A DNA stretch of 64,000 nt. Origin: Prosthecobacter sp. SYSU 5D2. GTDB taxonomy: Bacteria; Verrucomicrobiota; Verrucomicrobiia; Verrucomicrobiales; Verrucomicrobiaceae. A model generated the notes under the pieces. That model saw only the letters and a program-made list of their open reading frames with translations. It searched no databases and was not told where the DNA came from. Location of the stretch: the NCBI RefSeq assembly GCF_039655865.1, contig NZ_JBBYXL010000002.1, positions 434,001-498,000 on the forward strand, given 5' to 3'. A program made the translations under genes and the position numbers. Of this stretch, positions 1-64,000 are shown piece by piece. The first letter of the stretch is position 1. Each line of letters starts with the position of its first letter.

Positions 1-1
1 C

Positions 2-706
2 GGTACCCAGCGCGAGGAGCTGGACGCCATCGGCCATGACAAGTTTGCCGACATGCTCAAGGAGCAGGGCATCAGCTTTGGCGGCAGCACCCGTTACGAT
101 CTGGGGCCTTTTGGCCTGACGGAAGAGATTGCCGTGGTCAAAAAATTCGGCGGCTCCTTCATCGTCACCGGCGGCAAGGGCGACTTCAAAGTCACCCCGG
201 AGCAGCTTCGCAAAAACGTGAAGGACTTCGTGGAAAAGATGAAACCCCACGCCGCCCTGGCTGCGGAAAACGGTGTGGAGATCGGCATCGAGAACCACAT
301 CAACAACATCATTGATACGCCGGACTCCCTGCGCTGGCTGGCCGATGACATCCGCGACATGCCAGGCATCGGCATTGCCCTGGCCCCGTACCATCTGCCG
401 CAGGACCCGGCTCTGCTGGCCGGCCTGATCCGCCACATTGACAAAAAAATGACACTCTTTTATGCCTGGGAGCACGGCATGGGCTGCATGAAACCCATGC
501 CCAAAGAAGAGGAGCTTCAGCAGATGCCCGGTCGCGGGCCGCTGGACTGGAAACCGCTGCTCCAGGCCCTGCGCGAAACCAACTTCACCGGCCCCACCGA
601 GATCTTCATGCACCCCACCCCACGCGGCATCCCCATCCTGCCCACCGCCGCTGAAACCACCGCCGAAATCGTCCGCGCCAAAAACCACCTCGACAGCCTC
701 ATCTAA
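2..706 (+). CDS. sugar phosphate isomerase/epimerase family protein, 5' truncated
   Basis: The frame is open from base 2, so the gene begins before the window; about 234 residues are present. The sequence has the alternating strand/helix pattern of AP-endonuclease-2-type TIM barrels, with the usual metal-site surroundings: GIENH for an acidic strand end, an HxP-like stretch near the middle, and EIFMHP near the C-terminus. Family members isomerise or epimerise sugars, or act on related polyols; the substrate cannot be read from the sequence. The gene ends at TAA and is followed by an AT-rich repeat region before the DJ-1 gene. Family assignment is fairly secure, exact function is not. Confidence 0.75.
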   Translation, partial: GTQREELDAIGHDKFADMLKEQGISFGGSTRYDLGPFGLTEEIAVVKKFGGSFIVTGGKGDFKVTPEQLRKNVKDFVEKMKPHAALAAENGVEIGIENHINNIIDTPDSLRWLADDIRDMPGIGIALAPYHLPQDPALLAGLIRHIDKKMTLFYAWEHGMGCMKPMPKEEELQQMPGRGPLDWKPLLQALRETNFTGPTEIFMHPTPRGIPILPTAAETTAEIVRAKNHLDSLI

Positions 707-713
707 AACTCGA

Positions 714-813
714 TTAACAAGATTTAATCCAAGGAATCAAACTTCCCCTACTGAAATCTTGTTAATCCTGAAATCGTGTTAATCCTGTAAAAAAAAGAAT
801 CTCCACCAGCCCC
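714..813. repeat. inverted arrays of ~9-base AAT-CCTGTT units
   Basis: The whole gap between the isomerase and DJ-1 genes is filled by short units such as GATTAACAA on the left and AATCCTGTT on the right, repeated at about 9-base spacing (one unit is 8). Left and right parts are approximately complementary, so the region could form a hairpin. Related arrays lie at 11495-11531 and 24901-24978. Confidence 0.7.
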
Positions 814-816
814 CTT

Positions 817-1392
817 ATGCCCGAAGCCAAAGTACTCCTCATCGTCGGTGACGCCACCGAGACCGTTGACACCCTGTATCCCTTTTTCCGTCTGATCGAA
901 GGCGGTTATACTCCGGTCGTCGCCGCGCCGGAAAAACGGAAGTACCAGATGGTGCTGCATGAAATCAAGCCCGGCTGGACCATCACCAAGGAGTGGGAAG
1001 GCTACAGCATTGATGCCGACATCGCCTTCAAGGACATCAACCCGGAAGAATACGTGGGCATCTTTTTCAGCGGTGGCCGCGCCCCGGAATACATCCGTGA
1101 AGATGCCGACCTGCTGCGCATCACGAAGTGGTTTTGGGAGCAGAAAAAACCCTGCGCCAGCGTCTGCCACGGCGTGGAGATCCCGGCCCGCGCCGATATC
1201 GTCAAAGGCCTGCGCATGGCCACCGTGGCCAAGTGCAAGTTCGACCTGGAAATCTGTGGCGGCATCTACGTGAACGAGCCCTGCGTTATTGACCAGCACA
1301 TGTACTCCGGCCGCACCTATCATGACAGCGGCCATTTCATCGGCCCCTGGATCAAAGCTCTGGATGCCGAGCGCGCCAAGATGGGAGTCTAA
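817..1392 (+). CDS. DJ-1/PfpI family protein
   Basis: This 191-residue protein has the DJ-1/PfpI (class I glutamine amidotransferase-like) fold. The nucleophile elbow ASVCHG places the reactive cysteine at residue 117, followed by His118 as in PfpI-like proteins, and the early FSGGRAPE segment supplies the family's acidic/glycine-rich loop. Members include cysteine peptidases, chaperones, deglycases and isonitrile hydratases, so the activity stays open. Length is normal for a single domain with no signal peptide, so it is probably cytoplasmic. The ATG at 817 directly follows a nonamer repeat. The stop at 1392 lies four bases before a heptamer repeat array. Confidence 0.85.
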   Translation: MPEAKVLLIVGDATETVDTLYPFFRLIEGGYTPVVAAPEKRKYQMVLHEIKPGWTITKEWEGYSIDADIAFKDINPEEYVGIFFSGGRAPEYIREDADLLRITKWFWEQKKPCASVCHGVEIPARADIVKGLRMATVAKCKFDLEICGGIYVNEPCVIDQHMYSGRTYHDSGHFIGPWIKALDAERAKMGV

Positions 1393-1395
1393 GAA

Positions 1396-1521
1396 ATGAC
1401 GAATGACGAATGACGAATGATGAATGACGAATTCAATCCGAATGATTAAGCCCACCCCTTCTCATCTCGACGTCCGTTCCATGCCTGCCATTCGTCATTC
1501 TGCATTCGTCATTCGTCATTT
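1396..1521. repeat. facing heptamer arrays (GACGAAT / ATTCGTC)
   Basis: Five tandem units of GACGAAT (one reads GATGAAT) run from 1396 to 1433. The reverse-complement array ATTCGTC lies at 1490-1520, separated by about 56 bases. The two arrays could pair into a long stem. The right array is inside the cytochrome c reading frame. Bases 1491-1520 are an exact 30-base inverted match to 11428-11457, and about 25 bases match 39393-39418. Confidence 0.85.
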
Positions 1522-3619
1522 GTTTTTTGCTTTCGCCCTGCTGCATCTGGCCTCTTCCCCTTCATCCGCCCACCCTCTCCAGGCGGAGCCGATCAACCAC
1601 GCGTACGTCTTTCCCTTCGACCAGTATAATCTGCCGGAGGATCCCGATGAGCACGTGGTGGAAGGTGGATATCTTTTGTTAGGCGAGCTGAACTGCACGG
1701 CCTGCCATGCGCCGCCCCAGTCCTGGGCGGAGAGGCTGGCGGCCAAACCGGGGCCGAACCTGGCCGGTGTGGGCTCACGGCTGGATGCGGACACGCTCTG
1801 GCTCATGATCCGCAGTCCTCAGCATCGCAAAAAGGGCACCCAGATGCCCGGCCTGTTTGCCGGGGAGGAAGGCGATGCAGAGAAGGTAGAAGCGTTGACG
1901 GAATATCTGGGCAGCTTGAAACAGGAGGTGAAGAAAATGCCCGCCGGAGACATCGCGCGCGGCAAGGAGCTTTATCATAAAGTCGGCTGTGTGGCCTGTC
2001 ATGAGCCCGCCACCGACTACCGCCCGGCCAAGGCCGCCGCGGATGCGGAGATTGAGAAACCCGGCCTTGGCTCCGTGCCCATCGCTTTGGCCGATGCTTA
2101 TGACGTGAATGCGCTGGCGCAGTTCCTCCAGGATCCGCTTTCCCACCGGCCTTCCGGTCGCATGCCGGACATGCGCCTGAGCGCCCAGGAGGCGGCGGAC
2201 ATAGCCGCGTATCTGCACATCGGCCGGGAGGCGGAATTGGCCACGGAACGGGCCGCGCTGAAGATCCCCGCCCAGGGCATCGAGAAGGGCCGGGAGGTCT
2301 TCGCCCAGATGAACTGCGCCGCCTGCCACACGCTGCCAGCCCCAGCGGATGCGCCGTCCGGAGTGGTCCCGGCGAAAGCTGCCAAGACCCTCGTTTCCCT
2401 GAATCCAGCCGTGGGCTGCCTGGCTGAAACGCAGCCCAGCGGCATCCCGCGCTACGACCTGAATGACCTGCAAAAACGGGCCATCCGCCTGGCGCTTGCC
2501 GCCATCCAGAAACAGGATGCGCCGAAGCAGACGCCGGAGCAAAAGGTGGACTGGCAGATGACGCGCCTCAATTGTTATTCCTGCCATGACCGCGATGGCA
2601 AGGGCGGGCCGGAAGATCCCCGCGCGCAGTATTTCACCTCCAACGATGGCAGTGCTGAATCCCTCGGCGAGTTGGCTCACCTCCCACCGAATCTGGACAA
2701 CGTCGGCCGCAAACTCACGGCCAACTGGCTGCGCAAAGTGCTGTATGGCAAAGGCGGCAGCGTGCGCCCTTACATGGATACCCGCATGCCGAATTTTGGC
2801 CGCGCACAAACGGAGATGCTCGTCGGCCTGCTGCCGAAGGCGGATAAACGCGAGACACCGATGGAGATTGATGTCAGCGGTCTGGGCAAACATCACCGGG
2901 CGGAAATTGGCCGCCAGCTCATGGGCTCCACCGGCCTGGCCTGCATCGCCTGTCATGGCTTAAAAGATCGCAAGTCCCTCGGACCTCCAGTCATCCGCCT
3001 GGATCACACCGTGGCGCGCTTGCAGCCGGAGTATTTCAAAGAGCTGCTTCTCAATCCCCAGGCCACCCAGCAGGGCACCATGATGCCACCGATGTTCATG
3101 GGCCGGAAGAAGGCGGACCAGGAGATCGAATCCCTGTGGACCTACCTCAAGGAACTGGAAGGCCAGCCGCTACCGGAAGGGTTGCTGTCCACAGAGGACT
3201 TCGAGCTGAAACCGGAGAAGGAAAAGCGTCCCATCATCTTCCGCAGCTTCATTGAAGGGGCCGGTAGCCATGCCATCGCCGTCGGTTTTCCTGAAGGAGT
3301 TCACGCCACCTTTGACGCCGCCCAGGTGCGTTTCACCCAGGTCTGGCGTGGCCGCTTCCTGGATGCGATGAGCAACTGGCAGAGCCGCGAGATGCTGCCT
3401 ATCAAACCCCTTGGCACCGACCTCAAGGAGCTGCCGCCGGCCACAGGCGAACGGGTGTTTTCCGGCTACCGTCTGGACAAGGCGGGCGTGCCCACCTTCC
3501 TGTATCAGCAGGACGGAAAGGCTGTGGAGGAAACCCTGCGTCCGGCGAAGGACGGCAAGAACTTTGAACGCGAAATGAAGATGAACGGTGAGATCACCAA
3601 GGAGGTCCTGTCATGGTAA
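1481..3619 (+). CDS. secreted multi-haem cytochrome c (five CXXCH)
   Basis: With the ATG at 1481 the product is 712 residues, with a hydrophobic N-terminal segment (LFFAFALLHLASS) as Sec signal. In-frame ATGs at 1424 and 1442 exist, but they would put about 20 polar residues ahead of the signal. Five c-type haem motifs are visible: CTACH (near residue 72), CVACH, CAACH, CYSCH and CIACH. The C-terminal 200 residues lack haem motifs. Proteins of this build are common in Planctomycetes and Verrucomicrobia as periplasmic electron acceptors for sugar or alcohol oxidation. The next gene overlaps the stop codon and encodes a beta-propeller, so the two are probably translationally coupled partners. 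Part of the signal peptide (IRHSAFVIRH) is encoded by the heptamer repeat, which is odd. Confidence 0.85.
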   Translation: MPAIRHSAFVIRHLFFAFALLHLASSPSSAHPLQAEPINHAYVFPFDQYNLPEDPDEHVVEGGYLLLGELNCTACHAPPQSWAERLAAKPGPNLAGVGSRLDADTLWLMIRSPQHRKKGTQMPGLFAGEEGDAEKVEALTEYLGSLKQEVKKMPAGDIARGKELYHKVGCVACHEPATDYRPAKAAADAEIEKPGLGSVPIALADAYDVNALAQFLQDPLSHRPSGRMPDMRLSAQEAADIAAYLHIGREAELATERAALKIPAQGIEKGREVFAQMNCAACHTLPAPADAPSGVVPAKAAKTLVSLNPAVGCLAETQPSGIPRYDLNDLQKRAIRLALAAIQKQDAPKQTPEQKVDWQMTRLNCYSCHDRDGKGGPEDPRAQYFTSNDGSAESLGELAHLPPNLDNVGRKLTANWLRKVLYGKGGSVRPYMDTRMPNFGRAQTEMLVGLLPKADKRETPMEIDVSGLGKHHRAEIGRQLMGSTGLACIACHGLKDRKSLGPPVIRLDHTVARLQPEYFKELLLNPQATQQGTMMPPMFMGRKKADQEIESLWTYLKELEGQPLPEGLLSTEDFELKPEKEKRPIIFRSFIEGAGSHAIAVGFPEGVHATFDAAQVRFTQVWRGRFLDAMSNWQSREMLPIKPLGTDLKELPPATGERVFSGYRLDKAGVPTFLYQQDGKAVEETLRPAKDGKNFEREMKMNGEITKEVLSW

Positions 3620-5112
3620 TGCCCACTGTCCGCCAGATGCTGAAGATTTCATTGGCTGCTGTGTTGGCTGTGTCCGCCGCCAGCGCGCAGGAGACGAATC
3701 CCTACTATCGCACCGTGACCTATGCGGTGCCGAAAGGCCTGAACTTGGAGGTCAGTGGCATGGCGGTATTGCCAGATGGCAAGCTGGCCGTTTCCATCCG
3801 TCGCGGGGAAGTATGGATCATTCAGAATCCACAAGCCGAACCCGCCACAGTGGCCGGTCTGGGGTATAAGCTCTTCGCCTCCGGCATGCATGAAGTTCTC
3901 GGTCTGGCCTACCACGAAGGCGACCTTTACGTTACCCAGCGGTCTGAAGTCACCCGCCTGCGGGATACCGATAAGGATGGCACGGCGGATGAATACCTCA
4001 CCGTCGGCCAGGGCTGGGGCGTCTCCGGCGCTTACCATGAGTATGCCTATGGCCCTGTGTTTGACCGCGAAGGCAACATGCACAACACCCTCAATGCCTC
4101 CATGGGTAAAAAATGGCCTGGAGCAGGTGAGGAGGCCAAGCACACGCTTTGGCGCGGATGGTCAGTGATGACGCCTAAGGGCAGCAGCAAGGCCAGCGGA
4201 TTCAGCGCCGGTTTCCGTAGCCCCAGCGGCCTTGGTTTGAATGCCGAAGGAGACATCTTCGCCACCGACCAGCAGGGCAACTGGATGCCCACCAACCCGC
4301 TCGTTCATGTGCGCGAAGGCGCCTACTTCAGCCATGCCGATTCCCTGGTGGACATGAAGCACCCGGATTCCCCCATCCCGGCCCCGGAGGGCAAGCAGCC
4401 CGATGGCATCACGGTGGCTGAGGCCATGAAGCAACTTCCCCATTATTCGCCGCCGGCGGTGTGGTTTCCGTATGTGAAATTTGGCCAGAGTCCCACGGGC
4501 CTGCGCTGCGACCTGACCGGCGGCAAATTTGGCCCTTTTGAGAAACAGCTTTTCGTCGGTGAATTCGTCCTTTCTGGAGTGAACCGCGTCTTTTTGGAAA
4601 AGGTGGGTGGCGAATATCAGGGAGCCTGTTTTCCCTTCGTCAGCGGATTGCAGAGCGCCGTCCTGGCGGTGAACTTCCTGAAAGACGGCTCCATGGTCGT
4701 CGGCCAGTCCAACCGCGGCTGGAACAGTTATGGTAACCGCCCGTTTGGCATCCAGCGGCTGGTTCCCACGGGAAAAATACCGCTGGATGTGCAGAAGCTG
4801 GAGGCGCTGAAGGACGGCTTCCGTTTCACCTTCACCCGCCCGGTCAAGCCGGCCAAATGGGGGCAGACGAAGGCCCAGAGCTACACCTACCTCTTTACCG
4901 CCAAGTACGGCAGCGCGGAAACTGACACCGCCCCGCTCAAGCTCAGCGGCTGGCAGCTGTCCAAAGACGGGCTCTCTCTAACCGTCAAATGCGCCAACCT
5001 GCGCCCCGGATACGTGCATGAATTTGAGCTGCCGATGGTGAACGGGAAGGACGGATCGCCCCTTTGGCATCGCCTTTCAGCCTACACTTTGAACCGTATT
5101 CCGGAGAAGTGA
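3613..5112 (+). CDS. secreted beta-propeller, glucose/sorbosone dehydrogenase-like
   Basis: The 499-residue product has a signal peptide (LAAVLAVSAASAQ) and a propeller-like series of repeats, each with a Gly-Leu/Asp turn: VSGMAVLPDG, VLGLAYHEG, GPVFDREGNM, PSGLGLNAEGD, FLKDGSMVVG. This matches the glucose/sorbosone dehydrogenase-like propellers of Planctomycetes and Verrucomicrobia. A final domain of about 110 residues looks beta-rich and non-propeller. The first ATG (3613) overlaps the cytochrome stop by 7 bases; a second ATG at 3619 is equally possible. Overlap with a five-haem cytochrome suggests a periplasmic oxidation pair, with this subunit binding the substrate. PQQ dependence is not shown by the sequence. 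Confidence 0.75.
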   Translation: MVMPTVRQMLKISLAAVLAVSAASAQETNPYYRTVTYAVPKGLNLEVSGMAVLPDGKLAVSIRRGEVWIIQNPQAEPATVAGLGYKLFASGMHEVLGLAYHEGDLYVTQRSEVTRLRDTDKDGTADEYLTVGQGWGVSGAYHEYAYGPVFDREGNMHNTLNASMGKKWPGAGEEAKHTLWRGWSVMTPKGSSKASGFSAGFRSPSGLGLNAEGDIFATDQQGNWMPTNPLVHVREGAYFSHADSLVDMKHPDSPIPAPEGKQPDGITVAEAMKQLPHYSPPAVWFPYVKFGQSPTGLRCDLTGGKFGPFEKQLFVGEFVLSGVNRVFLEKVGGEYQGACFPFVSGLQSAVLAVNFLKDGSMVVGQSNRGWNSYGNRPFGIQRLVPTGKIPLDVQKLEALKDGFRFTFTRPVKPAKWGQTKAQSYTYLFTAKYGSAETDTAPLKLSGWQLSKDGLSLTVKCANLRPGYVHEFELPMVNGKDGSPLWHRLSAYTLNRIPEK

Positions 5113-5213
5113 AGATCTTCCAAGAGGAGTGCGATATGGGAATGTAAGCAATTTGTCAGGGATAGGTTTCGGATTGCGTGCGATTTTATAAATACTATAA
5201 TTTTTGCTCCTCC

Positions 5214-6632
5214 ATGTTCATCCGTCTTCTCTCCTGGTCCATCATTGCCGGTCTTGCCCTCGCAGGCGGCCTGATGGCCCATCGTGATGGCAAGTGGGTG
5301 GCGTGGAATCTTTGGTTTCAGGAATGGGTCAGCGGGACGGACCAAGCCGCCGCCAGCGTGCGCTTCCAGGTGGACCTGGTTGACCGCCTCAATTATGCCC
5401 GGATCGGAGCCAAGCTTCCTGTGCTGCGGGTGGATACGGAGCTGGAAAGATGGCTGCAAAGTGAATTTCCCACCATGGTGCTAGGGGATGTGAACAGCAT
5501 CACCCGGCGGGTGCAGGAGGCAGTGCCGCGTTACTTTCGGGTCTCGGTCTGCACGGCCAGCGGCCCCACTTTGGCTACGCTGCTGGACCAGTTTCATGAC
5601 TTTTGCCAACAGACCGGTCCTGAAATGACGCATCTGGCCTGTGCGGTGCGGCAGTCGCCTGGGGGCCTGGGGCATCACGCCCTGTTTGTGGTGGGGCAGC
5701 GGCTGGAGGATTTCAGCCCGGAAATCATTTCCAAAACGAAAGAGGAGGCTTTTTTCAGCACCTGCCTGCATTGTCAGCACCCGCACATCGTCCGCATTTC
5801 CCGGCAGCAGCACAGCCTGGGGCTGGAATGCCCGCAGTGCCGGCGCACGTATGCGGTGGTGGCGGCGGATGCGGCGGGAAAATACCGGTATGTGAACGAA
5901 TACCTCACCGGGTATGCGCCACCAGCGGCTTTTTCCAAAGACCATTCACGGGTGCATGAGCTGTTCACGATCTGGTCGGCGGTGCATGCCAACTGCGTTT
6001 ATACCAAAGATCCCGGCGCGGCAAAGGAGGCAACGGATTCTTGGCAGACGAGCTTGGAGACGCAGAGGATGGGGCAGGGGGACTGTGAGGATTCGGCGAT
6101 TTTTTTGTGTGACTGGCTGCTTTCGCGGGGGTTTCAGGCGCGGGTGGCGCTGGGGAGGTTTGGGGACATGGGGGGGCATGCCTGGGTGGTGGTGAAGCTG
6201 GATGACAAGGAGTATCTTTTGGAATCCACGGAGGGGCGGCCGGATCTGTCGAACCCGCCACTAGTGACCCGGGTGGGGAGCCGGTATGTGCCGGAAATCA
6301 TGTTTGACCGGTATTCCCTGTATGTGCGACACACGCCGGGGCAGGCGTGGAAGGGGGATTACTGGTCCGCAAAGGTGTGGACGAAGGTGGAGCCGCGCAC
6401 CCTGGAGGCGCGAATCCGGGCGTTCTCCTCCGCTGCTGACGGCAGCAGCGGGAGCCAAGGTGAAGCTTCGGATTCTTCTGTGCAGAGGGTGGCGCGGACC
6501 AGCCGTCCGAATCCGGCGGTGGCACCGTTCATGGAGCTGGAGGAGATCCCGAAAGATGCCTCCGTCTGGCAAATGCCTTTATCGCTTGGCCAAGGAAATT
6601 CTGATGGAGCGGGCGTGTCTGGCGGAGAATAA
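5214..6632 (+). CDS. transglutaminase-like protein with zinc ribbon and N-terminal membrane segment
   Basis: Starting at ATG 5214 gives 472 residues; the frame also opens at 5178, but the hydrophobic segment (LLSWSIIAGLALAGG) then begins late. Residues 52-80 (a short stretch with RLNYAR and LPVLRVD) weakly recall the N-terminal helix of CAP/SCP domains. A four-cysteine zinc ribbon follows (C184, C187, C206, C209). A transglutaminase/cysteine-protease-like core is clear: GDCEDSA with C291, GGHAW with H322, then YLLESTEG with an acidic residue about 15 later. The C-terminal tail is Ser/Gly rich. It is probably anchored and faces the periplasm; peptidase or cross-linking activity is inferred from the triad only. 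Confidence 0.7.
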   Translation: MFIRLLSWSIIAGLALAGGLMAHRDGKWVAWNLWFQEWVSGTDQAAASVRFQVDLVDRLNYARIGAKLPVLRVDTELERWLQSEFPTMVLGDVNSITRRVQEAVPRYFRVSVCTASGPTLATLLDQFHDFCQQTGPEMTHLACAVRQSPGGLGHHALFVVGQRLEDFSPEIISKTKEEAFFSTCLHCQHPHIVRISRQQHSLGLECPQCRRTYAVVAADAAGKYRYVNEYLTGYAPPAAFSKDHSRVHELFTIWSAVHANCVYTKDPGAAKEATDSWQTSLETQRMGQGDCEDSAIFLCDWLLSRGFQARVALGRFGDMGGHAWVVVKLDDKEYLLESTEGRPDLSNPPLVTRVGSRYVPEIMFDRYSLYVRHTPGQAWKGDYWSAKVWTKVEPRTLEARIRAFSSAADGSSGSQGEASDSSVQRVARTSRPNPAVAPFMELEEIPKDASVWQMPLSLGQGNSDGAGVSGGE

Positions 6633-6745
6633 GGGACATTGGCTCCCAGGAATCGCTTTCGATGCGTATTTTGCCTTGAGCGTTTGCACGCTTGCAGCTA
6701 ACTCGACAGAAGACATCGGCACTCGGGCGCGTATCTTCATTTGAG

Positions 6746-6763
6746 GCGGGCAGGAGTGCCCGC
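6746..6763. repeat. short dispersed hairpin GCGGGCAGGAGTGCCCGC
   Basis: A perfect 7-base stem with loop GGAG lies in the gap before citrate synthase. A closely related copy (GGGCAGGAGTGCCTGCC, with one G-T pair) lies at 8134-8152. Both sit in non-coding DNA, so this is a dispersed short repeat rather than a gene-specific terminator; no T tract follows either copy. Confidence 0.6.
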
Positions 6764-6854
6764 GCTCCTCCCGAAAACATGGGGATTCGGGCGCGCAGCC
6801 TCACTTCATTTCACTTCACTCCAATCGTAAACCCACTTATCTCACTAAAAAGCC

Positions 6855-7979
6855 ATGGCAGTCGTCTCCAAAGGTCTCGAAGGAATCGTCGCAGCAGAAA
6901 CCCGTCTCGGGGAAGTCAACGGTGCTGAAGGCATCCTCTATTACTGCGGATACGACATCAATGAACTGGCCGGCAAGGTCAGCTATGAGGAAGTGGTTTA
7001 CCTGCTGTTTTACCAGAAGCTGCCGAACCGGTCGGAACTGGACAAGCTGACCACGGCGCTGCGGGCCGAGCGTGAGCTTCCGCAGGGGGTCATTGACTAC
7101 CTGCTGGCGGCGCCGAAGAAGGCCAAGCCGATTGACATCATGCGTACGGCTGTCTCCATGCTGGGCAGCTATGAGATGAACCGTCACGATGTGAATGTGA
7201 GCGAGAATCTCGCCACGGCCATCCGCCTGGTTTCACAGATCGGCGTCATTGCCGCGTATTTCCACCGTGCCCGCACGGGCAAGTCCCTGCCGCCGGTCCG
7301 CAAGGATCTCAGCGAGGCCGCCCACTTCCTTTATCTGATGACCGGCGAGGTGCCGACCAAAGAGGCTGAAAAGACCCTGGATGTGGCCTATGTGCTGCAC
7401 GCTGAGCACGGCTTCAATGCCTCCACCTTCACCGCCCGCGTGGTGGCCTCCACGCTGAGCGACATGTATTCCGCCATCAGCGCCGCCATTGGCGCGCTGA
7501 AGGGTCCGCTTCACGGCGGTGCCAATGAAGGCGTCATTCACATGCTGGAAGAGATCGGCAGCCCGGACAAGGTGGATGCCTGGGTGGCCGACGCCCTGGC
7601 CCAGAAGAAGAAGATCATGGGCATCGGTCACCGCGTTTACAAAGTGCTGGATCCCCGCGCTCCGCATCTGCGTGAGATGGCCATCCAGCTCACCGCCCAG
7701 CTTGGCGAGGCCAAGTGGATCCAGATGTCCGAGCGCATCGCCGAGATCATGCGCGAGCAGAAGGGCCTGAATGCAAATGTGGATTTCTACAGCGCCACGG
7801 TTTATTACAGCCTCGACATCCCGACGGACCTCTTCACCCCCATCTTCGCCATCGCCCGCATGAGCGGCTGGACCGCCCACGTGCTGGAGCAGTGGAGCGA
7901 GAACCGCCTCTTCCGCCCGCTCAGCGAGTACGTCGGCCGGCCGTATGGCCAGAAGGTGCTGCCGATTGAGGAGCGATAA
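6855..7979 (+). CDS. gltA: citrate synthase (type II-like, short form)
   Basis: The 374-residue enzyme condenses acetyl-CoA with oxaloacetate at the entry of the TCA cycle. Family signatures are intact: the HAEHGFNAST helix with the first catalytic histidine region near residue 185, LHGGANE near 220, GHRVYKVLDPRA near 257 and the catalytic aspartate in NVDFYSA near 311. The length fits the short CitZ/2-methylcitrate-synthase-like branch rather than the long NADH-inhibited E. coli form, so 2-methylcitrate synthase activity cannot be excluded. The gene stands alone; upstream is a repeat-containing gap and downstream are decayed sequences. No clear Shine-Dalgarno precedes ATG 6855. Confidence 0.93.
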   Translation: MAVVSKGLEGIVAAETRLGEVNGAEGILYYCGYDINELAGKVSYEEVVYLLFYQKLPNRSELDKLTTALRAERELPQGVIDYLLAAPKKAKPIDIMRTAVSMLGSYEMNRHDVNVSENLATAIRLVSQIGVIAAYFHRARTGKSLPPVRKDLSEAAHFLYLMTGEVPTKEAEKTLDVAYVLHAEHGFNASTFTARVVASTLSDMYSAISAAIGALKGPLHGGANEGVIHMLEEIGSPDKVDAWVADALAQKKKIMGIGHRVYKVLDPRAPHLREMAIQLTAQLGEAKWIQMSERIAEIMREQKGLNANVDFYSATVYYSLDIPTDLFTPIFAIARMSGWTAHVLEQWSENRLFRPLSEYVGRPYGQKVLPIEER

Positions 7980-8180
7980 CAATGACCCCGCGAGGCGGGA
8001 CCGAATGCCGAATGATCCTGCATGTGGGGCCGATGATCTCGCGTGCAGGGTGATGAATGCCGAAGCTAGATTGAATGGCTCCGAATGCTGGCGATGAGCC
8101 GGAGTGGCTTGAGGACGTAGAGGTGAGAGGGGACGGGCAGGAGTGCCTGCCGTACTTTCTCGGCTCACGCTTCCCGCCTT
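7980..8180. other. non-coding gap with degenerate heptamer repeats
   Basis: No gene is visible here. The stretch carries degenerate units of the GAATGAC/CCGAATG type (for example two tandem CCGAATG near 8005-8016 and isolated GAATGC copies to 8090) and the second copy of the GGGCAGGAGTGCC hairpin at 8134-8152. It borders the broken end of the RhuM remnant. Confidence 0.5.
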
Positions 8181-8364
8181 CAGGGTCCTGACATCCACAT
8201 CGTAGAGCAGGCCCATCATCTTCTGGGAGAGCCAGACGTTTTCATCGGCATAAACCGCGTTCACGTCTCCCTTGCCGCTGGCGGCGACGAAAGTGAGGTA
8301 TTCCGCAGCCGATGAACGGACGAGGGAAGCATCGGGTGGAACCTTGCTCTTTTTTACTGCTCAT
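8181..8364 (-). pseudogene. RhuM-family N-terminal remnant, frameshifted and truncated
   Basis: Read on the minus strand from ATG 8364, the sequence begins MSSKK and then shifts frame at a run of six A. With five A it continues as SKVPPDASLV, then YLTFVAASGKGDVNAV, YADENVWLSQKMMGLL and YDVDVRTL. This strongly resembles the start of RhuM-like proteins (virulence-associated, found with mobile or defence islands), whose N-terminus has a WLsQ..M..LF motif. Similarity stops around 8181, where repeat-rich DNA begins, so more than 80% of a normal RhuM gene (about 330 residues) is missing. It is a fossil of a once complete gene. Confidence 0.65.
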
Positions 8365-8493
8365 ATGCGCTGAGGTCGAACATATCGCGCCCTTCGGCGC
8401 ATGGGAGGGACATAGGCGAGACCTGAGTCAAGCTCAATGAGGAAGCTGGGCCGGCTCCGCCTTGGTCAACAGGGTGCCGATGTGGGGGGAAAT

Positions 8494-8524
8494 AAAAATG
8501 CCAGGCGGGGGCCTGGCATTTTTT
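8494..8524. terminator. bidirectional rho-independent terminator
   Basis: The arms AATGCCAGGC and GCCTGGCATT, separated by GGGG, form a 10-base-pair stem flanked by A-rich sequence on the left and a T run on the right. It lies just beyond the stop of the minus-strand hibernation-factor gene, which it probably terminates; the symmetric flanks allow use from either side. Confidence 0.85.
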
Positions 8525-8557
8525 GGGGAAGAGGTTGGTTTTAACCGGGGTGGTTCA

Positions 8558-8872
8558 TTAATGGTGCTGGAGGCGGTCGAGTTTGTGCTCGAGGGCGGCT
8601 TTGAGTTTTTCGGCGGCACCGTCGAGGGCGAAGGCGAGGGTTTCGGCTTTGTGGGTGACGGCGATGGGGGGGAGGCCTTGGAGGCGGGCTTCCATCATGC
8701 AGCGCTTGTCTTCAGGGCCGCTCTTTTGGCTGTTCTCGTCATTGAGGTGCACTTCGACGCGGGTGACGTGTTCGCTCACATGGCTGAGGGCGTCCGAGAC
8801 GGTGGCCTCGGCCTGGGCGATGAAATCTTGATGGCCGGTGATGTGGTTGTCGGTATTGACTTGGATGATCAT
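8558..8872 (-). CDS. short ribosome hibernation-promoting factor (HPF/RaiA family)
   Basis: Starting at ATG 8872 gives 104 residues beginning MIIQVNTDNHITG; a longer frame to 8962 adds 30 residues that do not resemble the family. The pattern of HPF/YfiA proteins is visible: an opening beta strand, a long helix (AEATVSDALSHV), the RVEVHLND strand, the MEARLQGLPP hairpin and a final amphipathic helix (AALEHKLDRL). These small proteins bind the 30S decoding centre in stationary phase and block translation. It is the short form without the dimerising C-terminal domain. It lies 86 bases downstream of the U32 gene on the same strand and is followed by a strong terminator. Confidence 0.8.
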   Translation of the reverse strand: MIIQVNTDNHITGHQDFIAQAEATVSDALSHVSEHVTRVEVHLNDENSQKSGPEDKRCMMEARLQGLPPIAVTHKAETLAFALDGAAEKLKAALEHKLDRLQHH

Positions 8873-8958
8873 GGTATTTTTGGCGTGTTTATGCAGCCAT
8901 CTATAATACGTCTGCCAAGAGCTTTTTGTGGGTGGGTTTTGTCCAATCCTGACTGTTC

Positions 8959-11421
<2,463 letters not shown>

Positions 11422-11427
11422 GGGGGG

Positions 11428-11457
11428 AATGACGAATGACGAATGCAGAATGACGAA
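11428..11457. repeat. heptamer array of the GACGAAT family
   Basis: Thirty bases exactly matching the reverse complement of 1491-1520. It lies immediately before the U32 start codon, in what would be its leader. No facing partner array is seen nearby, unlike the pairs at 1396-1521 and 39294-39418. Confidence 0.85.
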
Positions 11458-11494
11458 GGATTTCGCGGAGCGGGGCCTGCGGAGGGGGGGAAAT

Positions 11495-11531
11495 AGACAG
11501 GATGACAGAATTGGCAGGGTTTACAGGACGG
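11495..11531. repeat. ~9-base periodic ACAGGAT array
   Basis: Units ACAGGATG, ACAGAATTG, GCAGGGTTT, ACAGGACGG follow each other at 8-9 base spacing. The same kind of array forms hairpins at 714-813 and 24901-24978; here only one arm is visible. Confidence 0.6.
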
Positions 11532-11600
11532 GTCCTATTCGCTCGATGCTGCAAGACACCTTTAATTCAGAAGAGAGGTGTGCGAAAGCAGCTTTAAAGT

Positions 11601-11758
11601 GTTCATATGAACGCATTAATGAGACGCATTGTGAATTACTTTCGGAATTCTGAGATTGCACTTTGTAACCTTTCTCGTTACTAAGGTCATCTTAATTACT
11701 GGCAATTGTGGAATATCAATTGCTGTAAGCGAGAAACGTCATTGTAACTGTGATCACA
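11601..11758. promoter_or_regulatory. AT-rich leader with nested palindromes upstream of rsmH
   Basis: This stretch is much richer in AT than its surroundings and carries several symmetrical sites: the perfect 12-base palindrome GTTCATATGAAC (11601-11612), an inverted repeat GCAATTG/CAATTGC (11702-11708, 11717-11723) nested inside TTTCTCGTTAC/GTAAGCGAGAAA (11671-11681, 11725-11736), and TGTGATCACA (11749-11758). It lies before the dcw cluster where mraZ and its operator boxes are often found; no mraZ gene or GTGGG-type boxes are visible. A promoter and operator role is inferred from position and symmetry only. Confidence 0.5.
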
Positions 11759-11921
11759 ACAGATGTTTGCCCAAACCGCCAGTCTTTTCTCGAATCCCTG
11801 GAATGCCGATGAATTCGCGGCAGGGAAGGAAGCGGGCAGGGAGGGTGAAAAGGGATGGGTTTCTAGAATTGTACAAACGTTTCAAGCGGGCGTCTGGCCG
11901 TGGTTTGGAACATCTGAAGAT

Positions 11922-12956
11922 GCCATGGACGATCTGATGCCGCTGGGGAGGGGGACGCTGATTCAGCGTCCTGTGGGGGATGAAGCCGGTCTGGGCGGCG
12001 GGTCTGCGCCGGAGCCGGGCGGGGCGCGGGAGGTGCCTTTTTACCATCTGCCAGTGCTGCTGAATGAAGTGCTGGAGGTGCTGCAACCGGCCCCGGGAAA
12101 GCTGATTTTCGATGGCACCCTGGGCGGTGGCGGGCATACGGAGGCGCTGCTGCAACGTGGTGCCCGGGTGGTGGCCATGGACCAGGATGATGAGGCGCTG
12201 CGCCATGCGGGCGAGCGGCTGAAGGGCTATGCGGACCAGTTTTGCGCCCTGAAGGGGAATTTCCGCGACTTTCCCACGGTGCTGGGGGAGGCGGGAGTGA
12301 CCGGTCTAGACGGTATGCTGATTGACATCGGCGTGAGCAGCCGGCACCTGGATGCGGCGGAGCGCGGGTTCTCCTTTAACAAGGACGGCCCGCTGGACAT
12401 GCGCATGGACACGTCCGGACCCATCACGGCGGCGGACATTGTGAACACCTATGAGCAGGGCGCGCTGGAGCGGATCCTGTGGAAATACGGGGAGGAAAAC
12501 CAGGCGCGGAAGATCGTGAAAGCGATCCTGGCAGAGCGGGCGAAGGGACCCATCAAAACGACGCTGCAACTGGCGGATCTGATTTCCAAGGTGTGCCCCA
12601 AATACAGCAAGAGGCATCCGGCCACGCTGACCTTCCAGGCGCTGCGGATCGAGACCAACCAGGAGCTGGCGGCGCTGGAGGACTTCCTGGCGGCTGCGCC
12701 CAAGTGGCTGAAGCCTGGTGGCCGCCTGGCGGTCATCAGTTTCCATTCGCTGGAAGACCGGGTGGTGAAGCATGCCTTTCACCGCCAGAGCCAGGTGTGG
12801 CTGGACCGGCCGGAGTGGCCGGAGCCGAAGCGCAATCCCGACTGCTTTTACCGCCTCATCTCGCGCAAGCCGATGGAGGCCACGGAGCTGGAACTGAGCC
12901 TAAACCCGCGCGCCCGCAGCGCCCGTCTGCGCGGTGTGGAACGCCTGCCCGCATGA
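11922..12956 (+). CDS. rsmH: 16S rRNA (cytosine-1402 N4) methyltransferase RsmH
   Basis: RsmH methylates C1402 of 16S rRNA with S-adenosylmethionine and is classically the first enzyme gene of dcw clusters. The conserved start YHLPVLLNEVL, the SAM loop DGTLGGGGHTEALL, then DIGVSSRHLDAAERGFSF and DMRMD, and the C-terminal ISFHSLEDRVVKHAF and LNPRARSARLR are all present. The frame is open back to ATG 11763 (397 residues), but the extra 53 residues have less GC-biased third positions and no family similarity, so ATG 11922 (344 residues) is preferred; ATG 11934 is also possible. The stop overlaps the ftsL start (ATGA). Confidence 0.93.
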   Translation, partial: AMDDLMPLGRGTLIQRPVGDEAGLGGGSAPEPGGAREVPFYHLPVLLNEVLEVLQPAPGKLIFDGTLGGGGHTEALLQRGARVVAMDQDDEALRHAGERLKGYADQFCALKGNFRDFPTVLGEAGVTGLDGMLIDIGVSSRHLDAAERGFSFNKDGPLDMRMDTSGPITAADIVNTYEQGALERILWKYGEENQARKIVKAILAERAKGPIKTTLQLADLISKVCPKYSKRHPATLTFQALRIETNQELAALEDFLAAAPKWLKPGGRLAVISFHSLEDRVVKHAFHRQSQVWLDRPEWPEPKRNPDCFYRLISRKPMEATELELSLNPRARSARLRGVERLPA

Positions 12957-13309
12957 AAAACAATCGCTATCGCAATTCCATCGGCCTGCCCGTTTTGACG
13001 GCGGTCCTGATCCTGTGCGGGGCCGGCCTGCTGGCGGCGCTCAGCGTGGTGGTGAACAAGAACCGCATCACGGCGCTGGCGGAGCAGCAGCGGCAGGTGG
13101 AGCAGGAAATGAAGCTGCTGAATTTTGAGATCGTTAGCCTGGAGCGGAAAGTGGACCTGCTGCTGGATGGTGCGCGTGTGCAGCCCATCCTGCAGGCCAA
13201 AGGAACCTGGCTGCAAAAGCTGAGCCCCGATGCCCGCGCCATCATCCATTTGAAACCCATTCCCACGGCGAAAACCGTGGCCCAGTCCACCGAGGCTGAA
13301 CTGCCATGA
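12953..13309 (+). CDS. ftsL: FtsL-like septum protein
   Basis: A 118-residue bitopic membrane protein: a short basic N-terminus, one membrane span (LPVLTAVLILCGAGLLAAL) and an extracytoplasmic coiled coil rich in Glu, Gln and Leu (residues 40-75). Sequence similarity to FtsL is low, as is normal for this family. The ATGA overlap with rsmH on one side and ftsI on the other is the classical ftsL position. FtsL bridges FtsQ/FtsB and the septal synthase FtsW-FtsI. The coding region is in frame with a longer open frame that runs inside rsmH; the start at 12953 fits the overlap. Confidence 0.8.
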   Translation: MKNNRYRNSIGLPVLTAVLILCGAGLLAALSVVVNKNRITALAEQQRQVEQEMKLLNFEIVSLERKVDLLLDGARVQPILQAKGTWLQKLSPDARAIIHLKPIPTAKTVAQSTEAELP

Positions 13310-15198
13310 TGCCCACCCCCAACCAGTCCCAACTGCGCCGCGACCGTCCTCTCTGCCATCGCATGATGATGGTGACCTGCGGGCTCACCGTCTGCTTTTC
13401 CGTCGTCGTCTGGCGGCTGTACGATTTGCATTTGAAAAAAGGGCCGCAACTGGCCGAGGAAGCCTCGCGGAAGTTCCGTGAAGACCGCATCCTGCCTGCC
13501 CAGCGCGGGTCCATCAAGGATCATTCCGACCGTTACCTGGCCTATGATGAGGAGGTCTATGAACTGCGCACGGACCGGGTGCATTTGCACGATGTGCGCT
13601 CCATTTTGCCAAACCTGGCCCGCATTCAGGGGACCACCCAGAAGGAACTGAAGCGGACACTGGACGACAAGCAGATCCTGGCGGCTTATCATGCCCATGT
13701 GGCAGAAGCGCTCAGCGCCAAGCTGGGCGGCACGGCAGCGGAGATGCTGGAAAAGGTGACCTCGAAAAAGCAGGTCGAGGTGCTGACCCACAATATGAAC
13801 GATGACCTGGCCAAAGAATGGCGGGAGCATCTGGAGAACCTCTTTGTCAAAGGTGTGTATGTGAAGCCGGCCGTGCGCCGCCACTATCCCACCGATGACC
13901 GTCTGGCGCTGATCATCGGAGGCACGGAGGAGGGCAAGGGCGGTGTCCAGGGCATCGAGCGGATTTATGAAGACACGCTGCGCGGAGTCTCCGGATCCGT
14001 CTGCGTGGAGCATGACAAGTATGGCCGGGAACTGCTGCTGTATCGCGGAGAGATCCAGGAGCCGGTGCATGGTAAGGATGTGCATCTGACCATTGACCTG
14101 CAAATGCAGGACGCGGTGGATGCCATTGTGGCGCAGGCCCAGGCGACCTATAAGCCCAACAAAATCATGGCGATTGTTACCGAAGTGGCCACCGGCTCCG
14201 TGTTGGCGATGAGCTTTCTTCCCGGCCATGACCGGAGCGAGCCCGGCAGCACCAACTGGAAAAACCTGACCATTTATGAGCCATATGAACCAGGTTCCAC
14301 GTTCAAGGTGGTGGCCTTTACGGCAGCTCTGGACCAGCGGAAGACCAGCGCGGACGAGCGCTTTGACTGCCACTGGGGACTTTACACGGATCCTGGGCTG
14401 AATGTCTCCCTGAGGGACGTGACCAAGATGGGCACGGTGACAGCACGGGAGGCCTTTGCGAAGTCCAGCAACATCGCCACCTACAAGATCTTCAAGCGGG
14501 TGGGCCAGGACACCTATCTGGATTACGTGAAGCGTTTTGGCTTCGGCCAGAAAACCGGGATTGACCTGTCCGGGGAAAGCGCGGGGTACATCAATGACGG
14601 CCGCTGGTCCAACACCACGTATTCACGCTTTCCCATGGGCTACGAGGTGAATGTGACGCCGCTGCAGATGGCCATGGCCTACGGGGCGATCGCCAACGGC
14701 GGCATCCTGATGAAACCACGGATGGTGGACCGGATCGTGGCGGACGGCGGGCGGCAGGTCATCCAGGTGCCACCGGTGGCGGTGGCGCAGGTTTGCACCG
14801 GAAAGACGGCGGCGACGATGCGTGAGCTGCTGGCCGGCGTGGTGGAAACGGGCACGGGAACGCGTGCGCAGATTGAAGGCATCCCGGTGGCGGGGAAAAC
14901 CGGCACGTCCCAGCGGTATGACCACGAGATGATCACCGGCAAGAATAAAGATGGAAGTCTGAAAAAGGGAGGCTATCGAAAAGACCAGTGGATCACTTCC
15001 TTTGCAGGCTTCGCCCCGGCGAATGACCCAAAAATTGTGTGTGTGGTCGTGCTGGACAATCCGAAGGCACCGGACCCCGCAGATATCGGCGGCGGAAAGG
15101 TCGCCGCTCCCATCTTTGCTGAAATCGTGGCCGAAACTCTCAAACAACTCTCCATCCGCCCTCAACGTCCTCTCGCCCTGAAAGGAGAATCTGAATGA
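13306..15198 (+). CDS. ftsI: penicillin-binding protein FtsI (class B transpeptidase)
   Basis: This 630-residue class B PBP carries one N-terminal membrane span (MMVTCGLTVCFSVVVWRL), a dimerisation/pedestal region and a transpeptidase domain. The three active-site motifs are present: STFK with nucleophile S331, SSN at 387-389 and KTGTS at 531-535. It cross-links septal peptidoglycan together with FtsW. It is embedded in the dcw cluster with 4-base overlaps to ftsL and murE. The length is somewhat above E. coli FtsI (588). No PASTA domain is seen at the C-terminus. Confidence 0.93.
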   Translation: MMPTPNQSQLRRDRPLCHRMMMVTCGLTVCFSVVVWRLYDLHLKKGPQLAEEASRKFREDRILPAQRGSIKDHSDRYLAYDEEVYELRTDRVHLHDVRSILPNLARIQGTTQKELKRTLDDKQILAAYHAHVAEALSAKLGGTAAEMLEKVTSKKQVEVLTHNMNDDLAKEWREHLENLFVKGVYVKPAVRRHYPTDDRLALIIGGTEEGKGGVQGIERIYEDTLRGVSGSVCVEHDKYGRELLLYRGEIQEPVHGKDVHLTIDLQMQDAVDAIVAQAQATYKPNKIMAIVTEVATGSVLAMSFLPGHDRSEPGSTNWKNLTIYEPYEPGSTFKVVAFTAALDQRKTSADERFDCHWGLYTDPGLNVSLRDVTKMGTVTAREAFAKSSNIATYKIFKRVGQDTYLDYVKRFGFGQKTGIDLSGESAGYINDGRWSNTTYSRFPMGYEVNVTPLQMAMAYGAIANGGILMKPRMVDRIVADGGRQVIQVPPVAVAQVCTGKTAATMRELLAGVVETGTGTRAQIEGIPVAGKTGTSQRYDHEMITGKNKDGSLKKGGYRKDQWITSFAGFAPANDPKIVCVVVLDNPKAPDPADIGGGKVAAPIFAEIVAETLKQLSIRPQRPLALKGESE

Positions 15199-16745
15199 TC
15201 CTGCGTGATCTGATTCCCCATCTGGACAAACCGGCTGTCTCCGGCAGCCTGGACACCGTCATCAACGGCCTGACCTATGACTCCCGCACCGCCGGGCCGG
15301 GCATCGCTTTTGTGGCCCTGCGCGGCAAGACCTCCGACGGGCACGATTACATCCCCAAGGCCATCGAGTCTGGCGCGGCGGTGGTCATCTCTGAACAGGC
15401 CCCGCCGGATGACGTGAAGGTGCCCTGGGTGCACGTCAAATACAGCCGCATAGCCCTGGCTCAGGCCGCGGCTTTCCTGCATGGGGAGCCGGCGAAGAAC
15501 CTGGCCATCGCCGCCGTCACCGGCACCAACGGCAAGACCACGACGGCCTTCCTGATGCATCATTTGCTGAATGCCGGGCAGAAGCGCTGCGGGCTGCTGA
15601 GCACCGTCATTTATGACCTGGGCGGTCAGCAGGTGCCCTCCACCCACACCACGCCAGAGTCCTTGGAAATCCAGGGCCTGCTGTCCCAGATGCGGGACAA
15701 CGGCTGCCGGGCGGTCTCCATGGAGATCAGCTCCCACGCGCTGGATCAGCACCGGGTGCATGGCCTGCCCATCGCGGCCGGTGTCTTCACCAATCTGACC
15801 CAGGACCACCTGGACTACCATGGCAGCATGGAGGAGTACTATGCGGCCAAGGTGCGAATGTTTGAAATGATCGCGCGGCAGCCGAAAGGGGCCATGGTGA
15901 TCAATGCGGATGACCTTTGGGGCCGCAAGCTCATCGCCCGCTATGAAGACACGGGCAAGGTCATCAAATTTGGTTATGGTGTGGGTTTTGACTATCGCGC
16001 GGTGAACGTGCGCTACGACCTCACCGGCACGACGTTTGAGCTGGAGGCCAAGGGCCGGACCTTCCTGGTGCGCACGCCGCTCATCGGTGACTTCAATGTC
16101 TATAACTCTCTCGGCGCACTGGCGGCGGTGCAGGCCATGGGACTGAATCTGCGGGAGACGGTGGCACTTTTGAAAAATGCCCCGCAGGTGCCCGGCAGGC
16201 TGGAGCGTGTGACGGAGGCCACGAGCAAGTTCCAAGTCTTTGTGGACTATGCCCACACGCCGGATGCGATCCAGAATGCGCTGAGCACCCTGCGCGCCCT
16301 GCGCCCGCGTCGCATCATCATTGTCTTTGGCTGCGGTGGCGGGCGTGACCGCTCCAAGCGCCCGCTGATGGCGGCCGCAGCGGAGGCTGGCAGCGATATT
16401 TGCGTGCTGACCAGCGACAATCCGCGCAACGACGATCCTCAGGTCATCATTGCCGATGCGGTGAAAGGTTTCACCCGTCCGAAGAACCACGTCATCATGG
16501 TGGACCGGCGGGAGGCGATCAAGATCGCTTTGGAAAATGCCCGTGGCGGAGACCTGGTGCTCATCGCTGGCAAGGGCCATGAGGACTATCAGGAGATCCA
16601 GGGCAAGAAGCATCCGTTTGATGACCGTCGTGTGGTGCGCCAGCTGATGATCCAGATCGCCGGCAACCGGGACGTGGAGCGTGCGGAAAAGCAGGCGGAA
16701 CGGGAGATGCGCGACGCCGAGCGGAGGCGGCCCTACGACCGCTGA
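15195..16745 (+). CDS. murE: UDP-MurNAc-tripeptide synthetase MurE (meso-DAP type)
   Basis: MurE adds the third amino acid to UDP-MurNAc-L-Ala-D-Glu in the cytoplasm. The 516-residue protein has the three Mur ligase domains, the P-loop GTNGKTTT at residues 110-117, the carbamylated-lysine region (QDHLDYHGSMEEYYAAK) and a DNPR motif at about 408-411. DNPR is the known signature for meso-diaminopimelate as substrate, so the wall is predicted to be of the DAP type. The final 25 residues are a charged extension (Arg/Glu rich). ATGA overlap with ftsI; one base separates its stop from murF. Confidence 0.94.
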   Translation: MILRDLIPHLDKPAVSGSLDTVINGLTYDSRTAGPGIAFVALRGKTSDGHDYIPKAIESGAAVVISEQAPPDDVKVPWVHVKYSRIALAQAAAFLHGEPAKNLAIAAVTGTNGKTTTAFLMHHLLNAGQKRCGLLSTVIYDLGGQQVPSTHTTPESLEIQGLLSQMRDNGCRAVSMEISSHALDQHRVHGLPIAAGVFTNLTQDHLDYHGSMEEYYAAKVRMFEMIARQPKGAMVINADDLWGRKLIARYEDTGKVIKFGYGVGFDYRAVNVRYDLTGTTFELEAKGRTFLVRTPLIGDFNVYNSLGALAAVQAMGLNLRETVALLKNAPQVPGRLERVTEATSKFQVFVDYAHTPDAIQNALSTLRALRPRRIIIVFGCGGGRDRSKRPLMAAAAEAGSDICVLTSDNPRNDDPQVIIADAVKGFTRPKNHVIMVDRREAIKIALENARGGDLVLIAGKGHEDYQEIQGKKHPFDDRRVVRQLMIQIAGNRDVERAEKQAEREMRDAERRRPYDR

Positions 16746-16746
16746 G

Positions 16747-18123
16747 ATGAAAGCCATCGCCCTCCAGACCCTGGCTGATTTTGCCGAAGGCAGGCTGAGC
16801 GGCCCCCCATCTGCCGGTTCACGCCTGGTCACCCGCATCGTCACCGACTCCCGCAAGGTCGGGAAAGGGGATGTGTTTGTGGCCCTGGCCGGAGACAAAT
16901 TTGATGCGCATGATTTCATCCCGCAGGTCATGGCCGCCGGGGCCGCTGCGGTATTGGTGAGCCGGACGGAGGCCGCCTGGAGCAGGGAGGCCTGCGCCGT
17001 CATCGAGGTAGTGGACACGCTGCTGGCGCTGCAATGCCTGGCGCGCTGCTACCGGGCCTGGCACCAGCCGCTGATCATTGGCCTAACCGGAAGTAATGGG
17101 AAAACATCCACCAAGGACCTGACCGCGCTGGTGATGGGCATCAAGGTGCAGACCCGCGCCACGCTGGGTAACTTGAACAACCACATCGGCCTGCCGCTGA
17201 CGCTGCTGAGCCTGGAAGAAGGGGATGAATGTGGCGTGGTGGAAATGGGCATGAACCACCCGGGGGAGATCAAGACGCTGGTGGACATCGCCCTGCCGGA
17301 TGCGGCCATCGTGACCAACGTGGGCATGGCGCACATCGAATATATGGGCAGCCAGGACGCCATTGGCTGGGAAAAGGCCACGCTGCCGTCCAATGTGCAT
17401 GCCGAGGGCGTGGTGGTGCTGAATGCCAATGATCCCTACACGCCGCTCATCTCCCGCCACTGCCAGGCCACGGTCTTCACCGCCGGGACGGAAGCGGGAG
17501 ATGTACGAGCGATTGACCTGCGGCCAGGGCCGGACGGCACCCATTTTAAACTCGATTTTGCTGGGGAGGTGGTGGAGACCTTTCTGCCGGTGATGGGCAG
17601 CCACATGGTGGGCAATGCCGCGCTGGCTGCCTGCATGGGATGGGCACACGGCATCCTGCCGGCGGACATCGCCGCCGCCCTGAGCAGTGCCCGGCTGACG
17701 GGCGGGCGCATGGAGACCAAGACCGTACAGGACATCCTGTTCATTGACGATTCCTACAATGCCAACCCGGACTCCATGAAAGCCGGTCTGGCCACACTGG
17801 CCTCCCTGAAGACGCCGGGAAAAAAGATCGCCGTGCTGGGGCGCATGGGGGAGCTGGGCATCCATGCGCGGACCGGGCATGAGGGCATCGGCCAGTTTGC
17901 CGCCGGGCTGAATCTCGCCGCCGTCTATACGGTGGGTGATGAAGCTGCCATCATCAGCGACGCCGCACGCGATGCGGGGCTCCGTGAAACCTTGAACTTT
18001 CCAGACCACGAAACCTGCGCAGCGCATTTGAAGAAATTGTTACAGCCAGGGGATGCGGTGCTCTTGAAAGGCAGCCGCTCAACGGGCATGGAAAAAGTTT
18101 TATCCCATTTTCAGAAGGCATGA
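16747..18123 (+). CDS. murF: UDP-MurNAc-tripeptide:D-Ala-D-Ala ligase MurF
   Basis: MurF attaches D-Ala-D-Ala to complete the pentapeptide precursor. At 458 residues it has normal size, with the P-loop GSNGKTSTK from residue 115, the NLNNHIGLP motif, GMNHPGEI, and the C-terminal domain DSYNANPDSMKAGL typical of MurF. A longer frame starts at 16681 but would overlap murE by 65 bases; ATG 16747 follows the murE stop directly. It is the fifth gene of the dcw cluster and overlaps mraY by four bases. Confidence 0.94.
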   Translation: MKAIALQTLADFAEGRLSGPPSAGSRLVTRIVTDSRKVGKGDVFVALAGDKFDAHDFIPQVMAAGAAAVLVSRTEAAWSREACAVIEVVDTLLALQCLARCYRAWHQPLIIGLTGSNGKTSTKDLTALVMGIKVQTRATLGNLNNHIGLPLTLLSLEEGDECGVVEMGMNHPGEIKTLVDIALPDAAIVTNVGMAHIEYMGSQDAIGWEKATLPSNVHAEGVVVLNANDPYTPLISRHCQATVFTAGTEAGDVRAIDLRPGPDGTHFKLDFAGEVVETFLPVMGSHMVGNAALAACMGWAHGILPADIAAALSSARLTGGRMETKTVQDILFIDDSYNANPDSMKAGLATLASLKTPGKKIAVLGRMGELGIHARTGHEGIGQFAAGLNLAAVYTVGDEAAIISDAARDAGLRETLNFPDHETCAAHLKKLLQPGDAVLLKGSRSTGMEKVLSHFQKA

Positions 18124-19265
18124 TTTACTGGCTCTACGAATTTCGCAACTGGCTCGAAGCTGCCGACTGGATCAGTGCAGATTCGGCGCTGTACAAGCTG
18201 CTGAACATCTTCCGCTACCATACCTTCAGGTCGGGAGGAGCCTTTGTGACGGCCTTTGTGCTTTCCTTGCTTTATGGAGAGCGCCTGATCCGCAAGCTCA
18301 TCTCGTTGAAGATCGGCCAGCCCATCCGCACGGCGGAAGAAGTGGGCAGGCTCTATGAACTTCAGGGGAAAAAAGCGGGCACTCCTACCATGGGCGGCAT
18401 CCTCATTTTGGGGGCCATCGTGGTCACGACGCTGATCTGGGCCAAATGGGACAACATCATGGTCTGGACCATCCTTTTTACCACGGTGGGTCTCGGCGCG
18501 CTGGGCTTTTGGGATGACTACCTGAAGATCAGCAAAAAGAACTCCAAAGGCGTCTCAGCACGCACCAAGCTGGTGTGGCAGACGTCTGTGGCCGTCCTGG
18601 CCGGTCTGCTGATGGCCTATGCGGTGCCACCGGATGAAGGCGTGACGCTTCGTGCCCTTTATGTGCCTTTTTTTAAAGAGGCCCTCATCACTGACATGGG
18701 CATCTTTTCGGTGCTGCTCTTCACCCTCATCATCGTTGGCAGTTCCAACGCAGTGAACCTGACGGACGGCCTGGACGGCCTGGCCACCGGCTGCTCGCTG
18801 ACCACGGCTCTGGCCTATGCCGGGTTTGGGTATGTCTGCGGCAATGCCAAATATTCCGATTATCTCGGCGTGGCTCATCACACGATGGCCAATGAGCTGC
18901 CGATTGTGGCCATGGCCCTGGCGGGAGCCTGCGTGGGCTTTCTGTGGTTCAATGCCCATCCGGCGCGGATGTTCATGGGCGATACGGGTTCGCTGGCGCT
19001 GGGCGGCTGCATCGCCACGCTGGCCATCGGCTGCAAGCAGGAGATCGTCCTGGCGCTGGTGGGCGGCGTGTTTGTCATGGAGGCGATGAGCGTCATCATC
19101 CAGGTCTTCAGCTTTAAGACGAGGGGCAAGCGGGTGTTTCGCATGTCCCCCATTCATCATCATTTTGAACTGGGGGGCTGGCACGAGAATCAGGTCATTG
19201 TGAGATTTTGGGCGCTATCGCTTTTCTTTGCCCTACTTGGCCTAGCCACACTTAAACTTCGCTAA
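18120..19265 (+). CDS. mraY: phospho-MurNAc-pentapeptide translocase MraY
   Basis: MraY transfers phospho-MurNAc-pentapeptide to undecaprenyl phosphate, making lipid I in the inner membrane. The 381-residue protein has about ten membrane segments and the signature sites GTPTMGG, the FWDDYLK aspartates, NLTDGLDGLA and the histidine cluster MSPIHHHFELGGW with E-x-x-V next to it. The start overlaps the murF stop. An 82-base AT-rich gap follows before murD, the first real break in the cluster, so an internal promoter there is possible. Confidence 0.95.
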   Translation: MIYWLYEFRNWLEAADWISADSALYKLLNIFRYHTFRSGGAFVTAFVLSLLYGERLIRKLISLKIGQPIRTAEEVGRLYELQGKKAGTPTMGGILILGAIVVTTLIWAKWDNIMVWTILFTTVGLGALGFWDDYLKISKKNSKGVSARTKLVWQTSVAVLAGLLMAYAVPPDEGVTLRALYVPFFKEALITDMGIFSVLLFTLIIVGSSNAVNLTDGLDGLATGCSLTTALAYAGFGYVCGNAKYSDYLGVAHHTMANELPIVAMALAGACVGFLWFNAHPARMFMGDTGSLALGGCIATLAIGCKQEIVLALVGGVFVMEAMSVIIQVFSFKTRGKRVFRMSPIHHHFELGGWHENQVIVRFWALSLFFALLGLATLKLR

Positions 19266-19347
19266 GTCCAAAATATTAATGATAGTTGATTAAATAATGG
19301 TAAACTGCTGACGTCTCATTAGAGCTACAAAAACCACCATTCTCTCC
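19266..19347. promoter_or_regulatory. AT-rich break in the dcw cluster
   Basis: An 82-base stretch much poorer in GC than its flanks (for example ATATTAATGATAG and TTGATTAAATAATGG). It separates the tightly overlapping rsmH-mraY block from murD. A secondary promoter is plausible, but no convincing -35/-10 pair with correct spacing was found. Confidence 0.3.
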
Positions 19348-20679
19348 ATGTCAAAATTTGCCGGTCAACACTTCGCCATCCTGGGAGCAGGACGCAGCGG
19401 CCTTGGGGCTGCCCGTCTGGCGCGCCTGCACGGGGCGGAGGTGACGGTGATGGATGAAGGCGGGCCGGAGAAAATCCAGGCAGCTCTGGACAAGCAGCAT
19501 GCAGAAGGCTTCCGCACCCTTAGCGGCCAGGCCGTGCGGGAACTGGTGGTGAAGCCGGGGGACTTTGACTTGGTCATCCTCAGCCCAGGGCTGGATGCCG
19601 GATGGCCGCTGCCGAAAAAATTTACCGATGCCGGCGTGCCCCTGACAGGCGAGCTGGAATTTGCCTTTAACCTCACGGACATGGCGCTTGTGGGCATCAC
19701 GGGGACCAATGGGAAAAGCACCTGCACGGAGCTCATCGCGCATCTTTTTAATGCCTGCGGAAAGAAGTCCGTGCCCTGCGGCAATCACGGCATGTCCTTG
19801 AGTGAAGTCGTGGCCAGTGGCGTATCTTATGATGTGTTGTCCCTGGAAATCAGCAGCTTCCAGCTGGAGACCATCCAGAACTACCGGGCCAAGGCCAGCC
19901 TGTGGCTGAACTTCGCCCCCGACCACCTGGATCGCTATCCCGGCATGGAAGAATATTATGCCGCCAAGGCGCGCATCTTTGAAAACGTCACGGCAGACGA
20001 TGTGGCCATCGTGCGTGCGGGTGAGACGGTGGATACCGGGAATGCCCGGCGCATGACCTTTTCCGCCTATGGCGAAGAGGCAGACTGGACCTATGAAGGC
20101 GGGCGCATCCACGCCAAACCGGAAGGAGTGACTTTTGATGTAAAGTCCGGCCTGCGGGGCCGGCACAACATGGAAAACGTGATGGCGGCCATGATGGCCT
20201 GCCAGGTTCACGGGCTGACGCTGGCGGAAATGCGCCCGGCGCTGCAAAGTTACCAGGTCCCGGCGCATCGCTGTGAACTGGTGCGCGTGCTCAATGGTCG
20301 CGAATTCATCAACGACTCCAAGGCAACAAACCTGCATGCCCTGGAAGCCTGCATCGGCTCCATGGAACGGCCCATCGTGCTGATCGCCGGCGGCAAGGAC
20401 AAAGGACTGGATTACAGCCCGCTGCGCAGCTCTCTCAACGGCCAGGTGCGGGCGATGGTGTGCATCGGTGAGATCGCCCATTCCCTGAAAACCATGTTTG
20501 AAGACCTGCTGCCCTGCCAAACGGCGGCAGACATGGCGGATGCGGTGCAGCAGGCCGCGCAGATCTCCCAGCCGGGGGACAGCATCATCCTCAGCCCCGG
20601 CACCTCCTCCTTTGATATGTACACCGGCTATGGACAGCGCGGCGAAGCCTTTCGCAGCGCCGTCCTGTCCCTCAACTGA
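19348..20679 (+). CDS. murD: UDP-MurNAc-L-Ala:D-Glu ligase MurD
   Basis: MurD adds D-glutamate to UDP-MurNAc-L-Ala. The 443-residue sequence starts with a Rossmann-like loop (ILGAGRSGLGAARLA), followed by the P-loop GTNGKSTCTEL near residue 117, the LEISSFQLE motif specific for MurD, the LNFAPDHLDRYPGMEEYYAAK segment, and the C-terminal INDSKATNLHALEAC and LIAGGKDKG motifs. All catalytic landmarks are intact. It is the second block of the cluster; 27 bases separate it from the LysM gene. Confidence 0.95.
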   Translation: MSKFAGQHFAILGAGRSGLGAARLARLHGAEVTVMDEGGPEKIQAALDKQHAEGFRTLSGQAVRELVVKPGDFDLVILSPGLDAGWPLPKKFTDAGVPLTGELEFAFNLTDMALVGITGTNGKSTCTELIAHLFNACGKKSVPCGNHGMSLSEVVASGVSYDVLSLEISSFQLETIQNYRAKASLWLNFAPDHLDRYPGMEEYYAAKARIFENVTADDVAIVRAGETVDTGNARRMTFSAYGEEADWTYEGGRIHAKPEGVTFDVKSGLRGRHNMENVMAAMMACQVHGLTLAEMRPALQSYQVPAHRCELVRVLNGREFINDSKATNLHALEACIGSMERPIVLIAGGKDKGLDYSPLRSSLNGQVRAMVCIGEIAHSLKTMFEDLLPCQTAADMADAVQQAAQISQPGDSIILSPGTSSFDMYTGYGQRGEAFRSAVLSLN

Positions 20680-20706
20680 TCCGTCTTCCGCAACATCCCG
20701 AACATC

Positions 20707-21813
20707 ATGAGCACCAAGAAGAAAGACAAACTCCTGCTCAACCTCCTGGAGGGTGAGCGCTACAAACACCGAGTAGCCATGGTCACTGACGAAGGTGCCT
20801 TTAACCAGCATGAGCCGAATTCCAACATGGCGCGCATGTTTGTGGTCATGCTGCTCATCCATGTCGTGGTCATCGGCGGCATCATTGTCTATGATTTCAT
20901 GAACGGCGAGGAAGCACCGACGACGGCCCTGGCGGAAAATTATGACCAGCGTCCTGCCTCCACCATGCCTGCGGCCCCCGTGGGCCTGGGGCTGGATGAC
21001 AGCCTGTCGCTGGAGGAATACTCCACCTATGAATGGAAATCCGGCGACTCAATCCCCCTGGTGGCCAGAAAGCTGGAAGTCTCCGAAGCGGCCCTGATCA
21101 AGATCAACAATCTTCAGGGCCGGCAGATCAATACCAACGACGTCATCCTTTATCCGAAGCGGCCGGTGAAGAAAGCCGTGGGCATCAGCGTGGCCGGAAC
21201 GAATGGCGAACTGGCCAAATCGGCAACTCCTCAGGACACCATCGGTGCGGCGGAGGTGCCCATGAACCTGGCCGTGCCTGAGGAGGAGCCTGCCTTCAGC
21301 TTTACCGCCACCATTGAGGACCAGCTCACCCCGGTGCCGACCGTGGGCCCGGGCACGGTGGTCCAGGACAGCCCGCCTGTCGCCGCAGCCCCTGCTGAAG
21401 CCTCCGGCATGGCGGTGCTGGTGGAATTGCCCGAAGGCAACCACACCGCAAGGATGGAAGAAGCCCCTCCTGCGCCTGCACCACCTGCCCCGCAGCCGCT
21501 GGCCGTGAAAGAGGAGGAGAAACCGGTGATCAAAGCGATCCCCTACACTCCGCCCGCTGCTGCCAAGGAACTGCCGCCCGTGCAGAAAGCACCGGTGAAG
21601 AAAGTGGCTGAAGCGCCCCCGGCACCCATCAAAAAAGCGCCTGTAAAGCCTGCGGCCCCATCCATGGGCACGCATGTGGTGCAGTCTGGCGAGACGATGT
21701 ACCGCATCGCCACCAAGCATGGCATCTCCGTGGCCGCCCTCCAGGCCGCCAACAAGAATGCCAAACCTGAATCACTGCAGATCGGCATGAAGCTGGCCAT
21801 TCCCCGCAAATAA
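20707..21813 (+). CDS. membrane-anchored protein with two LysM domains
   Basis: The 368-residue protein has a cytoplasmic basic N-terminus, one membrane span around residues 43-63 (FVVMLLIHVVVIGGIIVYDF), a first LysM domain at about 108-155 (YEWKSGDSIPLVARKL), a long Pro/Ala/Glu-rich linker and a second LysM at the very C-terminus (HVVQSGETMYRIATKH to MKLAIP). LysM binds the GlcNAc parts of peptidoglycan. Its place between murD and ftsW suggests a division or wall-scaffold role, for example tethering the septal machinery to the wall; it is not a usual dcw gene. No catalytic domain is seen. Confidence 0.85.
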   Translation: MSTKKKDKLLLNLLEGERYKHRVAMVTDEGAFNQHEPNSNMARMFVVMLLIHVVVIGGIIVYDFMNGEEAPTTALAENYDQRPASTMPAAPVGLGLDDSLSLEEYSTYEWKSGDSIPLVARKLEVSEAALIKINNLQGRQINTNDVILYPKRPVKKAVGISVAGTNGELAKSATPQDTIGAAEVPMNLAVPEEEPAFSFTATIEDQLTPVPTVGPGTVVQDSPPVAAAPAEASGMAVLVELPEGNHTARMEEAPPAPAPPAPQPLAVKEEEKPVIKAIPYTPPAAAKELPPVQKAPVKKVAEAPPAPIKKAPVKPAAPSMGTHVVQSGETMYRIATKHGISVAALQAANKNAKPESLQIGMKLAIPRK

Positions 21814-21891
21814 GGAGGTCCGGTTGAATCGCGAATGAGGTGAATCCCGGACCGCACCGCACCGTCCCGAAAATCCAGAACGCTCCCGCGC

Positions 21892-23067
21892 ATGGCCAAA
21901 CGCTCCGTCCTTATCCTGTTGCTTGCCGTGGCCCTGCTGACGGGCCTGGGCATCACCATGCTGGCCAGCACCAGCTATTACACCCGTGAAGGGGGCGGGG
22001 AGGATTACATGACCTTGTGGCGGCAGTGCACCTGGGTGGGCATTTCCATGGGGGCCTGTGTGGTGATGGCGCTGGTGGATTATAATGTCTGGTTCCGCTG
22101 GCGCTGGTGGCTGCTGGGGGCGGCGTCATTTGGGCTGCTGCTGTGTTATGAATGGTATGTGGCGCAGGCCCTGGGCTACAAGCCCATGATCGCCGCCCGC
22201 GTCAACGGTGCCGCACGCTGGATCGGCCAGGGAAGCGTGAGGATCCAGCCTTCGGAATTTGCCAAGCTGGTGCTCATTATTGCGCTGGCAGGCTGGTTTG
22301 CCAGTCATGAGAACCTGGAACGGACCTTCAAGCACGGACTTCTCATTCCGGGGCTGATCCTGGGCCTCATCGTCGCCCTCATCGGCGGAGAGGTGGATCT
22401 GGGCAATGCGTCCGTTTCAGCAGCGGTCGGCGCGGGCATCATGTTCGTGGCCGGCACACGCTTCCGTTTCCTGGCCATCATTGGTGGCACGGCGCTGGCC
22501 GCCCTGTGGGCTGGGATCAAGCTGGCTCCCAACCGCTTCGAGCGCGTGATGATCATCTTTGACCTGGAAAAGCACAAAGAAACCATGGGCCTGCAGCAGT
22601 GGATCTCCAAGCTGGCCTTTGGCTCCGGCGGGCTGGAAGGACGCGGCCTTGGGGAAGGGCGCATGAAACTGTCCTACCTGCCTGAGGCGCACACGGACTT
22701 CATTTTCCCCATGGTGGGAGAGGAACTGGGCTTCTGGGGAGTCACCGGCACCGTCGCGGTTTTCATCATGCTCACCTTCGCAGGCATGTGCATCGCCTCC
22801 TATGCGCCGAACCGGTTTGGCAAGCTGCTGGGATTTGGATTAACTTTTCTCCTGGCCCTCGAAGCGCTCTTGAACATGGGCGTAACCACTGCTTTGCTCC
22901 CCAACAAGGGACTGCCGCTCCCCTTCGTCTCGTACGGGGGGTCGAGCCTCCTGGCCGCCATGATGGCGGTAGGGGTCCTGGTCAATATCCACCGCCAGGG
23001 CGTTCATCTGACCTGGGATCAGCTCCCCGTGATCCGCAGAAAGCGCCGCTGGACACCCCAGCTTTGA
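21892..23067 (+). CDS. ftsW: FtsW/RodA/SpoVE family peptidoglycan polymerase
   Basis: SEDS-family glycosyltransferase with about ten membrane segments that polymerises lipid II. Typical motifs are RWIGQGSVRIQPSEFAK, LPEAHTDFIFPMVGEELGF and LPFVSYGGSS. Its place in the dcw cluster next to murG supports FtsW rather than RodA, with FtsI (13306-15198) as the likely transpeptidase partner. At 391 residues it is normal length. ATG 21892 follows a 78-base gap after the LysM gene, and its TGA is 6 bases before the murG GTG. Confidence 0.92.
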   Translation: MAKRSVLILLLAVALLTGLGITMLASTSYYTREGGGEDYMTLWRQCTWVGISMGACVVMALVDYNVWFRWRWWLLGAASFGLLLCYEWYVAQALGYKPMIAARVNGAARWIGQGSVRIQPSEFAKLVLIIALAGWFASHENLERTFKHGLLIPGLILGLIVALIGGEVDLGNASVSAAVGAGIMFVAGTRFRFLAIIGGTALAALWAGIKLAPNRFERVMIIFDLEKHKETMGLQQWISKLAFGSGGLEGRGLGEGRMKLSYLPEAHTDFIFPMVGEELGFWGVTGTVAVFIMLTFAGMCIASYAPNRFGKLLGFGLTFLLALEALLNMGVTTALLPNKGLPLPFVSYGGSSLLAAMMAVGVLVNIHRQGVHLTWDQLPVIRRKRRWTPQL

Positions 23068-23073
23068 AATTTC

Positions 23074-24183
23074 GTGAAATCCAAATCCAAAAAGTCCATC
23101 CATGTGCTCATCGCCTGTGGAGGCACAGGCGGGCACCTGTTTCCCGGCATTGCCGTCGGTGAAGTGCTCTCCGCACGCGGTCATCAGGTGACCCTGCTCA
23201 TCAGCGAGAAGAAGATTGATTCCATCGCCGCGTCCGGGCACAAGGACCTGCATTTTGAGAAAATGCCCTTTCTGGCCATGCCGAAACCCTGGTCGCCCAA
23301 GATGATCAGTTTCCTGGCGGGCCTGTGGAAAGGCATGTCGAAGTGCCGAAAAATGATCCGCGAAAAAGACGTCAGCGTGGTGCTGGGCATGGGCGGCTTC
23401 ACCTCCTTTGCGCCGTTGTTCGCGGGTAAAAAAGAAAAGCGCCGCACCTTCATTCACGAAAGCAATGCCATTCCCGGCAAAGCCAACAAACTGAACGCCC
23501 GGTATGCGGATACCGTGCTCTGCGGCCTGGACGCCTGCGAGGAGTTTTTTGCCCCGCATTCAGATGTGCGGGTGGTGGGCACGCCTGTCCGCAGTTCCAT
23601 GCGCACGGCTTCCAAAGAGGATCCCTGGGAGTTTTTCAAGCTGGACAAGACCAAGAAGACTCTGCTCATCATGGGCGGCAGCCAGGGCGCACGCGGCGTG
23701 AACCGCGTCGTCGGCATGGCCCTGGAGCAGTTTGAGAGAATGGGCATCCAGGTCCTCCACATCGCCGGTCCCACCGACTACGAAGAGGTACGGGATGTGT
23801 ACGCCAAAAATCCCACCCTCCCCCAGCATGTGGCCGCCTTCTGCCACCGCATGGACCTGGCCTACCGCGTGGCCGACCTGGCCATCGCCCGCAGCGGCGC
23901 CTCCTCCATGTCTGAGCTCGCCTACTTCGGCGTGCCCAGCCTGCTCGTCCCTTATCCCTTCGCTGCGGATGACCACCAGACCCGCAACGCCGAAGTCTTC
24001 TCCAAAGCCGGTGCCGCCCGCCTGCTGACCGAGAAAGAACTGAATGCCGACATCCTCGCCGATGTCGTGCGCGAGATCCTGCTCAACCCAAAAAAGACCG
24101 ACGAAATGAAACGCGCCGTCAGCAAGCTGGCGGTGCGCAACTCGGCGGAAAAGATCGCGGATTTGATTGTGAAGGAGGGGTGA
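23074..24183 (+). CDS. murG: UDP-GlcNAc:lipid I N-acetylglucosamine transferase MurG
   Basis: MurG converts lipid I to lipid II on the inner face of the cytoplasmic membrane. It starts with GTG at 23074 (residues KSKSKKSIHVLIACG). The glycine loop GGTGGHLFPG (residues 15-24), the HESNAIPGKANK segment, the nucleotide-binding MGGSQGARGVN, and ARSGASSMSELAYFGVPSLLVPYPFAADDHQ are all present. 369 residues is normal. It is the last gene of the cluster here: murC, murB, ddl, ftsQ, ftsA and ftsZ do not follow. Confidence 0.95.
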   Translation: MKSKSKKSIHVLIACGGTGGHLFPGIAVGEVLSARGHQVTLLISEKKIDSIAASGHKDLHFEKMPFLAMPKPWSPKMISFLAGLWKGMSKCRKMIREKDVSVVLGMGGFTSFAPLFAGKKEKRRTFIHESNAIPGKANKLNARYADTVLCGLDACEEFFAPHSDVRVVGTPVRSSMRTASKEDPWEFFKLDKTKKTLLIMGGSQGARGVNRVVGMALEQFERMGIQVLHIAGPTDYEEVRDVYAKNPTLPQHVAAFCHRMDLAYRVADLAIARSGASSMSELAYFGVPSLLVPYPFAADDHQTRNAEVFSKAGAARLLTEKELNADILADVVREILLNPKKTDEMKRAVSKLAVRNSAEKIADLIVKEG

Positions 24184-24230
24184 GGGGAGATAGCTTGTGC
24201 CCGGTCCATCACCGCCTTTGAAGTTCAAGC

Positions 24231-24524
24231 CTATAGTGCGCGATTGATCCCATAATTTGGGTGCCTTCTGTCGTGTCTGAGGACAAGAAGATAAATGGCT
24301 TCTTCATTTACCTCATACAGCAAGTGATACGGAAACTTGCGAAAATTGGCTCTGCGCAAGCCACATGAATCATAGTGCTGGCTTCGGGGATTTCTCTCCA
24401 CAGTGGCCAAAACCCAATCCAACTCACTCCAGAAGGCAGAAAGAAGCCTCTCCGAAATTTCCCCGTAGTGCGCGGTGGCATCACGGATGTCTTCGGCAAG
24501 TTTTGGATGGCGGATGGTCTGCAT
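24231..24524 (-). CDS. type II toxin, ParE/RelE superfamily
   Basis: The 97-residue protein has the RelE/ParE fold pattern: an N-terminal HPKLAEDIRDAT strand-helix, a second helix (AFWSELDWVLATVERNP), then LRRANFRKFPYHLLYEV and a final strand VLRHDRRHPNYG. The FRKFPYHLLYEV segment is typical of ParE-like toxins. The RelE catalytic triad for mRNA cleavage is not evident, so gyrase inhibition as in ParE is as likely. It starts 3 bases after the antitoxin stop, in the usual antitoxin-first operon, and lies convergent to the dcw cluster end. Confidence 0.87.
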   Translation of the reverse strand: MQTIRHPKLAEDIRDATAHYGEISERLLSAFWSELDWVLATVERNPRSQHYDSCGLRRANFRKFPYHLLYEVNEEAIYLLVLRHDRRHPNYGINRAL

Positions 24525-24527
24525 CTG

Positions 24528-24737
24528 CTACTGACGTCCGCAGGCCTTCCAAAACTCGCCTTCAGAGAGTCCTCTAACCCGGCCTGACTTAAGATCGTCA
24601 AGGCGCTGCAAGGCCTCCTCATCGCTCACGTAGCGCGGACTTGGGTCAAGATCCTCAAGGAGCGCAGAGACCAGTTCGGCACGATCCCGCAGATCAAGCC
24701 TGGACGCCTCCTGAATTAACTCTGCGACGTGTGACAT
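24528..24737 (-). CDS. antitoxin, addiction-module component family
   Basis: A 69-residue protein matching the short addiction-module antitoxins (TIGR02574-like): an N-terminal helical part (VAELIQEASRLDLRDRAELVSALLEDLD) and the acidic tail EALQRLDDLKSGRVRGLS ending near F-W. These partner with ParE/RelE-like toxins such as the next gene, three bases downstream. The N-terminal half likely drives dimerisation, and the C-terminal half wraps the toxin. DNA-binding autoregulation is typical for such pairs, but no operator palindrome was recognised upstream. Confidence 0.85.
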   Translation of the reverse strand: MSHVAELIQEASRLDLRDRAELVSALLEDLDPSPRYVSDEEALQRLDDLKSGRVRGLSEGEFWKACGRQ

Positions 24738-25085
24738 GCAGGGAATGTAGCGTAAATCAGGGGGCGTTCCAGTTCAGATTTTCAGCCGAGATAACCCGAT
24801 CACATTCCATCCGAGAACGGGCGGCCAGGCGGTCTGCAGGGGCTGGAATGTCAGGGCTTACGCATGAAATGAGATCACCGTTTTAAGGAGTGCCTTAAGT
24901 TACAGGATTTACACGATTAACAGGATGAACAGGATTTTTTCAGATCCTGTCAATCATGTTCATCTTGTGAATCCTGTAGAAACGGGTGCCCCATTTTTCA
25001 TGCGCAAGCCCTGCTGGAATGTCCTGAGGAGTGACTCCGTCGTTGCACCTCCTGCCTTCCTTGCTATCCAAAGGAGTATTCCCAG
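24738..25085. other. gene-free gap of about 350 bases
   Basis: No coding region is supported. The gap contains the promoter region expected for the antitoxin gene at its left end, and a hairpin of facing nonamer arrays at 24901-24978. The right end precedes ATG 25086 with AAAGGAG about 15 bases upstream, a plausible but distant Shine-Dalgarno. Confidence 0.6.
24901..24978. repeat. facing nonamer arrays forming a 35-base hairpin
   Basis: The left arm reads as TACAGGATT, TACACGATT, AACAGGATG, AACAGGAT. The right arm is its approximate reverse complement (about 28 of 35 positions), with a loop of eight bases (TTTTTCAG). The 9-base period continues through both arms. The same architecture occurs at 714-813. 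Confidence 0.85.
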
Positions 25086-25532
25086 ATGACACAATTCTTC
25101 GAAATCCTCGGCCAGTTTGACCACGAAAGCGATTGCCAGAAGCTGCTTTACGCTCCGCTCCCCCAGAAGCTCACGTTCCGGGAGACGACGGTGTACAAAG
25201 TGGACTTTGAGGGCGATGTGACGGCGCTGGAGGCCTTTGTCCGCCAGGTGCTGCTGGACCCCATCAGCCAGACACTGCGGAATGGGGAGACGGGGGCGTT
25301 TGACAAGGCGGCCTTCACCCTGGAATACGGCATGAAGGGCGGGGCGCTGGACCTGGAGAAGGAGATGATCCTGAACTACTACCGGGCGCTGGAAAATCCC
25401 GACTTCGAGATCACCAAATTGACCCTGCGCAAGCGCGTCTATGTCTTTGGTGACAAGGCGGATTCCAAACCTTTCGTCCGCGACATCTGCAACCCCGCCA
25501 TCCACACCTGGGAAGTGCGGCAGGCTGCCTGA
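25086..25532 (+). CDS. hypothetical protein, possibly PurS-like domain
   Basis: A 148-residue soluble protein that I do not firmly recognise. It has alternating strands and helices and short motifs VYKVDFEGD, LLDPISQTL and a closing LRKRVYVFGD strand. The LLDPIxQ pattern and the size weakly recall PurS or the N-terminal PurS-like part of phosphoribosylformylglycinamidine synthase, but no purine gene is nearby. ATG 25086 is preceded by AAAGGAG at a long distance. It is followed after 19 bases by the M50 protease gene and probably shares its transcript. Confidence 0.45.
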   Translation: MTQFFEILGQFDHESDCQKLLYAPLPQKLTFRETTVYKVDFEGDVTALEAFVRQVLLDPISQTLRNGETGAFDKAAFTLEYGMKGGALDLEKEMILNYYRALENPDFEITKLTLRKRVYVFGDKADSKPFVRDICNPAIHTWEVRQAA

Positions 25533-25551
25533 GGCATCGCCCCACCACACC

Positions 25552-26193
25552 ATGCTGCGATTTAACCTTTTCGGTTTCCCTATCGTCATTCACTGGGTCT
25601 TCTGGCTGACGATGGCCATGTTGGGCGGCGGCTTCCAGGCCAATACGCCGGAGGCCATGCAGCGGGTATTGGTCTGGGTGGTGGCTGGGTTTCTGTCCAT
25701 CCTCATCCATGAACTGGGCCATGCCACTGTGATGCGGCATTTTGGGGCGCAGCAGGTGCACATTGTCCTGCATGGATTCGGCGGGTATGCGCAGGGGCAG
25801 AGGCGCTTCCAGCGGCAGCAGGATTTCTTTGTGAGTGCGGCGGGGCCGTTCTTTCAGATCGCTGCCGGAGTGGCTGTCTGGTGGCTCATGGATGCGTGGC
25901 GGCCTGAGGCCCGGCTGGGTGTGTATTTCATGAGTTCTTTTGTGACCGTCAGCCTGATCTGGGCGGTCTTGAACCTTTTTCCCATCATTCCGCTGGATGG
26001 CGGCCACATCATGCAGGCCATCCTGGGGCCGCGCCAGCAGCGGACCGCGCTGCGCATCAGCATGATCTGCGCGCTGGGGTTTGGCCTTTATGCCATCACG
26101 GTCGGCCAGATTTTCATTGTGATCTTCTTTGCCATGTTCGCCTATAACAACTGGAAGCAGCTCAAAGGCGAGGCCCCCACGATGATGCCCTGA
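25552..26193 (+). CDS. M50 family site-2 protease-like membrane metalloprotease
   Basis: A 213-residue protein with about five membrane segments. The zinc site HELGH (in ILIHELGHATVMRHFG) and the second motif LNLFPIIPLDGGH, supplying the Asp ligand, are intact. This is the minimal SREBP/SpoIVFB-like M50 core without PDZ or CBS domains. Such enzymes cleave membrane-embedded substrates, often anti-sigma factors; no anti-sigma or sigma factor lies nearby, so the substrate is unknown. The open frame extends upstream to 25441 but would overlap the preceding gene, so ATG 25552 is chosen. A terminator follows at 26226-26271. Confidence 0.85.
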   Translation: MLRFNLFGFPIVIHWVFWLTMAMLGGGFQANTPEAMQRVLVWVVAGFLSILIHELGHATVMRHFGAQQVHIVLHGFGGYAQGQRRFQRQQDFFVSAAGPFFQIAAGVAVWWLMDAWRPEARLGVYFMSSFVTVSLIWAVLNLFPIIPLDGGHIMQAILGPRQQRTALRISMICALGFGLYAITVGQIFIVIFFAMFAYNNWKQLKGEAPTMMP

Positions 26194-26225
26194 GCATCGC
26201 TGCCAGGGATACGAGACATGCGAGG

Positions 26226-26271
26226 CAAAAAAAACGCCGTGACCTGGAGGCCACGGCGTCTTTCTTTTTTT
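26226..26271. terminator. bidirectional terminator between convergent genes
   Basis: The stem ACGCCGTG/CACGGCGT with a 10-base loop is flanked by AAAAAAAA on the left and TTTCTTTTTTT on the right. It serves the M50 gene from the left and the DUF1080 gene from the right. Confidence 0.88.
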
Positions 26272-26284
26272 GATTCAAAGATGG

Positions 26285-27112
26285 TTAGGGCAGCTTGCGT
26301 ACCCAGATGTTGCGCAGGCGGATCGGAGGATTGTTCTTGTGATCCTGCAGGCGTAGCGGTGCGGTGGCCGGGAAGGAGCCGGTGTAGTCGGTGATGTTCT
26401 TGTGCTTGGTGGGGCCCATGATCTTCGTGTGGACCTGCACGCAGACGCCGTTCACAAAGGTGGTCACGTAGGCCGGCTCGATCACTTTGTCGCCGTCCAG
26501 TTTTGGCGCGGTGAAGACGATGTCATAGGTCTGCCACTCGCCAGGCTTTTTCACGGCATTGACGAGAGGAGGCGTCTGTCCGTAGATGCAGCCGGTCATG
26601 CCGTCGGCATAGGTGGGGTTTTCATAGGTGTCCAGCATCTGGCACTCGTAGCGGTCCATGAAGAACACGCCGCCGTTGCCCTTTTTCTGGGAGTTGCCTG
26701 CGGTGTGCGGCTCGCTCTTCCACTCGATGTGGAACTGGCAGCTGGCAAATTCTTCCTTGGTCCAGGAATCGCCTCCGTCCACGACGAGCTCGCCGTTGTC
26801 AATTTTCCAGGCGCAAGGGCCCAGTTCCGCCGTCGGTTTGCCCTCGGCATTTTTGACCTTGGAAACAAAGGCGTCTGCATTCGTGCCGTCGAAAAGGATG
26901 ATGGCATCGGCCGGGGCATCGCCCAGCTTTTTGCCAGGAGCGACGTATTCCGGCCGCGGGCGGTCGATGTCATGGACCTTCCACTGGGTGCCTGGAATGA
27001 CAGGCGTGTCCGAGTAGCCGATGGGCGACGGAGCATCCGGTGCCGGTTTGTCAGCAGACAGAAGAGGGCCGGCCAGGGCCAGCAGGAGAGCAGGGGTGAG
27101 GTAATATTTCAT
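26285..27112 (-). CDS. secreted DUF1080 (3-keto-disaccharide hydrolase-like) protein
   Basis: The 275-residue protein begins with a signal peptide (LTPALLLALAGPLLSA). The DUF1080 jelly-roll follows: ILFDGTNADAFV, WKIDNGELVV, CQFHIEWKS, GNGGVFFMDRYECQMLDTYEN, GEWQTYDIVFTAP, VTTFVNGVCVQ, and PLRLQDHKNNPPIRLRNIWVR at the C-terminus. DUF1080 proteins are abundant in Verrucomicrobia and Planctomycetes; some hydrolyse 3-keto-glycosides. The full core is intact at normal length. It probably acts in the periplasm on sugars; the substrate is not deducible. Confidence 0.88.
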   Translation of the reverse strand: MKYYLTPALLLALAGPLLSADKPAPDAPSPIGYSDTPVIPGTQWKVHDIDRPRPEYVAPGKKLGDAPADAIILFDGTNADAFVSKVKNAEGKPTAELGPCAWKIDNGELVVDGGDSWTKEEFASCQFHIEWKSEPHTAGNSQKKGNGGVFFMDRYECQMLDTYENPTYADGMTGCIYGQTPPLVNAVKKPGEWQTYDIVFTAPKLDGDKVIEPAYVTTFVNGVCVQVHTKIMGPTKHKNITDYTGSFPATAPLRLQDHKNNPPIRLRNIWVRKLP

Positions 27113-27230
27113 GATGAATCAGGGAAGACGAAACGAGCACGCCCCGGCCATGTTGCAAGAGCCGCTTGAGAAAGAAGCAAAAAGCGTTTGCGGATGCTGC
27201 GAGCTGAGGCATACTGACCTCCCAACAAAC

Positions 27231-27307
<77 letters not shown>

Positions 27308-27308
27308 A

Positions 27309-27346
27309 ATGAAGGCCGTGCAGCAATGCACGGCCTTCACCTTTTT
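27309..27346 (+). terminator. terminator of tRNA-fMet
   Basis: Perfect 12-base-pair stem GAAGGCCGTGCA/TGCACGGCCTTC with loop GCAA, followed by ACCTTTTTT. It starts two bases after the tRNA CCA end. Confidence 0.9.
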
Positions 27347-27374
27347 TGAGTTGAGCGCCTGTCACGGCAGCAAA

Positions 27375-27470
27375 GTCAGGCTCATAATCCGCTAGCGGGA
27401 TTGCAGGTTCAAATCCTGTCCCCGCTACCCAATAAAGGCGTTGCAGGAATGTGCCGCTTGTACCCTTTTT
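27375..27470 (+). pseudogene. decayed partial copy of tRNA-fMet and its terminator
   Basis: GTCAGGCTCATAA (27375-27387) matches the tRNA anticodon arm, and 27402-27429 matches the T arm and 3' acceptor of the intact gene almost perfectly. The right anticodon stem is replaced by ATCCGCTAGCGGGATT, and the 5' acceptor and D arm are absent. The following AAAGGCGTTGCAGGAATGTGCC and a TTTTT run resemble a degenerate copy of the terminator. It cannot fold as a tRNA, so it is a remnant of a tandem duplication. Confidence 0.75.
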
Positions 27471-27821
27471 GAAGTCTTTAGCTTGTAGAGATTTCCAAAA
27501 GGTTGTCTGAACTCTTCTCCAAAATCTTGCTTCTAGAAGGCTGGAATTTGGGTTCGGAGGACCGCATTTATGCGGGGATTGGGGGGCTTTGCTGCTTCAA
27601 AGATTCCGCTTAAAAGCGGTACTCCGAACGCCAGAATGTTGAATCCAGACTCCTCGGAAAGCCAATCATTGTCCGTGACGGACCAGGAACTCACACGATT
27701 CCCCGTCATTAACTGTTGGAATCACCGGCAGTTCGCGCGTTGCTCTGCGACGCAACGAGAGAGGCCAATGCCGCATGATTAACGCGCCTTAAAAGGCGCG
27801 GCCAATTGACGCGAAATCGTA
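27471..27821. other. gene-free gap of about 350 bases
   Basis: No supported gene. It holds the inverted-repeat element at 27552-27629 and a smaller CGCCTTAAAAGGCG palindrome near 27785. A short open frame across the inverted repeat looks like chance. Confidence 0.55.
27552..27629. repeat. inverted-repeat element of 78 bases
   Basis: Outer arms GTTCGGAGGACCGC and GCGGTACTCCGAAC are complementary at 13 of 14 positions. Each inner side has its own small hairpin (CCGCATTTATGCGG on the left, CCGCTTAAAAGCGG on the right). The layout suggests a branched fold or a small non-autonomous mobile element; no target duplication was identified with confidence. Confidence 0.65.
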
Positions 27822-29313
27822 TCACCTCCTGATGATCTCTCGCACTCGCGATTTGAGGGTGATCAGGTCGTTTGCAAAACTGGTTTCTTTTTGGGCGGTT
27901 TCGATGGCTTGCCGGATTTCTTCGCCGGGAATGTCCGGGAATTCGGCTTCGAGAGATTCGCCTAAAGTCAGGACTTCAATGGGTTGGGCGGGAACGTCGA
28001 AGACGGGGGAATCAGACGGGTGCTGGGCATTGGTGCTCATGCAATGAAATCGCACCCGCGGGGCGGACTGGTCTTCTCCGCTCCTGGTCAGGGTGGAGGA
28101 GGGGAGGCGGGCAGGGCTGGGCTGGAGTTGCATTTGGGCAAAGGGGCCGAGCTTGCCGCCGGCCATGGTGGCGGTCATCTGCCTGCGCATGTAAGGGAGG
28201 GTGTGAAGAATGGGAAAGGCGAGGTCGCGCAGCCATCCGAGAGGCAGGAGGCCGGACTGGAAAAACGGCGTGGTCCAGCGGGTGGCGAACTGATAAAAAC
28301 GGAGGTGCCGCCTACGCGTGGCGGAATACTGGGCCAGGGCCGCGGGCAACGGATGCTCCGTGAGGGCATCTCCCAGTGCGGCGGCATCCATGAGGGCCAG
28401 GTTCACGCCCTGGCCAAGCTGCGGGCTGAGCGCATGCGCGGCATCCCCCAGCATCACCACCCGCTCCCCATGCCACTGGCGCATCACCACATCGGAGTAG
28501 GCTGCGGCGGCCATCTGGTCATGGGATTCGATCTGCTGCAAAAAAGCCTCTGCCTGCGGTGCCAGGAAAAGGACCTGCCTTTTCCACTTTTCCAGGGGCT
28601 GGGTTCTCCATTCAGGAATCGCATCCAGACGGAGGCTCCAAAACAGGCTCAAAAGGTCATCCCGAGTGCCGGTGGGCAGGTAGCCGTTGAGCTGACGAGT
28701 GCCGCTCACGGACTGCCAGAGAACGTGCGGATCAAACTCCGGTGTGCGAAGGCCGATGAACCACAGGGCACCCCACGGATAGCGGCTGACACGCGCGGGC
28801 ACGCCGCTCTGTGCACGCAGGGAGGAGCTGGCGCCATCGCAGATCAGCAGCAGATCATACGGGCCGTGGCGGTGACCATGGGCGTCTTGAAGGAGGGGGC
28901 GGCCGGTGCTGTCGCGCGTCAGTTTTTCCAGGGGCGTTCCCCAATGAATGGTCGCCCCGGCGGCCTGCATGGCCCTGACAAGTATTTCCAGCAGGGTGGC
29001 CCGGTGGGTACCTGCGCCGGAAAGTCCCGGACCCAGCTCTTGATAAGAGGTCAAGCAGCACCCGCCCGCCGGTGGTGCGGCAATACAGTTTGGAAACCTC
29101 CGCCGTGTGCGGCAGCAGCTCATCTAGGAGCCCCAGGCGTTGCAGCACGGCCAGGCCCGTGGGTTGGAGGAGGAAACCGGCCCCCACGGGCAGCCTCTGC
29201 GCGGCGCGCTCAAACAGGGTCACATCATGCCCGGCACGGGCCAGGAAGATGGCTGCTGCCGGGCCTGCGGTTCCGCATCCTGAGATCGCGATGCGTAGAG
29301 AGGGGCTGGCCAT
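27822..29313 (-). pseudogene. FAD-dependent monooxygenase, disrupted by a frameshift
   Basis: Two overlapping frames together make one PheA/UbiH-like flavoprotein monooxygenase. From ATG 29313 the first gives the FAD Rossmann start (RIAISGCGTAGPAAAIFL) up to GRVLLDL near 29055. The second continues with SYQELGPGLSGAGTHRATLLEILVRAM and contains the conserved DG site (LLICDGASS) and the second FAD motif VVMLGDAAHALSPQLGQG. Joining needs +1 or -2 bases at about 29047-29055. The gene is therefore either inactive or carries a sequence error. The C-terminal 72 residues (from an internal ATG at 28040) are unlike monooxygenases and could be a separate small gene. Confidence 0.75.
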
Positions 29314-29378
29314 GCTTCAAGTGCACGATGAGGCTGACCTGGGGCTTGTCAAAGCCGGCCACGAAGAACGGATCCGCC

Positions 29379-30674
29379 TTACTCCACCTTCACTTTGACG
29401 CCGATGCTTTTGTAGCCCTCCACGATCTCGCTGGCGATCTTTGCATAGGGGCGTTCTTCGAGGAGGATGGGGAGATGTTTGAATACAGCCTCGCCGCGCA
29501 TGGCGGGGGGCTTCATGTCGCGGGGATAGGTGAAGCGGCCGCCGTCCATGCGTTTGACACGGGGATCGTCAAAGAAGGCCCGCATGGCGGCGACCTCTCC
29601 GTGCACGGCATCCATGTAACGGATGAAGCGGGTGCCCTTGGCATCGCCGTCCAGGTGGCTGAAAAAATACACCAGGAGCTGCGAGCGGTGGTACATGATG
29701 CGCATCTGCTCCGGCGTGCTGCAGGCTTCCATCCACTTGTCGCGCGACATGGTCATGTGGGTTTCCAGGCTGCCGATCTCCGCTGGAAAACCTTCCTGCT
29801 TCTCCCAGTGGGTGATGTCCTCTTTCATGGCGTTTTTGTGGGCGTCTGCGCGGAAGGTGCCGGCGTTCAGTGGCAGCATTTCCGTGTATTCGGCCGTGCC
29901 TTCGATGACCCAGGTGGGCAGGAAGCCCAGGTATTCATCCATGAGCTGGTGGGTGATTTCGTGCACCAGGGTGCCATTGCTGTAGCCGTCGTTTTTGAAG
30001 TAGGTCTGCCCGCGCTTTTCCAGGCCCAGGCTGGGGAAGGGGATCTTGAAAATCTTGTCCCCGCTGCTATAAACGCCGCCGGAATTTTCAGGACCACCGG
30101 CATCAAAGTAATCCTGGCGCGACTCATAGAGGGCGGCCAGGAAGCGGGGCCTGCCATCCGGCGGATGGCAGACGATGCCCCAGGGCAGGGCCTCCACCAG
30201 GGCGCGGGTGGCCTCAAACGTGCGCGCCACTTCCTTCATCACACTGGCCGCCAGCTTGGCCTGGGACTGGAATTCGAACGCCTCCGACTGGTACACATAT
30301 TTCCTTTCAGCCACGCTTTCATGGACCGCTTTGATCTCCAGGGACCGGGCGGAGACCTCCACTTTTCCCGGCCAGGTACGTTTTTCCATGGGCAGTCGCT
30401 TCGGGTCCGCAAGGGCAGCCGGTGCAGGGGCGGAGGCAGGGGCTGCCCCCTGAGCCTTGACGAATGCCTGGTCCTCTGCGCTCAGGCGCGCCAGGGGGAA
30501 GGGGACGGTGTTTCCTGCGGGCAGTTTCAGCATCACGCTGTCCCCCTGCACCCCCGCGTATTCCGCCTCCACCTTCCGGCCGGTATCATCCGTCCAGGCG
30601 CGCGATGCCGCGTGTCCCGCCAATGGCAGGCAGCACAAAGTGACGAGGCACAGACAAAGTATCGTTTTTTGCAT
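29379..30674 (-). CDS. secreted SHD1-domain protein with gluzincin-type peptidase site
   Basis: From ATG 30674 the product has 431 residues with a signal peptide (TILCLCLVTLCCLPLAG). Residues 24-70 form an SHD1 (SLA1 homology 1) domain: RAWTDDTGRKVEAEYAGV, then LARLSAEDQAFV, a domain common in Verrucomicrobia and Planctomycetes secreted proteins. The rest contains HEITHQLMDEYLGFLP with a downstream glutamate (WVIEGTAEY), the HExxH plus E pattern of gluzincin metallopeptidases. Upstream ATGs at 30719 exist but precede the signal badly. The peptidase is probably periplasmic or surface exposed; the substrate is unknown. Confidence 0.75.
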   Translation of the reverse strand: MQKTILCLCLVTLCCLPLAGHAASRAWTDDTGRKVEAEYAGVQGDSVMLKLPAGNTVPFPLARLSAEDQAFVKAQGAAPASAPAPAALADPKRLPMEKRTWPGKVEVSARSLEIKAVHESVAERKYVYQSEAFEFQSQAKLAASVMKEVARTFEATRALVEALPWGIVCHPPDGRPRFLAALYESRQDYFDAGGPENSGGVYSSGDKIFKIPFPSLGLEKRGQTYFKNDGYSNGTLVHEITHQLMDEYLGFLPTWVIEGTAEYTEMLPLNAGTFRADAHKNAMKEDITHWEKQEGFPAEIGSLETHMTMSRDKWMEACSTPEQMRIMYHRSQLLVYFFSHLDGDAKGTRFIRYMDAVHGEVAAMRAFFDDPRVKRMDGGRFTYPRDMKPPAMRGEAVFKHLPILLEERPYAKIASEIVEGYKSIGVKVKVE

Positions 30675-30772
30675 GATCAGCGTAGGTTTATCATGAAGCC
30701 CCTTAAAGACGCAAGGCATGTGTACAAACTATCGCTGGCACGGGCGTCGCTTCTCTTTAAAAAGCACGCAAC

Positions 30773-31963
30773 ATGGCCCCCACCCCTCCGCACGTTTTTG
30801 AGCAGCCCGCTCCCGCCTTTGATGTCTCCCAGGTCGAAACTCCCGCCTATGTGGTGGACCTGGGGCTGCTGAAAAGGAACCTGGAAAAGCTGGCGGATGT
30901 GCAGGAGCGCTCCGGCGCCCGCATCCTCCTGGCGCTGAAGGGTTTTTCCATGTTTTCCACCTTTCCTCTGGTGCGCCAGTACCTTCATGGTTGCTGTGCC
31001 AGCGGCATCCATGAGGCGATGCTGGCCCATGAGGAATTTGGCAAGGAGCTGCATGTGTATGCCCCTGCTTTCAAGGATGCGGAAATGGACGCGCTGATCC
31101 CCATCGCCCATCATCTCAGTTTCAATTCCCCCGCCCAGTGGCAGCGCTTCCGCCCCCGGCTGGAGGCCGCGCGTGCCGCCGGTCTGCATGTGCCGAGCCC
31201 CGGGATCCGCGTGAATCCTGAGCATAGCGAGGTGGAGTGCAGCCTCTACGATCCCTGCTCCCCCGGCTGCCGCCTCGGCACCCGTTCCATTCACCTTGAG
31301 GATACCGACCTTACCGGCCTTGAAGGCCTGCATTTTCACGCCCTTTGTGAGCAGGATTCCGATGTCCTGGAGCGCACCTTGGCCGCTGTGGAAAAGCGCT
31401 TTCCCAAACTCCTCGCCCAGGCCAAGTGGGTGAACATGGGCGGTGGCCACCACATCACCCGCAACGACTACGACGTCGAGCGCCTGGTCCGCGTCATCCG
31501 CAGCTTCCGCGAGCGCTGGGGCAAGGAAGTCTATCTGGAGCCTGGGGAAGCCATCGCGCTGAACACCGGCTACCTCATCGCCGAGGTTCAGGACATCGTG
31601 CCCACCGACATCCCCACCGCCATCCTGGACACCTCCGCCACCGCCCACATGCCGGATACCCTGGAGATGCCCTATCGCCCGCACGTCATCGGCAGCGACC
31701 TGCCCGGCGTCCTCCCCCACACCTACCGCCTGGGTGGCCTCACCTGCCTGGCCGGGGACGTGATCAATGAGTACAGCTTTCCGCAACCCTTGCAGTTAGG
31801 CCAAAAGCTCGTCTTCACCGACATGGCCCATTACACCATGGTGAAAACAAGCACCTTCAACGGCGTGCCGCACCCGGACATTGATTTGTACGATCCTGCC
31901 ACGGGCGAGGTTCGCATTGTACGCCATTTCGGATATGAGGATTTTAAGAGGAAGCTTTCGTGA
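30773..31963 (+). CDS. nspC: carboxynorspermidine decarboxylase
   Basis: A 396-residue PLP-dependent decarboxylase of the alanine racemase/ornithine decarboxylase fold. The PLP lysine sits in ILLALKGFSMFS, and NspC-typical stretches are RVNPEHSEVE, CSPGCRLG, LEGLHFHALCEQ, MGGGHHIT, EPGEAIALNTGYL and LGGLTCLAGD with F-S-x-P nearby. NspC decarboxylates carboxynorspermidine or carboxyspermidine to give norspermidine or spermidine, the alternative bacterial polyamine route. The partner carboxy(nor)spermidine dehydrogenase is not in the window. It is divergent from the SHD1 peptidase with about 100 bases between. Confidence 0.93.
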   Translation: MAPTPPHVFEQPAPAFDVSQVETPAYVVDLGLLKRNLEKLADVQERSGARILLALKGFSMFSTFPLVRQYLHGCCASGIHEAMLAHEEFGKELHVYAPAFKDAEMDALIPIAHHLSFNSPAQWQRFRPRLEAARAAGLHVPSPGIRVNPEHSEVECSLYDPCSPGCRLGTRSIHLEDTDLTGLEGLHFHALCEQDSDVLERTLAAVEKRFPKLLAQAKWVNMGGGHHITRNDYDVERLVRVIRSFRERWGKEVYLEPGEAIALNTGYLIAEVQDIVPTDIPTAILDTSATAHMPDTLEMPYRPHVIGSDLPGVLPHTYRLGGLTCLAGDVINEYSFPQPLQLGQKLVFTDMAHYTMVKTSTFNGVPHPDIDLYDPATGEVRIVRHFGYEDFKRKLS

Positions 31964-32045
31964 GGGGTGGAGAAATCCTCGTGGCTGCTAATCGTGTGGT
32001 GTATTTGAGATTGAAGTCAATTCTGGAAGCCTTCATCGTGTGGCG

Positions 32046-33599
32046 ATGATGAGAGCTTTTCACCTCTGCACTGCCCTGCTTGCCAATGCGGTGCTCGTTC
32101 TCGGAGCGATGGCATCGGGCGAAAAAAGTGGGGCAACTCCTATCTGCCTGACGGCAAACGACCTGTCCATTGCGACAGGCCAGCCCTCGCTGAAACTCAT
32201 GGCCGGCGGCTCCGTGCAGATCCCCATTTGGTCCTTGTCAGGAGGCACTGCAGGGCAGTCGGTTGCGGGCCTTGTGGCCGGTCTTCCCGGCGATTGCGCC
32301 GCTGTGAAGGTGGAGATCGTGGTGATAAACACAGAGACGCCGGCGGAGCCCGGGTTGGAGGATGTTTACCGGGTTCATCTCACGCAGATGGTGGAGGATG
32401 CACCCTTCACTACCCGTTACTATCTGGGCACCCCCGTGCGAACCCGGCTTCCCGCCACTCGATTTTGCACCCGGACCATCGTTTTGGAGTCCTGCTACGA
32501 GACAGTCCCGAATGCGCCTCTGTGGATTCGTATCCAGCGCGAACCTGGGGATCCTGCCGACACGTTCACTAGGCCCACGGGCCTGGCTGCGGTCAAAGTG
32601 ACACCCTTGGATGCCCCGCAGAAGCCACAGGTGGTGCAAGATACGAAAGGCTACAACTCGTGGCCGATGATGCAGGCCATCGGGGACAAGCTGGTCTGCG
32701 TGTACAGCCGGGGTCAAGGACACACGGTCGGTGAAGACGCCCGCGCCGTTTACTCCCGAACATCCGTGGACGGTGGAAAAACCTGGACGGCCGAAACTGT
32801 GGTCGCCAACACGCCACATTACGGTGAGGTCCCGGTCGGCAAGGGGCTGGACTCCTCCGGGCAGATGTTGCTCTGGATACGCCGTGTCGGGAAGGAATGG
32901 CAGCACGATCTTTACCGCAGTACGGATGGAGTGAAGTTCGTCCTTGTGGCGACGCCTCCACTTCCCGTGAAGCCGGTACAGATCACCGATATCTTTGAGG
33001 TTCCCACCGTCGGACTCATGGCTTTGTGGTTTGGCGGAAGCTACAAGGAAGAGGAAGGTCACTCCTGGGGCACACTGACCAGCCGCGACAACGGTGCCAC
33101 CTGGCACCAGATCACCATCGAGTCCGATCTGCTCAAAGCGCAGTGGCCCACCGAGCCTGCCGCCGTATATCTCGGTGATGGAAAAATTCTTGCCATTGCG
33201 CGGACAGAACTGGCCGTCAATACCACGGAGCGGGCGCAATTCCAGATGGTGTCCACCGATTATGGCGCAACCTGGACACGTCATCGAACCAACATTGGCG
33301 ATGTGACCAACTCCACTCCCAGCCTCATCCTTGATGCCGGGACAGGCTTGCTGAGCAACTATTATTATCAGCGCGGCAAAGGCGCCCTTCGTCGCCGGGT
33401 GGTTGACGCTGGCCGCATCTTCAACAGTCCGCTTCGCTGGCCTGCTTCAGAAGTTGTGGCTGAAGGCAGCCAGGTTAAGTTTGATGCCGGTAATGTGAAC
33501 GCCACCGCGATCAAGGGCACCCACTACCTCTCATTCTACTCCGGCAAAGCTCCGGATACTGCGGTCCTGGTCTCGGAACTTCCGGCCCCCAGCCATTAA
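32046..33599 (+). CDS. secreted exo-sialidase-like (BNR/Asp-box) protein
   Basis: From ATG 32046 the product is 517 residues with a signal peptide (LCTALLANAVLVLGAMA). A beta-sandwich-like N-terminal part of about 200 residues precedes a sialidase-like six-bladed propeller with three Asp boxes: SVDGGKTWT, SRDNGATWH and STDYGATWT. A catalytic Arg triad and Tyr/Glu pair of true sialidases cannot be assigned with confidence, so it may be a sialidase, a related glycosidase or a non-catalytic binding propeller. It stands alone; the downstream gap carries a dispersed 24-base repeat. Confidence 0.75.
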   Translation: MMRAFHLCTALLANAVLVLGAMASGEKSGATPICLTANDLSIATGQPSLKLMAGGSVQIPIWSLSGGTAGQSVAGLVAGLPGDCAAVKVEIVVINTETPAEPGLEDVYRVHLTQMVEDAPFTTRYYLGTPVRTRLPATRFCTRTIVLESCYETVPNAPLWIRIQREPGDPADTFTRPTGLAAVKVTPLDAPQKPQVVQDTKGYNSWPMMQAIGDKLVCVYSRGQGHTVGEDARAVYSRTSVDGGKTWTAETVVANTPHYGEVPVGKGLDSSGQMLLWIRRVGKEWQHDLYRSTDGVKFVLVATPPLPVKPVQITDIFEVPTVGLMALWFGGSYKEEEGHSWGTLTSRDNGATWHQITIESDLLKAQWPTEPAAVYLGDGKILAIARTELAVNTTERAQFQMVSTDYGATWTRHRTNIGDVTNSTPSLILDAGTGLLSNYYYQRGKGALRRRVVDAGRIFNSPLRWPASEVVAEGSQVKFDAGNVNATAIKGTHYLSFYSGKAPDTAVLVSELPAPSH

Positions 33600-33640
33600 G
33601 ACGACCGCATAGTCCAACTGCTTTCGCAGCCGGTCACGAC

Positions 33641-33664
33641 GTAGCTGCGCTCGCCAGAGCGTGG
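33641..33664. repeat. dispersed 24-base repeat, intergenic copy
   Basis: GTAGCTGCGCTCGCCAGAGC plus GTGG. The same 24 bases occur exactly at 41122-41145 and with two changes at 41089-41112, both inside the HyuAB gene. Contains the small palindrome GCTC...GAGC. Confidence 0.85.
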
Positions 33665-33677
33665 GGTTTGCCGCCCT

Positions 33678-34415
33678 TCACGCCTCCATCCCCAGCTTCC
33701 CCAGCACCCCCTTCAGCTCCTCCGGCAGCGGGGCTTCCACCTGCAGGTGCTGGCCGCTGGCGGGGTGTTTCATCGTCAGCCGCTGCGCATGCAGAAACAG
33801 CCGTTTCAATCCCAGGTCTTTTTTTAACTTCCGGTTCAGCTCGAAGTGGCCATAGACGTCATCGCCTAACAAATGATGCTGGCGGGAAGAGGCCTGCACG
33901 CGGATCTGGTGGGTCTTGCCGGTGATGAGGTCCAGCCTGACCAGGGAGACCCGCTCGCCAGCGTGGTGCGCCAATGTTTGGAAATCCAGCTCGGCATTGG
34001 GCGGACGGCCTTTCACCACCCCTGTGCGCACCCGGCCCTTTTCGCGGGAGGTGGCCAGGTGGTCCAGCCATGTGCCTTCTTTGCCGGGATTTCCCCGCAG
34101 CAGGGCCAGGTATTCTTTCTGTACGGCATCCTCCTCAAACATGGTCCGGCACTTCATGGCGGTCTTTTCATCCAGCGCCCCCAGCAGCACGCCGGAGGTG
34201 TCCTGATCCAGGCGGTGGATCAGCCACACCTTGCCGCCGGGTCCGTCGAAGCACTGGTTTTCCAGGTCATAGCGGCCTTCAAAAGCGGCCTTCTCCGTGC
34301 CCCGGTTCGTGTTCGGGTGGGAGAGCACGCCGGCCGGTTTGTTCACGATCACGACAAAACGGTCGCGGTGTAAAACGGGACAGGTGGTCAGGGCGGGCGT
34401 CTCAGCCGGAGTCAT
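33678..34415 (-). CDS. RluA/RluD family 23S rRNA pseudouridine synthase-like protein
   Basis: The 245-residue protein has the RluA-type core with the catalytic aspartate in HRLDQDTSG (D70), the preceding VVIVNKPAGVLSHP strand, QKEYLAL, the LITGKTHQIRVQ motif and LHAQRLTMKHP near the end. It lacks the N-terminal S4 domain of RluD, so it is closer in build to RluA/RluC-like or TruC enzymes, and the target base is unknown. It overlaps the stop of the acyltransferase gene by four bases, so the two are probably co-transcribed from the right. Confidence 0.9.
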   Translation of the reverse strand: MTPAETPALTTCPVLHRDRFVVIVNKPAGVLSHPNTNRGTEKAAFEGRYDLENQCFDGPGGKVWLIHRLDQDTSGVLLGALDEKTAMKCRTMFEEDAVQKEYLALLRGNPGKEGTWLDHLATSREKGRVRTGVVKGRPPNAELDFQTLAHHAGERVSLVRLDLITGKTHQIRVQASSRQHHLLGDDVYGHFELNRKLKKDLGLKRLFLHAQRLTMKHPASGQHLQVEAPLPEELKGVLGKLGMEA

Positions 34416-35452
34416 GGTCCACCGTTGGCAAGAACGGCCGGTTTGTCACGCAACTCTCCGTTTTCACCCAGCAGCAGGTATCTAAGAGGCTTGTTTTTGC
34501 GGATGAAAATCACCGTAAGTGCGCAAACCAGACAGGTTAGCAGCGCAATGAAAGTCCTGGATGCAAGACTGTAAGGCACCAAGCTCAGGCCCAGCCTGCT
34601 GGCAGCTACTTCCACCGTTTCAATGAGTGCATGGTGCGAAAGATAGATGCCATAGGTTGAAGTGACAACAGCCACCACTGATGCTGGCAATCTCCGGATG
34701 GAAGGAAGGCTCAGCAAAAGCATCGTCACTCCAAAACCCGCCAAAGCCTTCTGCCCGCCCTCCATCCACGGGGGCAGAATTTCGAAGGCCGGACCTGCCG
34801 CTAGTACTATCACGGTAAGGTAATAGCACAAGCTCTCAGGCCATCTGACTTGGCCCCGGCCCATTCGCCAATGCACAACCGCCGCCAAGCCTGCGTACAG
34901 CAGGCTATCATGTAGAGCCGACTCGAACATCAGATACGCCCGCGACATCCCCAAAAGCCCGAAGCCAGCCGCTGAAATGAGGAATATGAGCCCTGCTGCA
35001 CGCCATTTCAAACAGGGTTGAAAAATCAAGAAGAATCCGAGCACCCACGTCTGGCAGAGCATTAAAAAGGGCAGAAAATAAAGATGTACCCCGGCCCCGC
35101 CAAAGAAGAGGAGATGCAGCCAGTCCGGAATAAAAGGCTGGTCTTGCAGGCCGTGTTTAATGAACCTCATTGAAATATAGATCAGTGTCCATGCTGCATA
35201 CGGCACACAAATTCTGTCAAACCGCAGTCCTTTTAGGCTCGAACGCACATGCTTACCTTTATGCGTGAAAGTCCTGAGGCGATGGATAAAAAAATACAGA
35301 GCGAGAGTGATGAAAAACGGAACACTCAGCATATTAAACGCCCTGCCCACTGCATCGGAACTTGCATCTGCGGGACCCAGGTGGACAAACACCACGCAAA
35401 AGGCAAAAAAACATCTTCCTAAGTCGAGAGTAAAGTTGTGGGATGTCTGCAT
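34412..35452 (-). CDS. acyltransferase 3 family membrane protein
   Basis: A 346-residue integral membrane protein with about ten hydrophobic segments. The N-terminal catalytic-type histidine of the acyltransferase 3 (OafA/WecH-like) family is seen in FVVFVHLG-like context (H24), followed by an Arg-containing loop (FDRICVPYAAW). These enzymes O-acetylate or acylate surface polysaccharides and lipids. The C-terminus is a short charged tail (GENGELRDKPAV). The substrate cannot be predicted. The start at 35452 is divergent from nrnA with about 140 bases between. Confidence 0.78.
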   Translation of the reverse strand: MQTSHNFTLDLGRCFFAFCVVFVHLGPADASSDAVGRAFNMLSVPFFITLALYFFIHRLRTFTHKGKHVRSSLKGLRFDRICVPYAAWTLIYISMRFIKHGLQDQPFIPDWLHLLFFGGAGVHLYFLPFLMLCQTWVLGFFLIFQPCLKWRAAGLIFLISAAGFGLLGMSRAYLMFESALHDSLLYAGLAAVVHWRMGRGQVRWPESLCYYLTVIVLAAGPAFEILPPWMEGGQKALAGFGVTMLLLSLPSIRRLPASVVAVVTSTYGIYLSHHALIETVEVAASRLGLSLVPYSLASRTFIALLTCLVCALTVIFIRKNKPLRYLLLGENGELRDKPAVLANGGP

Positions 35453-35594
35453 GAAGTCGGTGGTCTCTAAACGCGCAGATCAAGCCGTCAATCGTCCACC
35501 TGTACATTTCGAAATCACCACCCACGAAGGCCGACCACCAGCCTCATCTTCCTCTTGCAGCTTTCGCGGGGAGTGCTTTGTGAATACCCGCCCA

Positions 35595-36584
35595 ATGTCT
35601 TCCACCCTGACTCCGCTCTCTGAGATTGCCGACGCCCTGCGCCCAGCCCAGCGCATCGCCATTGCTGCGCACGTGCGGCCGGACGGAGATGCCGTCGGTT
35701 CGGTCATGGGCCTGGCGCTGAGCCTGCGGGCCATGGGCAAGACGGTGTATGCGCTGCTGGAGGATGGCGTGCCGCTGAACCTGACGTTTCTGCCGGAGGT
35801 GGCCACCATCTTGACGCCGCCATATGCGGATTTTGACATTGATGTCGCGGTGGCCCTGGACACGGCCACGCATGAGCGGGTGGGCGAGCAGACGCAGGCC
35901 GTACTGGCCCGCGCGCCGCTGTTTATTGATATTGACCATCATCCCAGCAATCCCGGCTACGGGCATCTGAACCATGTGGACGGCACGCAGCCGGCGGTGG
36001 GCCAGATCGTCTATGATCTGCTGAAAACGGGCGGCTTTCCCATCACGGATGCGGTGATGCAGCATCTCTACACGGCCATCAGTACGGACACGGGCTCTTT
36101 CCAATATTCCAGCACGAATCCGCGCACGCATGAAATCGCGGCGGAGATGCTGCGTGCGGGGCTGGATACCTCCCGGCTCTCACAGCTCATTTATCACACC
36201 TTTCCCGCCCGCCGCCTGTTGCTGCTGCGCGCCATGCTGAATGAGATGGAGCTCCGCGCGGAGGGACGGATCGCCAGCTGGCAGTTTACCCAGGCGCTGA
36301 TGGATGAAATCCAGGTGCAGCCGGGGGATACGGAGGGCCTCATTGATACCCTGCGGATGATTGATACCGTGGTCTCCGCCGTCATCTTTGAGGAGATGGC
36401 CGGGGGCAAAGTCCGCGTCAGCGCCCGGTCCAAGGACCCGCGGCTGGACGTCTCCGCCGTGTGCGGCCAGTTTGGGGGCGGAGGCCACCGCATGGCCTCC
36501 GGCACCCGCATGAAAGGCCCCATCCAGGTGGCCGCAGAAACCTTTTTGACCGCCCTAGAAAATGAAGTCCGAAGACTCGATTAA
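35595..36584 (+). CDS. nrnA: bifunctional oligoribonuclease/pAp phosphatase NrnA (DHH family)
   Basis: From ATG 35595 the product is 329 residues. DHH-DHHA1 motifs are complete: AHVRPDGDAVGS, AVALDTA, DIDHHPSNPGYG, STDTGSFQYS and the C-terminal GGGGHRMASG. NrnA degrades short RNA oligonucleotides and hydrolyses 3'-phosphoadenosine 5'-phosphate with Mn or Co. The open frame extends upstream to 35265, but that part overlaps the divergent acyltransferase gene and is unrelated; GTG 35580 is a second possible start. It overlaps truB by 23 bases, the common nrnA-truB arrangement next to translation genes. Confidence 0.93.
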   Translation: MSSTLTPLSEIADALRPAQRIAIAAHVRPDGDAVGSVMGLALSLRAMGKTVYALLEDGVPLNLTFLPEVATILTPPYADFDIDVAVALDTATHERVGEQTQAVLARAPLFIDIDHHPSNPGYGHLNHVDGTQPAVGQIVYDLLKTGGFPITDAVMQHLYTAISTDTGSFQYSSTNPRTHEIAAEMLRAGLDTSRLSQLIYHTFPARRLLLLRAMLNEMELRAEGRIASWQFTQALMDEIQVQPGDTEGLIDTLRMIDTVVSAVIFEEMAGGKVRVSARSKDPRLDVSAVCGQFGGGGHRMASGTRMKGPIQVAAETFLTALENEVRRLD

Positions 36585-37290
36585 TGGTGTCCTATTAGTG
36601 GACAAAGACCCCGATATGACCTCCCACGATGTGGTGGCCGTGGCCCGCCGCTGCCTGAATACCAAAAAGATCGGCCACTGCGGCACCCTGGATCCGATGG
36701 CCACCGGCATGCTCATCCTGGTCATCGGCACCGGCACGAAGCTGCAGGACCTGCTGATGAGCGAGGACAAGGAATACATCGGCAGTCTGCGCCTGGGCGC
36801 GACCACCAGTACGCAGGATCGGGAAGGGGAGATCCTGGAGGAAAAGCCCGTGCCCGCCTTCACCGACGACCAGATCCGCGAAGCCTTTGACGCCTACCGG
36901 GGTGATTTCTACCAGACGCCGCCCATGGTCAGCGCCATCAAGATTGATGGCGTGCCGCTTTATAAACTGGCCCGTCAGGGCAAGGAAGTGGAGCGCAAAC
37001 CGCGCTTCGTCCGGGTGTATGATTATCAGCTCAACAAGATCGCGGTGCCAGACGTGGATTTCCGGGTGGTGTGCACCAAAGGGTTTTACGTCCGCACGTA
37101 TGCGCATGACATCGGCCAGAAGCTGGGCTGCGGCGCGCATCTGACCGCGCTGCGCCGTTCCCGCAGCGGGCACTTCAAGTTTGAGCCGGGAAATCACACC
37201 ACCTTCAGCGCGCTCAAAGAGGGCCGCCGGGAGGAAGTGATGGCTTCGATGATGAGCCTGTATGATGTTTCCAAGCTCCGTGGGGCGTAG
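36562..37290 (+). CDS. truB: tRNA pseudouridine-55 synthase TruB
   Basis: TruB isomerises U55 in the T loop of almost all tRNAs. The 242-residue sequence has the opening GVLLVDKDPDMTSHDVV, the catalytic D44 in GHCGTLDPMATGML, the GATTSTQDREG segment, YQTPPMVSAIKIDGVPLYKLAR and KGFYVRTYAHDIG. The C-terminal PUA-like tail is short, as in many bacteria outside the gamma-proteobacteria. Its start lies inside the 3' end of nrnA. The gene ends before a three-way-junction repeat that also faces uppS. Confidence 0.95.
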   Translation: MKSEDSINGVLLVDKDPDMTSHDVVAVARRCLNTKKIGHCGTLDPMATGMLILVIGTGTKLQDLLMSEDKEYIGSLRLGATTSTQDREGEILEEKPVPAFTDDQIREAFDAYRGDFYQTPPMVSAIKIDGVPLYKLARQGKEVERKPRFVRVYDYQLNKIAVPDVDFRVVCTKGFYVRTYAHDIGQKLGCGAHLTALRRSRSGHFKFEPGNHTTFSALKEGRREEVMASMMSLYDVSKLRGA

Positions 37291-37294
37291 CCCA

Positions 37295-37355
37295 AGCATG
37301 GGACACAGGCGTCCCGCCTGTGGCTTGAACAGCCAAGATGGCTGTTCTCCATGCT
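37295..37355. repeat. three-way-junction palindromic element
   Basis: Outer stem AGCATGG (37295-37301) pairs with CCATGCT (37349-37355). Inside are two separate perfect 8-base-pair hairpins: CACAGGCG/CGCCTGTG (37304-37311, 37315-37322) and GAACAGCC/GGCTGTTC (37327-37334, 37340-37347). It lies between the convergent truB and uppS genes. There is no T tract, so a standard terminator is unlikely. Confidence 0.85.
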
Positions 37356-37358
37356 AAA

Positions 37359-38090
37359 TCACACACCCCCAAACCGGCGCTGCCGTTTGCTGTAGTCGCG
37401 GATGGCGTCCTTGAGGTCTTCCTTGTCGAAGTCGGGCCAGAGTTTCGGCGTGACGAAAAACTCCGTGTAGCTGAGCTGCCAGAGGAGGAAGTTGGAGATG
37501 CGCATCTCACCGCTCGTGCGGATGAGCAGGTCCGGGTCCGGATAGTAGCGGGTGTAGAGATGTTTGCTGAAGACATCGCCGTCTATCATGCCCTTGTCCA
37601 GGTGCCCGCGCTCCACGCTGTCAATGAGGCTTTTGATGCCGTCAATGATCTCCTCCCGCCCGCCGTAGCTGAGCGCCAGGATGAGGGTGAGGCCATTGTT
37701 CTGGGAGGTGGCCTCCACGGAGCGGTGCAGCTGATCCTGGCATGACTTGGGCAGGTCATGCAGCCGGCCGATGGCCTGGAGGCGGATGTTCTGCTCCTTC
37801 ATTTCATCCGTCTTGCTGCGGAGAAACTGCTCCAGGAGCTTCATGAGGGCGTCCACTTCGCGCTTGGGGCGCTTCCAGTTTTCGGATGAAAAAGCGTACA
37901 GGGTCAGGTATTCCACACCCAGCTCGCCGCAGCCTTCCGTCACACGGCGGACGGTTTCCGCCCCCGCCCGGTGGCCTTCGGTGCGCGGCAGGCCGCGCTC
38001 CTTGGCCCAGCGCCCATTGCCATCCATGATGATGGCAATGTGACGCGGGATGGATTTGATCTCGTCAGCAGCAGGGGTGGCGGTGGGCAT
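37359..38090 (-). CDS. uppS: (di-trans,poly-cis)-undecaprenyl diphosphate synthase
   Basis: UppS builds the C55 carrier lipid used by MraY and other wall and surface glycan enzymes. The 243-residue protein carries the catalytic aspartate in MDGNGRWAKERG (D23), EGHRAGAETV, LTLYAFSSENWKRP, LILALSYGGREEI, the PDPDLLIRTSGEMRISNFLLWQLSYTE region (long motif, about residues 190-216) and the FVTPKLWPDF end. Complete. It follows the Ldh-family gene by 12 bases and is probably co-transcribed with it. Confidence 0.95.
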   Translation of the reverse strand: MPTATPAADEIKSIPRHIAIIMDGNGRWAKERGLPRTEGHRAGAETVRRVTEGCGELGVEYLTLYAFSSENWKRPKREVDALMKLLEQFLRSKTDEMKEQNIRLQAIGRLHDLPKSCQDQLHRSVEATSQNNGLTLILALSYGGREEIIDGIKSLIDSVERGHLDKGMIDGDVFSKHLYTRYYPDPDLLIRTSGEMRISNFLLWQLSYTEFFVTPKLWPDFDKEDLKDAIRDYSKRQRRFGGV

Positions 38091-38102
38091 GGCGGGCCGG
38101 GA

Positions 38103-39227
38103 TCACGGCGTGTCGTAAGTCGGCAGGGAAGCGGCGTCAAAACGTGCGGCACCCACTTCATCGGCGATCTCATTCAGCGCATCCACTTCTGCGGTGGTGA
38201 ACAGCAGGCCGCCGGCCTTGGCGGTGTGGGCGGCGTTCTGCGCTTCCGGCTGGCCGGGAAGCATGCAGCCCTCGTTGCCGTGGCCCAGGATGTCATCAAT
38301 GACGGCCTTCATGTTGCTGTTGAAGTCGCGCCCCTGGGCGAAGAGGCCGCTGCTGATGGCGTCCGGGTGGATGACCTGGAAATAGAAGCTGCCGGTGCGT
38401 TTTTCGCCTTCCGGTGTCGGCTGGCCTTTGATCGTTGGGTGGGCACCGCCACCACGCAGGGTCGGCAGGGAACCGCCGATCATCGCACCCATGACTTCGA
38501 TGAGGAGAGAGAGGCCGTAGCCTTTGTGCGCGCCAAAGGGCAGCAGCCACTGGGCGGCATTGGCGTCCGTCGTCGGGTTGCCTGCTGCATCCACGGCGGC
38601 ACCGGGAGGCAGGGGCTTGCCTTCACGCTTGAGCTGCTGCACCCGGCCCATGGCCACAGTGCTGGTGGCCCAGTCAATCACAATGGGGAAACCGCAGGCG
38701 TCCTGTGTAGGCAGGCCCCAGGAATGCGGGTTGGTGCCCAGCACAGGGAATTTGCCACCGAAGGGCACCACTTCACCCAGCGTGGAGGTGCAGTTGGTGT
38801 AGGCGATGTAACCTTTTTTGGCGGCGTCCATGACGTAACCGCCGCCCCAGAGGTAATGGAAGGCATTGTCCACGCTGACCTGGCCGATGCCGTATTTGTC
38901 TGCCATCTCCATGCAGCGCTCCATGGCACTGAAGGCCACGCTCTGGCCCAGCTTCAATTGTGCGTCCCACACCTCGCTGGCGGCAAATTTTTTCTCGATG
39001 ACCTTCACTTCCGCCCCTGGCTTGCAACCGCCCGTGGCGCTGCCGAAGAGGTGGTCCAGATGCAGCGCCTTGATGGCATTGTGCGTGCGGATGCCGTGGG
39101 CCGAGGCCATTTCACAAAACCGTGCGGCGTCTTCAGCCTCCGCAGCGGTGTAACCCCGGTGCACATAGGCAGCGCGGACGAGATCATTGTGGGCGGCAGT
39201 GGGAAGGACGTGGTAGGTGGTGGACAT
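38103..39227 (-). CDS. Ldh family (malate/L-lactate/ureidoglycolate dehydrogenase-like) oxidoreductase
   Basis: A 374-residue NAD(P)-dependent oxidoreductase of the MDH2/LDH2 fold, which is unrelated to classical lactate dehydrogenase. Family marks are ASAHGIRTHN near residue 45, the VDNAFHYLWGGG loop, the substrate/cofactor stretch NPHSWGLPT, PIVIDWATSTVAMGRV and GAHKGYGLSLLIEVM. Members reduce or oxidise 2-hydroxy acids such as malate, lactate, ureidoglycolate, sulfolactate or 2,3-diketo-L-gulonate, so the substrate stays open. No membrane segment or signal is seen. The ATG at 39227 has no clear Shine-Dalgarno, and a heptamer repeat pair lies upstream. Confidence 0.85.
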   Translation of the reverse strand: MSTTYHVLPTAAHNDLVRAAYVHRGYTAAEAEDAARFCEMASAHGIRTHNAIKALHLDHLFGSATGGCKPGAEVKVIEKKFAASEVWDAQLKLGQSVAFSAMERCMEMADKYGIGQVSVDNAFHYLWGGGYVMDAAKKGYIAYTNCTSTLGEVVPFGGKFPVLGTNPHSWGLPTQDACGFPIVIDWATSTVAMGRVQQLKREGKPLPPGAAVDAAGNPTTDANAAQWLLPFGAHKGYGLSLLIEVMGAMIGGSLPTLRGGGAHPTIKGQPTPEGEKRTGSFYFQVIHPDAISSGLFAQGRDFNSNMKAVIDDILGHGNEGCMLPGQPEAQNAAHTAKAGGLLFTTAEVDALNEIADEVGAARFDAASLPTYDTP

Positions 39228-39293
39228 GGCTGGATGAGAGGGAATGCTGTAAAACTGGGCGGAGGGCGGTGCAAGTGGAGAGGCGGGGGGAAT

Positions 39294-39418
39294 AATGACG
39301 AATGACGAATTCCGAATTTCAAACCATCAGAAAAAATCCTCCTTGCACGTAGGATCATTCGTCTTCAGCATTCGTTCCGCACCTGGCGGGATCATTCGTC
39401 ATTCTGCATTCGTCATTT
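39294..39418. repeat. facing heptamer arrays (GACGAAT family), second pair
   Basis: Left array 39294-39317 (units GACGAAT, one TCCGAAT), right arrays 39356-39376 and 39393-39418 (ATTCGTC units). The right-most array overlaps the last 20 bases of the HyuAB gene and matches 1489-1513 over 25 bases. Confidence 0.85.
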
Positions 39419-42400
39419 CCCTTCCCCACCCGCCGCCGCCGGGAGTCTCCAGCCGCACGCGGTCGCCGTTTTCCACGGGGAAGCTGGTGCTGGAGGGGAG
39501 GGTGGAGCTGATGCCGTCCCGGATGAGAAATTGGTTTCCGCTAGCGCCCTCGCTGCCGCCATTGAGGCCGTAGGGGGCGGACAGGCGATGCTGGGTGAGG
39601 AGGGAGACGGTGAGGGGGGCGAGGAATTCAAACTCCCGCACGATGCCGTTTCCACCCGGCCAGCGGCCCGTGCCGCCGGAACCGGGGCGGATGGAAAACT
39701 GCCGCAGGCGCACGGGATAGCGCTGCTCGATGATCTCGGGATCGGTGATGGCGGTGTTGGTCATGTGGCTGTGCAGGGCGTCACTGCCAGCATAACCCGG
39801 ACCCGCCCCGGTACCGCCGGCGATGGTCTCATAATAACCGAAGCGGTCGTTGCCGAACAAAAAGTTGTTCATCGTTCCCTGGCTGCAGGCCTGGAGCTTG
39901 AAGGCGAGCAGGAGGGTGTCCACGAGGCGCTGGCTCACCTCCACATTGCCGCCGACGACGGCCGGGTCCTGGGCGGCATCGCCGGTGAAGACGGGATTCA
40001 GCAGGCTGCCTTCCGGCAGGATCATTTCCACCGGCTCCAGCAGGCCTTCATTCAGCGGCAGGTCTTCCTGGAGCAGCAGCCGCAGGGCATACAGCACCGC
40101 GCTGTTCACGATGGCGCGGGTGGCATTGAGGTTGCGCGGATGCACTGCGGCGGTGCCGGTGAAATCCAGGCGCAGGCGGTCCGGGGCCGGGTGGCTCACC
40201 TGCACACGGAGCACGGATCCATCATCCAGATGCTGCTCTGCGAGGCCGTCATGGATGCTGGGGATCTGCCGCCGCATGACGCTGGCGCTGTGGGCCAGGA
40301 TGGCCTGGAGACAGTCGCGCAGACCTTGAGAATCCCCGCCTGCCAGGGCTCGGAAACGTTCCACGCCCAGGAGATTGGCGGCGAGCTGGGCATGAAGATC
40401 CGCCACATTGTCCGCCAGATTCCGCGTTGGATACAGTGAGGTTTCCAGCAGCGAGGCGACGTTTTCAAAACAGGATTCTCCCGCCTGCACGAGGTGCTGC
40501 GGGGCGATGACGACGCCCTCTTCCACCAGCCTGGCCGCCGTGGCGGGCATGGAGCCGGGCGTGATGCCGCCGATCTCGGCATGGTGCGCCCGGTTGGCCA
40601 CAAAACCCAGGAGGCCCGCTGCCTCATCAAACACGGGCGTGATGAGCGTGACATCCGGCAGGTGCGATCCGCCAAAGGCCGGGTGGTTGGTGATGAGCGT
40701 ATCTCCCGGCTTGAGGTCAAACCCGCGCGTGGCCTCCCGCACACATACACCCAGCGCCCCAAGGTGGACGGGAATGTGCGGGGCGCTGGAGATGAGATGT
40801 CCGCTGGCATCCAGCAGCGCACAGGAAAAGTCCAGCCGCTCGCGGATGTTGGTAGAGATGGCGGTCCGGCACAGCAGCGCGCCCATGTCCGTGACGATGC
40901 TGTGGAGGCGGTGGCGGACGAGATCGCGCTGCGTGGAGAAGGACGGGCTGTCCTGGCCTGGCTGCTTCGCCATGAGCGTTTCCTCATTCCGCCGCAGCCG
41001 GTGTCCCCATCCCGCATGGTGTTCCACCTCCCACCCCTCGTTCACCACCAGCGTGCTGAAAGCATCCTGGATCAGCCGCACCCCTGATGTAGCCGCGCTC
41101 GCAAGAGCGTGGGCCTCCGCCGTAGCTGCGCTCGCCAGAGCGTGGTCGTCCGCCGCGCCTGAGCCCGCCGCCACCACGACCCTCAAACTCACCAGCTCCA
41201 CCACGCGCTGCTCCGGCGGAGCATATCCAAAAAGACGTTCATAAGCCGCACGATACGCTTGGGGCAGCTCGCTACCTTTTTCAAAAGCCACTTGCACGGG
41301 TGTGTCCTGTCCGCGCAGCCGCAGCTCGGCCAGGCAGGACGCCACATGCGTTTCACGGCCTGTGGCCAGACCTTCACCACTCAGGGCAAGTGCCGCCTCC
41401 ACCACCAGGTTTTGAACCCATTCATCCACTTCCCCGATACAATCCCCCAAAGCCAGGAGCACCTGCTTTTCCGCAAACCTTTCCGGCACGGCCTGATGCA
41501 GCCCCACGGCGCTGAGGATGCCTGCGTGCTCCGGGGCCAGGACGGTTTTCATGCCCAGGCGTTCCGCCACGGCGCAGGCATGCTGCGGCCCTGCTCCACC
41601 GAAGGCCAGCAGGGCATAGTCTGCCGGGTCATAGCCCTCCGCCACAGAGATGCGGCGGATGGCATCCGCCATGTGCTCAATGGCCAGGTTCAGGCAGGCT
41701 TGCAGGAGATCTGTTTCACTTGAAAAACCACTGCCCGCTGCCAGCAGCTCTTGCAGCCGGGCACGGGCGGCCGCCGCATCCAGCGGGATCGGCGCGCGCG
41801 CCGGGTCAAAGCGGCCTAACAAAAGATTCACATCCGTGATGGTCAGCGGTCCGCCACGGCCGTAACAGGCGGGTCCGGGATCTGACCCGGCACTCTCCGG
41901 CCCCACGGCCAGGCCATGCGGTGTCCACTGGCAGATGGACCCGCCGCCGGCGGCGACGGTCTCGATGGCCACGCAGGGGGCGAGCAACTGCATGCCGGCC
42001 ACGTTTTGGCTGAAGCGGTAACCCGGCCGGCCGTCAATGCGCGCCACATCCGTACTGGTGCCGCCCATGTCCAGCGTGAGGATGCGGTCATGGCCCAGGG
42101 CCGCCGCTGCATTGGCCGCGCCCAGGGCACCGCCTGCGGGACCGCTGAGCAGCAGGTCCTTGGGCCGGATGCTGGCGGCCGTCTCCAGCCCGCCGGCGGA
42201 GTTCAGCACCAGCAGGGAGATTTTTTCCTGGCCGCCTATGGCTGCGGTCAATGGACCTGCCACGCCCTGGATGAAGGCTTCCACCGGGCCGGTCAGATAC
42301 GCATTGGCCACGGCACTCTGGGCGCGAGGCAGGATCTTGGCAAAAGGGGCGATGTCGCTGGAAACGGACACATGCGTAAAGCCTGCCTGCATGAGCAGCG

Positions 42401-43184
42401 CCGCCACGCGCTGCTCATGCTGCGGGTGGGCATAGCTGTGCAGCAGCGCCACGGCGGCATGGCGCAGGCCCTTGGCCACCAGGCCCGCGGCCTGCGCTTT
42501 CACGGCCTGTTCATCCAAAGGCAAAAGGACCTGCCCGTCCGCAGCGATGCGCTCCGGTACCTCGGCCACGGCCGCACAAAACACCGGCCTGGCCTCATGC
42601 TTCAACGCGAAAAGGTCCGCCCGCCGCTGGTCGCCGATTTTCAAGAGGTCTCCAAAGCCTGCCGTGATGAAAAAGGCGGTCGCCGAGCCCTTCCTTTCCA
42701 GCAGGGCATTCGTGGCTCGCGTCGTCGCCAGCCGCAGCTCCAGCGGAGGGAAGGGGCGGCCTAACGGAGTGTGTGTTAAAAGCCTGGCCGCGAGAACCGG
42801 TGCCTCCTCGCCGGTGCCCAGGTCTATGAGAAACGGGGGCGACAGGCGGTGTCCGGTTTTCGGTGTTCGGTGTTCGGTTTTCAGAATGCAGCCTTGCGGT
42901 GTCCACTGAACGCCGGTGACGGTGAACTGAAGACTGGCTGCTGAAGACTGAACACTGGATACCGGAGACTGACCACCGATGACCGTGCCCTGAAAGCCGG
43001 TGTAAAAGGCCTCGTCCATCCTGGGCAGGCCCTCCACCTGCCACTGGCCGGGGGACGGGCAGGCGGTGACGCGCACGCGGAGCACGCCGGTGGAGAGGAC
43101 CTTGCAGCGGGTTTCCCGGCCTTGCGGATCCAGGGCAAAGGCATCCGTAAAGGTGCCTCCGGTATCCGTTGAGATGCGCCACAT
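39399..43184 (-). CDS. hydantoinase/5-oxoprolinase fusion (HyuA-HyuB)
   Basis: The 1261-residue protein joins an HyuA-type ATPase subunit (STDTGGTFTDAF start, TTRATNALLERKG, LTLDMGGTSTDVA, and the ASKHA-like motifs to about 720) to an HyuB-type subunit from about residue 745 (QRDLVRHRLHSIV, TNIRERLDFS, then TNHPAFGGSHLPDV and GGTGAGPGYAGSDALHSHMTNT). The fused order is that of ATP-dependent 5-oxoprolinase, so hydrolysis of 5-oxoproline or a hydantoin is expected. It has odd repeats: residues about 70-115 come from facing heptamer arrays, the linker (ADDHALASAATAEAHALASA) from two copies of a 24-base repeat, and the last residues MTNAE with the stop from another heptamer array. It starts 4 bases after the TPR gene. 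Confidence 0.88.
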   Translation of the reverse strand: MWRISTDTGGTFTDAFALDPQGRETRCKVLSTGVLRVRVTACPSPGQWQVEGLPRMDEAFYTGFQGTVIGGQSPVSSVQSSAASLQFTVTGVQWTPQGCILKTEHRTPKTGHRLSPPFLIDLGTGEEAPVLAARLLTHTPLGRPFPPLELRLATTRATNALLERKGSATAFFITAGFGDLLKIGDQRRADLFALKHEARPVFCAAVAEVPERIAADGQVLLPLDEQAVKAQAAGLVAKGLRHAAVALLHSYAHPQHEQRVAALLMQAGFTHVSVSSDIAPFAKILPRAQSAVANAYLTGPVEAFIQGVAGPLTAAIGGQEKISLLVLNSAGGLETAASIRPKDLLLSGPAGGALGAANAAAALGHDRILTLDMGGTSTDVARIDGRPGYRFSQNVAGMQLLAPCVAIETVAAGGGSICQWTPHGLAVGPESAGSDPGPACYGRGGPLTITDVNLLLGRFDPARAPIPLDAAAARARLQELLAAGSGFSSETDLLQACLNLAIEHMADAIRRISVAEGYDPADYALLAFGGAGPQHACAVAERLGMKTVLAPEHAGILSAVGLHQAVPERFAEKQVLLALGDCIGEVDEWVQNLVVEAALALSGEGLATGRETHVASCLAELRLRGQDTPVQVAFEKGSELPQAYRAAYERLFGYAPPEQRVVELVSLRVVVAAGSGAADDHALASAATAEAHALASAATSGVRLIQDAFSTLVVNEGWEVEHHAGWGHRLRRNEETLMAKQPGQDSPSFSTQRDLVRHRLHSIVTDMGALLCRTAISTNIRERLDFSCALLDASGHLISSAPHIPVHLGALGVCVREATRGFDLKPGDTLITNHPAFGGSHLPDVTLITPVFDEAAGLLGFVANRAHHAEIGGITPGSMPATAARLVEEGVVIAPQHLVQAGESCFENVASLLETSLYPTRNLADNVADLHAQLAANLLGVERFRALAGGDSQGLRDCLQAILAHSASVMRRQIPSIHDGLAEQHLDDGSVLRVQVSHPAPDRLRLDFTGTAAVHPRNLNATRAIVNSAVLYALRLLLQEDLPLNEGLLEPVEMILPEGSLLNPVFTGDAAQDPAVVGGNVEVSQRLVDTLLLAFKLQACSQGTMNNFLFGNDRFGYYETIAGGTGAGPGYAGSDALHSHMTNTAITDPEIIEQRYPVRLRQFSIRPGSGGTGRWPGGNGIVREFEFLAPLTVSLLTQHRLSAPYGLNGGSEGASGNQFLIRDGISSTLPSSTSFPVENGDRVRLETPGGGGWGREMTNAE
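41089..41145. repeat. two copies of the dispersed 24-base repeat inside HyuAB
   Basis: Copies at 41089-41112 and 41122-41145, nine bases apart. On the coding strand they give the tandem peptides DDHALASAAT and EAHALASAAT between the HyuA and HyuB parts. Spacing keeps the frame open. Confidence 0.85.
42848..42988. repeat. facing heptamer arrays (GGTGTTC / ACTGAAG) inside HyuAB
   Basis: Left array 42848-42889 in units GGTGTCC, GGTTTTC, GGTGTTC (twice), GGTTTTC, AGAATGC. Right array from 42905 in about twelve 7-base units such as ACTGAAC, ACTGAAG, GCTGAAG, ACTGGAT, ACCGGAG. The left units read as GAACACC on the other strand, so the arrays face each other and can form a stem. The frame of the host gene is open throughout. 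Confidence 0.85.
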
Positions 43185-43188
43185 GAGC

Positions 43189-43878
43189 TTATTTTTTTTC
43201 CAGGGGAGGCAGGCTGATGTTGCCCACCCAGCGGGCTTCCATCAGGGAGTCCAGGTAGGCGGAGGCTTCCGCCGGTTTGTAGATGGCATCGGCCCTGGAC
43301 AGCCATTCTTTGGCTTTGATCTCATCGTCCTTTCCATAGGCGATGGCCACCTGGCTGTAATAATAGGCAGGCGTGTCATCCATGAACTTGAAGTGATCCT
43401 TCAGCGTCTTTTCCGCCGCCTCAAACTGGCCCTGTTTCACTTCGCAGATGAGCCGTTTGTAGAGGGTCAGGTGGCGGACCTGCATGGGCAGCTTGGGGAA
43501 CTGGTCCAGGAGCTTTTGAAAGGCTGCCGCTGCGGCCGCCCAGTCATGTTTGACAAAGAGCAGCTCGGCTTTGTTAAAGAGAGGGGCGACTGCGCCGGGT
43601 TGCAGAGCGGCGGCCTTGTCCAGTTGTTCCGTCGCTTTGTCAAAGTCGCGCAAGGCCGGTGTCAGGTAGAGCGCGCCGCGCAGGTTGTAGAGGTCGGCCA
43701 GGCCAGGGGCCAGGGCTTCGATCTCATCCAGCTTGACCATGGCCTCCACGTAGCGCTGCTGCTGCTGCAAACTCTGCGTTTCCTTCAGCAGGGCGATGAC
43801 TTCCGGGGGCGGCGGGGATTCCGCGCGGAGCGCAGCAGCCGACAGGAGTGTGAGCAGGAGGGCGCAGCGTAAGATCAT
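43189..43878 (-). CDS. secreted TPR-repeat protein
   Basis: A 229-residue protein with a signal peptide (MILRCALLLTLLSAAAL) followed by TPR-like helical repeats: VEAMVKLDEIEALAPGLADLYNLRGALYL, then DKATEQLDKAAALQPGAVAPLFNKAELLFV and WAAAAAAFQKLLDQFPKLP (each about 34 residues). TPR modules mediate protein binding; no enzymatic domain is present. Its stop is four bases before HyuAB, so the two are transcribed together, although a functional link between a periplasmic TPR protein and a cytoplasmic hydantoinase is not obvious. Confidence 0.75.
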   Translation of the reverse strand: MILRCALLLTLLSAAALRAESPPPPEVIALLKETQSLQQQQRYVEAMVKLDEIEALAPGLADLYNLRGALYLTPALRDFDKATEQLDKAAALQPGAVAPLFNKAELLFVKHDWAAAAAAFQKLLDQFPKLPMQVRHLTLYKRLICEVKQGQFEAAEKTLKDHFKFMDDTPAYYYSQVAIAYGKDDEIKAKEWLSRADAIYKPAEASAYLDSLMEARWVGNISLPPLEKK

Positions 43879-44096
43879 ACGTACAGCACCTTACCGTCCG
43901 CATCTGCGCAGGCAAGGGAAAGGACGGCAGCAGTAATCTGGGGGGACGCAAATATGGCGCAACGCTGCGCAAAATGGGCGCTGCGATTGACAAGACCGGA
44001 TGAGCAATCGCAGAAGTTTTCGGGGAAGTTCATTTGTTTGAAACCAATGAATTTCTGGCTGCGTAGCTTACGCCCGTTTTGACCCCCCGAGATCAA

Positions 44097-45116
44097 ATGA
44101 AAACCACCCTCCTTCTCACCACCTCCCTGCTGTCTCTGCTGGCCACCTCCGCCATGGCGGACGCGCTTTCAGATTCCTATCTGGCCATGTTCAAGCCGCT
44201 TCCCACAGAAGCCCTGAGCCCGGACAACGAACTGACCGAAGCCAAGATCAACCTGGGCCGCATGCTCTACTATGAGACCCGCATTTCCAAGAACGGCAAG
44301 ATGTCCTGCAACTCCTGCCACATGCTGGACAAATACGGCCAGGACAACCTGCCCTTCTCCCCAGGACATGAAGGCAAGCTTGGCGGCCGTAGTTCCCCCA
44401 GCGTTTACAATGCCGCCTTCCATATCGCCCAGTTTTGGGACGGACGTGCGCCGACGGTGGAAGAGCAGGCCAAGGGCCCGGTGCTGAATCCGGTGGAGAT
44501 GGGCATGCCCAGCGCCGACTTTGTGGTGGATGTCCTGAAGTCCATCCCCGGGTATGTGGAGGCCTTCAAAGCCGCTTTTCCTGGCGAGGAAAACCCGGTC
44601 CATTACGACAACTTTGGCAGAGCCATCGGCGCTTTTGAGCGCAAGCTCGTCACCCCCTCCCGCTGGGATGAGTATCTAAAAGGGCAGAAGGCGGCCCTGA
44701 CCGCCGAGGAGCAGAAAGGCTACGAGACCTTTGCCAAAGCCGGCTGCGCCACCTGCCACAACGGACCTGCCATCGGCGGTGCCATGTATCACAAGCTGGG
44801 CCTCGTGAAAGCCTGGCCTGAGCTGAAGGATCTGGGCCGATATGAGGCGACGAAGGTGGACAGTGACAAGCATTTCTTCAAGGTCTCCAGCCTGCGCAAC
44901 GTGACGGAAACCGGCCCATATCTGCATGACGGCTCCGTCACCAGCCTGGAGCAGATGGTCAGCATGATGGCCGAGCACCAGTTGGGTAAAACGCTGACGG
45001 CGGAGGAGACGGCCAGCATCGTGACCTTCCTGAAATCTCTCAAGGGAGAGATTCCTGCCGAGTACATCGCCCAGCCTGAGCTGCCTGCCAGCGGACCCAA
45101 TACACCGAAGGCCTGA
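44097..45116 (+). CDS. di-haem cytochrome c peroxidase (CcpA/MauG family)
   Basis: From ATG 44097 the 339-residue protein has a signal peptide (LLTTSLLSLLATSAMA) and two haem c motifs, CNSCH (C71, C74, H75) and CATCH (C217, C220, H221). The conserved SPSVYNAAFH, FWDGRAPTVEEQA and LRNVTETGPYLHDGS stretches identify the bacterial cytochrome c peroxidase family, which reduces hydrogen peroxide in the periplasm with electrons from cytochrome c. A longer frame starting at a TTG (44079) is unlikely. A terminator follows at 45138. Confidence 0.92.
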   Translation: MKTTLLLTTSLLSLLATSAMADALSDSYLAMFKPLPTEALSPDNELTEAKINLGRMLYYETRISKNGKMSCNSCHMLDKYGQDNLPFSPGHEGKLGGRSSPSVYNAAFHIAQFWDGRAPTVEEQAKGPVLNPVEMGMPSADFVVDVLKSIPGYVEAFKAAFPGEENPVHYDNFGRAIGAFERKLVTPSRWDEYLKGQKAALTAEEQKGYETFAKAGCATCHNGPAIGGAMYHKLGLVKAWPELKDLGRYEATKVDSDKHFFKVSSLRNVTETGPYLHDGSVTSLEQMVSMMAEHQLGKTLTAEETASIVTFLKSLKGEIPAEYIAQPELPASGPNTPKA

Positions 45117-45137
45117 TCTGACATCCCATTCCTGCGA

Positions 45138-45175
45138 GCGCCTGTCCGGATCTCCTGGGCAGGCGCTTTCATTTT
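45138..45175 (+). terminator. rho-independent terminator after cytochrome c peroxidase
   Basis: Arms GCGCCTGTCC and GGGCAGGCGC (nine of ten pairs) with a 9-base loop, followed by TTTCATTTT. Confidence 0.75.
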
Positions 45176-45239
45176 CCCGCTCTGGAGCCAGTCTTGATCC
45201 TTGACCGTCGCCGCTTGCGCTCTGATTTTGGCCGTCCTC

Positions 45240-46433
45240 ATGTCCGTTCCGCTCCTCGACGTCAACGCCCAGAACCACCCTCTCGAATCTGAACTCCAGG
45301 CCGCCTTCAGCCGCGTGCTGCAGCATGGCCGGTTCATCATGGGGCCGGAAATGGAGACCTTTGAAAAAGAGATCGCCGACATGGTGGGTGTGAAGCATGC
45401 CCTGGCCGTCTCCTCCGGTACGGATGCGCTCCTTCTCGCGCTCATGGCCCTGGACATCGGTCCGGGGGATGAGGTGCTCTGCCCGGCCTTCACGTTTTTT
45501 GCCACGGCCGGGGCGGTTTCCCGTCTGGGAGCGGTGCCGGTCTTTACGGACATCTGCCCCATTTGCTTCAACATGGATGTGAATGATGCGCGGGCCAAAA
45601 TCACCCCACGCACGAAGGCCATCATCCCGGTGCACCTCTTCGGCCAGTGTGCGGACATGGACCCCATCCTGGCGCTCGCCCAGGAAAAGGGACTGCGTGT
45701 CATTGAGGACGGCGCACAGGCCATCGGCTCCACATATAAAGGCCGTGGCTGCGGGTCCATGGGGGACTTTGGCGCGTACAGCTTTTTCCCCAGCAAGAAC
45801 CTGGGCGGTTTTGGCGATGGCGGCATGCTGGTGACGAATGACGATGCCCTGGCCGAATTTGCCCGTGTGCTGCGGGTGCACGGCTCCAAGCCAAAGTACT
45901 ACCATCACTACGTCGGCGGGAACTTCCGCATGGACACGCTCCAGTGCGCGCTGCTGAGTGTGAAGGTGAAGCGCTATGGCGAATATACCGCCCAGCGCCA
46001 GGCCAATGCGGCGCACTATACGGAGGCGCTCTCCGCCCTGCCCGGCGTGGTGCAGGCAGACCCTTCTCATTGCAAATGCACCACCACCCAGGACGCCTGG
46101 CTGGAAGGGCAGGGGGCGCGCATCGTCCTGCCGGTGGGCTATGTCCATAACACGCATATTTGGAATCAATACACCCTGCGGGTCATCGGGGCCGGGCAGC
46201 GGGATTCCCTTCGCGATCATTTGCAGAAGGCGGGCATCGGCTGTGAGATCTACTACCCGCTGACGCTGGACCAGCAGCCCTGCTTTGCTGACCTGCCGGA
46301 GGCCTCCCTCACTGGTTGTGAGGTTTCCCATCGCATGGCCCAGGAGGTGCTGAGCATCCCCATCTATGGCGAGCTGACCGAGGCGCAGCGGAACGAGGTG
46401 ATCGCCGGCATCGCGGCCTGGCTCAGTGCTTGA
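45240..46433 (+). CDS. DegT/DnrJ/EryC1 family PLP-dependent sugar aminotransferase
   Basis: From ATG 45240 the 397-residue enzyme starts MSVPLLDVNAQN. Landmarks: SGTDALLLAL, HLFGQCADMDPI, VIEDGAQAIGS, and the PLP lysine in FFPSKNLGGFGDGGM. The fold and motifs place it with NDP-keto-sugar aminotransferases (WecE/PseC/WbpE-like) that make amino sugars for O-antigen or exopolysaccharide. No sugar dehydratase or glycosyltransferase gene lies next to it. Its last 11 bases overlap the end of the convergent GtrA gene. Confidence 0.9.
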   Translation: MSVPLLDVNAQNHPLESELQAAFSRVLQHGRFIMGPEMETFEKEIADMVGVKHALAVSSGTDALLLALMALDIGPGDEVLCPAFTFFATAGAVSRLGAVPVFTDICPICFNMDVNDARAKITPRTKAIIPVHLFGQCADMDPILALAQEKGLRVIEDGAQAIGSTYKGRGCGSMGDFGAYSFFPSKNLGGFGDGGMLVTNDDALAEFARVLRVHGSKPKYYHHYVGGNFRMDTLQCALLSVKVKRYGEYTAQRQANAAHYTEALSALPGVVQADPSHCKCTTTQDAWLEGQGARIVLPVGYVHNTHIWNQYTLRVIGAGQRDSLRDHLQKAGIGCEIYYPLTLDQQPCFADLPEASLTGCEVSHRMAQEVLSIPIYGELTEAQRNEVIAGIAAWLSA

Positions 46434-46926
46434 AGATAAAGAACTTCCGGCAGACAAAATTGATGAGCATGGAGGTGACGGCCATGCTCACCTGTGCCAG
46501 ACGGGTATCAATGCCAAACATCTGGATCAGATAAGGCCCGGCCAGCAGACCGCCGGCAAAGCTGATCACGCCGATGCCAAAGAAGCTGGCGATTTCCACC
46601 AGGCGGCTGTGACGTCCGGATTTGAAGACCCACAGGATGTTAGTCACATAGGCCACTGCCGTGCTGAAGAGCACCGCGATGGAATTGCTGATCGTCGTAT
46701 TCACGGCCCGGATCTCCTTGGGGATCTCAGAGTCAATGGAGGGAAAGGCCCAGACGGACAGCGCAAGCCAGATGACCTGATGGGTGATGAAGGCACCCAG
46801 CCCGCAGATGCCGTATTTGATGAACTGCAGCAGCGGATGCGCATCGCGGGAGTTCACATGCGCCAGGATGGTGCGCCAGTCATTGGAGCGGACGAAATGC
46901 GAGAGGGAGCTTAGCTGGGAAAGCAT
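46423..46926 (-). CDS. GtrA-like membrane protein
   Basis: From ATG 46926 a 167-residue protein with four membrane spans: LLQFIKYGICGLGAFITHQVIW, NSIAVLFSTAVAYVTNILWVF, IASFFGIGVISFAGGLLAGP and VSMAVTSMLINFVCRKFFIF (each 19-22 residues, quoted in part). The NFVCRKFFIFK end is the GtrA/DPMS signature. These proteins are flippase-like partners for undecaprenyl-linked sugars used in glycan modification. The frame continues upstream to 47346 but that part overlaps the glycine-zipper gene in antisense. Its partner glycosyltransferase is not adjacent. Confidence 0.85.
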   Translation of the reverse strand: MLSQLSSLSHFVRSNDWRTILAHVNSRDAHPLLQFIKYGICGLGAFITHQVIWLALSVWAFPSIDSEIPKEIRAVNTTISNSIAVLFSTAVAYVTNILWVFKSGRHSRLVEIASFFGIGVISFAGGLLAGPYLIQMFGIDTRLAQVSMAVTSMLINFVCRKFFIFKH

Positions 46927-46975
46927 AAATGGGAGAGCCGGTACTGACGCCGCCTTTTCCCAAATGCACAAGAAA

Positions 46976-47010
46976 CAAAAAAACGCGACCGGGCTGCGGT
47001 CGCGTTTTTG
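46976..47010. terminator. terminator between the lipoprotein and GtrA genes
   Basis: The stem ACGCGACCG/CGGTCGCGT with loop GGCTG has an A-rich run on the left and TTTTT on the right. The gene ending nearest is the minus-strand glycine-zipper lipoprotein (stop at 47042), which reads through it into the A tract (U tract in its RNA). Confidence 0.8.
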
Positions 47011-47041
47011 GGAGTGGATAAAAATCTCTGGTGCTGACGGC

Positions 47042-47371
47042 TCAGTATGGATTGCCGTAATAGGGCTGGCCGTTCGGGTAATAACCGGAGGGGCGCTGCT
47101 GGCCGCGGTAGCCACGGCTGTCATAGCCCTGCTCATAGCGGTATTGTGCATTGCGCTGGTCCTGGGCATTGCCGATGGCGTTGCCACCAAGGGCGCCCAG
47201 ACCAGCGCCGATGGCCGCACCTTCCAGGCCGCGACCGCTTTGATTGCCAATGATACCGCCGGCTGCGGCACCGCCGAGGGCACCGATGACCGTGCCCGTC
47301 TGGGCATTGGGTCCGGTGGCACAGGAGACAAGGCCGAGGGCGGCAAGGAGGGAGAGTGTGATGGTTTTCAT
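47042..47371 (-). CDS. glycine-zipper lipoprotein
   Basis: A 109-residue lipoprotein: signal with lipobox LVSC (acylated C17), then a glycine-zipper segment (GTVIGALGGAAAGGIIG and GAAIGAGLGALGGNAIG) that can insert into a membrane, and a Tyr/Gly/Gln-rich tail (YDSRGYRGQQRPSGYYPNG). This is the common glycine-zipper 2TM/Slp-like outer-membrane lipoprotein type. Function is unknown; members influence envelope stability or adhesion. A terminator follows its stop, and the ribosomal operon starts divergently about 190 bases away. Confidence 0.8.
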   Translation of the reverse strand: MKTITLSLLAALGLVSCATGPNAQTGTVIGALGGAAAGGIIGNQSGRGLEGAAIGAGLGALGGNAIGNAQDQRNAQYRYEQGYDSRGYRGQQRPSGYYPNGQPYYGNPY

Positions 47372-47561
47372 GCTTGGGTAAGTGACTGGTTAGTCGTGGT
47401 CACGATACGTTTTGTTCATGCAAAACGCCGAAACTTTGCGAAAAAAGGTTTGAAATGGTTAACCGAAAAAGTGGGAAGAAGTCGAAAAACAATGTTGCGC
47501 ACCCCTGATGGTGTGTTAGGACTTCCGACTCCCCCGCCCACTAACAGGGCGCCGACCTCTT

Positions 47562-47675
47562 ATGCGTGTCCGTACATCCGTCAAACCTCTCTGCGAACTC
47601 TGCCGCGTCATCCGCCGCAAAGGAGTAGTTCGCGTCGTCTGCAAAAACCCACGCCACAAGCAGCGTCAGGGTTAA
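47562..47675 (+). CDS. rpmJ: 50S ribosomal protein L36
   Basis: A 37-codon gene: [20 protein letters not shown] followed by [17 protein letters not shown]. The zinc-binding set is C11, C14, C27 and H32, the C+ type. It lies directly upstream of rpsM, as in most bacterial alpha operons. ATG 47562 was chosen because the conserved start MRVR/MKVR begins exactly there. L36 sits in the large subunit near the peptidyl transferase region and stabilises 23S rRNA folding. Confidence 0.95.
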
Positions 47676-47710
47676 TTAGACTCATTTCCTTTTACAAGCA
47701 CCTTCTGATT

Positions 47711-48094
47711 ATGGCACGCCTACTTGGAGTCGAAATCCCGAACGAGAAAAAGATCGAATATTCCCTGCCATATATCTATGGCATCGGTCTTCCCCTGAGC
47801 CGCAAGATTCTTGCCGCCAGCAACATTGACCCTAACGTCCGCGCCGGAGAGCTGACGGATGACCAGATCTCCCTCATCACCCAGGTGATCCAGGGCATGG
47901 CCATCGTCTATGAAGGTGACCTTCGCCGTGAGCAGGGCATGCACATGAAACGCCTGCTGGGCATCAACTGCTACCGTGCTACCCGCCATCGTCGTGGCCT
48001 GCCTGTCCGCGGTCAGCGCACGCACACCAATTCCCGCACTCGCAAAGGTCCTCGCAAGACTGTGGGTGCTCAGAGCAAGCCCGGTAAGAAGTAA
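47711..48094 (+). CDS. rpsM: 30S ribosomal protein S13
   Basis: The 127-residue S13 starts MARLLGVEIPNEKKIEYSLP and carries the intersubunit bridge residues plus the typical basic end (RGQRTHTNSRTRKGPRKTV). S13 lies at the head of the 30S subunit and contacts the P-site tRNA and L5. The frame runs open further upstream because of the shorter L36 reading, but ATG 47711 fits the family. It follows rpmJ by 35 bases. Confidence 0.97.
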   Translation: MARLLGVEIPNEKKIEYSLPYIYGIGLPLSRKILAASNIDPNVRAGELTDDQISLITQVIQGMAIVYEGDLRREQGMHMKRLLGINCYRATRHRRGLPVRGQRTHTNSRTRKGPRKTVGAQSKPGKK

Positions 48095-48136
48095 TCAGGC
48101 TTCGACTGAGACACCGCGATTTAATCCCTTTGTATT

Positions 48137-48727
48137 ATGGCAGAAGACACAACAACTCCGGCAGCCGCTCCTGAAGCAGCCACCCCAGAAGCCACTCCGG
48201 CTCCCGCACCCGCACCTGCAGCCGCTGGTGCTCCAGCAGCATCAGGCGCTCCTGCTGCCCCTGGCGCAGACAAGCTGCCTACCAGCGGTGACCGCGCCGT
48301 TTCCCAGAGTATCTGGGCCGAAATCGGTGGTGGCGATGGCCCTGAGGCTACGAAAATCATCAAGGCCAAAGGTTCGAAGAACGTCTCCGCAGGGATCGTT
48401 CACGTCCGCTCCACCTTCAATAACACGATGGTTTCCATCACCGACCGTGGCGGCAACCTGATGGGTTGGTCCACCTCCGGTAAAATGGGCTTCCGCGGTT
48501 CCCGTAAAGGCACAGCCTACGCGGCCCAGGTCGTCGCCCAGGATGCCTGCCGTCAGGCCATGAGCCACGGCCTCCGTGAAGTGGAAGTGCGCCTTCGCGG
48601 CCCCGGCTCCGGCCGTGAGTCCGCTGTCCGTGCCATCCAGGCCATGGGTGTGGAAGTCACCGTCATCAAAGACGCGACTCCGATCCCCCACAACGGCTGC
48701 CGTCCGCCGAAAGCCCGTCGCGTCTAA
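48137..48727 (+). CDS. rpsK: 30S ribosomal protein S11 with long Ala/Pro N-terminal extension
   Basis: The last 125 residues (from VSAGIVHVRSTFNNTMVSITD) are a normal S11, ending IPHNGCRPPKARRV. In front of it are about 66 extra residues, low-complexity Ala/Pro/Glu/Thr (PAAAPEAATPEATPAPAPAP) and then a short mixed part (TSGDRAVSQSIWAEIGGGDG). No ATG, GTG or TTG codon lies in frame between the first ATG and the S11 core, so the extension appears to be part of the protein. S11 forms the 30S platform near the mRNA exit; such an extension would protrude to the outside. Confidence 0.93.
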   Translation: MAEDTTTPAAAPEAATPEATPAPAPAPAAAGAPAASGAPAAPGADKLPTSGDRAVSQSIWAEIGGGDGPEATKIIKAKGSKNVSAGIVHVRSTFNNTMVSITDRGGNLMGWSTSGKMGFRGSRKGTAYAAQVVAQDACRQAMSHGLREVEVRLRGPGSGRESAVRAIQAMGVEVTVIKDATPIPHNGCRPPKARRV

Positions 48728-48754
48728 TTTCGTTTTCCCCCGCATTTTACCAGT

Positions 48755-49366
48755 ATGGCACGTTACACAGGTCCCCGCGAAAAGATCGCCCGTCGTTTTG
48801 GCGTCGCGCTTTTCGGTCCTTCCAAGTCCCTCGAAACCCGCAACTTCCCTCCAGGGCAGCACGGCGTTAAGAACTCCCGCCGCAAAAACTCTGATTTCGC
48901 AGTCGCCCTGATCGAAAAGCAGAAGCTGCGTTTCCAGTATGGCGTGCTTGAAAAGCAGTTTCGCCTCACTTTTGCAGAAGCCCAGCGTCGTAAAGGCGTG
49001 ACCGGTGAAAACCTGCTTCAGATGCTGGAGTCCCGTCTCGACAACGTGGTTTTCCGCATGGGCTTTGCCAACACCCGCTTTGCCTCCCGGCAGCTCGTTA
49101 GCCATCGCCACATCACGGTGAACGGCGGCATCGTCAACATCGCCAGCTATCAGGTGAAGCCTGGTGACGTTATCGCCGCCAAGCAGTCCCCCCGTTCCCA
49201 GCAGCTCGTTGGCCGTTTCCTGGAAATGACCCTCGGCAACCCAAGCCCTGATTGGGTGACGGTGGATCGCGACAAGATGTCCGGCGTTTACAACCGCGTG
49301 CCGATCCGCGACGAGATCAACCCGATTGCCAATGAGCAGCTCGTGGTGGAACTCTACTCCCGTTAA
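48755..49366 (+). CDS. rpsD: 30S ribosomal protein S4
   Basis: The 203-residue S4 starts MARYTGPREKIARRFG and includes the S4 RNA-binding motif (LESRLDNVVFRMGFA, SRQLVSHRHITVNGG, then YQVKPGDVIA). S4 nucleates 30S assembly and in many bacteria represses its own operon. The N-terminal zinc-finger cysteines of some S4 proteins are absent (C-minus form). In most bacteria rpoA and rplQ follow; here a terminator follows within about 35 bases instead. Confidence 0.97.
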   Translation: MARYTGPREKIARRFGVALFGPSKSLETRNFPPGQHGVKNSRRKNSDFAVALIEKQKLRFQYGVLEKQFRLTFAEAQRRKGVTGENLLQMLESRLDNVVFRMGFANTRFASRQLVSHRHITVNGGIVNIASYQVKPGDVIAAKQSPRSQQLVGRFLEMTLGNPSPDWVTVDRDKMSGVYNRVPIRDEINPIANEQLVVELYSR

Positions 49367-49395
49367 TTCGCGGAGCCAGGGCAACCAGCCTTTTC

Positions 49396-49425
49396 AAAAG
49401 GGACGCCTAGCGGCGTCCCTTTTTC
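49396..49425 (+). terminator. terminator after rpsD
   Basis: Perfect 8-base-pair stem GGGACGCC/GGCGTCCC with a four-base loop, A-rich before and TTTTT after. It ends the S4-containing transcript, so rpoA and rplQ are not read from here. Confidence 0.88.
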
Positions 49426-49471
49426 GTACATCCAATATCCGCCCGTCCAACCCCTCCCTGTCTTCCTTCAC

Positions 49472-49783
49472 ATGCTCATTCCCGAACATCTTGAAATCAT
49501 TGGTTCCGAACTCGCCATCCGCTGGTCGGACCAGTCTGAAGATTACATTCCCTGCGAGCGGCTGCGCGCCTGGTCACCCAGCGCGGAAACCACCGGCGAG
49601 CGTGACCTGCTGGGGAAAAAATATGGCGGTTCAGATCAAAAGACCTATCCCGGCGTGACCGTCCGTGGCTGGCGCACTATCGGCGGCTATGCCATCCAGT
49701 TCGAGTTTTCCGACGGCCACAACACCGGCCTCTACTCCTACGACTACCTCAAAGCCCTCTGCCAGCAGGCGGCAAAGGGGTGA
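49472..49783 (+). CDS. DUF971 domain protein
   Basis: A 103-residue single-domain protein of the DUF971 (gamma-butyrobetaine hydroxylase-like N-terminal) family: LAIRWSDQSEDYIPCERLRAW, then VRGWRTIGGYAIQFEFSDGHNTGLYSYDYL. The SDGH-x-x-GLYS stretch is the family hallmark. Stand-alone DUF971 proteins are widespread in bacteria and have been linked to iron-sulfur cluster biogenesis by association in other organisms, but that is not shown here. A single cysteine (C28) lies in the family's conserved region. It follows the ribosomal operon behind a terminator. Confidence 0.85.
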   Translation: MLIPEHLEIIGSELAIRWSDQSEDYIPCERLRAWSPSAETTGERDLLGKKYGGSDQKTYPGVTVRGWRTIGGYAIQFEFSDGHNTGLYSYDYLKALCQQAAKG

Positions 49784-49798
49784 GGGGGGAAGTGACTT

Positions 49799-49837
49799 CA
49801 GATCGCAGGGTGTCTCGCGACCCAAGTGCGCGATCTG
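49799..49837. other. stem-loop in the gap before the dehydrogenase gene
   Basis: Arms CAGATCGC and GCGATCTG are perfectly complementary, with an inner GGGT/ACCC pairing. No T tract follows, so a terminator is unlikely; it may be a repeat or an operator. Confidence 0.5.
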
Positions 49838-49917
49838 ACGAATGAAAGTACCAAGGCCGCAATCCGTGCTTGCCGGACGGTCTGGCCTTTTCATGCTCCT
49901 GGTCATACCCACCTACC

Positions 49918-51081
49918 ATGAAAGCCCTCGTCCTCACTGCCCCCTGCGAATTCAATTACGACACCAGCTTCCCGGATCCTGCTCCCGGAGCCGGAGAGGT
50001 GCTGGTGAAAATCAAGGCCTGCGGCATCTGCGGCAGTGACATTCACGGTATGGATGGCCGCAGCGGCCGCCGCCAGATGCCCATCGTCATGGGGCATGAG
50101 GCGGCAGGAGAAATCATTGAGGTGGGTGATGGCGTGACCGACTGGAAGGTGGGCGAGCGCGTGACCTTCGACTCCACGGAATACTGCGGCGAGTGTGAGG
50201 AGTGCCAGGCTGGATACGTGAACCTCTGCCCGGACCGCAAGGTACTGGGAGTCTCCCCCGGCAGCTACCGCCGCCACGGCTGTTTTGCTGAACAAATCGT
50301 CCTGCCAGAGCGCATCCTGTACCGCATCCCGGAGACGCTTTCCTTTGAAAAAGCCGCCTTTGCCGAGCCGGTGGCTATCGCCCTGCATGCGGTGAATTTG
50401 GCCGATGGCATCGAGGTGGGGGAAGCCTTTGCTGATGAGTGTGAAGACGGTGACTGTGGCTCCTGCGGCAGCCACGATCACGAAGGTCATGATCACGCGG
50501 AAGGTGAAGCCTGCGGCCACAACCATGAAGAGGTGCGCGGCGGTGTGGCCGTCGTCGTCGGAGCAGGTCTGATCGGCCTGCTGGTCATCCAGGCGCTGAA
50601 GGCGCGGGGCTGGGAGCGTGTGATCGCCGTGGATCTGGATGACAAGCGCCTGGAGCTTTCCAAGACCCTGGGTGCCGATGATGCCTTCAATGCGAAGCAG
50701 GAAAATCTGGCCATGCACCTGCGCGAAATCACCGGTGGTGACGGCGCCGATGCCAGCTTTGAAGTGGTGGGGGCCGCCGCTCCCGTGGACCTGGCCATCC
50801 GCTGTGTGCGCAAAGGCGGGCAGGTCATCCTGGTAGGAAATCTCCAGGCCAGCACGCCGTTTCCGCTTCAGGAAGTCGTCACCCGCCAGATCACCCTGCG
50901 CGGCTCCTGCTCTTGCGCAGGCGAGTATCCCGAAGCCATCCGCCGCATTGAAGACGGCAGTATCCAGGTGGAGCCCTTGCTCAGCGCTGTGGTCCCCCTG
51001 GAAGAAGGAGCCGGCTGGTTCCAACGCCTCTACGACAACAAAGAGGGCCTCATGAAAGTGGTGCTCACGCCTGCTGGCTGA
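49918..51081 (+). CDS. zinc-dependent alcohol/polyol dehydrogenase with His/Cys-rich insertion
   Basis: The 387-residue MDR-type dehydrogenase starts at ATG 49918. Catalytic zinc ligands C38 (in CGICGSDIHG) and H60-E61 (GHEAAG) are present, as is the structural zinc set C90, C93, C96 and C104. The Rossmann part starts at about 209 (VAVVVGAGLIGLLV). Between the two, residues about 168-207 form an insertion not usual in the family: C175, C180, C183, H186, H188, H191, H193, C199, H201, H203, with many Asp and Glu. This looks like a metal-chelating loop. It probably oxidises a sugar alcohol, threonine or a similar diol with NAD. Confidence 0.85.
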   Translation: MKALVLTAPCEFNYDTSFPDPAPGAGEVLVKIKACGICGSDIHGMDGRSGRRQMPIVMGHEAAGEIIEVGDGVTDWKVGERVTFDSTEYCGECEECQAGYVNLCPDRKVLGVSPGSYRRHGCFAEQIVLPERILYRIPETLSFEKAAFAEPVAIALHAVNLADGIEVGEAFADECEDGDCGSCGSHDHEGHDHAEGEACGHNHEEVRGGVAVVVGAGLIGLLVIQALKARGWERVIAVDLDDKRLELSKTLGADDAFNAKQENLAMHLREITGGDGADASFEVVGAAAPVDLAIRCVRKGGQVILVGNLQASTPFPLQEVVTRQITLRGSCSCAGEYPEAIRRIEDGSIQVEPLLSAVVPLEEGAGWFQRLYDNKEGLMKVVLTPAG

Positions 51082-51158
51082 CCTGGAGCGCACGTATCCT
51101 GCGTGCTGTTTTTCGCGTTCGCGGAACCGTTTCCTGACATCCGTAAACATCCAGAACC

Positions 51159-51428
51159 ATGAAATCGCTCATCCTGCTCCTGGCCGTTCTGACCACGCTG
51201 CTCCTTCCCGCCTGCAACGACACCGGAAAGCCCCTGGCATCCGGTGTCGTCGTTACTGGAAAAGTCTGGGAAAAGTCCCTTGCTAGTGACGGACACGCCA
51301 ACAGCGTGAAGTCCATCCCTGTCGATAGCCACGTGGAGGTTTATGAACGCCTCCTCATCATTCACCAAGCAGATGGCAGACGGAAGGTGGTGCCGATGGA
51401 GTATGTGACGGATTTAGTGATCAAGTGA
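51159..51428 (+). CDS. small lipoprotein of unknown function
   Basis: An 89-residue protein with a lipoprotein signal (SLILLLAVLTTLLLPAC, acylated C19) and about 70 residues rich in strand propensity (GVVVTGKVWEKS, SHVEVYERLLIIHQ, RKVVPMEYVTDLVI). I do not recognise a family. It follows the dehydrogenase by 77 bases and precedes the sulfatase by 81 bases on the same strand, but no shared function is apparent. Confidence 0.65.
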   Translation: MKSLILLLAVLTTLLLPACNDTGKPLASGVVVTGKVWEKSLASDGHANSVKSIPVDSHVEVYERLLIIHQADGRRKVVPMEYVTDLVIK

Positions 51429-51509
51429 AGTGGCCGGGAACTTCAATTCAGCGCAATTGACCCACAGTTTTGACGTTGAAATGGGAGACTGTTTCTTCTC
51501 TCATTCATC

Positions 51510-52991
51510 ATGCGCCTGCTATTCCTTTCCCTCCTCATCCCCTGTCTCTCTCTGGCCCAGGAGACCGCACCGGCTCCGCTAAAGCCCAACGTCATCCTCA
51601 TCGTCGCCGATGACCTCGGGTATTCAGACATCGGCTGCTACGGCTCCAAGACCATCCGCACGCCGCACCTGGACCGCATGGCGGCGGAGGGCGTCCGTTT
51701 CACCTCCTTTACCGTGGCTCAGGCGGTGTGCAGTGCCTCACGTGCGGCATTGATGACCGGCTGTTATCCCAACCGCGTGGGCATGCAAGGGGCACTGAAC
51801 CACACCAGCCTGGAAGGCATCCACCCGGATGAATTTTTGATGCCGGAGCTCTTCAAGCAGCGCGGTTATGCCACTGCCATTCATGGCAAATGGCACCTGG
51901 GCACGGCGGATATGTTTCATCCCATGAAGCACGGTTTCGATGAATTTTGGGGCATCCCGTATTCCAACGATAACAGCAAATATCATCCCTCCCTGGCCGC
52001 CGAGATGCCGCCGCTGCCGCTCTATGATAACGAGAAGGTCAGCAAAACCGACCCTGATCAGAGCCTCTTCACCCGCCATATCACGGAGAAGTCCGTCAGC
52101 TTCATCCGCCGCAACGAGAAGAAGCCCTTCTTCCTCTACGTGCCGCACATCATGCCGCATGTGCCCATCTTTGCCTCGGAGCGGTTCAAAGGAAAATCCC
52201 CGCACGGTCTCTATGCTGATGTGGTGGAGGAGCTGGACTGGAGTGTGGGCATGATCCTCGCCGCTGTGGAGCAGGCCGGTGTGGCAGACAACACCCTGGT
52301 CATCTTCATGTCCGATAACGGTCCCTTCCTGAGCTATGGCAACCATGCTGGTGTGGCCGCGCCTTTGCGCGAGGGAAAACTCACCAGCTATGACGGCGGC
52401 GTGCGCGTGCCCTTCATCGTCCGCTGGCCCGGCAAGGTGCTTGCCGGAAAGGTGAATGATGAACTCTTCACCGCCATGGACCTCATGCCCACCTTCATGG
52501 CCTGGGGTGAGGATGCGGAGCCTGCCACGTCCACCAAGACTCTCGACGGCAAGGACGTGTCAGACCTTTTGTTAGGCAAAGGAGATGCCAAAAGCCCGCA
52601 TGAGGCCATCGCCGTGTATGCCGGTGCGGAGCTCCAGGCCATCCGAACGGGTGAATGGAAGCTACACTTTGCCCACCCTTACATCACTCCGCATGAGACT
52701 CCTGGCCGGGACGGCAAACCGGCTAACTGGGAGAATATGAAACCCGCCGCCATCACCCAGTCCGGCATCGAGGGCATCGCCACCCGTCATGGTTACAAGG
52801 TGGCGCAGCAACCCGTCGCCCTTTACAATCTGAAAGAGGACCTGAGCGAAAGCAACGACGTCAGCGCCGCCCATCCGGACGTGGTCGAGCGCCTGCAAAC
52901 GCTGGCTGAGCCTTTCCGCCAGAAGCTGGGGGATAAGCTGACTGAAACCACCGGCACCGAAGTGCGACCTCTGGGCCGCGCTGAAAAATAG
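51510..52991 (+). CDS. secreted sulfatase (arylsulfatase family)
   Basis: The 493-residue protein has a signal peptide (LLFLSLLIPCLSLA) and the alkaline-phosphatase-like fold. The metal-binding VADDLGYSDIGCYG, the formylglycine motif CSASR (C74 to be oxidised), TGCYPNRVG, HGKWHLG, SDNGPFLSYGNHAG and VPFIVRWPG are all present. It is a type I sulfatase needing formylglycine-generating enzyme or a radical-SAM maturase, neither of which is in the window. Substrates in Verrucomicrobia are usually sulfated polysaccharides, but could also be sulfate esters of small compounds. The single sulfatase suggests modest rather than extensive sulfated-glycan use. Confidence 0.94.
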   Translation: MRLLFLSLLIPCLSLAQETAPAPLKPNVILIVADDLGYSDIGCYGSKTIRTPHLDRMAAEGVRFTSFTVAQAVCSASRAALMTGCYPNRVGMQGALNHTSLEGIHPDEFLMPELFKQRGYATAIHGKWHLGTADMFHPMKHGFDEFWGIPYSNDNSKYHPSLAAEMPPLPLYDNEKVSKTDPDQSLFTRHITEKSVSFIRRNEKKPFFLYVPHIMPHVPIFASERFKGKSPHGLYADVVEELDWSVGMILAAVEQAGVADNTLVIFMSDNGPFLSYGNHAGVAAPLREGKLTSYDGGVRVPFIVRWPGKVLAGKVNDELFTAMDLMPTFMAWGEDAEPATSTKTLDGKDVSDLLLGKGDAKSPHEAIAVYAGAELQAIRTGEWKLHFAHPYITPHETPGRDGKPANWENMKPAAITQSGIEGIATRHGYKVAQQPVALYNLKEDLSESNDVSAAHPDVVERLQTLAEPFRQKLGDKLTETTGTEVRPLGRAEK

Positions 52992-53009
52992 TCAGCAGGT
53001 GATGCGCTC

Positions 53010-53528
53010 TTAAAGCCCCGCCTTTTGCAGCAGCAGATCCAGTTGCTGCTGAAACTGCGGTACATCCGCTGGTGGCGGCTGGTAGCCCTGCGGAGCACCG
53101 TTCAGCCCCAGCCGGCCCATCTGGTCCAGGAACCACGAGGCATTCATCCCGTCGCTAAAAGTCACCTTGCCACTGATCAACGCCCCTGGAAGGGTGATCT
53201 GGTCCGCCGTCATCGTGATGCCTGCACCCGGTGCTTTTTCCATGGTCGCATCATCAAAGTTTTCGTTCCACGTCTCATCCTCCGCAGGCAGCGCATCTTC
53301 GCCCGGCATCGGGGCAGGGGAGGCGGGTGCCGGCTCCGCCGCTTTCGGCACATCGCGCGGTTTCTCCTTCAACCTCACCCCCATGTCCAGCATCAGCAGG
53401 CGGGCATCCAGATAGGTCAGCGTGATGCCAAACTCCGTTTTCAGGCGGTCTTGCACCTGGTTGAGATTGGCACCATCAGCAGCCCAGATTTCTACCTGGG
53501 CCAGTTGTTCTTGGGAAAGTTGGGACAT
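53010..53528 (-). CDS. hypothetical protein with helical N-terminus
   Basis: A 172-residue protein that I do not recognise. Residues 1-55 are predicted helical with short turns (LSQEQLAQVEIWAADGANL, then LTYLDARLLMLDMG), followed by an acidic Pro/Ala-rich linker with E-x-N-E-N-F, and a C-terminal part with strands (GITMTADQITLPG, LISGKVTFSDGM) ending in a Gln-rich helix (FQQQLDLLLQKAG). No signal peptide or membrane segment. The next gene on the minus strand (53598-54500) lies 69 bases upstream, so co-transcription is likely. Confidence 0.6.
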   Translation of the reverse strand: MSQLSQEQLAQVEIWAADGANLNQVQDRLKTEFGITLTYLDARLLMLDMGVRLKEKPRDVPKAAEPAPASPAPMPGEDALPAEDETWNENFDDATMEKAPGAGITMTADQITLPGALISGKVTFSDGMNASWFLDQMGRLGLNGAPQGYQPPPADVPQFQQQLDLLLQKAGL

Positions 53529-53597
53529 GTCAGTTCGGTCAGATCAGCTCAGCTAAAAAATTTAAATCGGTCAGGGGCGGGCGGTACAGTGGCACGC

Positions 53598-54500
53598 TTA
53601 GCTTTTCATCGCACCGGTCACCACTCCCGCCAGCTTGGCGGCCTGGTCGCTCAGGGCTTTCACCTGTTCCTGCGTCATCGGCTGGTCCTGGGGCAGGTCC
53701 ATCAGCGGCACCAGCACCTGGAAGCCCTCACGCAGCGCTTTCAGGGAAGCATTGGCTTGCAGGCGCGGGCTGAGGTGCTCCAGGCTCATCAGGTAATATT
53801 CCGCAATGTCCTTGCGCAGCAGCCGCAGCGACTTCTCCGGCGTGTAATTGTCATGCACGCTGCGGGTGGCGATCTCAAAAGCCCGGAGCCAACCGCCCAG
53901 GCTCACCAGATGCGCGATGTCCACATCCCGAAGCTGCACCATTTCCGCCTCCACATCCGCCTGGGTCAGCGCTAGCTCCGTGCGCAGCTTGTCCCACTCG
54001 CCATCAATGCTGTGTTCGAACAGGCTCTGCGTATGGCGGTTCATCCGGCTGCCGGTGCCCAGTACTTTGGCGTATTTGATTAAAGCACGGCCCACATCCT
54101 CCATGGCCTCCACCTTTTCACACTGCACGATGAGGAAGCCATCCGCGATCAGCGTCCCCAGGCCCAGGGAGACCAGTACGCGATCAGACGGCGTCTGCCG
54201 GGAGATGGGCCGCTTCAGCGCATCGTAGGAAAGTTTGCCCAGCCCGTCCAGCATCTCAAAAAGCTTGCGGATGCTTGGGGTGGTGAACTGGTTCACGCCG
54301 AATTCCTCGCGCACATGCTCATCGCCCAGCAGATCATCCGGGATGGGCCTGCGCTGGCCTTCCTGTCCAGGGACAGGTGGCACCGGGGGCGCGGGCGGTG
54401 TTTCCGGGGCTGGCGTCTGCGCCCGCCCTCCCTCAAAGGTCAGGACGGTCAGCGCTGCCAGGAGGCAGGCGCGGGCGGTGGAGGAGCGGACGGGAAACAT
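53598..54500 (-). CDS. secreted hypothetical protein, helical
   Basis: From ATG 54500 the 300-residue product has a signal peptide (ARACLLAALTVLTFEGGRAQ) and then a Pro-rich stretch (PAPETPPAPPVPPVPG). The rest is mainly alpha-helical with heptad-like segments (VREEFGVNQFTTPSIRKLFEMLDGL; LFEHSIDGEWDKLRTELALTQADVEAEM). A hydrophobic segment LVSLGLGTLIADGFLIV near the middle could be buried or membrane associated. I do not recognise a family. It is divergent from rimO with about 140 bases between, and upstream of the 53010-53528 gene in the same direction. Confidence 0.65.
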   Translation of the reverse strand: MFPVRSSTARACLLAALTVLTFEGGRAQTPAPETPPAPPVPPVPGQEGQRRPIPDDLLGDEHVREEFGVNQFTTPSIRKLFEMLDGLGKLSYDALKRPISRQTPSDRVLVSLGLGTLIADGFLIVQCEKVEAMEDVGRALIKYAKVLGTGSRMNRHTQSLFEHSIDGEWDKLRTELALTQADVEAEMVQLRDVDIAHLVSLGGWLRAFEIATRSVHDNYTPEKSLRLLRKDIAEYYLMSLEHLSPRLQANASLKALREGFQVLVPLMDLPQDQPMTQEQVKALSDQAAKLAGVVTGAMKS

Positions 54501-54643
54501 GGCTAGGAGTGATATACGGGGTGCTTCGCACATTTCCAGCGATTGCTAGGGCTTGTTTTCATTCTCTTCGTCCCTGCACTTTCCGCCGCGCCCACCATCT
54601 TCTCCTTTCATCCCGCCGTTTTACCCGTATTCTCCTCGCCCCT

Positions 54644-55996
54644 ATGATCAAAGTCGGTCTCGTTTCCCTCGGCTGCGCCAAGAACCTCATTGACTCCGAA
54701 ATCATGGTCGGCCACCTCCAGCAGGCAGGCATGACCATGACCCCGGAGGCAGATCTTGCCGATGTCCTCATCATCAATACCTGCTCCTTCATTGACATGG
54801 CCAAAAAGGAAAGCGTCGGCGCGGTCCACGAGGCTGTCGATGCGCGGGAGGAAGCGCCACAGCGCAAACGCCAGAAGATCATCGTCGCCGGCTGCCTGTC
54901 CCAGCGCTTTGCGCAGGAACTGCCCGGCCTCATGCCGGAAGTAGATGCCTTCATTGGCCTGGACCAGATCACCCAGGTCGCCCCCATCATCCAGCGCCTC
55001 ATGGGCAGCGAGGATGGCCAGGAAAACCACGTCACCCGCCAGCCGAAGTACATCCCGGATTACGATACCCCGCGCTTCCGCCTCACTCCGAAGCACTTCG
55101 CCTACATCAAGATTGCCGAAGGCTGCAACCACACCTGCTCCTTTTGCATCATCCCGCGCATCCGCGGCCGCCATCGCAGCCGCACCCAGGAAAGCGTCGT
55201 CAAAGAAGCCCGCCAGCTCATCGAAAGTGGCGTCAAAGAAATCAATCTCATTTCCCAGGACACCACCTACTTCGGCATGGATCTTTGGGAAGGCGAGCGG
55301 CCCAAACCGCGCAGCGAGGTGGACTCCACCAAAGGCGATTCCCTCTCCACCCTCATCCGCGAGATCAACGCCATCCCCGGCGACTTCTGGATCCGCCTGC
55401 TTTACACGCATCCCGCGCACTGGAGCGACGACCTCATTTCCGCCATCGCTGAAAGCCCCAAAGTGGCCCGTTACATTGACATGCCTCTGCAGCACATCAG
55501 CGACAACATGCTGACGCTGATGAAGCGCGAAACCGATGGCGCCTATATCCGCAACCTGATCCGGCGCATTCGTGCCGGCATCCCCGGCATCGCCATCCGC
55601 ACCACCTTCATCGTCGGCTTCCCCGGCGAGACCGAGGCCGATTTCAATGAGCTGGTCCAGTTCATTGAGGATGAAAAATTCGAGCGCGCTGGCGTCTTTA
55701 ATTACTCCCGTGAAGAGGACACCCGCGCCGCCAAAATGGAAGGCCAGATCCATCACATGACTCGTAAAGCCCGCTGGAACGAAGCCATGCGCGCCATCCA
55801 GCGCAGCGTCGAGCACGTCAACCGCGAGCAGGTCGGCAAAACCCTCCGAGTCCTCATCGAAGAACCCGGCGTTGCCCGCAGCGAGATGGACGCTCCCGAT
55901 ATCGACACCACCGTCTTCGTGGACAAGTCCCTCCCCATCGGCAGCTTCGCCGACGTCACCATTAAAGACTGGCGCGGGTATGATCTGGTGGCCTGA
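54644..55996 (+). CDS. rimO: ribosomal protein S12 methylthiotransferase RimO
   Basis: Radical-SAM enzyme that methylthiolates an aspartate of ribosomal protein S12. From ATG 54644 (450 residues) the UPF0004 domain has its cluster cysteines C11, C47 and C84, the radical-SAM motif is CNHTCSFC (C161, C165, C168) near GRHRSR, and a TRAM domain closes the protein (LRVLIEEPG to DVTIKDWRGYDL). The frame runs open upstream to 54377, but that part overlaps the divergent gene. The N-terminal GCAKNLIDSEIMVG is typical of RimO as opposed to MiaB. Confidence 0.95.
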   Translation: MIKVGLVSLGCAKNLIDSEIMVGHLQQAGMTMTPEADLADVLIINTCSFIDMAKKESVGAVHEAVDAREEAPQRKRQKIIVAGCLSQRFAQELPGLMPEVDAFIGLDQITQVAPIIQRLMGSEDGQENHVTRQPKYIPDYDTPRFRLTPKHFAYIKIAEGCNHTCSFCIIPRIRGRHRSRTQESVVKEARQLIESGVKEINLISQDTTYFGMDLWEGERPKPRSEVDSTKGDSLSTLIREINAIPGDFWIRLLYTHPAHWSDDLISAIAESPKVARYIDMPLQHISDNMLTLMKRETDGAYIRNLIRRIRAGIPGIAIRTTFIVGFPGETEADFNELVQFIEDEKFERAGVFNYSREEDTRAAKMEGQIHHMTRKARWNEAMRAIQRSVEHVNREQVGKTLRVLIEEPGVARSEMDAPDIDTTVFVDKSLPIGSFADVTIKDWRGYDLVA

Positions 55997-56160
55997 GTAG
56001 TGCTGTTGCGCCGGCAACGGCGGCCCCGGACGTGCTTTGCCCCCTTGCACATCTGGGGGTTGTCTCGGCACAAACCTCAGTTGGAGCCCAACTGAGCTAC
56101 TTGCCCTCAGCTCCATCCCGTTGCATAGACCCGGTTCGCTTCCTCTTTCCCCGCCACACC

Positions 56161-57330
56161 ATGCCCACACTCTCCATCCAGCCTCGCGCACGCATTTTCC
56201 ACGGTCATGTCTGGGTCTATGCCACCGAGATCAAAGGCCGCTTCGGCGAGCCCAAGCCGGGGGATGTCGTCCAGCTCCAGGATGCGCGTGGCAAGCCGAT
56301 GGGCAGCGCCATTTACAATCCGCAGTCGCAGATCAGCGCCCGGCTTTTCTCGTACCGCCGCCAGGACCTGGACCTCGACTTCTTCACCCGCCGCATCGAA
56401 CGTGCGCTGAAAGTCCGCACGGATGCGGGCGTGGACACGGCCCTCTGCCGCGTCGTCTGGAGCGAGTCAGACGGCCTCCCTGGCGTCATCGTGGACCGTT
56501 ACGGCGATTACCTCGTCCTACAGACGCTGACCCTCGCCATGGCGCAGCGGCAGGACCTCATCATCCAGGCCCTCGTCCAGATTTTCTCTCCTAAAGGCAT
56601 CGTCCAGCGCAATGAAGGCGGCGTGCGCAAGGCCGAAGGGCTTGAGCAAATCAAAGGAGCCGTCTTTGGTGAAGCCCCCGCACCCTTCATCGTCCGGCAT
56701 GAAGGCAGCGCGTTTCATGCGGATCTCATCGAAGGCCAGAAAACCGGCCTCTATCTGGACCAGCTCGATAACTACCAGCACGCCGCCAAACTGGCCAAAG
56801 GCCGCCGCGTGCTGGATTGCTTCAGCAACCAGGGCGGATTCGCCCAGGCCTGCGCTTTAGCCGGAGCCGTTGAGGTGACCGCCGTGGACATCAGCGAAAG
56901 CGCCACCGAGCAAGCCAAAAAGAACGCCGAAATCTCAGGAGCCAAGGTCAACTTCATCGCCGCCAACTGTTTCGATTTCCTCAAAGCCCAGGAAACCGCC
57001 GCTGCCACCTACGACCTCATCATTCTGGATCCGCCCTCCTTCACCAAGACCAAAGCCAAGGTCCAGGACGCCATGCGCGGATACAAAGAGATCCATTTGC
57101 GCTCGCTGAAGATGCTCCAGCCCGGCGGTATTCTGGCCACTTTCAGTTGCAGCCACCACGTCAGCAGCGGCGAGTTTCACGCCAGCATCCGGGACGCCGC
57201 AGTGGATGCCCGGAAAACCCTCCGCCGCATCGCCGTTTATACCCAGCGACCAGACCACCCCATCCTGGCCACCATTCCGGAGACGGAGTACCTCGTTGGC
57301 TATGCCTACGAAGTGATTGCCGCTTGGTAA
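56161..57330 (+). CDS. class I SAM-dependent RNA methyltransferase (RlmI-like)
   Basis: From ATG 56161 the 389-residue protein begins with a PUA-like part (RIFHGHVWVYATEIKG), an EEHE-like middle and a Rossmann methyltransferase domain with VLDCFSNQGGFAQACAL (SAM loop), VTAVDISESATEQAK and the cytosine-type DPPSFTKTK catalytic motif, then a C-terminal CSHH. This matches the RlmI/YccW family, which makes m5C1962 in 23S rRNA in E. coli. The frame is open upstream to 56032. Being a single copy next to rimO fits a role in ribosome modification. Confidence 0.85.
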   Translation: MPTLSIQPRARIFHGHVWVYATEIKGRFGEPKPGDVVQLQDARGKPMGSAIYNPQSQISARLFSYRRQDLDLDFFTRRIERALKVRTDAGVDTALCRVVWSESDGLPGVIVDRYGDYLVLQTLTLAMAQRQDLIIQALVQIFSPKGIVQRNEGGVRKAEGLEQIKGAVFGEAPAPFIVRHEGSAFHADLIEGQKTGLYLDQLDNYQHAAKLAKGRRVLDCFSNQGGFAQACALAGAVEVTAVDISESATEQAKKNAEISGAKVNFIAANCFDFLKAQETAAATYDLIILDPPSFTKTKAKVQDAMRGYKEIHLRSLKMLQPGGILATFSCSHHVSSGEFHASIRDAAVDARKTLRRIAVYTQRPDHPILATIPETEYLVGYAYEVIAAW

Positions 57331-57451
57331 TGGAGCGTCGTCTTGTTGGTTAGGCTCAAGGAAAGAGGAGCGGGCAAGGCCTTCAGAATAAACTTTATTT
57401 CTATTCTGGCCCGCTGCGTGCGTGGGAAGGGTCCGCAACCACGGCCTGACC

Positions 57452-59470
57452 ATGCACGAAGCTCCCTCACGACATTTTGACATTGCCATCATTGGGGGCG
57501 GGTTTGCGGGGGTGTATTGTGCGCAGCAGGTGCTCAAACGGGTGCGGGGGCAGTCTCTGCGGGTGGGCATCATCGCCAGTGAAAACCACATGGTCTTCCA
57601 GCCGATGCTGCCGGAGGTGGTGGGCGGCTCGCTCTCCCCGCAGCATGTGGTGAATCCCATCCGCATGATCTGCGAGGCGGCGGATGTGCTGAAAGGGGAG
57701 GTCACAAGTATTGACCTGGAAAGCCGTGTGCTGACCCTGAATGGAGGCAAGTTCAGCCCGACAGTGACGGTGACCTTTGACCACCTGATGCTGGCTCCCG
57801 GGGCCGGGGTGGACCTGAGCCGCATCCCCGGTATGTCCGAGCATGCCTACCTCATGCGCACCGTGGGGGATGCCATGAAGCTGCGCGCGGCCATCATCAG
57901 CCGCATGGAGGAGGCCAACCTCATCACCAAGCATGCCCAGCGGAAGGAGATGCTGTCGTTTGTGGTCGTAGGCGGCGGGTATTCGGGGGTGGAGACGGCG
58001 GGGCAGATCCAGGATCTGATCGCTGGTGTTTTACGATATTATGATAATATCCGCGCGGATGAACCGAGCGTGACCCTGGTCCATAGCGGCGAGCGATTGC
58101 TCAGTATGCTCGGCCCTGGCCTGGGGGACTACACCCGCCGCTGCCTGGAAAAGATGGGGGTGAACCTGGTCTTTAACAAACGCGTGCGGGCGGTCACGGC
58201 GCGGACGGTGCAGCTCAATGATGGCAGCACGCTGACCTCCAACCTCGTGGTCTGCACCGTCGGCAATGCGCCGCATCCCATCCTTCAGGCACTCGGGGCT
58301 GCAGGCGTGGTGCCGCTGGAGCGGGGGAAGGTGGTCGTGGAGGCCACGGGCCAGGTGAAGGGCGTGGAAAAAGTGTGGGCGGCGGGGGATTGCGCAGCCT
58401 TCCCCAAGTCGGATGGTGGCCTATGCCCGGAAACGGCCCAGTTTGCCATGCGGCAGGGGTCTTTGATCGGGGATAACATGGTGGCCAGCCTCCATGACCG
58501 GCCTTTGAAGCCGTTTAAATTTACCGGCCTGGGCGAGCTGGCTACCATTGGCCATCGCAAGGCCGTGGCCATGGTCATGGGCCTGCGTTTTTCCGGCCTG
58601 CTGGCCTGGTTCATGTGGCGCAGCATTTATCTCATGAAGCTCCCGGGGCTGGATCGCAAGCTGCGCGTCATGACCGAGTGGACCTTTGAGATGTTCTTCC
58701 CCCGCGACATCAACTTGCTCACGCCCAGCTTCTCCTCGCCATTGGGAGAGATGCATCTGGAAAAGGGCGATTCGCTGTTCCGATCCGGCGAGCCTGCGCA
58801 GTCGCTCTATGCGGTGAAAAAGGGCTGCGTGGAGATCACAGATGCCAGCGGTCAGCTGGTGAAGTCAGCGGTGGCAGGGGAACATTTCGGCGAACGTGCT
58901 TTGTTAGGCGACGGCATCTGGCGCTTCGATGCCACGGCCAAGGAGCCCAGTTCCCTCGTGGCCATTGATGGAGGGACTTTTAAAACGCTAGTCAAAAGTA
59001 TCGGCTCCCTGGACAGCCTGTTCCGCTCCACCGCCCAGCAGTATCATCTGCCGGAGGAGATCCAGCAAACCGTGGCCGCGATGCCGGAGGCGACGCGGAT
59101 GTCCACCGCCGGTGAGGTAATGACGCGCAAGGTCACCTCCCTGCTGGCGGAGCAGACGGTGCAGGATGCGGTGGCGGAGTTTCAGGCACATCCGCACAGC
59201 ACCTATCCCGTGACGGAAGATGGCCGGGTCATTGGATTGTTGAGGCGCTCCATCGCCTATGACTGGCTGAAGAACCGGGGCCTCAGCAACCAGGATGCGT
59301 TGAAGAACCTGCCGCTGACCACGCCCTTCTGCGTGCGGGCTGACATGCCCGTGCCGGAGCTGGTTCAGACACTGATGCGCACCGGTGTGAGCAAGGCGGT
59401 GGTGGTAGATAATGAGCAAAAGCTGTTAGGCATGGTGACCGTCTTTGATCTGCTTAAGGGCGTTCGGTGA
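57452..59470 (+). CDS. NDH-2-type NADH dehydrogenase fused to cNMP-binding and CBS domains
   Basis: From ATG 57452 the 672-residue product starts with a type II NADH:quinone oxidoreductase: FAD loop IIGGGFAG (residues 14-20), HMVFQPMLPEVVGG, NAD loop VVVGGGYSGVETA (170-182), AAGDCAAFP near 310 and a membrane-associated amphipathic region (GLLAWFMWRSIYLMKL) near 382-398. Residues about 425-530 look like a cyclic-nucleotide-binding beta-roll (LEKGDSLFRSG, KSAVAGEHFGERALL). Residues about 550-670 form a CBS pair (GEVMTRKVTSLLAE, GRVIGLLRR, SKAVVVDNEQKLLGMV). The fused sensors suggest respiration regulated by a nucleotide ligand. GTG 57422 is a possible earlier start. Confidence 0.85.
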   Translation: MHEAPSRHFDIAIIGGGFAGVYCAQQVLKRVRGQSLRVGIIASENHMVFQPMLPEVVGGSLSPQHVVNPIRMICEAADVLKGEVTSIDLESRVLTLNGGKFSPTVTVTFDHLMLAPGAGVDLSRIPGMSEHAYLMRTVGDAMKLRAAIISRMEEANLITKHAQRKEMLSFVVVGGGYSGVETAGQIQDLIAGVLRYYDNIRADEPSVTLVHSGERLLSMLGPGLGDYTRRCLEKMGVNLVFNKRVRAVTARTVQLNDGSTLTSNLVVCTVGNAPHPILQALGAAGVVPLERGKVVVEATGQVKGVEKVWAAGDCAAFPKSDGGLCPETAQFAMRQGSLIGDNMVASLHDRPLKPFKFTGLGELATIGHRKAVAMVMGLRFSGLLAWFMWRSIYLMKLPGLDRKLRVMTEWTFEMFFPRDINLLTPSFSSPLGEMHLEKGDSLFRSGEPAQSLYAVKKGCVEITDASGQLVKSAVAGEHFGERALLGDGIWRFDATAKEPSSLVAIDGGTFKTLVKSIGSLDSLFRSTAQQYHLPEEIQQTVAAMPEATRMSTAGEVMTRKVTSLLAEQTVQDAVAEFQAHPHSTYPVTEDGRVIGLLRRSIAYDWLKNRGLSNQDALKNLPLTTPFCVRADMPVPELVQTLMRTGVSKAVVVDNEQKLLGMVTVFDLLKGVR

Positions 59471-60353
59471 GGCGCAGCGCGGCCTGCCTGAGCTCCTTCC
59501 GCAGCGGCACGGCTTTTTCGGCCAGGAGGCGCTGCTCTTGCTCGTAGCGTTCGCGGCCTTCAGGTGTCTCGATGCAGACAGGTTCATAACCCAGGTGGCG
59601 CAGGTCGTAAGGGCTGGCGCGCATGTCCAGATCACGGCCTTCGCAGGCGAGGGCAAAGACCTGGCCGACGAGGTCCGAGCCCACCCAGGGCCAGAGCTTG
59701 GTGGCCCATTTATAAAGATCCATGTTGGCGTGCAGGCAGGCCCCCTGTTCCATGTCCAGCCGCGTTTCCAGCACGGGCTGGAGGACGTTCATCGGTTTGG
59801 CTTCGGGGGTGAAGAAACGAAAGGCATCGTAGTGGGAGCAGCCGATGCTCTGGCTCTCGATAAACGTGGCCATCACCTCGGGGGACAGGCGCAGTTCATA
59901 ACCCTGATGGCGGATCTGCTCGCGCGACTGACGGTACACCATGGCCCATTCATGCAGGCCGAAACAGCGGAAGCGCGGTGCGCGGTCCAGCACATTCTCA
60001 CAGAGGGTGGCCACCCAGCGGGCGAGGTCGCGCAGGTGGGGGCTGAGCCGGGTTTCATCCAGCCGCACGCAGCCGTCCTGATGAATCATGCGGTCCGATG
60101 CCAGCCAGGGCAGGTTGATCAAATCTTCATCGGTGACTTCAATCTCGACACCGAGCGGCGGCATCCACTGCTTCAGCTTGGCCGGGGAGAAGGTGTAATA
60201 GGTGAAGAGGAAATCGTGGACGGGATGTTTCTTCTGGTGGCAGCGCCTGGTGACAAACGCATCCGCCAGGGTGGCGACGCGGCCGAGATGGGCCTCGTGC
60301 CGGGCCTGCCAGTCCGCCCGGGACCAGCGGGTGCTGGGAGAACTGAGGGTCAT
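59454..60353 (-). CDS. putative 3-methyladenine DNA glycosylase-family protein
   Basis: A 299-residue soluble protein. The HPVHDFLFTYYTFSPAKLKQWMPPLG segment (residues about 43-68), LRDLARWVATLCENVLDRAPRFRCFGLHEWAMVYR and SHYDAFRFFTPEAKPMN belong to a family commonly annotated as 3-methyladenine DNA glycosylase in actinobacteria and others; I know no direct proof of that activity for the family. No known DNA-glycosylase helix-hairpin-helix is apparent. Its 3' end overlaps the NDH fusion gene's 3' end by 17 bases (convergent), and its start overlaps the upstream rhodanese gene stop by four bases. Confidence 0.6.
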   Translation of the reverse strand: MTLSSPSTRWSRADWQARHEAHLGRVATLADAFVTRRCHQKKHPVHDFLFTYYTFSPAKLKQWMPPLGVEIEVTDEDLINLPWLASDRMIHQDGCVRLDETRLSPHLRDLARWVATLCENVLDRAPRFRCFGLHEWAMVYRQSREQIRHQGYELRLSPEVMATFIESQSIGCSHYDAFRFFTPEAKPMNVLQPVLETRLDMEQGACLHANMDLYKWATKLWPWVGSDLVGQVFALACEGRDLDMRASPYDLRHLGYEPVCIETPEGRERYEQEQRLLAEKAVPLRKELRQAALRLTERP

Positions 60354-60907
60354 GCTTCGATCTCAACTTTGTAGCGGGGCAGGGAAGGGTCCACCTGCTG
60401 GCTGTAAGCATCAATGCCGCCGGCCAGGCAGCGGGCGTTGGTAAAACCGTGGCCGATGAAGTAGGCGACGGCATCCAGGGAGCGGGAGCCGGTGTGGTCG
60501 TAGAGGATCAGCGGCGCGTTTTTATCCCAGGCAGAAAAGGCTTCCTGCACGAGTTCCTGCGTCATCAGCCGGGCCCCGGGGAGGGTGACGGCCTCGTGTT
60601 CCTCGCGGGTGCGTACGTCCAGGATGGCCAGATCCGGGGTGATTTTGCGGAGTTCTACGAAGTCGGCGGGGGAGATTTGCAGGGTGGCATCGCCCTGGTG
60701 GCTGTCCTGGATGTGGGCGATGACTTCCTGAACATCCAGGTTCTCATTGCGCTGGCAGAGCTGGGCGAGGGTTTCAGACGGGCTGAAGGCACAACTGCTG
60801 CAGCCGCCGATGTGGTAGCGGGCGAAGAGGGCGCGCTGGGCTCCCGGGTAGGATTGCAGGACCTGGGAGAGGGTGGTTTCTGGAGAAAGCGGAGGCAGGG
60901 CGGTCAT
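60350..60907 (-). CDS. DUF1858-like plus rhodanese-like protein without catalytic Cys
   Basis: From ATG 60907 the 185-residue product (a longer frame to 60949 adds 14 residues) has an N-terminal redox-type domain of the ScdA/DUF1858 kind (SQVLQSYPGAQRALFARYHIGGCSSCAF, CxxC-like pair) and a rhodanese domain (ISPADFVELRKITPDLAILDVRTREEHEAV, LILYDHTGSRSLDAVAYFIGHGF, CLAGGIDAY). In active rhodaneses the loop reads C-x-x-G-x-R-S; here the first position is D (DHTGSRS), so sulfur transfer by the standard route is not expected. It may act in binding or redox sensing. Its stop overlaps the glycosylase-like gene start. Confidence 0.75.
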   Translation of the reverse strand: MTALPPLSPETTLSQVLQSYPGAQRALFARYHIGGCSSCAFSPSETLAQLCQRNENLDVQEVIAHIQDSHQGDATLQISPADFVELRKITPDLAILDVRTREEHEAVTLPGARLMTQELVQEAFSAWDKNAPLILYDHTGSRSLDAVAYFIGHGFTNARCLAGGIDAYSQQVDPSLPRYKVEIEA

Positions 60908-60993
60908 GGGTATAATGAATAACGCACGTAGGAAGTGACGAAACTGCAAACTTCATGTGGGCAAGCGGGCCGCGTGCGCTACAATCCGCCTTT

Positions 60994-61860
60994 ATGCTTG
61001 AACGCGAACCTCGCATCTATGTGCTGCCCACGATGATGACGGCCGGGAATATCCTGTCCGGTTTTGTCGCGATTTTGCAGATTTTCAAAGGCCGGGAAGG
61101 GGCCATCACGGAACATTATTACTGGGCCATCATCGCCATTTTGGCTGCCTGTCTTTTTGATGTGCTGGATGGTCGGGTGGCCAGGCTGGGCGGGCAGGAG
61201 TCCCCGTTTGGACGGGAGCTGGATTCGATTGCGGACATTGTATCCTTTGGTGTGGCCCCGGCGCTGCTGGTGCATGACATTGTGCTTTCCAGCATTGAAA
61301 AGCCTGCGGGGCTCGGCTGGCTGATCGCCTGTGCTTACCTGGTCTGCGGAGCCATGCGGCTGGCGCGGTTTAACTGCATCGCCGCCAGTGATGACAAGAC
61401 CAACAGCAAGCATTTCCGGGGCTGCCCCATCCCGGCGGCGGCGGGCGTCATCGCCTCCCTGACGCTGCTCATGCTCTGGCTGGATGAAGGCAGCAAGGAG
61501 ATTGGCCAGTGGAAATACGGGCTGGCGGTGCTGATGGTACTGCTGTCCTGGCTGATGATGAGTGATCTGGAATATCCCAGCTTCAAGTCCATCAACTGGC
61601 GCACGCGGCGCTCCCCGGTCTGGGTGATCATCTCCATTATCGTGGTGGCCTTTGCGGTGCGGAACTGGCAGTGGATGCCTTCCGTGCTTTTTGTCAGCTA
61701 TTTGCTCTATGGTTTGGTGCGTCCCTGGGTTTCCCGCCGCTGGCGGCGTGAGATCGAGATCGAGTATGAAGCCGCAGACACGCCTGATGATCCCATCCCC
61801 ATGGAGACGGAGATCCCCAAAAAGGATGAGGGGTCGAATGATCCGGCCTCCCAAATTTAA
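60994..61860 (+). CDS. pssA: CDP-diacylglycerol-serine O-phosphatidyltransferase
   Basis: A 288-residue integral membrane enzyme with about eight spans that makes phosphatidylserine, the precursor of phosphatidylethanolamine. The CDP-alcohol phosphatidyltransferase motif is complete: DVLDGRVARLGGQESPFGRELDSIAD in the D-G-x2-A-R-x8-G-x3-D-x3-D form. The cytosolic C-terminal tail is acidic (PMETEIPKKDEGSND). The frame starts upstream at 60955, but ATG 60994 fits the conserved start and spacing. A phosphatidylserine decarboxylase gene is not in the window. Confidence 0.94.
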   Translation: MLEREPRIYVLPTMMTAGNILSGFVAILQIFKGREGAITEHYYWAIIAILAACLFDVLDGRVARLGGQESPFGRELDSIADIVSFGVAPALLVHDIVLSSIEKPAGLGWLIACAYLVCGAMRLARFNCIAASDDKTNSKHFRGCPIPAAAGVIASLTLLMLWLDEGSKEIGQWKYGLAVLMVLLSWLMMSDLEYPSFKSINWRTRRSPVWVIISIIVVAFAVRNWQWMPSVLFVSYLLYGLVRPWVSRRWRREIEIEYEAADTPDDPIPMETEIPKKDEGSNDPASQI

Positions 61861-61903
61861 GCTTCTTTAATTCAGCGACGCATCAGACAGACACCTTTTT
61901 CGG

Positions 61904-63115
61904 ATGGCGGATTTTTACCAGCACGCGCGACTTCCCACCCTGCATCATCTTGCCAGCCCTGACGCCACCGCGCGTGACGAAGAGCTGGTGGAGCTGACCC
62001 GTGACAAACCGGTGGCATTGCTGCTCCCGGCTTTGTTTGTGGAGACTCAGCGTCCTGCGCTGCCGGCCATCCTGGAGCAGGTTTCCCAGGTTCCTTACAT
62101 CAGCGAGGTGCTGCTGACCATGAACGGCATGGAAGAAAGCCAGGTGGAGACCGCCCTGAAGCTCTGCCGGGAGTCCCCTTGTGGAAAAAAAGTGCATGTG
62201 CTGTGGAATGATGGCCCGGATCTGAAGGCAGCTCATCACCGCCTGAGTGAAAAGGGCTGGGACGGGACTTTCTCAGGGAAGGGGGCCAACATCTGGATGG
62301 GGCTGGCCTGCCTGAAGGCGGCCGGTCATACGGGCATTGTCATCAGCCATGATACGGACATCCTGAACTACAGCCGCTCCATGCTGGCCAAGCTGTGTTA
62401 TCCTGTGGCCCATCCGCGGCTGAATTACCGCTTTGCCAAAGGCTACTACAGCCGTGTCGCGGACCGCCTCTATGGCCGCGTGACGCGGCTTCTTATTTTC
62501 CCTCTGATCCAGGCCTTTCAGGATGTGCTGGGCGTGAAGCCCCTGCTGGAGCATCTGGAAAGCTTCCGCTATCCATTGTCAGGGGAGTTTGCCGGTGAGC
62601 TGGAGACCCTCGCAGAGTTCAGCCTGCCTCCGGCCTGGGGGCTGGAGATTGCCATGCTGTGTGAATCCCACCGTTATCTCACCCCGGCGGAGCAGTGCCA
62701 GGTGGATCTGGGCTTTCACTTTGAGCACCGGCACCGGCAGCTTGTGAACCCTGGCCTGGAACAGGGGCTGGTGGCTGCGGCGGCGGATGTGGTCCGCTGT
62801 CTCACGTATCAAATTCTGCGTGATGCGGAAGAGCGTGCGGCGGAATCCCTGCTCCGCATGGTGCTGGAGCGCTATGCCAAACATCGGGCTCATGAATGGA
62901 TGCAGCGTTATGAGCATGTGGCCCTGCTCAACGGACTCATTTTTGATGAGGCGGATGAGCGGCTGGCCATCCAGGCCTTTACGGAGGCGCTGGAAGAACT
63001 GGTGGCCACGGTCAGTGCCAAAGGCCTGCTGGTCCCAGGCATGCGGCCTTCCCCTGCACAGGCGCTCAAGCAGCTTCCGGGTCTTGGAGAGCAGATCGTG
63101 GCGACGGTGATGTAA
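61904..63115 (+). CDS. glucosyl-3-phosphoglycerate synthase-like glycosyltransferase
   Basis: A 403-residue GT-A-fold transferase. The pattern VALLLPALFVETQRPAL, FSGKGANIWMGLACL, VISHDTDILNYS (DxD-like metal site), then FAKGYYSRVADRLYGRVTRLLIFPLI recalls GpgS (GT81), which makes glucosylglycerate from NDP-glucose and 3-phosphoglycerate, though the second half is more divergent and contains HFEHRHRQL. An alternative is a mannosyl- or other sugar transferase of the same fold. The next gene on the same strand, 68 bases downstream, encodes a glycogen synthase, so the two may handle glucose storage or compatible-solute synthesis. Confidence 0.7.
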   Translation: MADFYQHARLPTLHHLASPDATARDEELVELTRDKPVALLLPALFVETQRPALPAILEQVSQVPYISEVLLTMNGMEESQVETALKLCRESPCGKKVHVLWNDGPDLKAAHHRLSEKGWDGTFSGKGANIWMGLACLKAAGHTGIVISHDTDILNYSRSMLAKLCYPVAHPRLNYRFAKGYYSRVADRLYGRVTRLLIFPLIQAFQDVLGVKPLLEHLESFRYPLSGEFAGELETLAEFSLPPAWGLEIAMLCESHRYLTPAEQCQVDLGFHFEHRHRQLVNPGLEQGLVAAAADVVRCLTYQILRDAEERAAESLLRMVLERYAKHRAHEWMQRYEHVALLNGLIFDEADERLAIQAFTEALEELVATVSAKGLLVPGMRPSPAQALKQLPGLGEQIVATVM

Positions 63116-63183
63116 GGGGGGCGGTGATTGATGCTTCTTCTTGCACCCTGGGGCAGGACTGGGCTAGAAAGCGGCCTGCCATC

Positions 63184-64000
63184 ATGAAGTCCCTTTTCCT
63201 CACCAACGAATACCCGCCTCACATTTACGGAGGGGCCGGGGTGCATGTGGAATATCTGACCCGCGAGCTGGCCAAGCTCATGGAAGTGGAAGTGAGGTGC
63301 TTTGGCGACCAGGACAGCACTGAGCCTAACCTGAAGGTCAAAGGCGTGGGCCTGGACATGGAAGGCTGGAACTGCCCGCCGAATCTGAAATCCGTCTTTG
63401 GGGCCGTGCAGCGCTGCCTGGATTTCAATACTGAAAAAGTGGATGCCCAGGTGGTGCACCTGCATACTTGGTATGCCCACTTCGGCGGCATCCTGGCCAA
63501 GATGAACTACGGCCTGCCAATGGTCCTCACCGTACATTCTCTGGAGCCTCTGCGCCCTTGGAAGCGGGAGCAGCTTGGCGGCGGCTACGACTTCACCGTC
63601 TGGTTGGAAAAGACCGCGCTGGAAATGGCGGATGCGGTCATCGCCGTCTCGGAAGAGACCAAGAGCGACCTGCTGCGCTTCTTTCCGCTGGATCCGCATA
63701 AGATCCACGTCATTCACAACGGCATTGATCCGGATGAATACCACCGCGTGGAGGCTCCTGAGGTCCTGCGCAAGCATGGGGTGGACCCGGAGGTGCCGTA
63801 TGTGCTGTTTGTGGGCCGCATCGCCAGGCAAAAGGGCATCGTCCATCTGGTGAAGGCCATTGAGAAGATGGACCCGGGATATCAGGTCGTCCTCTGTGCC
63901 GGCGCGCCGGACACGCCGGAGATCGCGGCAGAAATGCAGGCCGCCGTCGCACACGCCCAGGAAAAGCGGGGCGGCATTGTCTGGATTCAGGCCATGCTTC
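63184..64000 (+). CDS. glycogen synthase family glycosyltransferase, 3' truncated
   Basis: Starting at ATG 63184 (MKSLFLTNEYPPHIYGG), about 272 residues are present before the window ends. The N-terminal GT-B motif with a glycine-rich loop (GGAGVHVEYLTREL), the HLHTWYAHFGGILA segment, VLTVHSLEPLRPWKREQLGGGYDF, then NGIDPDEY and FVGRIARQKGI match the actinobacterial-type (GT4) glycogen synthase family, which elongates alpha-1,4-glucan or makes maltose-1-phosphate. It follows the GpgS-like gene by 68 bases. The catalytic C-terminal half lies outside the window. Confidence 0.85.
   Translation, partial: MKSLFLTNEYPPHIYGGAGVHVEYLTRELAKLMEVEVRCFGDQDSTEPNLKVKGVGLDMEGWNCPPNLKSVFGAVQRCLDFNTEKVDAQVVHLHTWYAHFGGILAKMNYGLPMVLTVHSLEPLRPWKREQLGGGYDFTVWLEKTALEMADAVIAVSEETKSDLLRFFPLDPHKIHVIHNGIDPDEYHRVEAPEVLRKHGVDPEVPYVLFVGRIARQKGIVHLVKAIEKMDPGYQVVLCAGAPDTPEIAAEMQAAVAHAQEKRGGIVWIQAML

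Follow-up and report, generated by a model that had tools for sequence, protein, structure and literature searches.

Dispersed REP and facing heptamer repeats carried in open frame by a hydantoinase A/B fusion gene and other genes of a Prosthecobacter genome

The window, a stretch of 64,000 nucleotides from Prosthecobacter sp. SYSU 5D2, contains a gene for a fused hydantoinase A/B (oxoprolinase) protein, here called HyuAB, which holds three dispersed repeat families, namely a CAGTnTT heptamer pair, a 24-mer REP and an ATTCGTC array. An earlier note on this DNA had described one gene with three repeat types and a frame that stays open throughout, and this is what we found, with 1261 codons and no internal stop. 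The gene, its repeats and the related copies in the window are the following.

39399..43184, minus strand: HyuAB fusion ORF, the host of the repeats, 1261 aa in an uninterrupted frame
42926..42985, minus strand: 5' arm (in gene sense) of the facing CAGTnTT pair, residues ~67-87, including GGQSPVSSVQSSAASLQ; pLDDT <50 at 72-83
42883..42925, minus strand: spacer between the CAGTnTT arms, a predicted beta hairpin with strands 86-95 and 98-103
42847..42882, minus strand: 3' arm of the CAGTnTT pair, residues ~101-113, LKTEHRTPKTGHR; the single in-frame TGA position reads CGA
41089..41155, plus strand: 33-bp unit (REP type A plus 9 nt), twice in tandem, residues 681-699; pLDDT <50 at 677-700
41122..41145, plus strand: REP type A, exact copy GTAGCTGCGCTCGCCAGAGCGTGG, in the HyuAB linker
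41089..41112, plus strand: REP type A with 2 mismatches, in the HyuAB linker
33641..33664, plus strand: exact REP type A within a non-coding gap
39390..39421, minus strand: ATTCGTC heptamer arm that covers the ORF's 3' end and provides MTNAE and the TGA stop
39294..39318, plus strand: GACGAAT arm, facing partner of 39390..39421, downstream of the ORF
11427..11460, plus strand: single GAATGAC array of the same kind as ATTCGTC, from the heptamer scan
1395..1533, no single strand: further facing ATTCGTC pair, intergenic or at a gene start

Both arms of the CAGTnTT pair lie within coding sequence and the end of the ORF, MTNAE followed by TGA, is read out of a heptamer arm, as the earlier note had it. 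The peptide TEHRTPK is also repeat-encoded in HyuAB. The Pfam domains Hydant_A_N, Hydantoinase_A and Hydantoinase_B were located at residues 150-265, 287-565 and 754-1255; the repeats occupy a predicted N-terminal-domain loop, the linker between the A and B parts, and the C-terminus. The AlphaFold model has three stretches with pLDDT <50, of which two (72-83 and 677-700) are repeats and the third (431-440) is non-repeat sequence; these positions support the suggestion that repeats are tolerated at domain borders and termini. Whole-gene dN/dS against four relatives is ~0.1-0.2, indicating that purifying selection acts on the fusion gene.

Judged by its sequence, the 24-mer is a GTAG-type REP. 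It begins with GTAG, followed by a short palindrome with the stem CGCTC/GAGCG and a loop, and the stem is kept in most copies, one of which has a compensated stem, CCCTC/GAGGG. Allowing up to 3 mismatches, we counted 18 copies of this type A in the genome and 0 in the reversed-sequence control; four places are exact, including 33641-33664, which matches 41122-41145 as had been noted (0 matches in 100 shuffles). Most of the dispersed copies lie outside genes, close to a gene's 3' end: nine of the 18 either supply the stop codon of a coding ORF or begin no more than 12 nt from one, and the copy in the non-coding gap is separated by 13 nt from the stop codon of 33678-34415 (minus strand, oriented toward the REP) and by 41 nt from that of 32040-33599. 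A second type, B, has 8 copies (up to 3 mismatches), and 7 of these are paired with a facing type A copy at most 131 nt away, so that A and B form the inverted, closely spaced pairs known as REPINs. The HyuAB pair, in contrast, is a direct repeat and not a REPIN, and as RNA it folds no better than shuffles (z -0.3). These counts come from sequence searches; a search by structure only (GTAGCYG plus a 5-bp stem) was too unspecific, with 22 matches against 6 in reversed sequence.

Both linker copies are present, as the earlier note stated, and they represent one 33-bp tandem duplication rather than two arrivals, the two units being 88% alike and encoding, on the opposite strand, HALASAAT-AEA-HALASAAT of the A/B linker. 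Its proposal that the 24-mer is mobile or converting holds for dispersal; long-tract gene conversion between 33641 and 41122 was rejected since, by eye, the flanks share nothing beyond the 24-mer. Apart from another REP farther downstream in some of them, the type A flanks inspected by eye have nothing in common, which is what a dispersed REP should show. As a rule of entry, target-site duplication was also set aside: flanking duplications of 29-34 bp occur in 2 of 18 copies only (L118 and L128) and are explained equally well by tandem duplication around the REP. None of the 10 places in this genome with Y1_Tnp has a type A REP in flanks of up to 1.5 kb, and in the draft genome G047, where type A copies are most numerous, the 17 Y1_Tnp places have no adjacent type A REP and share no contig with the REPs; among these places we found no RAYT gene flanked by the same REP. 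As no type A REP lies beside any of these Y1 places, RAYT mobilisation is something we infer only. The best Y1 gene (C8:101467) sits among other, longer GTAG-like repeats.

To describe the heptamers across the genome, 2.13 of 5.87 Mb was scanned with consensus units, giving 62 matches against 3 in reversed sequence, so that ~3 chance matches are expected among the 62 (C2:419547 is a weak intragenic call). A lag-7 scan over 1.62 Mb found 27 arrays, against 0 to 3 at lags 4, 5, 8, 10, 11 and 13, with counts raised also at multiples of 3 and at 14; first-order random sequence of the length of contig C2 gave 0 arrays at lag 7. The lag scan also picks up arrays missed by the consensus scan (RtcR, C2:78958; RtcR is not counted here). 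The consensus matches form 48 loci, 8 within ORFs and 40 not intragenic by the rule used, so tandem 7-bp units are over-represented and mainly intergenic, as in the heptameric repeats of other bacteria. Facing pairs are a minority (13 of 48 loci), and 11 of 30 arrays in the lag scan have an inverted partner within 200 nt. The order of the arms is fixed by family, with CAGTnTT leading in all 7 of its pairs (two-sided binomial 0.016) and GACGAAT in all 6 of its own (0.031). The four intragenic pairs gave RNA folding z values of -2.1, -5.6, -3.8 and -6.6, and the ATTCGTC pair region at 1391-1531 gave -7.3.

Since 7 cannot be divided by 3, every frame of a given strand reads an array as the same cycle of seven residues, and on one strand the cycle has one TGA per 21 nt. 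Coding copies are open because the TGA unit carries GGA, CGA or TGG. At this position of the F arm, TGA occurs in 0 of 7 cases in frame, which is partly by choice as only open ORFs were counted, in 15 of 19 out of frame and in 80 of 136 outside genes.

HyuAB is one of several genes with arrays in frame. Facing CAGTnTT pairs also lie in UvrA, a double UvrA and an LpxL-GT9 (LpxL-heptosyltransferase) fusion, and one arm lies in IspG; four genes have both arms in open frame. IspG is 9 aa longer than in G019 (91% identical) and G018 (88%), and its heptamer peptide is absent in 29 of 29 aligned relatives. The double UvrA has 54 residues at its site compared with 21 in G021 and G017, and in two other species this double-UvrA paralogue holds other heptamer kinds. 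For LpxL-GT9, matches from 13 genomes stop at 473-477 and restart at 505-518, while those from 17 others are continuous, for example with 16 residues fewer in G018 and 20 fewer in G022. The UvrA insert is shared with G018, which has three more heptamers in the right arm than G000; in G019, by eye, there is an apparent eroded left arm and no right arm, and part of the spacer seems recognisable. The UvrA alignment comprised 29 loci, of which L240 is without residues there and L251, L252 and L256 are the paralogue, and the zinc-module neighbourhood was examined in 31 loci. The segments SLQSSVSSLQTK and LNTENWK of UvrA are repeat-encoded. The HSP70 gene (contig C9) has the same REP as HyuAB in the same frame, so that the peptide HALASAAT is repeat-encoded in both; its first strand is duplicated (29 bp aligned), with 22 residues added in all, and the insert was not seen in the 21 relatives where the motif matched, three of the 24 loci being left out for lack of a motif match. 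HSP70, IspG, double UvrA and LpxL-GT9 therefore each carry an in-frame insert absent from orthologues, as Rickettsia palindromic elements (RPEs) do. A PSCyt gene also contains inserts and stands outside the genes in which absence from relatives was found.

For HyuAB, we compared 109 relative loci, the nearest ~75% identical; the partial locus L028 was excluded from the alignment and the site-length table, leaving 108. No heptamer array was found within the gene in any of the 109, and a search allowing up to 5 mismatches gave two REP-like matches among these loci, both outside the gene. The alignment indicates that all three sites vary in length among relatives. Site 1 has 56 residues, the longest of 109, and is also long (49, 51 and 53) in three sister species, in which it has no repeats and is of other sequence. 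The linker has 41 residues against 31-37 in all 29 genus-level relatives, and at least 41 in 51 of 108 relatives, namely more distant ones. The tail, at 16 residues, lies within the range of relatives (3-30), and 25 of 108 have one at least as long. Given the long repeat-free site 1 of the sisters, the ordinary tail and the 51 linkers as long, a clean gain of residues in HyuAB, of the kind seen in the four genes above, is confined to the linker and to comparison within the genus. The expectation that an alignment would restrict insertion to this lineage at exactly the three places was not supported as worded, and of the idea that repeats give linkers and tails, the linker part is supported (~8 aa longer than in the closest relatives), the tail being of ordinary length.

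We consider it highly probable that HyuAB is a working enzyme gene invaded by three dispersed repeat families where the protein tolerates extra residues. One GTAG-type REP would have entered the A/B linker in frame and then been doubled by the 33-bp tandem duplication; the CAGTnTT pair, predicted to form a hairpin and present at other genome sites, would flank an ancestral beta hairpin in the N-terminal-domain loop; and the ATTCGTC pair would straddle the gene end and provide the stop codon. Selection may remove arrivals that shift or close the frame, in which case repeats would be seen in frame, in loops, linkers and ends. A Y1 (RAYT-like) transposase could have spread the REP, and the heptamer arms may have come from slippage and hairpin template switching or have moved as a hairpin element. 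From the structure model, the HyuAB spacer is probably ancestral sequence trapped between the arms.

Within this explanation, the pair might not be an inserted element at all, rather a slippage array with a mirror copy made by hairpin template switching, the host sequence being trapped between them. We regard this as a serious possibility, somewhat below an even chance: the spacers differ between copies, that of HyuAB is a predicted beta hairpin like its relatives', and that of UvrA seems partly recognisable by eye in G019, which lacks the right arm, whereas switching from either side predicts both arm orders and the order is fixed (7/7 and 6/6). Alternatively, Ser/Gln/Thr/Asn-rich loops of ordinary low-complexity coding sequence could resemble heptamers by chance, with local slippage only, which would fit the variable lengths of the HyuAB sites and the long site 1 of other sequence in sister species. 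This is improbable, because the same two unit kinds occur in fixed facing order in non-coding DNA genome-wide, the REP is exact at four places and reversed-sequence controls are near zero. Three repeat loci in a single gene could also suggest a decaying pseudogene gathering repeats, a reading made very improbable by the 1261 codons without a stop, the motifs common to 19 of 19 aligned relatives, and dN/dS values against four relatives of 0.08-0.18 in the A and B parts and 0.14-0.31 in the first 66 residues. Least probable of all is assembly artefact or contamination, which a draft genome of 26 contigs could suggest: repeat copies are spread over many contigs, completeness is 99.98% and contamination 0.41%, and the separate assembly G018 has the UvrA insert at the same place.

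Intragenic REPs are already known from Opitutus and Rickettsia, and facing heptamers appear to be a new variant. PMC3733652 describes GTAG REPs with a palindrome, close to 3' ends and sometimes supplying a TAG stop, as well as in-frame intragenic REPs, with the GTAG type most numerous in Opitutus terrae, a verrucomicrobium; uvrA genes were struck, two inserts occurred in one ORF, and the authors suggested linkers or loops. The REPs here share the GTAG and palindrome, 3'-end, stop-supplying and intragenic traits and differ in having 18 copies only and in sharing one gene with heptamer arrays of two kinds. REPs usually exceed 100 copies per genome according to PMC2817692, a usual and non-defining number that neither type A (18) nor type B (8) reaches. 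REPINs, in PMC3116915, are two facing REPs forming a hairpin, with tandem copies including flanks; no linked RAYT was found here. RPEs are described in PMC3733652 as palindromic repeats in frame within unrelated protein genes. The inserts here are likewise in frame in unrelated protein genes. RPEs are single sequence elements, whereas each heptamer arm is an imperfect tandem array, and one such arm differs by three units between two species.

Among heptamers, the TAACTGA repeats of Beggiatoaceae are, in the passages available from PMC4679880, 7-bp direct repeats, mostly intergenic, some within ORFs on the stop-free strand, and the authors expect them to be tolerated at ends or between modular subunits; those passages give a single kind of unit, usually located upstream of start codons, and one inverted case only, in contrast to the 13 of 48 facing pairs and the four genes with both arms in open frame here. 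The GGGAATC arrays of Xanthomonas and Nostoc (PMC4692102, in part) are over-represented, some inverted, and variable between close species; unlike ours, they are of G-quadruplex type and studied there mainly between genes. Borg tandem repeats lie within ORFs and give disordered segments, and differ in belonging to extrachromosomal archaeal elements and in being perfect amino-acid repeats, with no facing arms noted in the available section of PMC9879509. We found no report of facing heptamer pairs translated inside genes in the open-licence literature searched, and in-frame facing 7-base arrays, recurrent in the DNA-repair gene uvrA, look little described.

Short dispersed repeats appear to have entered the coding part of several ordinary genes without breaking them, which would add floppy loops and linkers. 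We propose tentatively, at only just under an even chance, that facing arrays of heptamers form a class of their own among the short hairpin elements of this order, with a unit of 7 common to CAGTnTT, ATTCGTC, CAGTGCT and CAAGTTT and an arm order fixed in the two countable kinds; that CAGTnTT repeatedly enters protein loops in frame; that UvrA proteins were struck independently in different species by different kinds, once at the same loop; and that the arrays afterwards change by three units (7 codons) and erode to ordinary linker, which would make them a continuing source of loops. Conserved bacterial proteins appear here to gain loops from dispersed non-coding repeats at sites that are shorter or empty in sisters, the cases being entry in IspG (absent in 29 relatives), an in-frame difference in unit number in UvrA between G000 and G018, and apparent erosion in UvrA of G019. 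Facing heptamer arrays join REP and RPE as intragenic elements, with UvrA again a target, and the gain of linkers by proteins becomes traceable species by species.

The open reading frame described in the earlier note as a HyuAB fusion invaded by three repeat types with its frame kept open is indeed uninterrupted over its whole length, and all three repeat types were found in or at the end of the gene, as follows.

39399-43184, minus strand: HyuAB open reading frame, 1261 aa, open
42926-42985 and 42847-42882: two heptamer arrays forming a facing pair (inverted orientation, with a spacer between), residues ~67-87 and 101-113
41089-41112 and 41122-41145: two copies of the 24-mer, residues 681-699
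39390-39421: heptamer arm at the end of HyuAB, giving MTNAE and the TGA stop and facing 39294-39318 outside the gene

Because Pfam places Hydant_A_N (150-265), Hydantoinase_A (287-565) and Hydantoinase_B (754-1255) domains in this one frame, the protein is an A-B fusion; its top solved-structure matches are N-methylhydantoinase (7hk5) and 5-oxoprolinase (6yra), and its nearest named relatives are from Prosthecobacter and other Verrucomicrobiaceae (73% identity for locus L031). Judged by dN/dS against four relatives, for which dS is high, the gene is not decaying: the ratio is ~0.1-0.2 over the entire gene, 0.08-0.18 for the A and B parts and 0.14-0.31 for residues 1-66. The AlphaFold model of residues 1-720 has a mean pLDDT of 85 and falls below 50 in three stretches; two of them are repeats, the left arm (72-83) and the linker with the REP pair (677-700), and the third (431-440) is without a repeat. 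For the spacer between the facing arms the model predicts a beta hairpin, suggesting that the heptamer arms have trapped host sequence. Within this spacer, 42891-42908 is identical at 17 of 18 nt to 41913-41930 of the same gene (QWTPQG and QWTPHG); elsewhere in the window, 48211-48267 holds a tandem repeat of ~three copies of an 18-bp unit.

The check put forward in the earlier note, whether insertion is limited to this lineage at exactly these three places, gave a positive outcome for the repeat DNA and for linker length inside the genus, and a negative one for the lengths at the heptamer-pair loop and the C-terminal tail. With the same thresholds, none of the 109 relative loci carries heptamers inside HyuAB. 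The linker has 41 residues, a net 7-9 more than in the five closest relatives; the range among 29 relatives at genus level is 31-37, and at least 41 residues are found in 51 of 108 relatives overall. The heptamer-pair loop, at 56 residues, is the longest overall, with 51, 37, 49, 32 and 53 in the five closest relatives, and the tail is of ordinary length. The two 24-mer copies noted in the linker are present, but as a single 33-bp unit in two tandem copies, 88% alike; RNA folding of this pair is no better than that of shuffles (z -0.3).

Heptamer arrays are dispersed through the genome. Scanning 1.62 Mb by lag, we found 27 lag-7 arrays vs 0-3 at lags 4, 5, 8, 10, 11 and 13, with multiples of 3 and lag 14 also elevated. 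A consensus scan of 2.13 Mb found 41 CAGTnTT and 21 ATTCGTC matches (2 and 1 in the reversed sequence), which were merged into 48 loci. Thirteen of these are facing pairs, and the arm order is constant in each family, with the CAGTnTT arm first in 7/7 (binomial 0.016) and, in the ATTCGTC family, the GACGAAT arm first in 6/6 (0.031). All seven pairs tested fold (z -2.1 to -7.3), that of HyuAB being the weakest. On contig C8, 55698-55853 (L344) is a 156-bp array passing from mainly GCTCCCT heptamers into ATTCGTC units and adjoining a CAGTCTT array. Requiring an open frame and a coding score on both sides, we classed eight of the 48 loci as intragenic.

HyuAB: one locus
UvrA, contig C2: one locus
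Double UvrA of 1950 aa, contig C10: one locus
LpxL-heptosyltransferase fusion, contig C13: one locus
IspG, contig C1: one locus
PSCyt-PSD1 protein, contig C7: two loci
C2:419547: one weak locus

Four of the seven CAGTnTT facing pairs are intragenic and none of the six ATTCGTC pairs, one of which straddles the HyuAB end. The PSCyt1-PSCyt2-PSD1 protein (C7:90457-93444, L346) has two internal heptamer stretches, and a third array lies ~30 nt past its end.

A 7-nt unit read in triplets gives an identical seven-codon cycle in all frames of a strand; the CAGTnTT strand is stop-free, and on the AAnACTG strand a TGA recurs every 21 nt. Among the x-G-A units of the five intragenic AAnACTG-strand arms, TGA occurs at 0/7 in-frame and 15/19 out-of-frame positions (Fisher 0.0005), where the zero follows in part from choosing open ORFs; outside genes TGA occurs at 80/136. 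This pattern shows the exact change that keeps each intragenic copy readable.

The same sites were compared in relative genomes. Between identical anchors, IspG has 126 nt vs 99 in G019 and G018 (+9 residues), and its heptamer peptide is in none of 29 aligned relatives. The double UvrA site has 54 residues vs 21 in G021 and G017; the same loop in G015 (L252) has 47 residues with a different facing heptamer kind, CAAGTTT/AACTTTG, and in G017 (L256) the linker that joins the two UvrA halves of this paralogue has a further kind, CAGTGCT facing AGCACTG-like units. The insert of the C2 UvrA is common to G018 (84%), with three more heptamers (seven residues) in the right arm and 12 nt more overall; G019 (88%) has what resembles, by eye, an eroded left arm and spacer. 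For the LpxL-GT9 fusion, the match in G019 ends at 476 and restarts at 513, the two parts being 36 nt apart; matches in 13 genomes break at the heptamer site and 17 others are continuous, G018 and G022, for example, being 16 and 20 residues shorter. In the open-licence papers searched, we found no report of facing heptamer pairs that have both arms in open frame and recur in UvrA loops.

The 24-mer is a REP (type A) of the form GTAG-CYG-CGCTC-loop-GAGCG-TGG. The 5.87-Mb genome has 18 copies at ≤3 mismatches, the reversed control none; one copy keeps its stem by double-sided changes (CCCTC/GAGGG). By eye, the printed flanks have nothing in common beyond the 24-mer, except for a second REP downstream of some. 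This second REP (stem CCTGC/GCAGG) has eight copies, seven of which face a type A copy at ≤131 nt, a REPIN layout. Half of the type A copies (9/18) start ≤12 nt from a coding-ORF stop or supply the stop by their own TAG. On C7 at 225623, minus strand (L118), the REP has an imperfect duplication of 34 bp on its flanks and its TAG is the stop of a DUF4130-domain gene. The distribution among genomes is patchy: type A is present in 10 of 56, with 25 copies in G047, 16 in the source genome and 1 or 2 in the remaining eight, and perhaps the REP was carried between lineages. G047 belongs to another family, its copies are in some cases paired 114 nt apart, and 0-2 copies were found in the other same-genus genomes. 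A search for a RAYT adjoining type A found none; the best Y1 transposase gene (C8:101467, L129) lies amid long blocks of another GTAG-like repeat.

A type A REP also lies inside an HSP70 gene.

C9:68411-70279, minus strand: HSP70 gene with REP (L177, L128)

The site reads MPDSSPILGLDLGTK-EHALASAAT-EGSPILGIDLGTTNS, in the same frame as the HyuAB linker REP (HALASAAT), which could be chance since about five of the six REP frames are open. The insert totals 22 extra residues, including a duplicated first strand (SPILGLDLGT) on both sides of the REP, and none of the 21 relatives with the motif found (of 24 loci), including G019 at 89%, shows it. Within the REP, a TTG has AAGGA upstream, and translation may alternatively start there.

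As to mechanism, the REPs would have spread as single-strand hairpins, with a Y1 transposase acting from elsewhere, and the HyuAB linker pair would have come from tandem duplication. The heptamer arms may either have moved as a hairpin or have formed by slippage together with template switching at a hairpin; the constant arm order favours a defined element, and the dissimilar spacers favour a local origin. The comparisons establish that the repeat families are dispersed, that they are present in frame, that the relatives compared lack the repeats and that unit number differs between species in frame. In-frame RPEs are already known. So are in-frame REPs, and the habits of type A match those in PMC3733652, where GTAG REPs provide stops from TAG, have uvrA as a target, occur as two inserts in one ORF and have their largest number of intragenic copies in the verrucomicrobium Opitutus terrae. 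A heptamer excess is described for Xanthomonas and Nostoc in PMC4692102. For Beggiatoaceae, PMC4679880 reports heptamers within ORFs, on the strand free of stops, and its authors think that module borders may tolerate them; the GTAG REP authors propose that intragenic copies serve as linkers or loops (PMC3733652).
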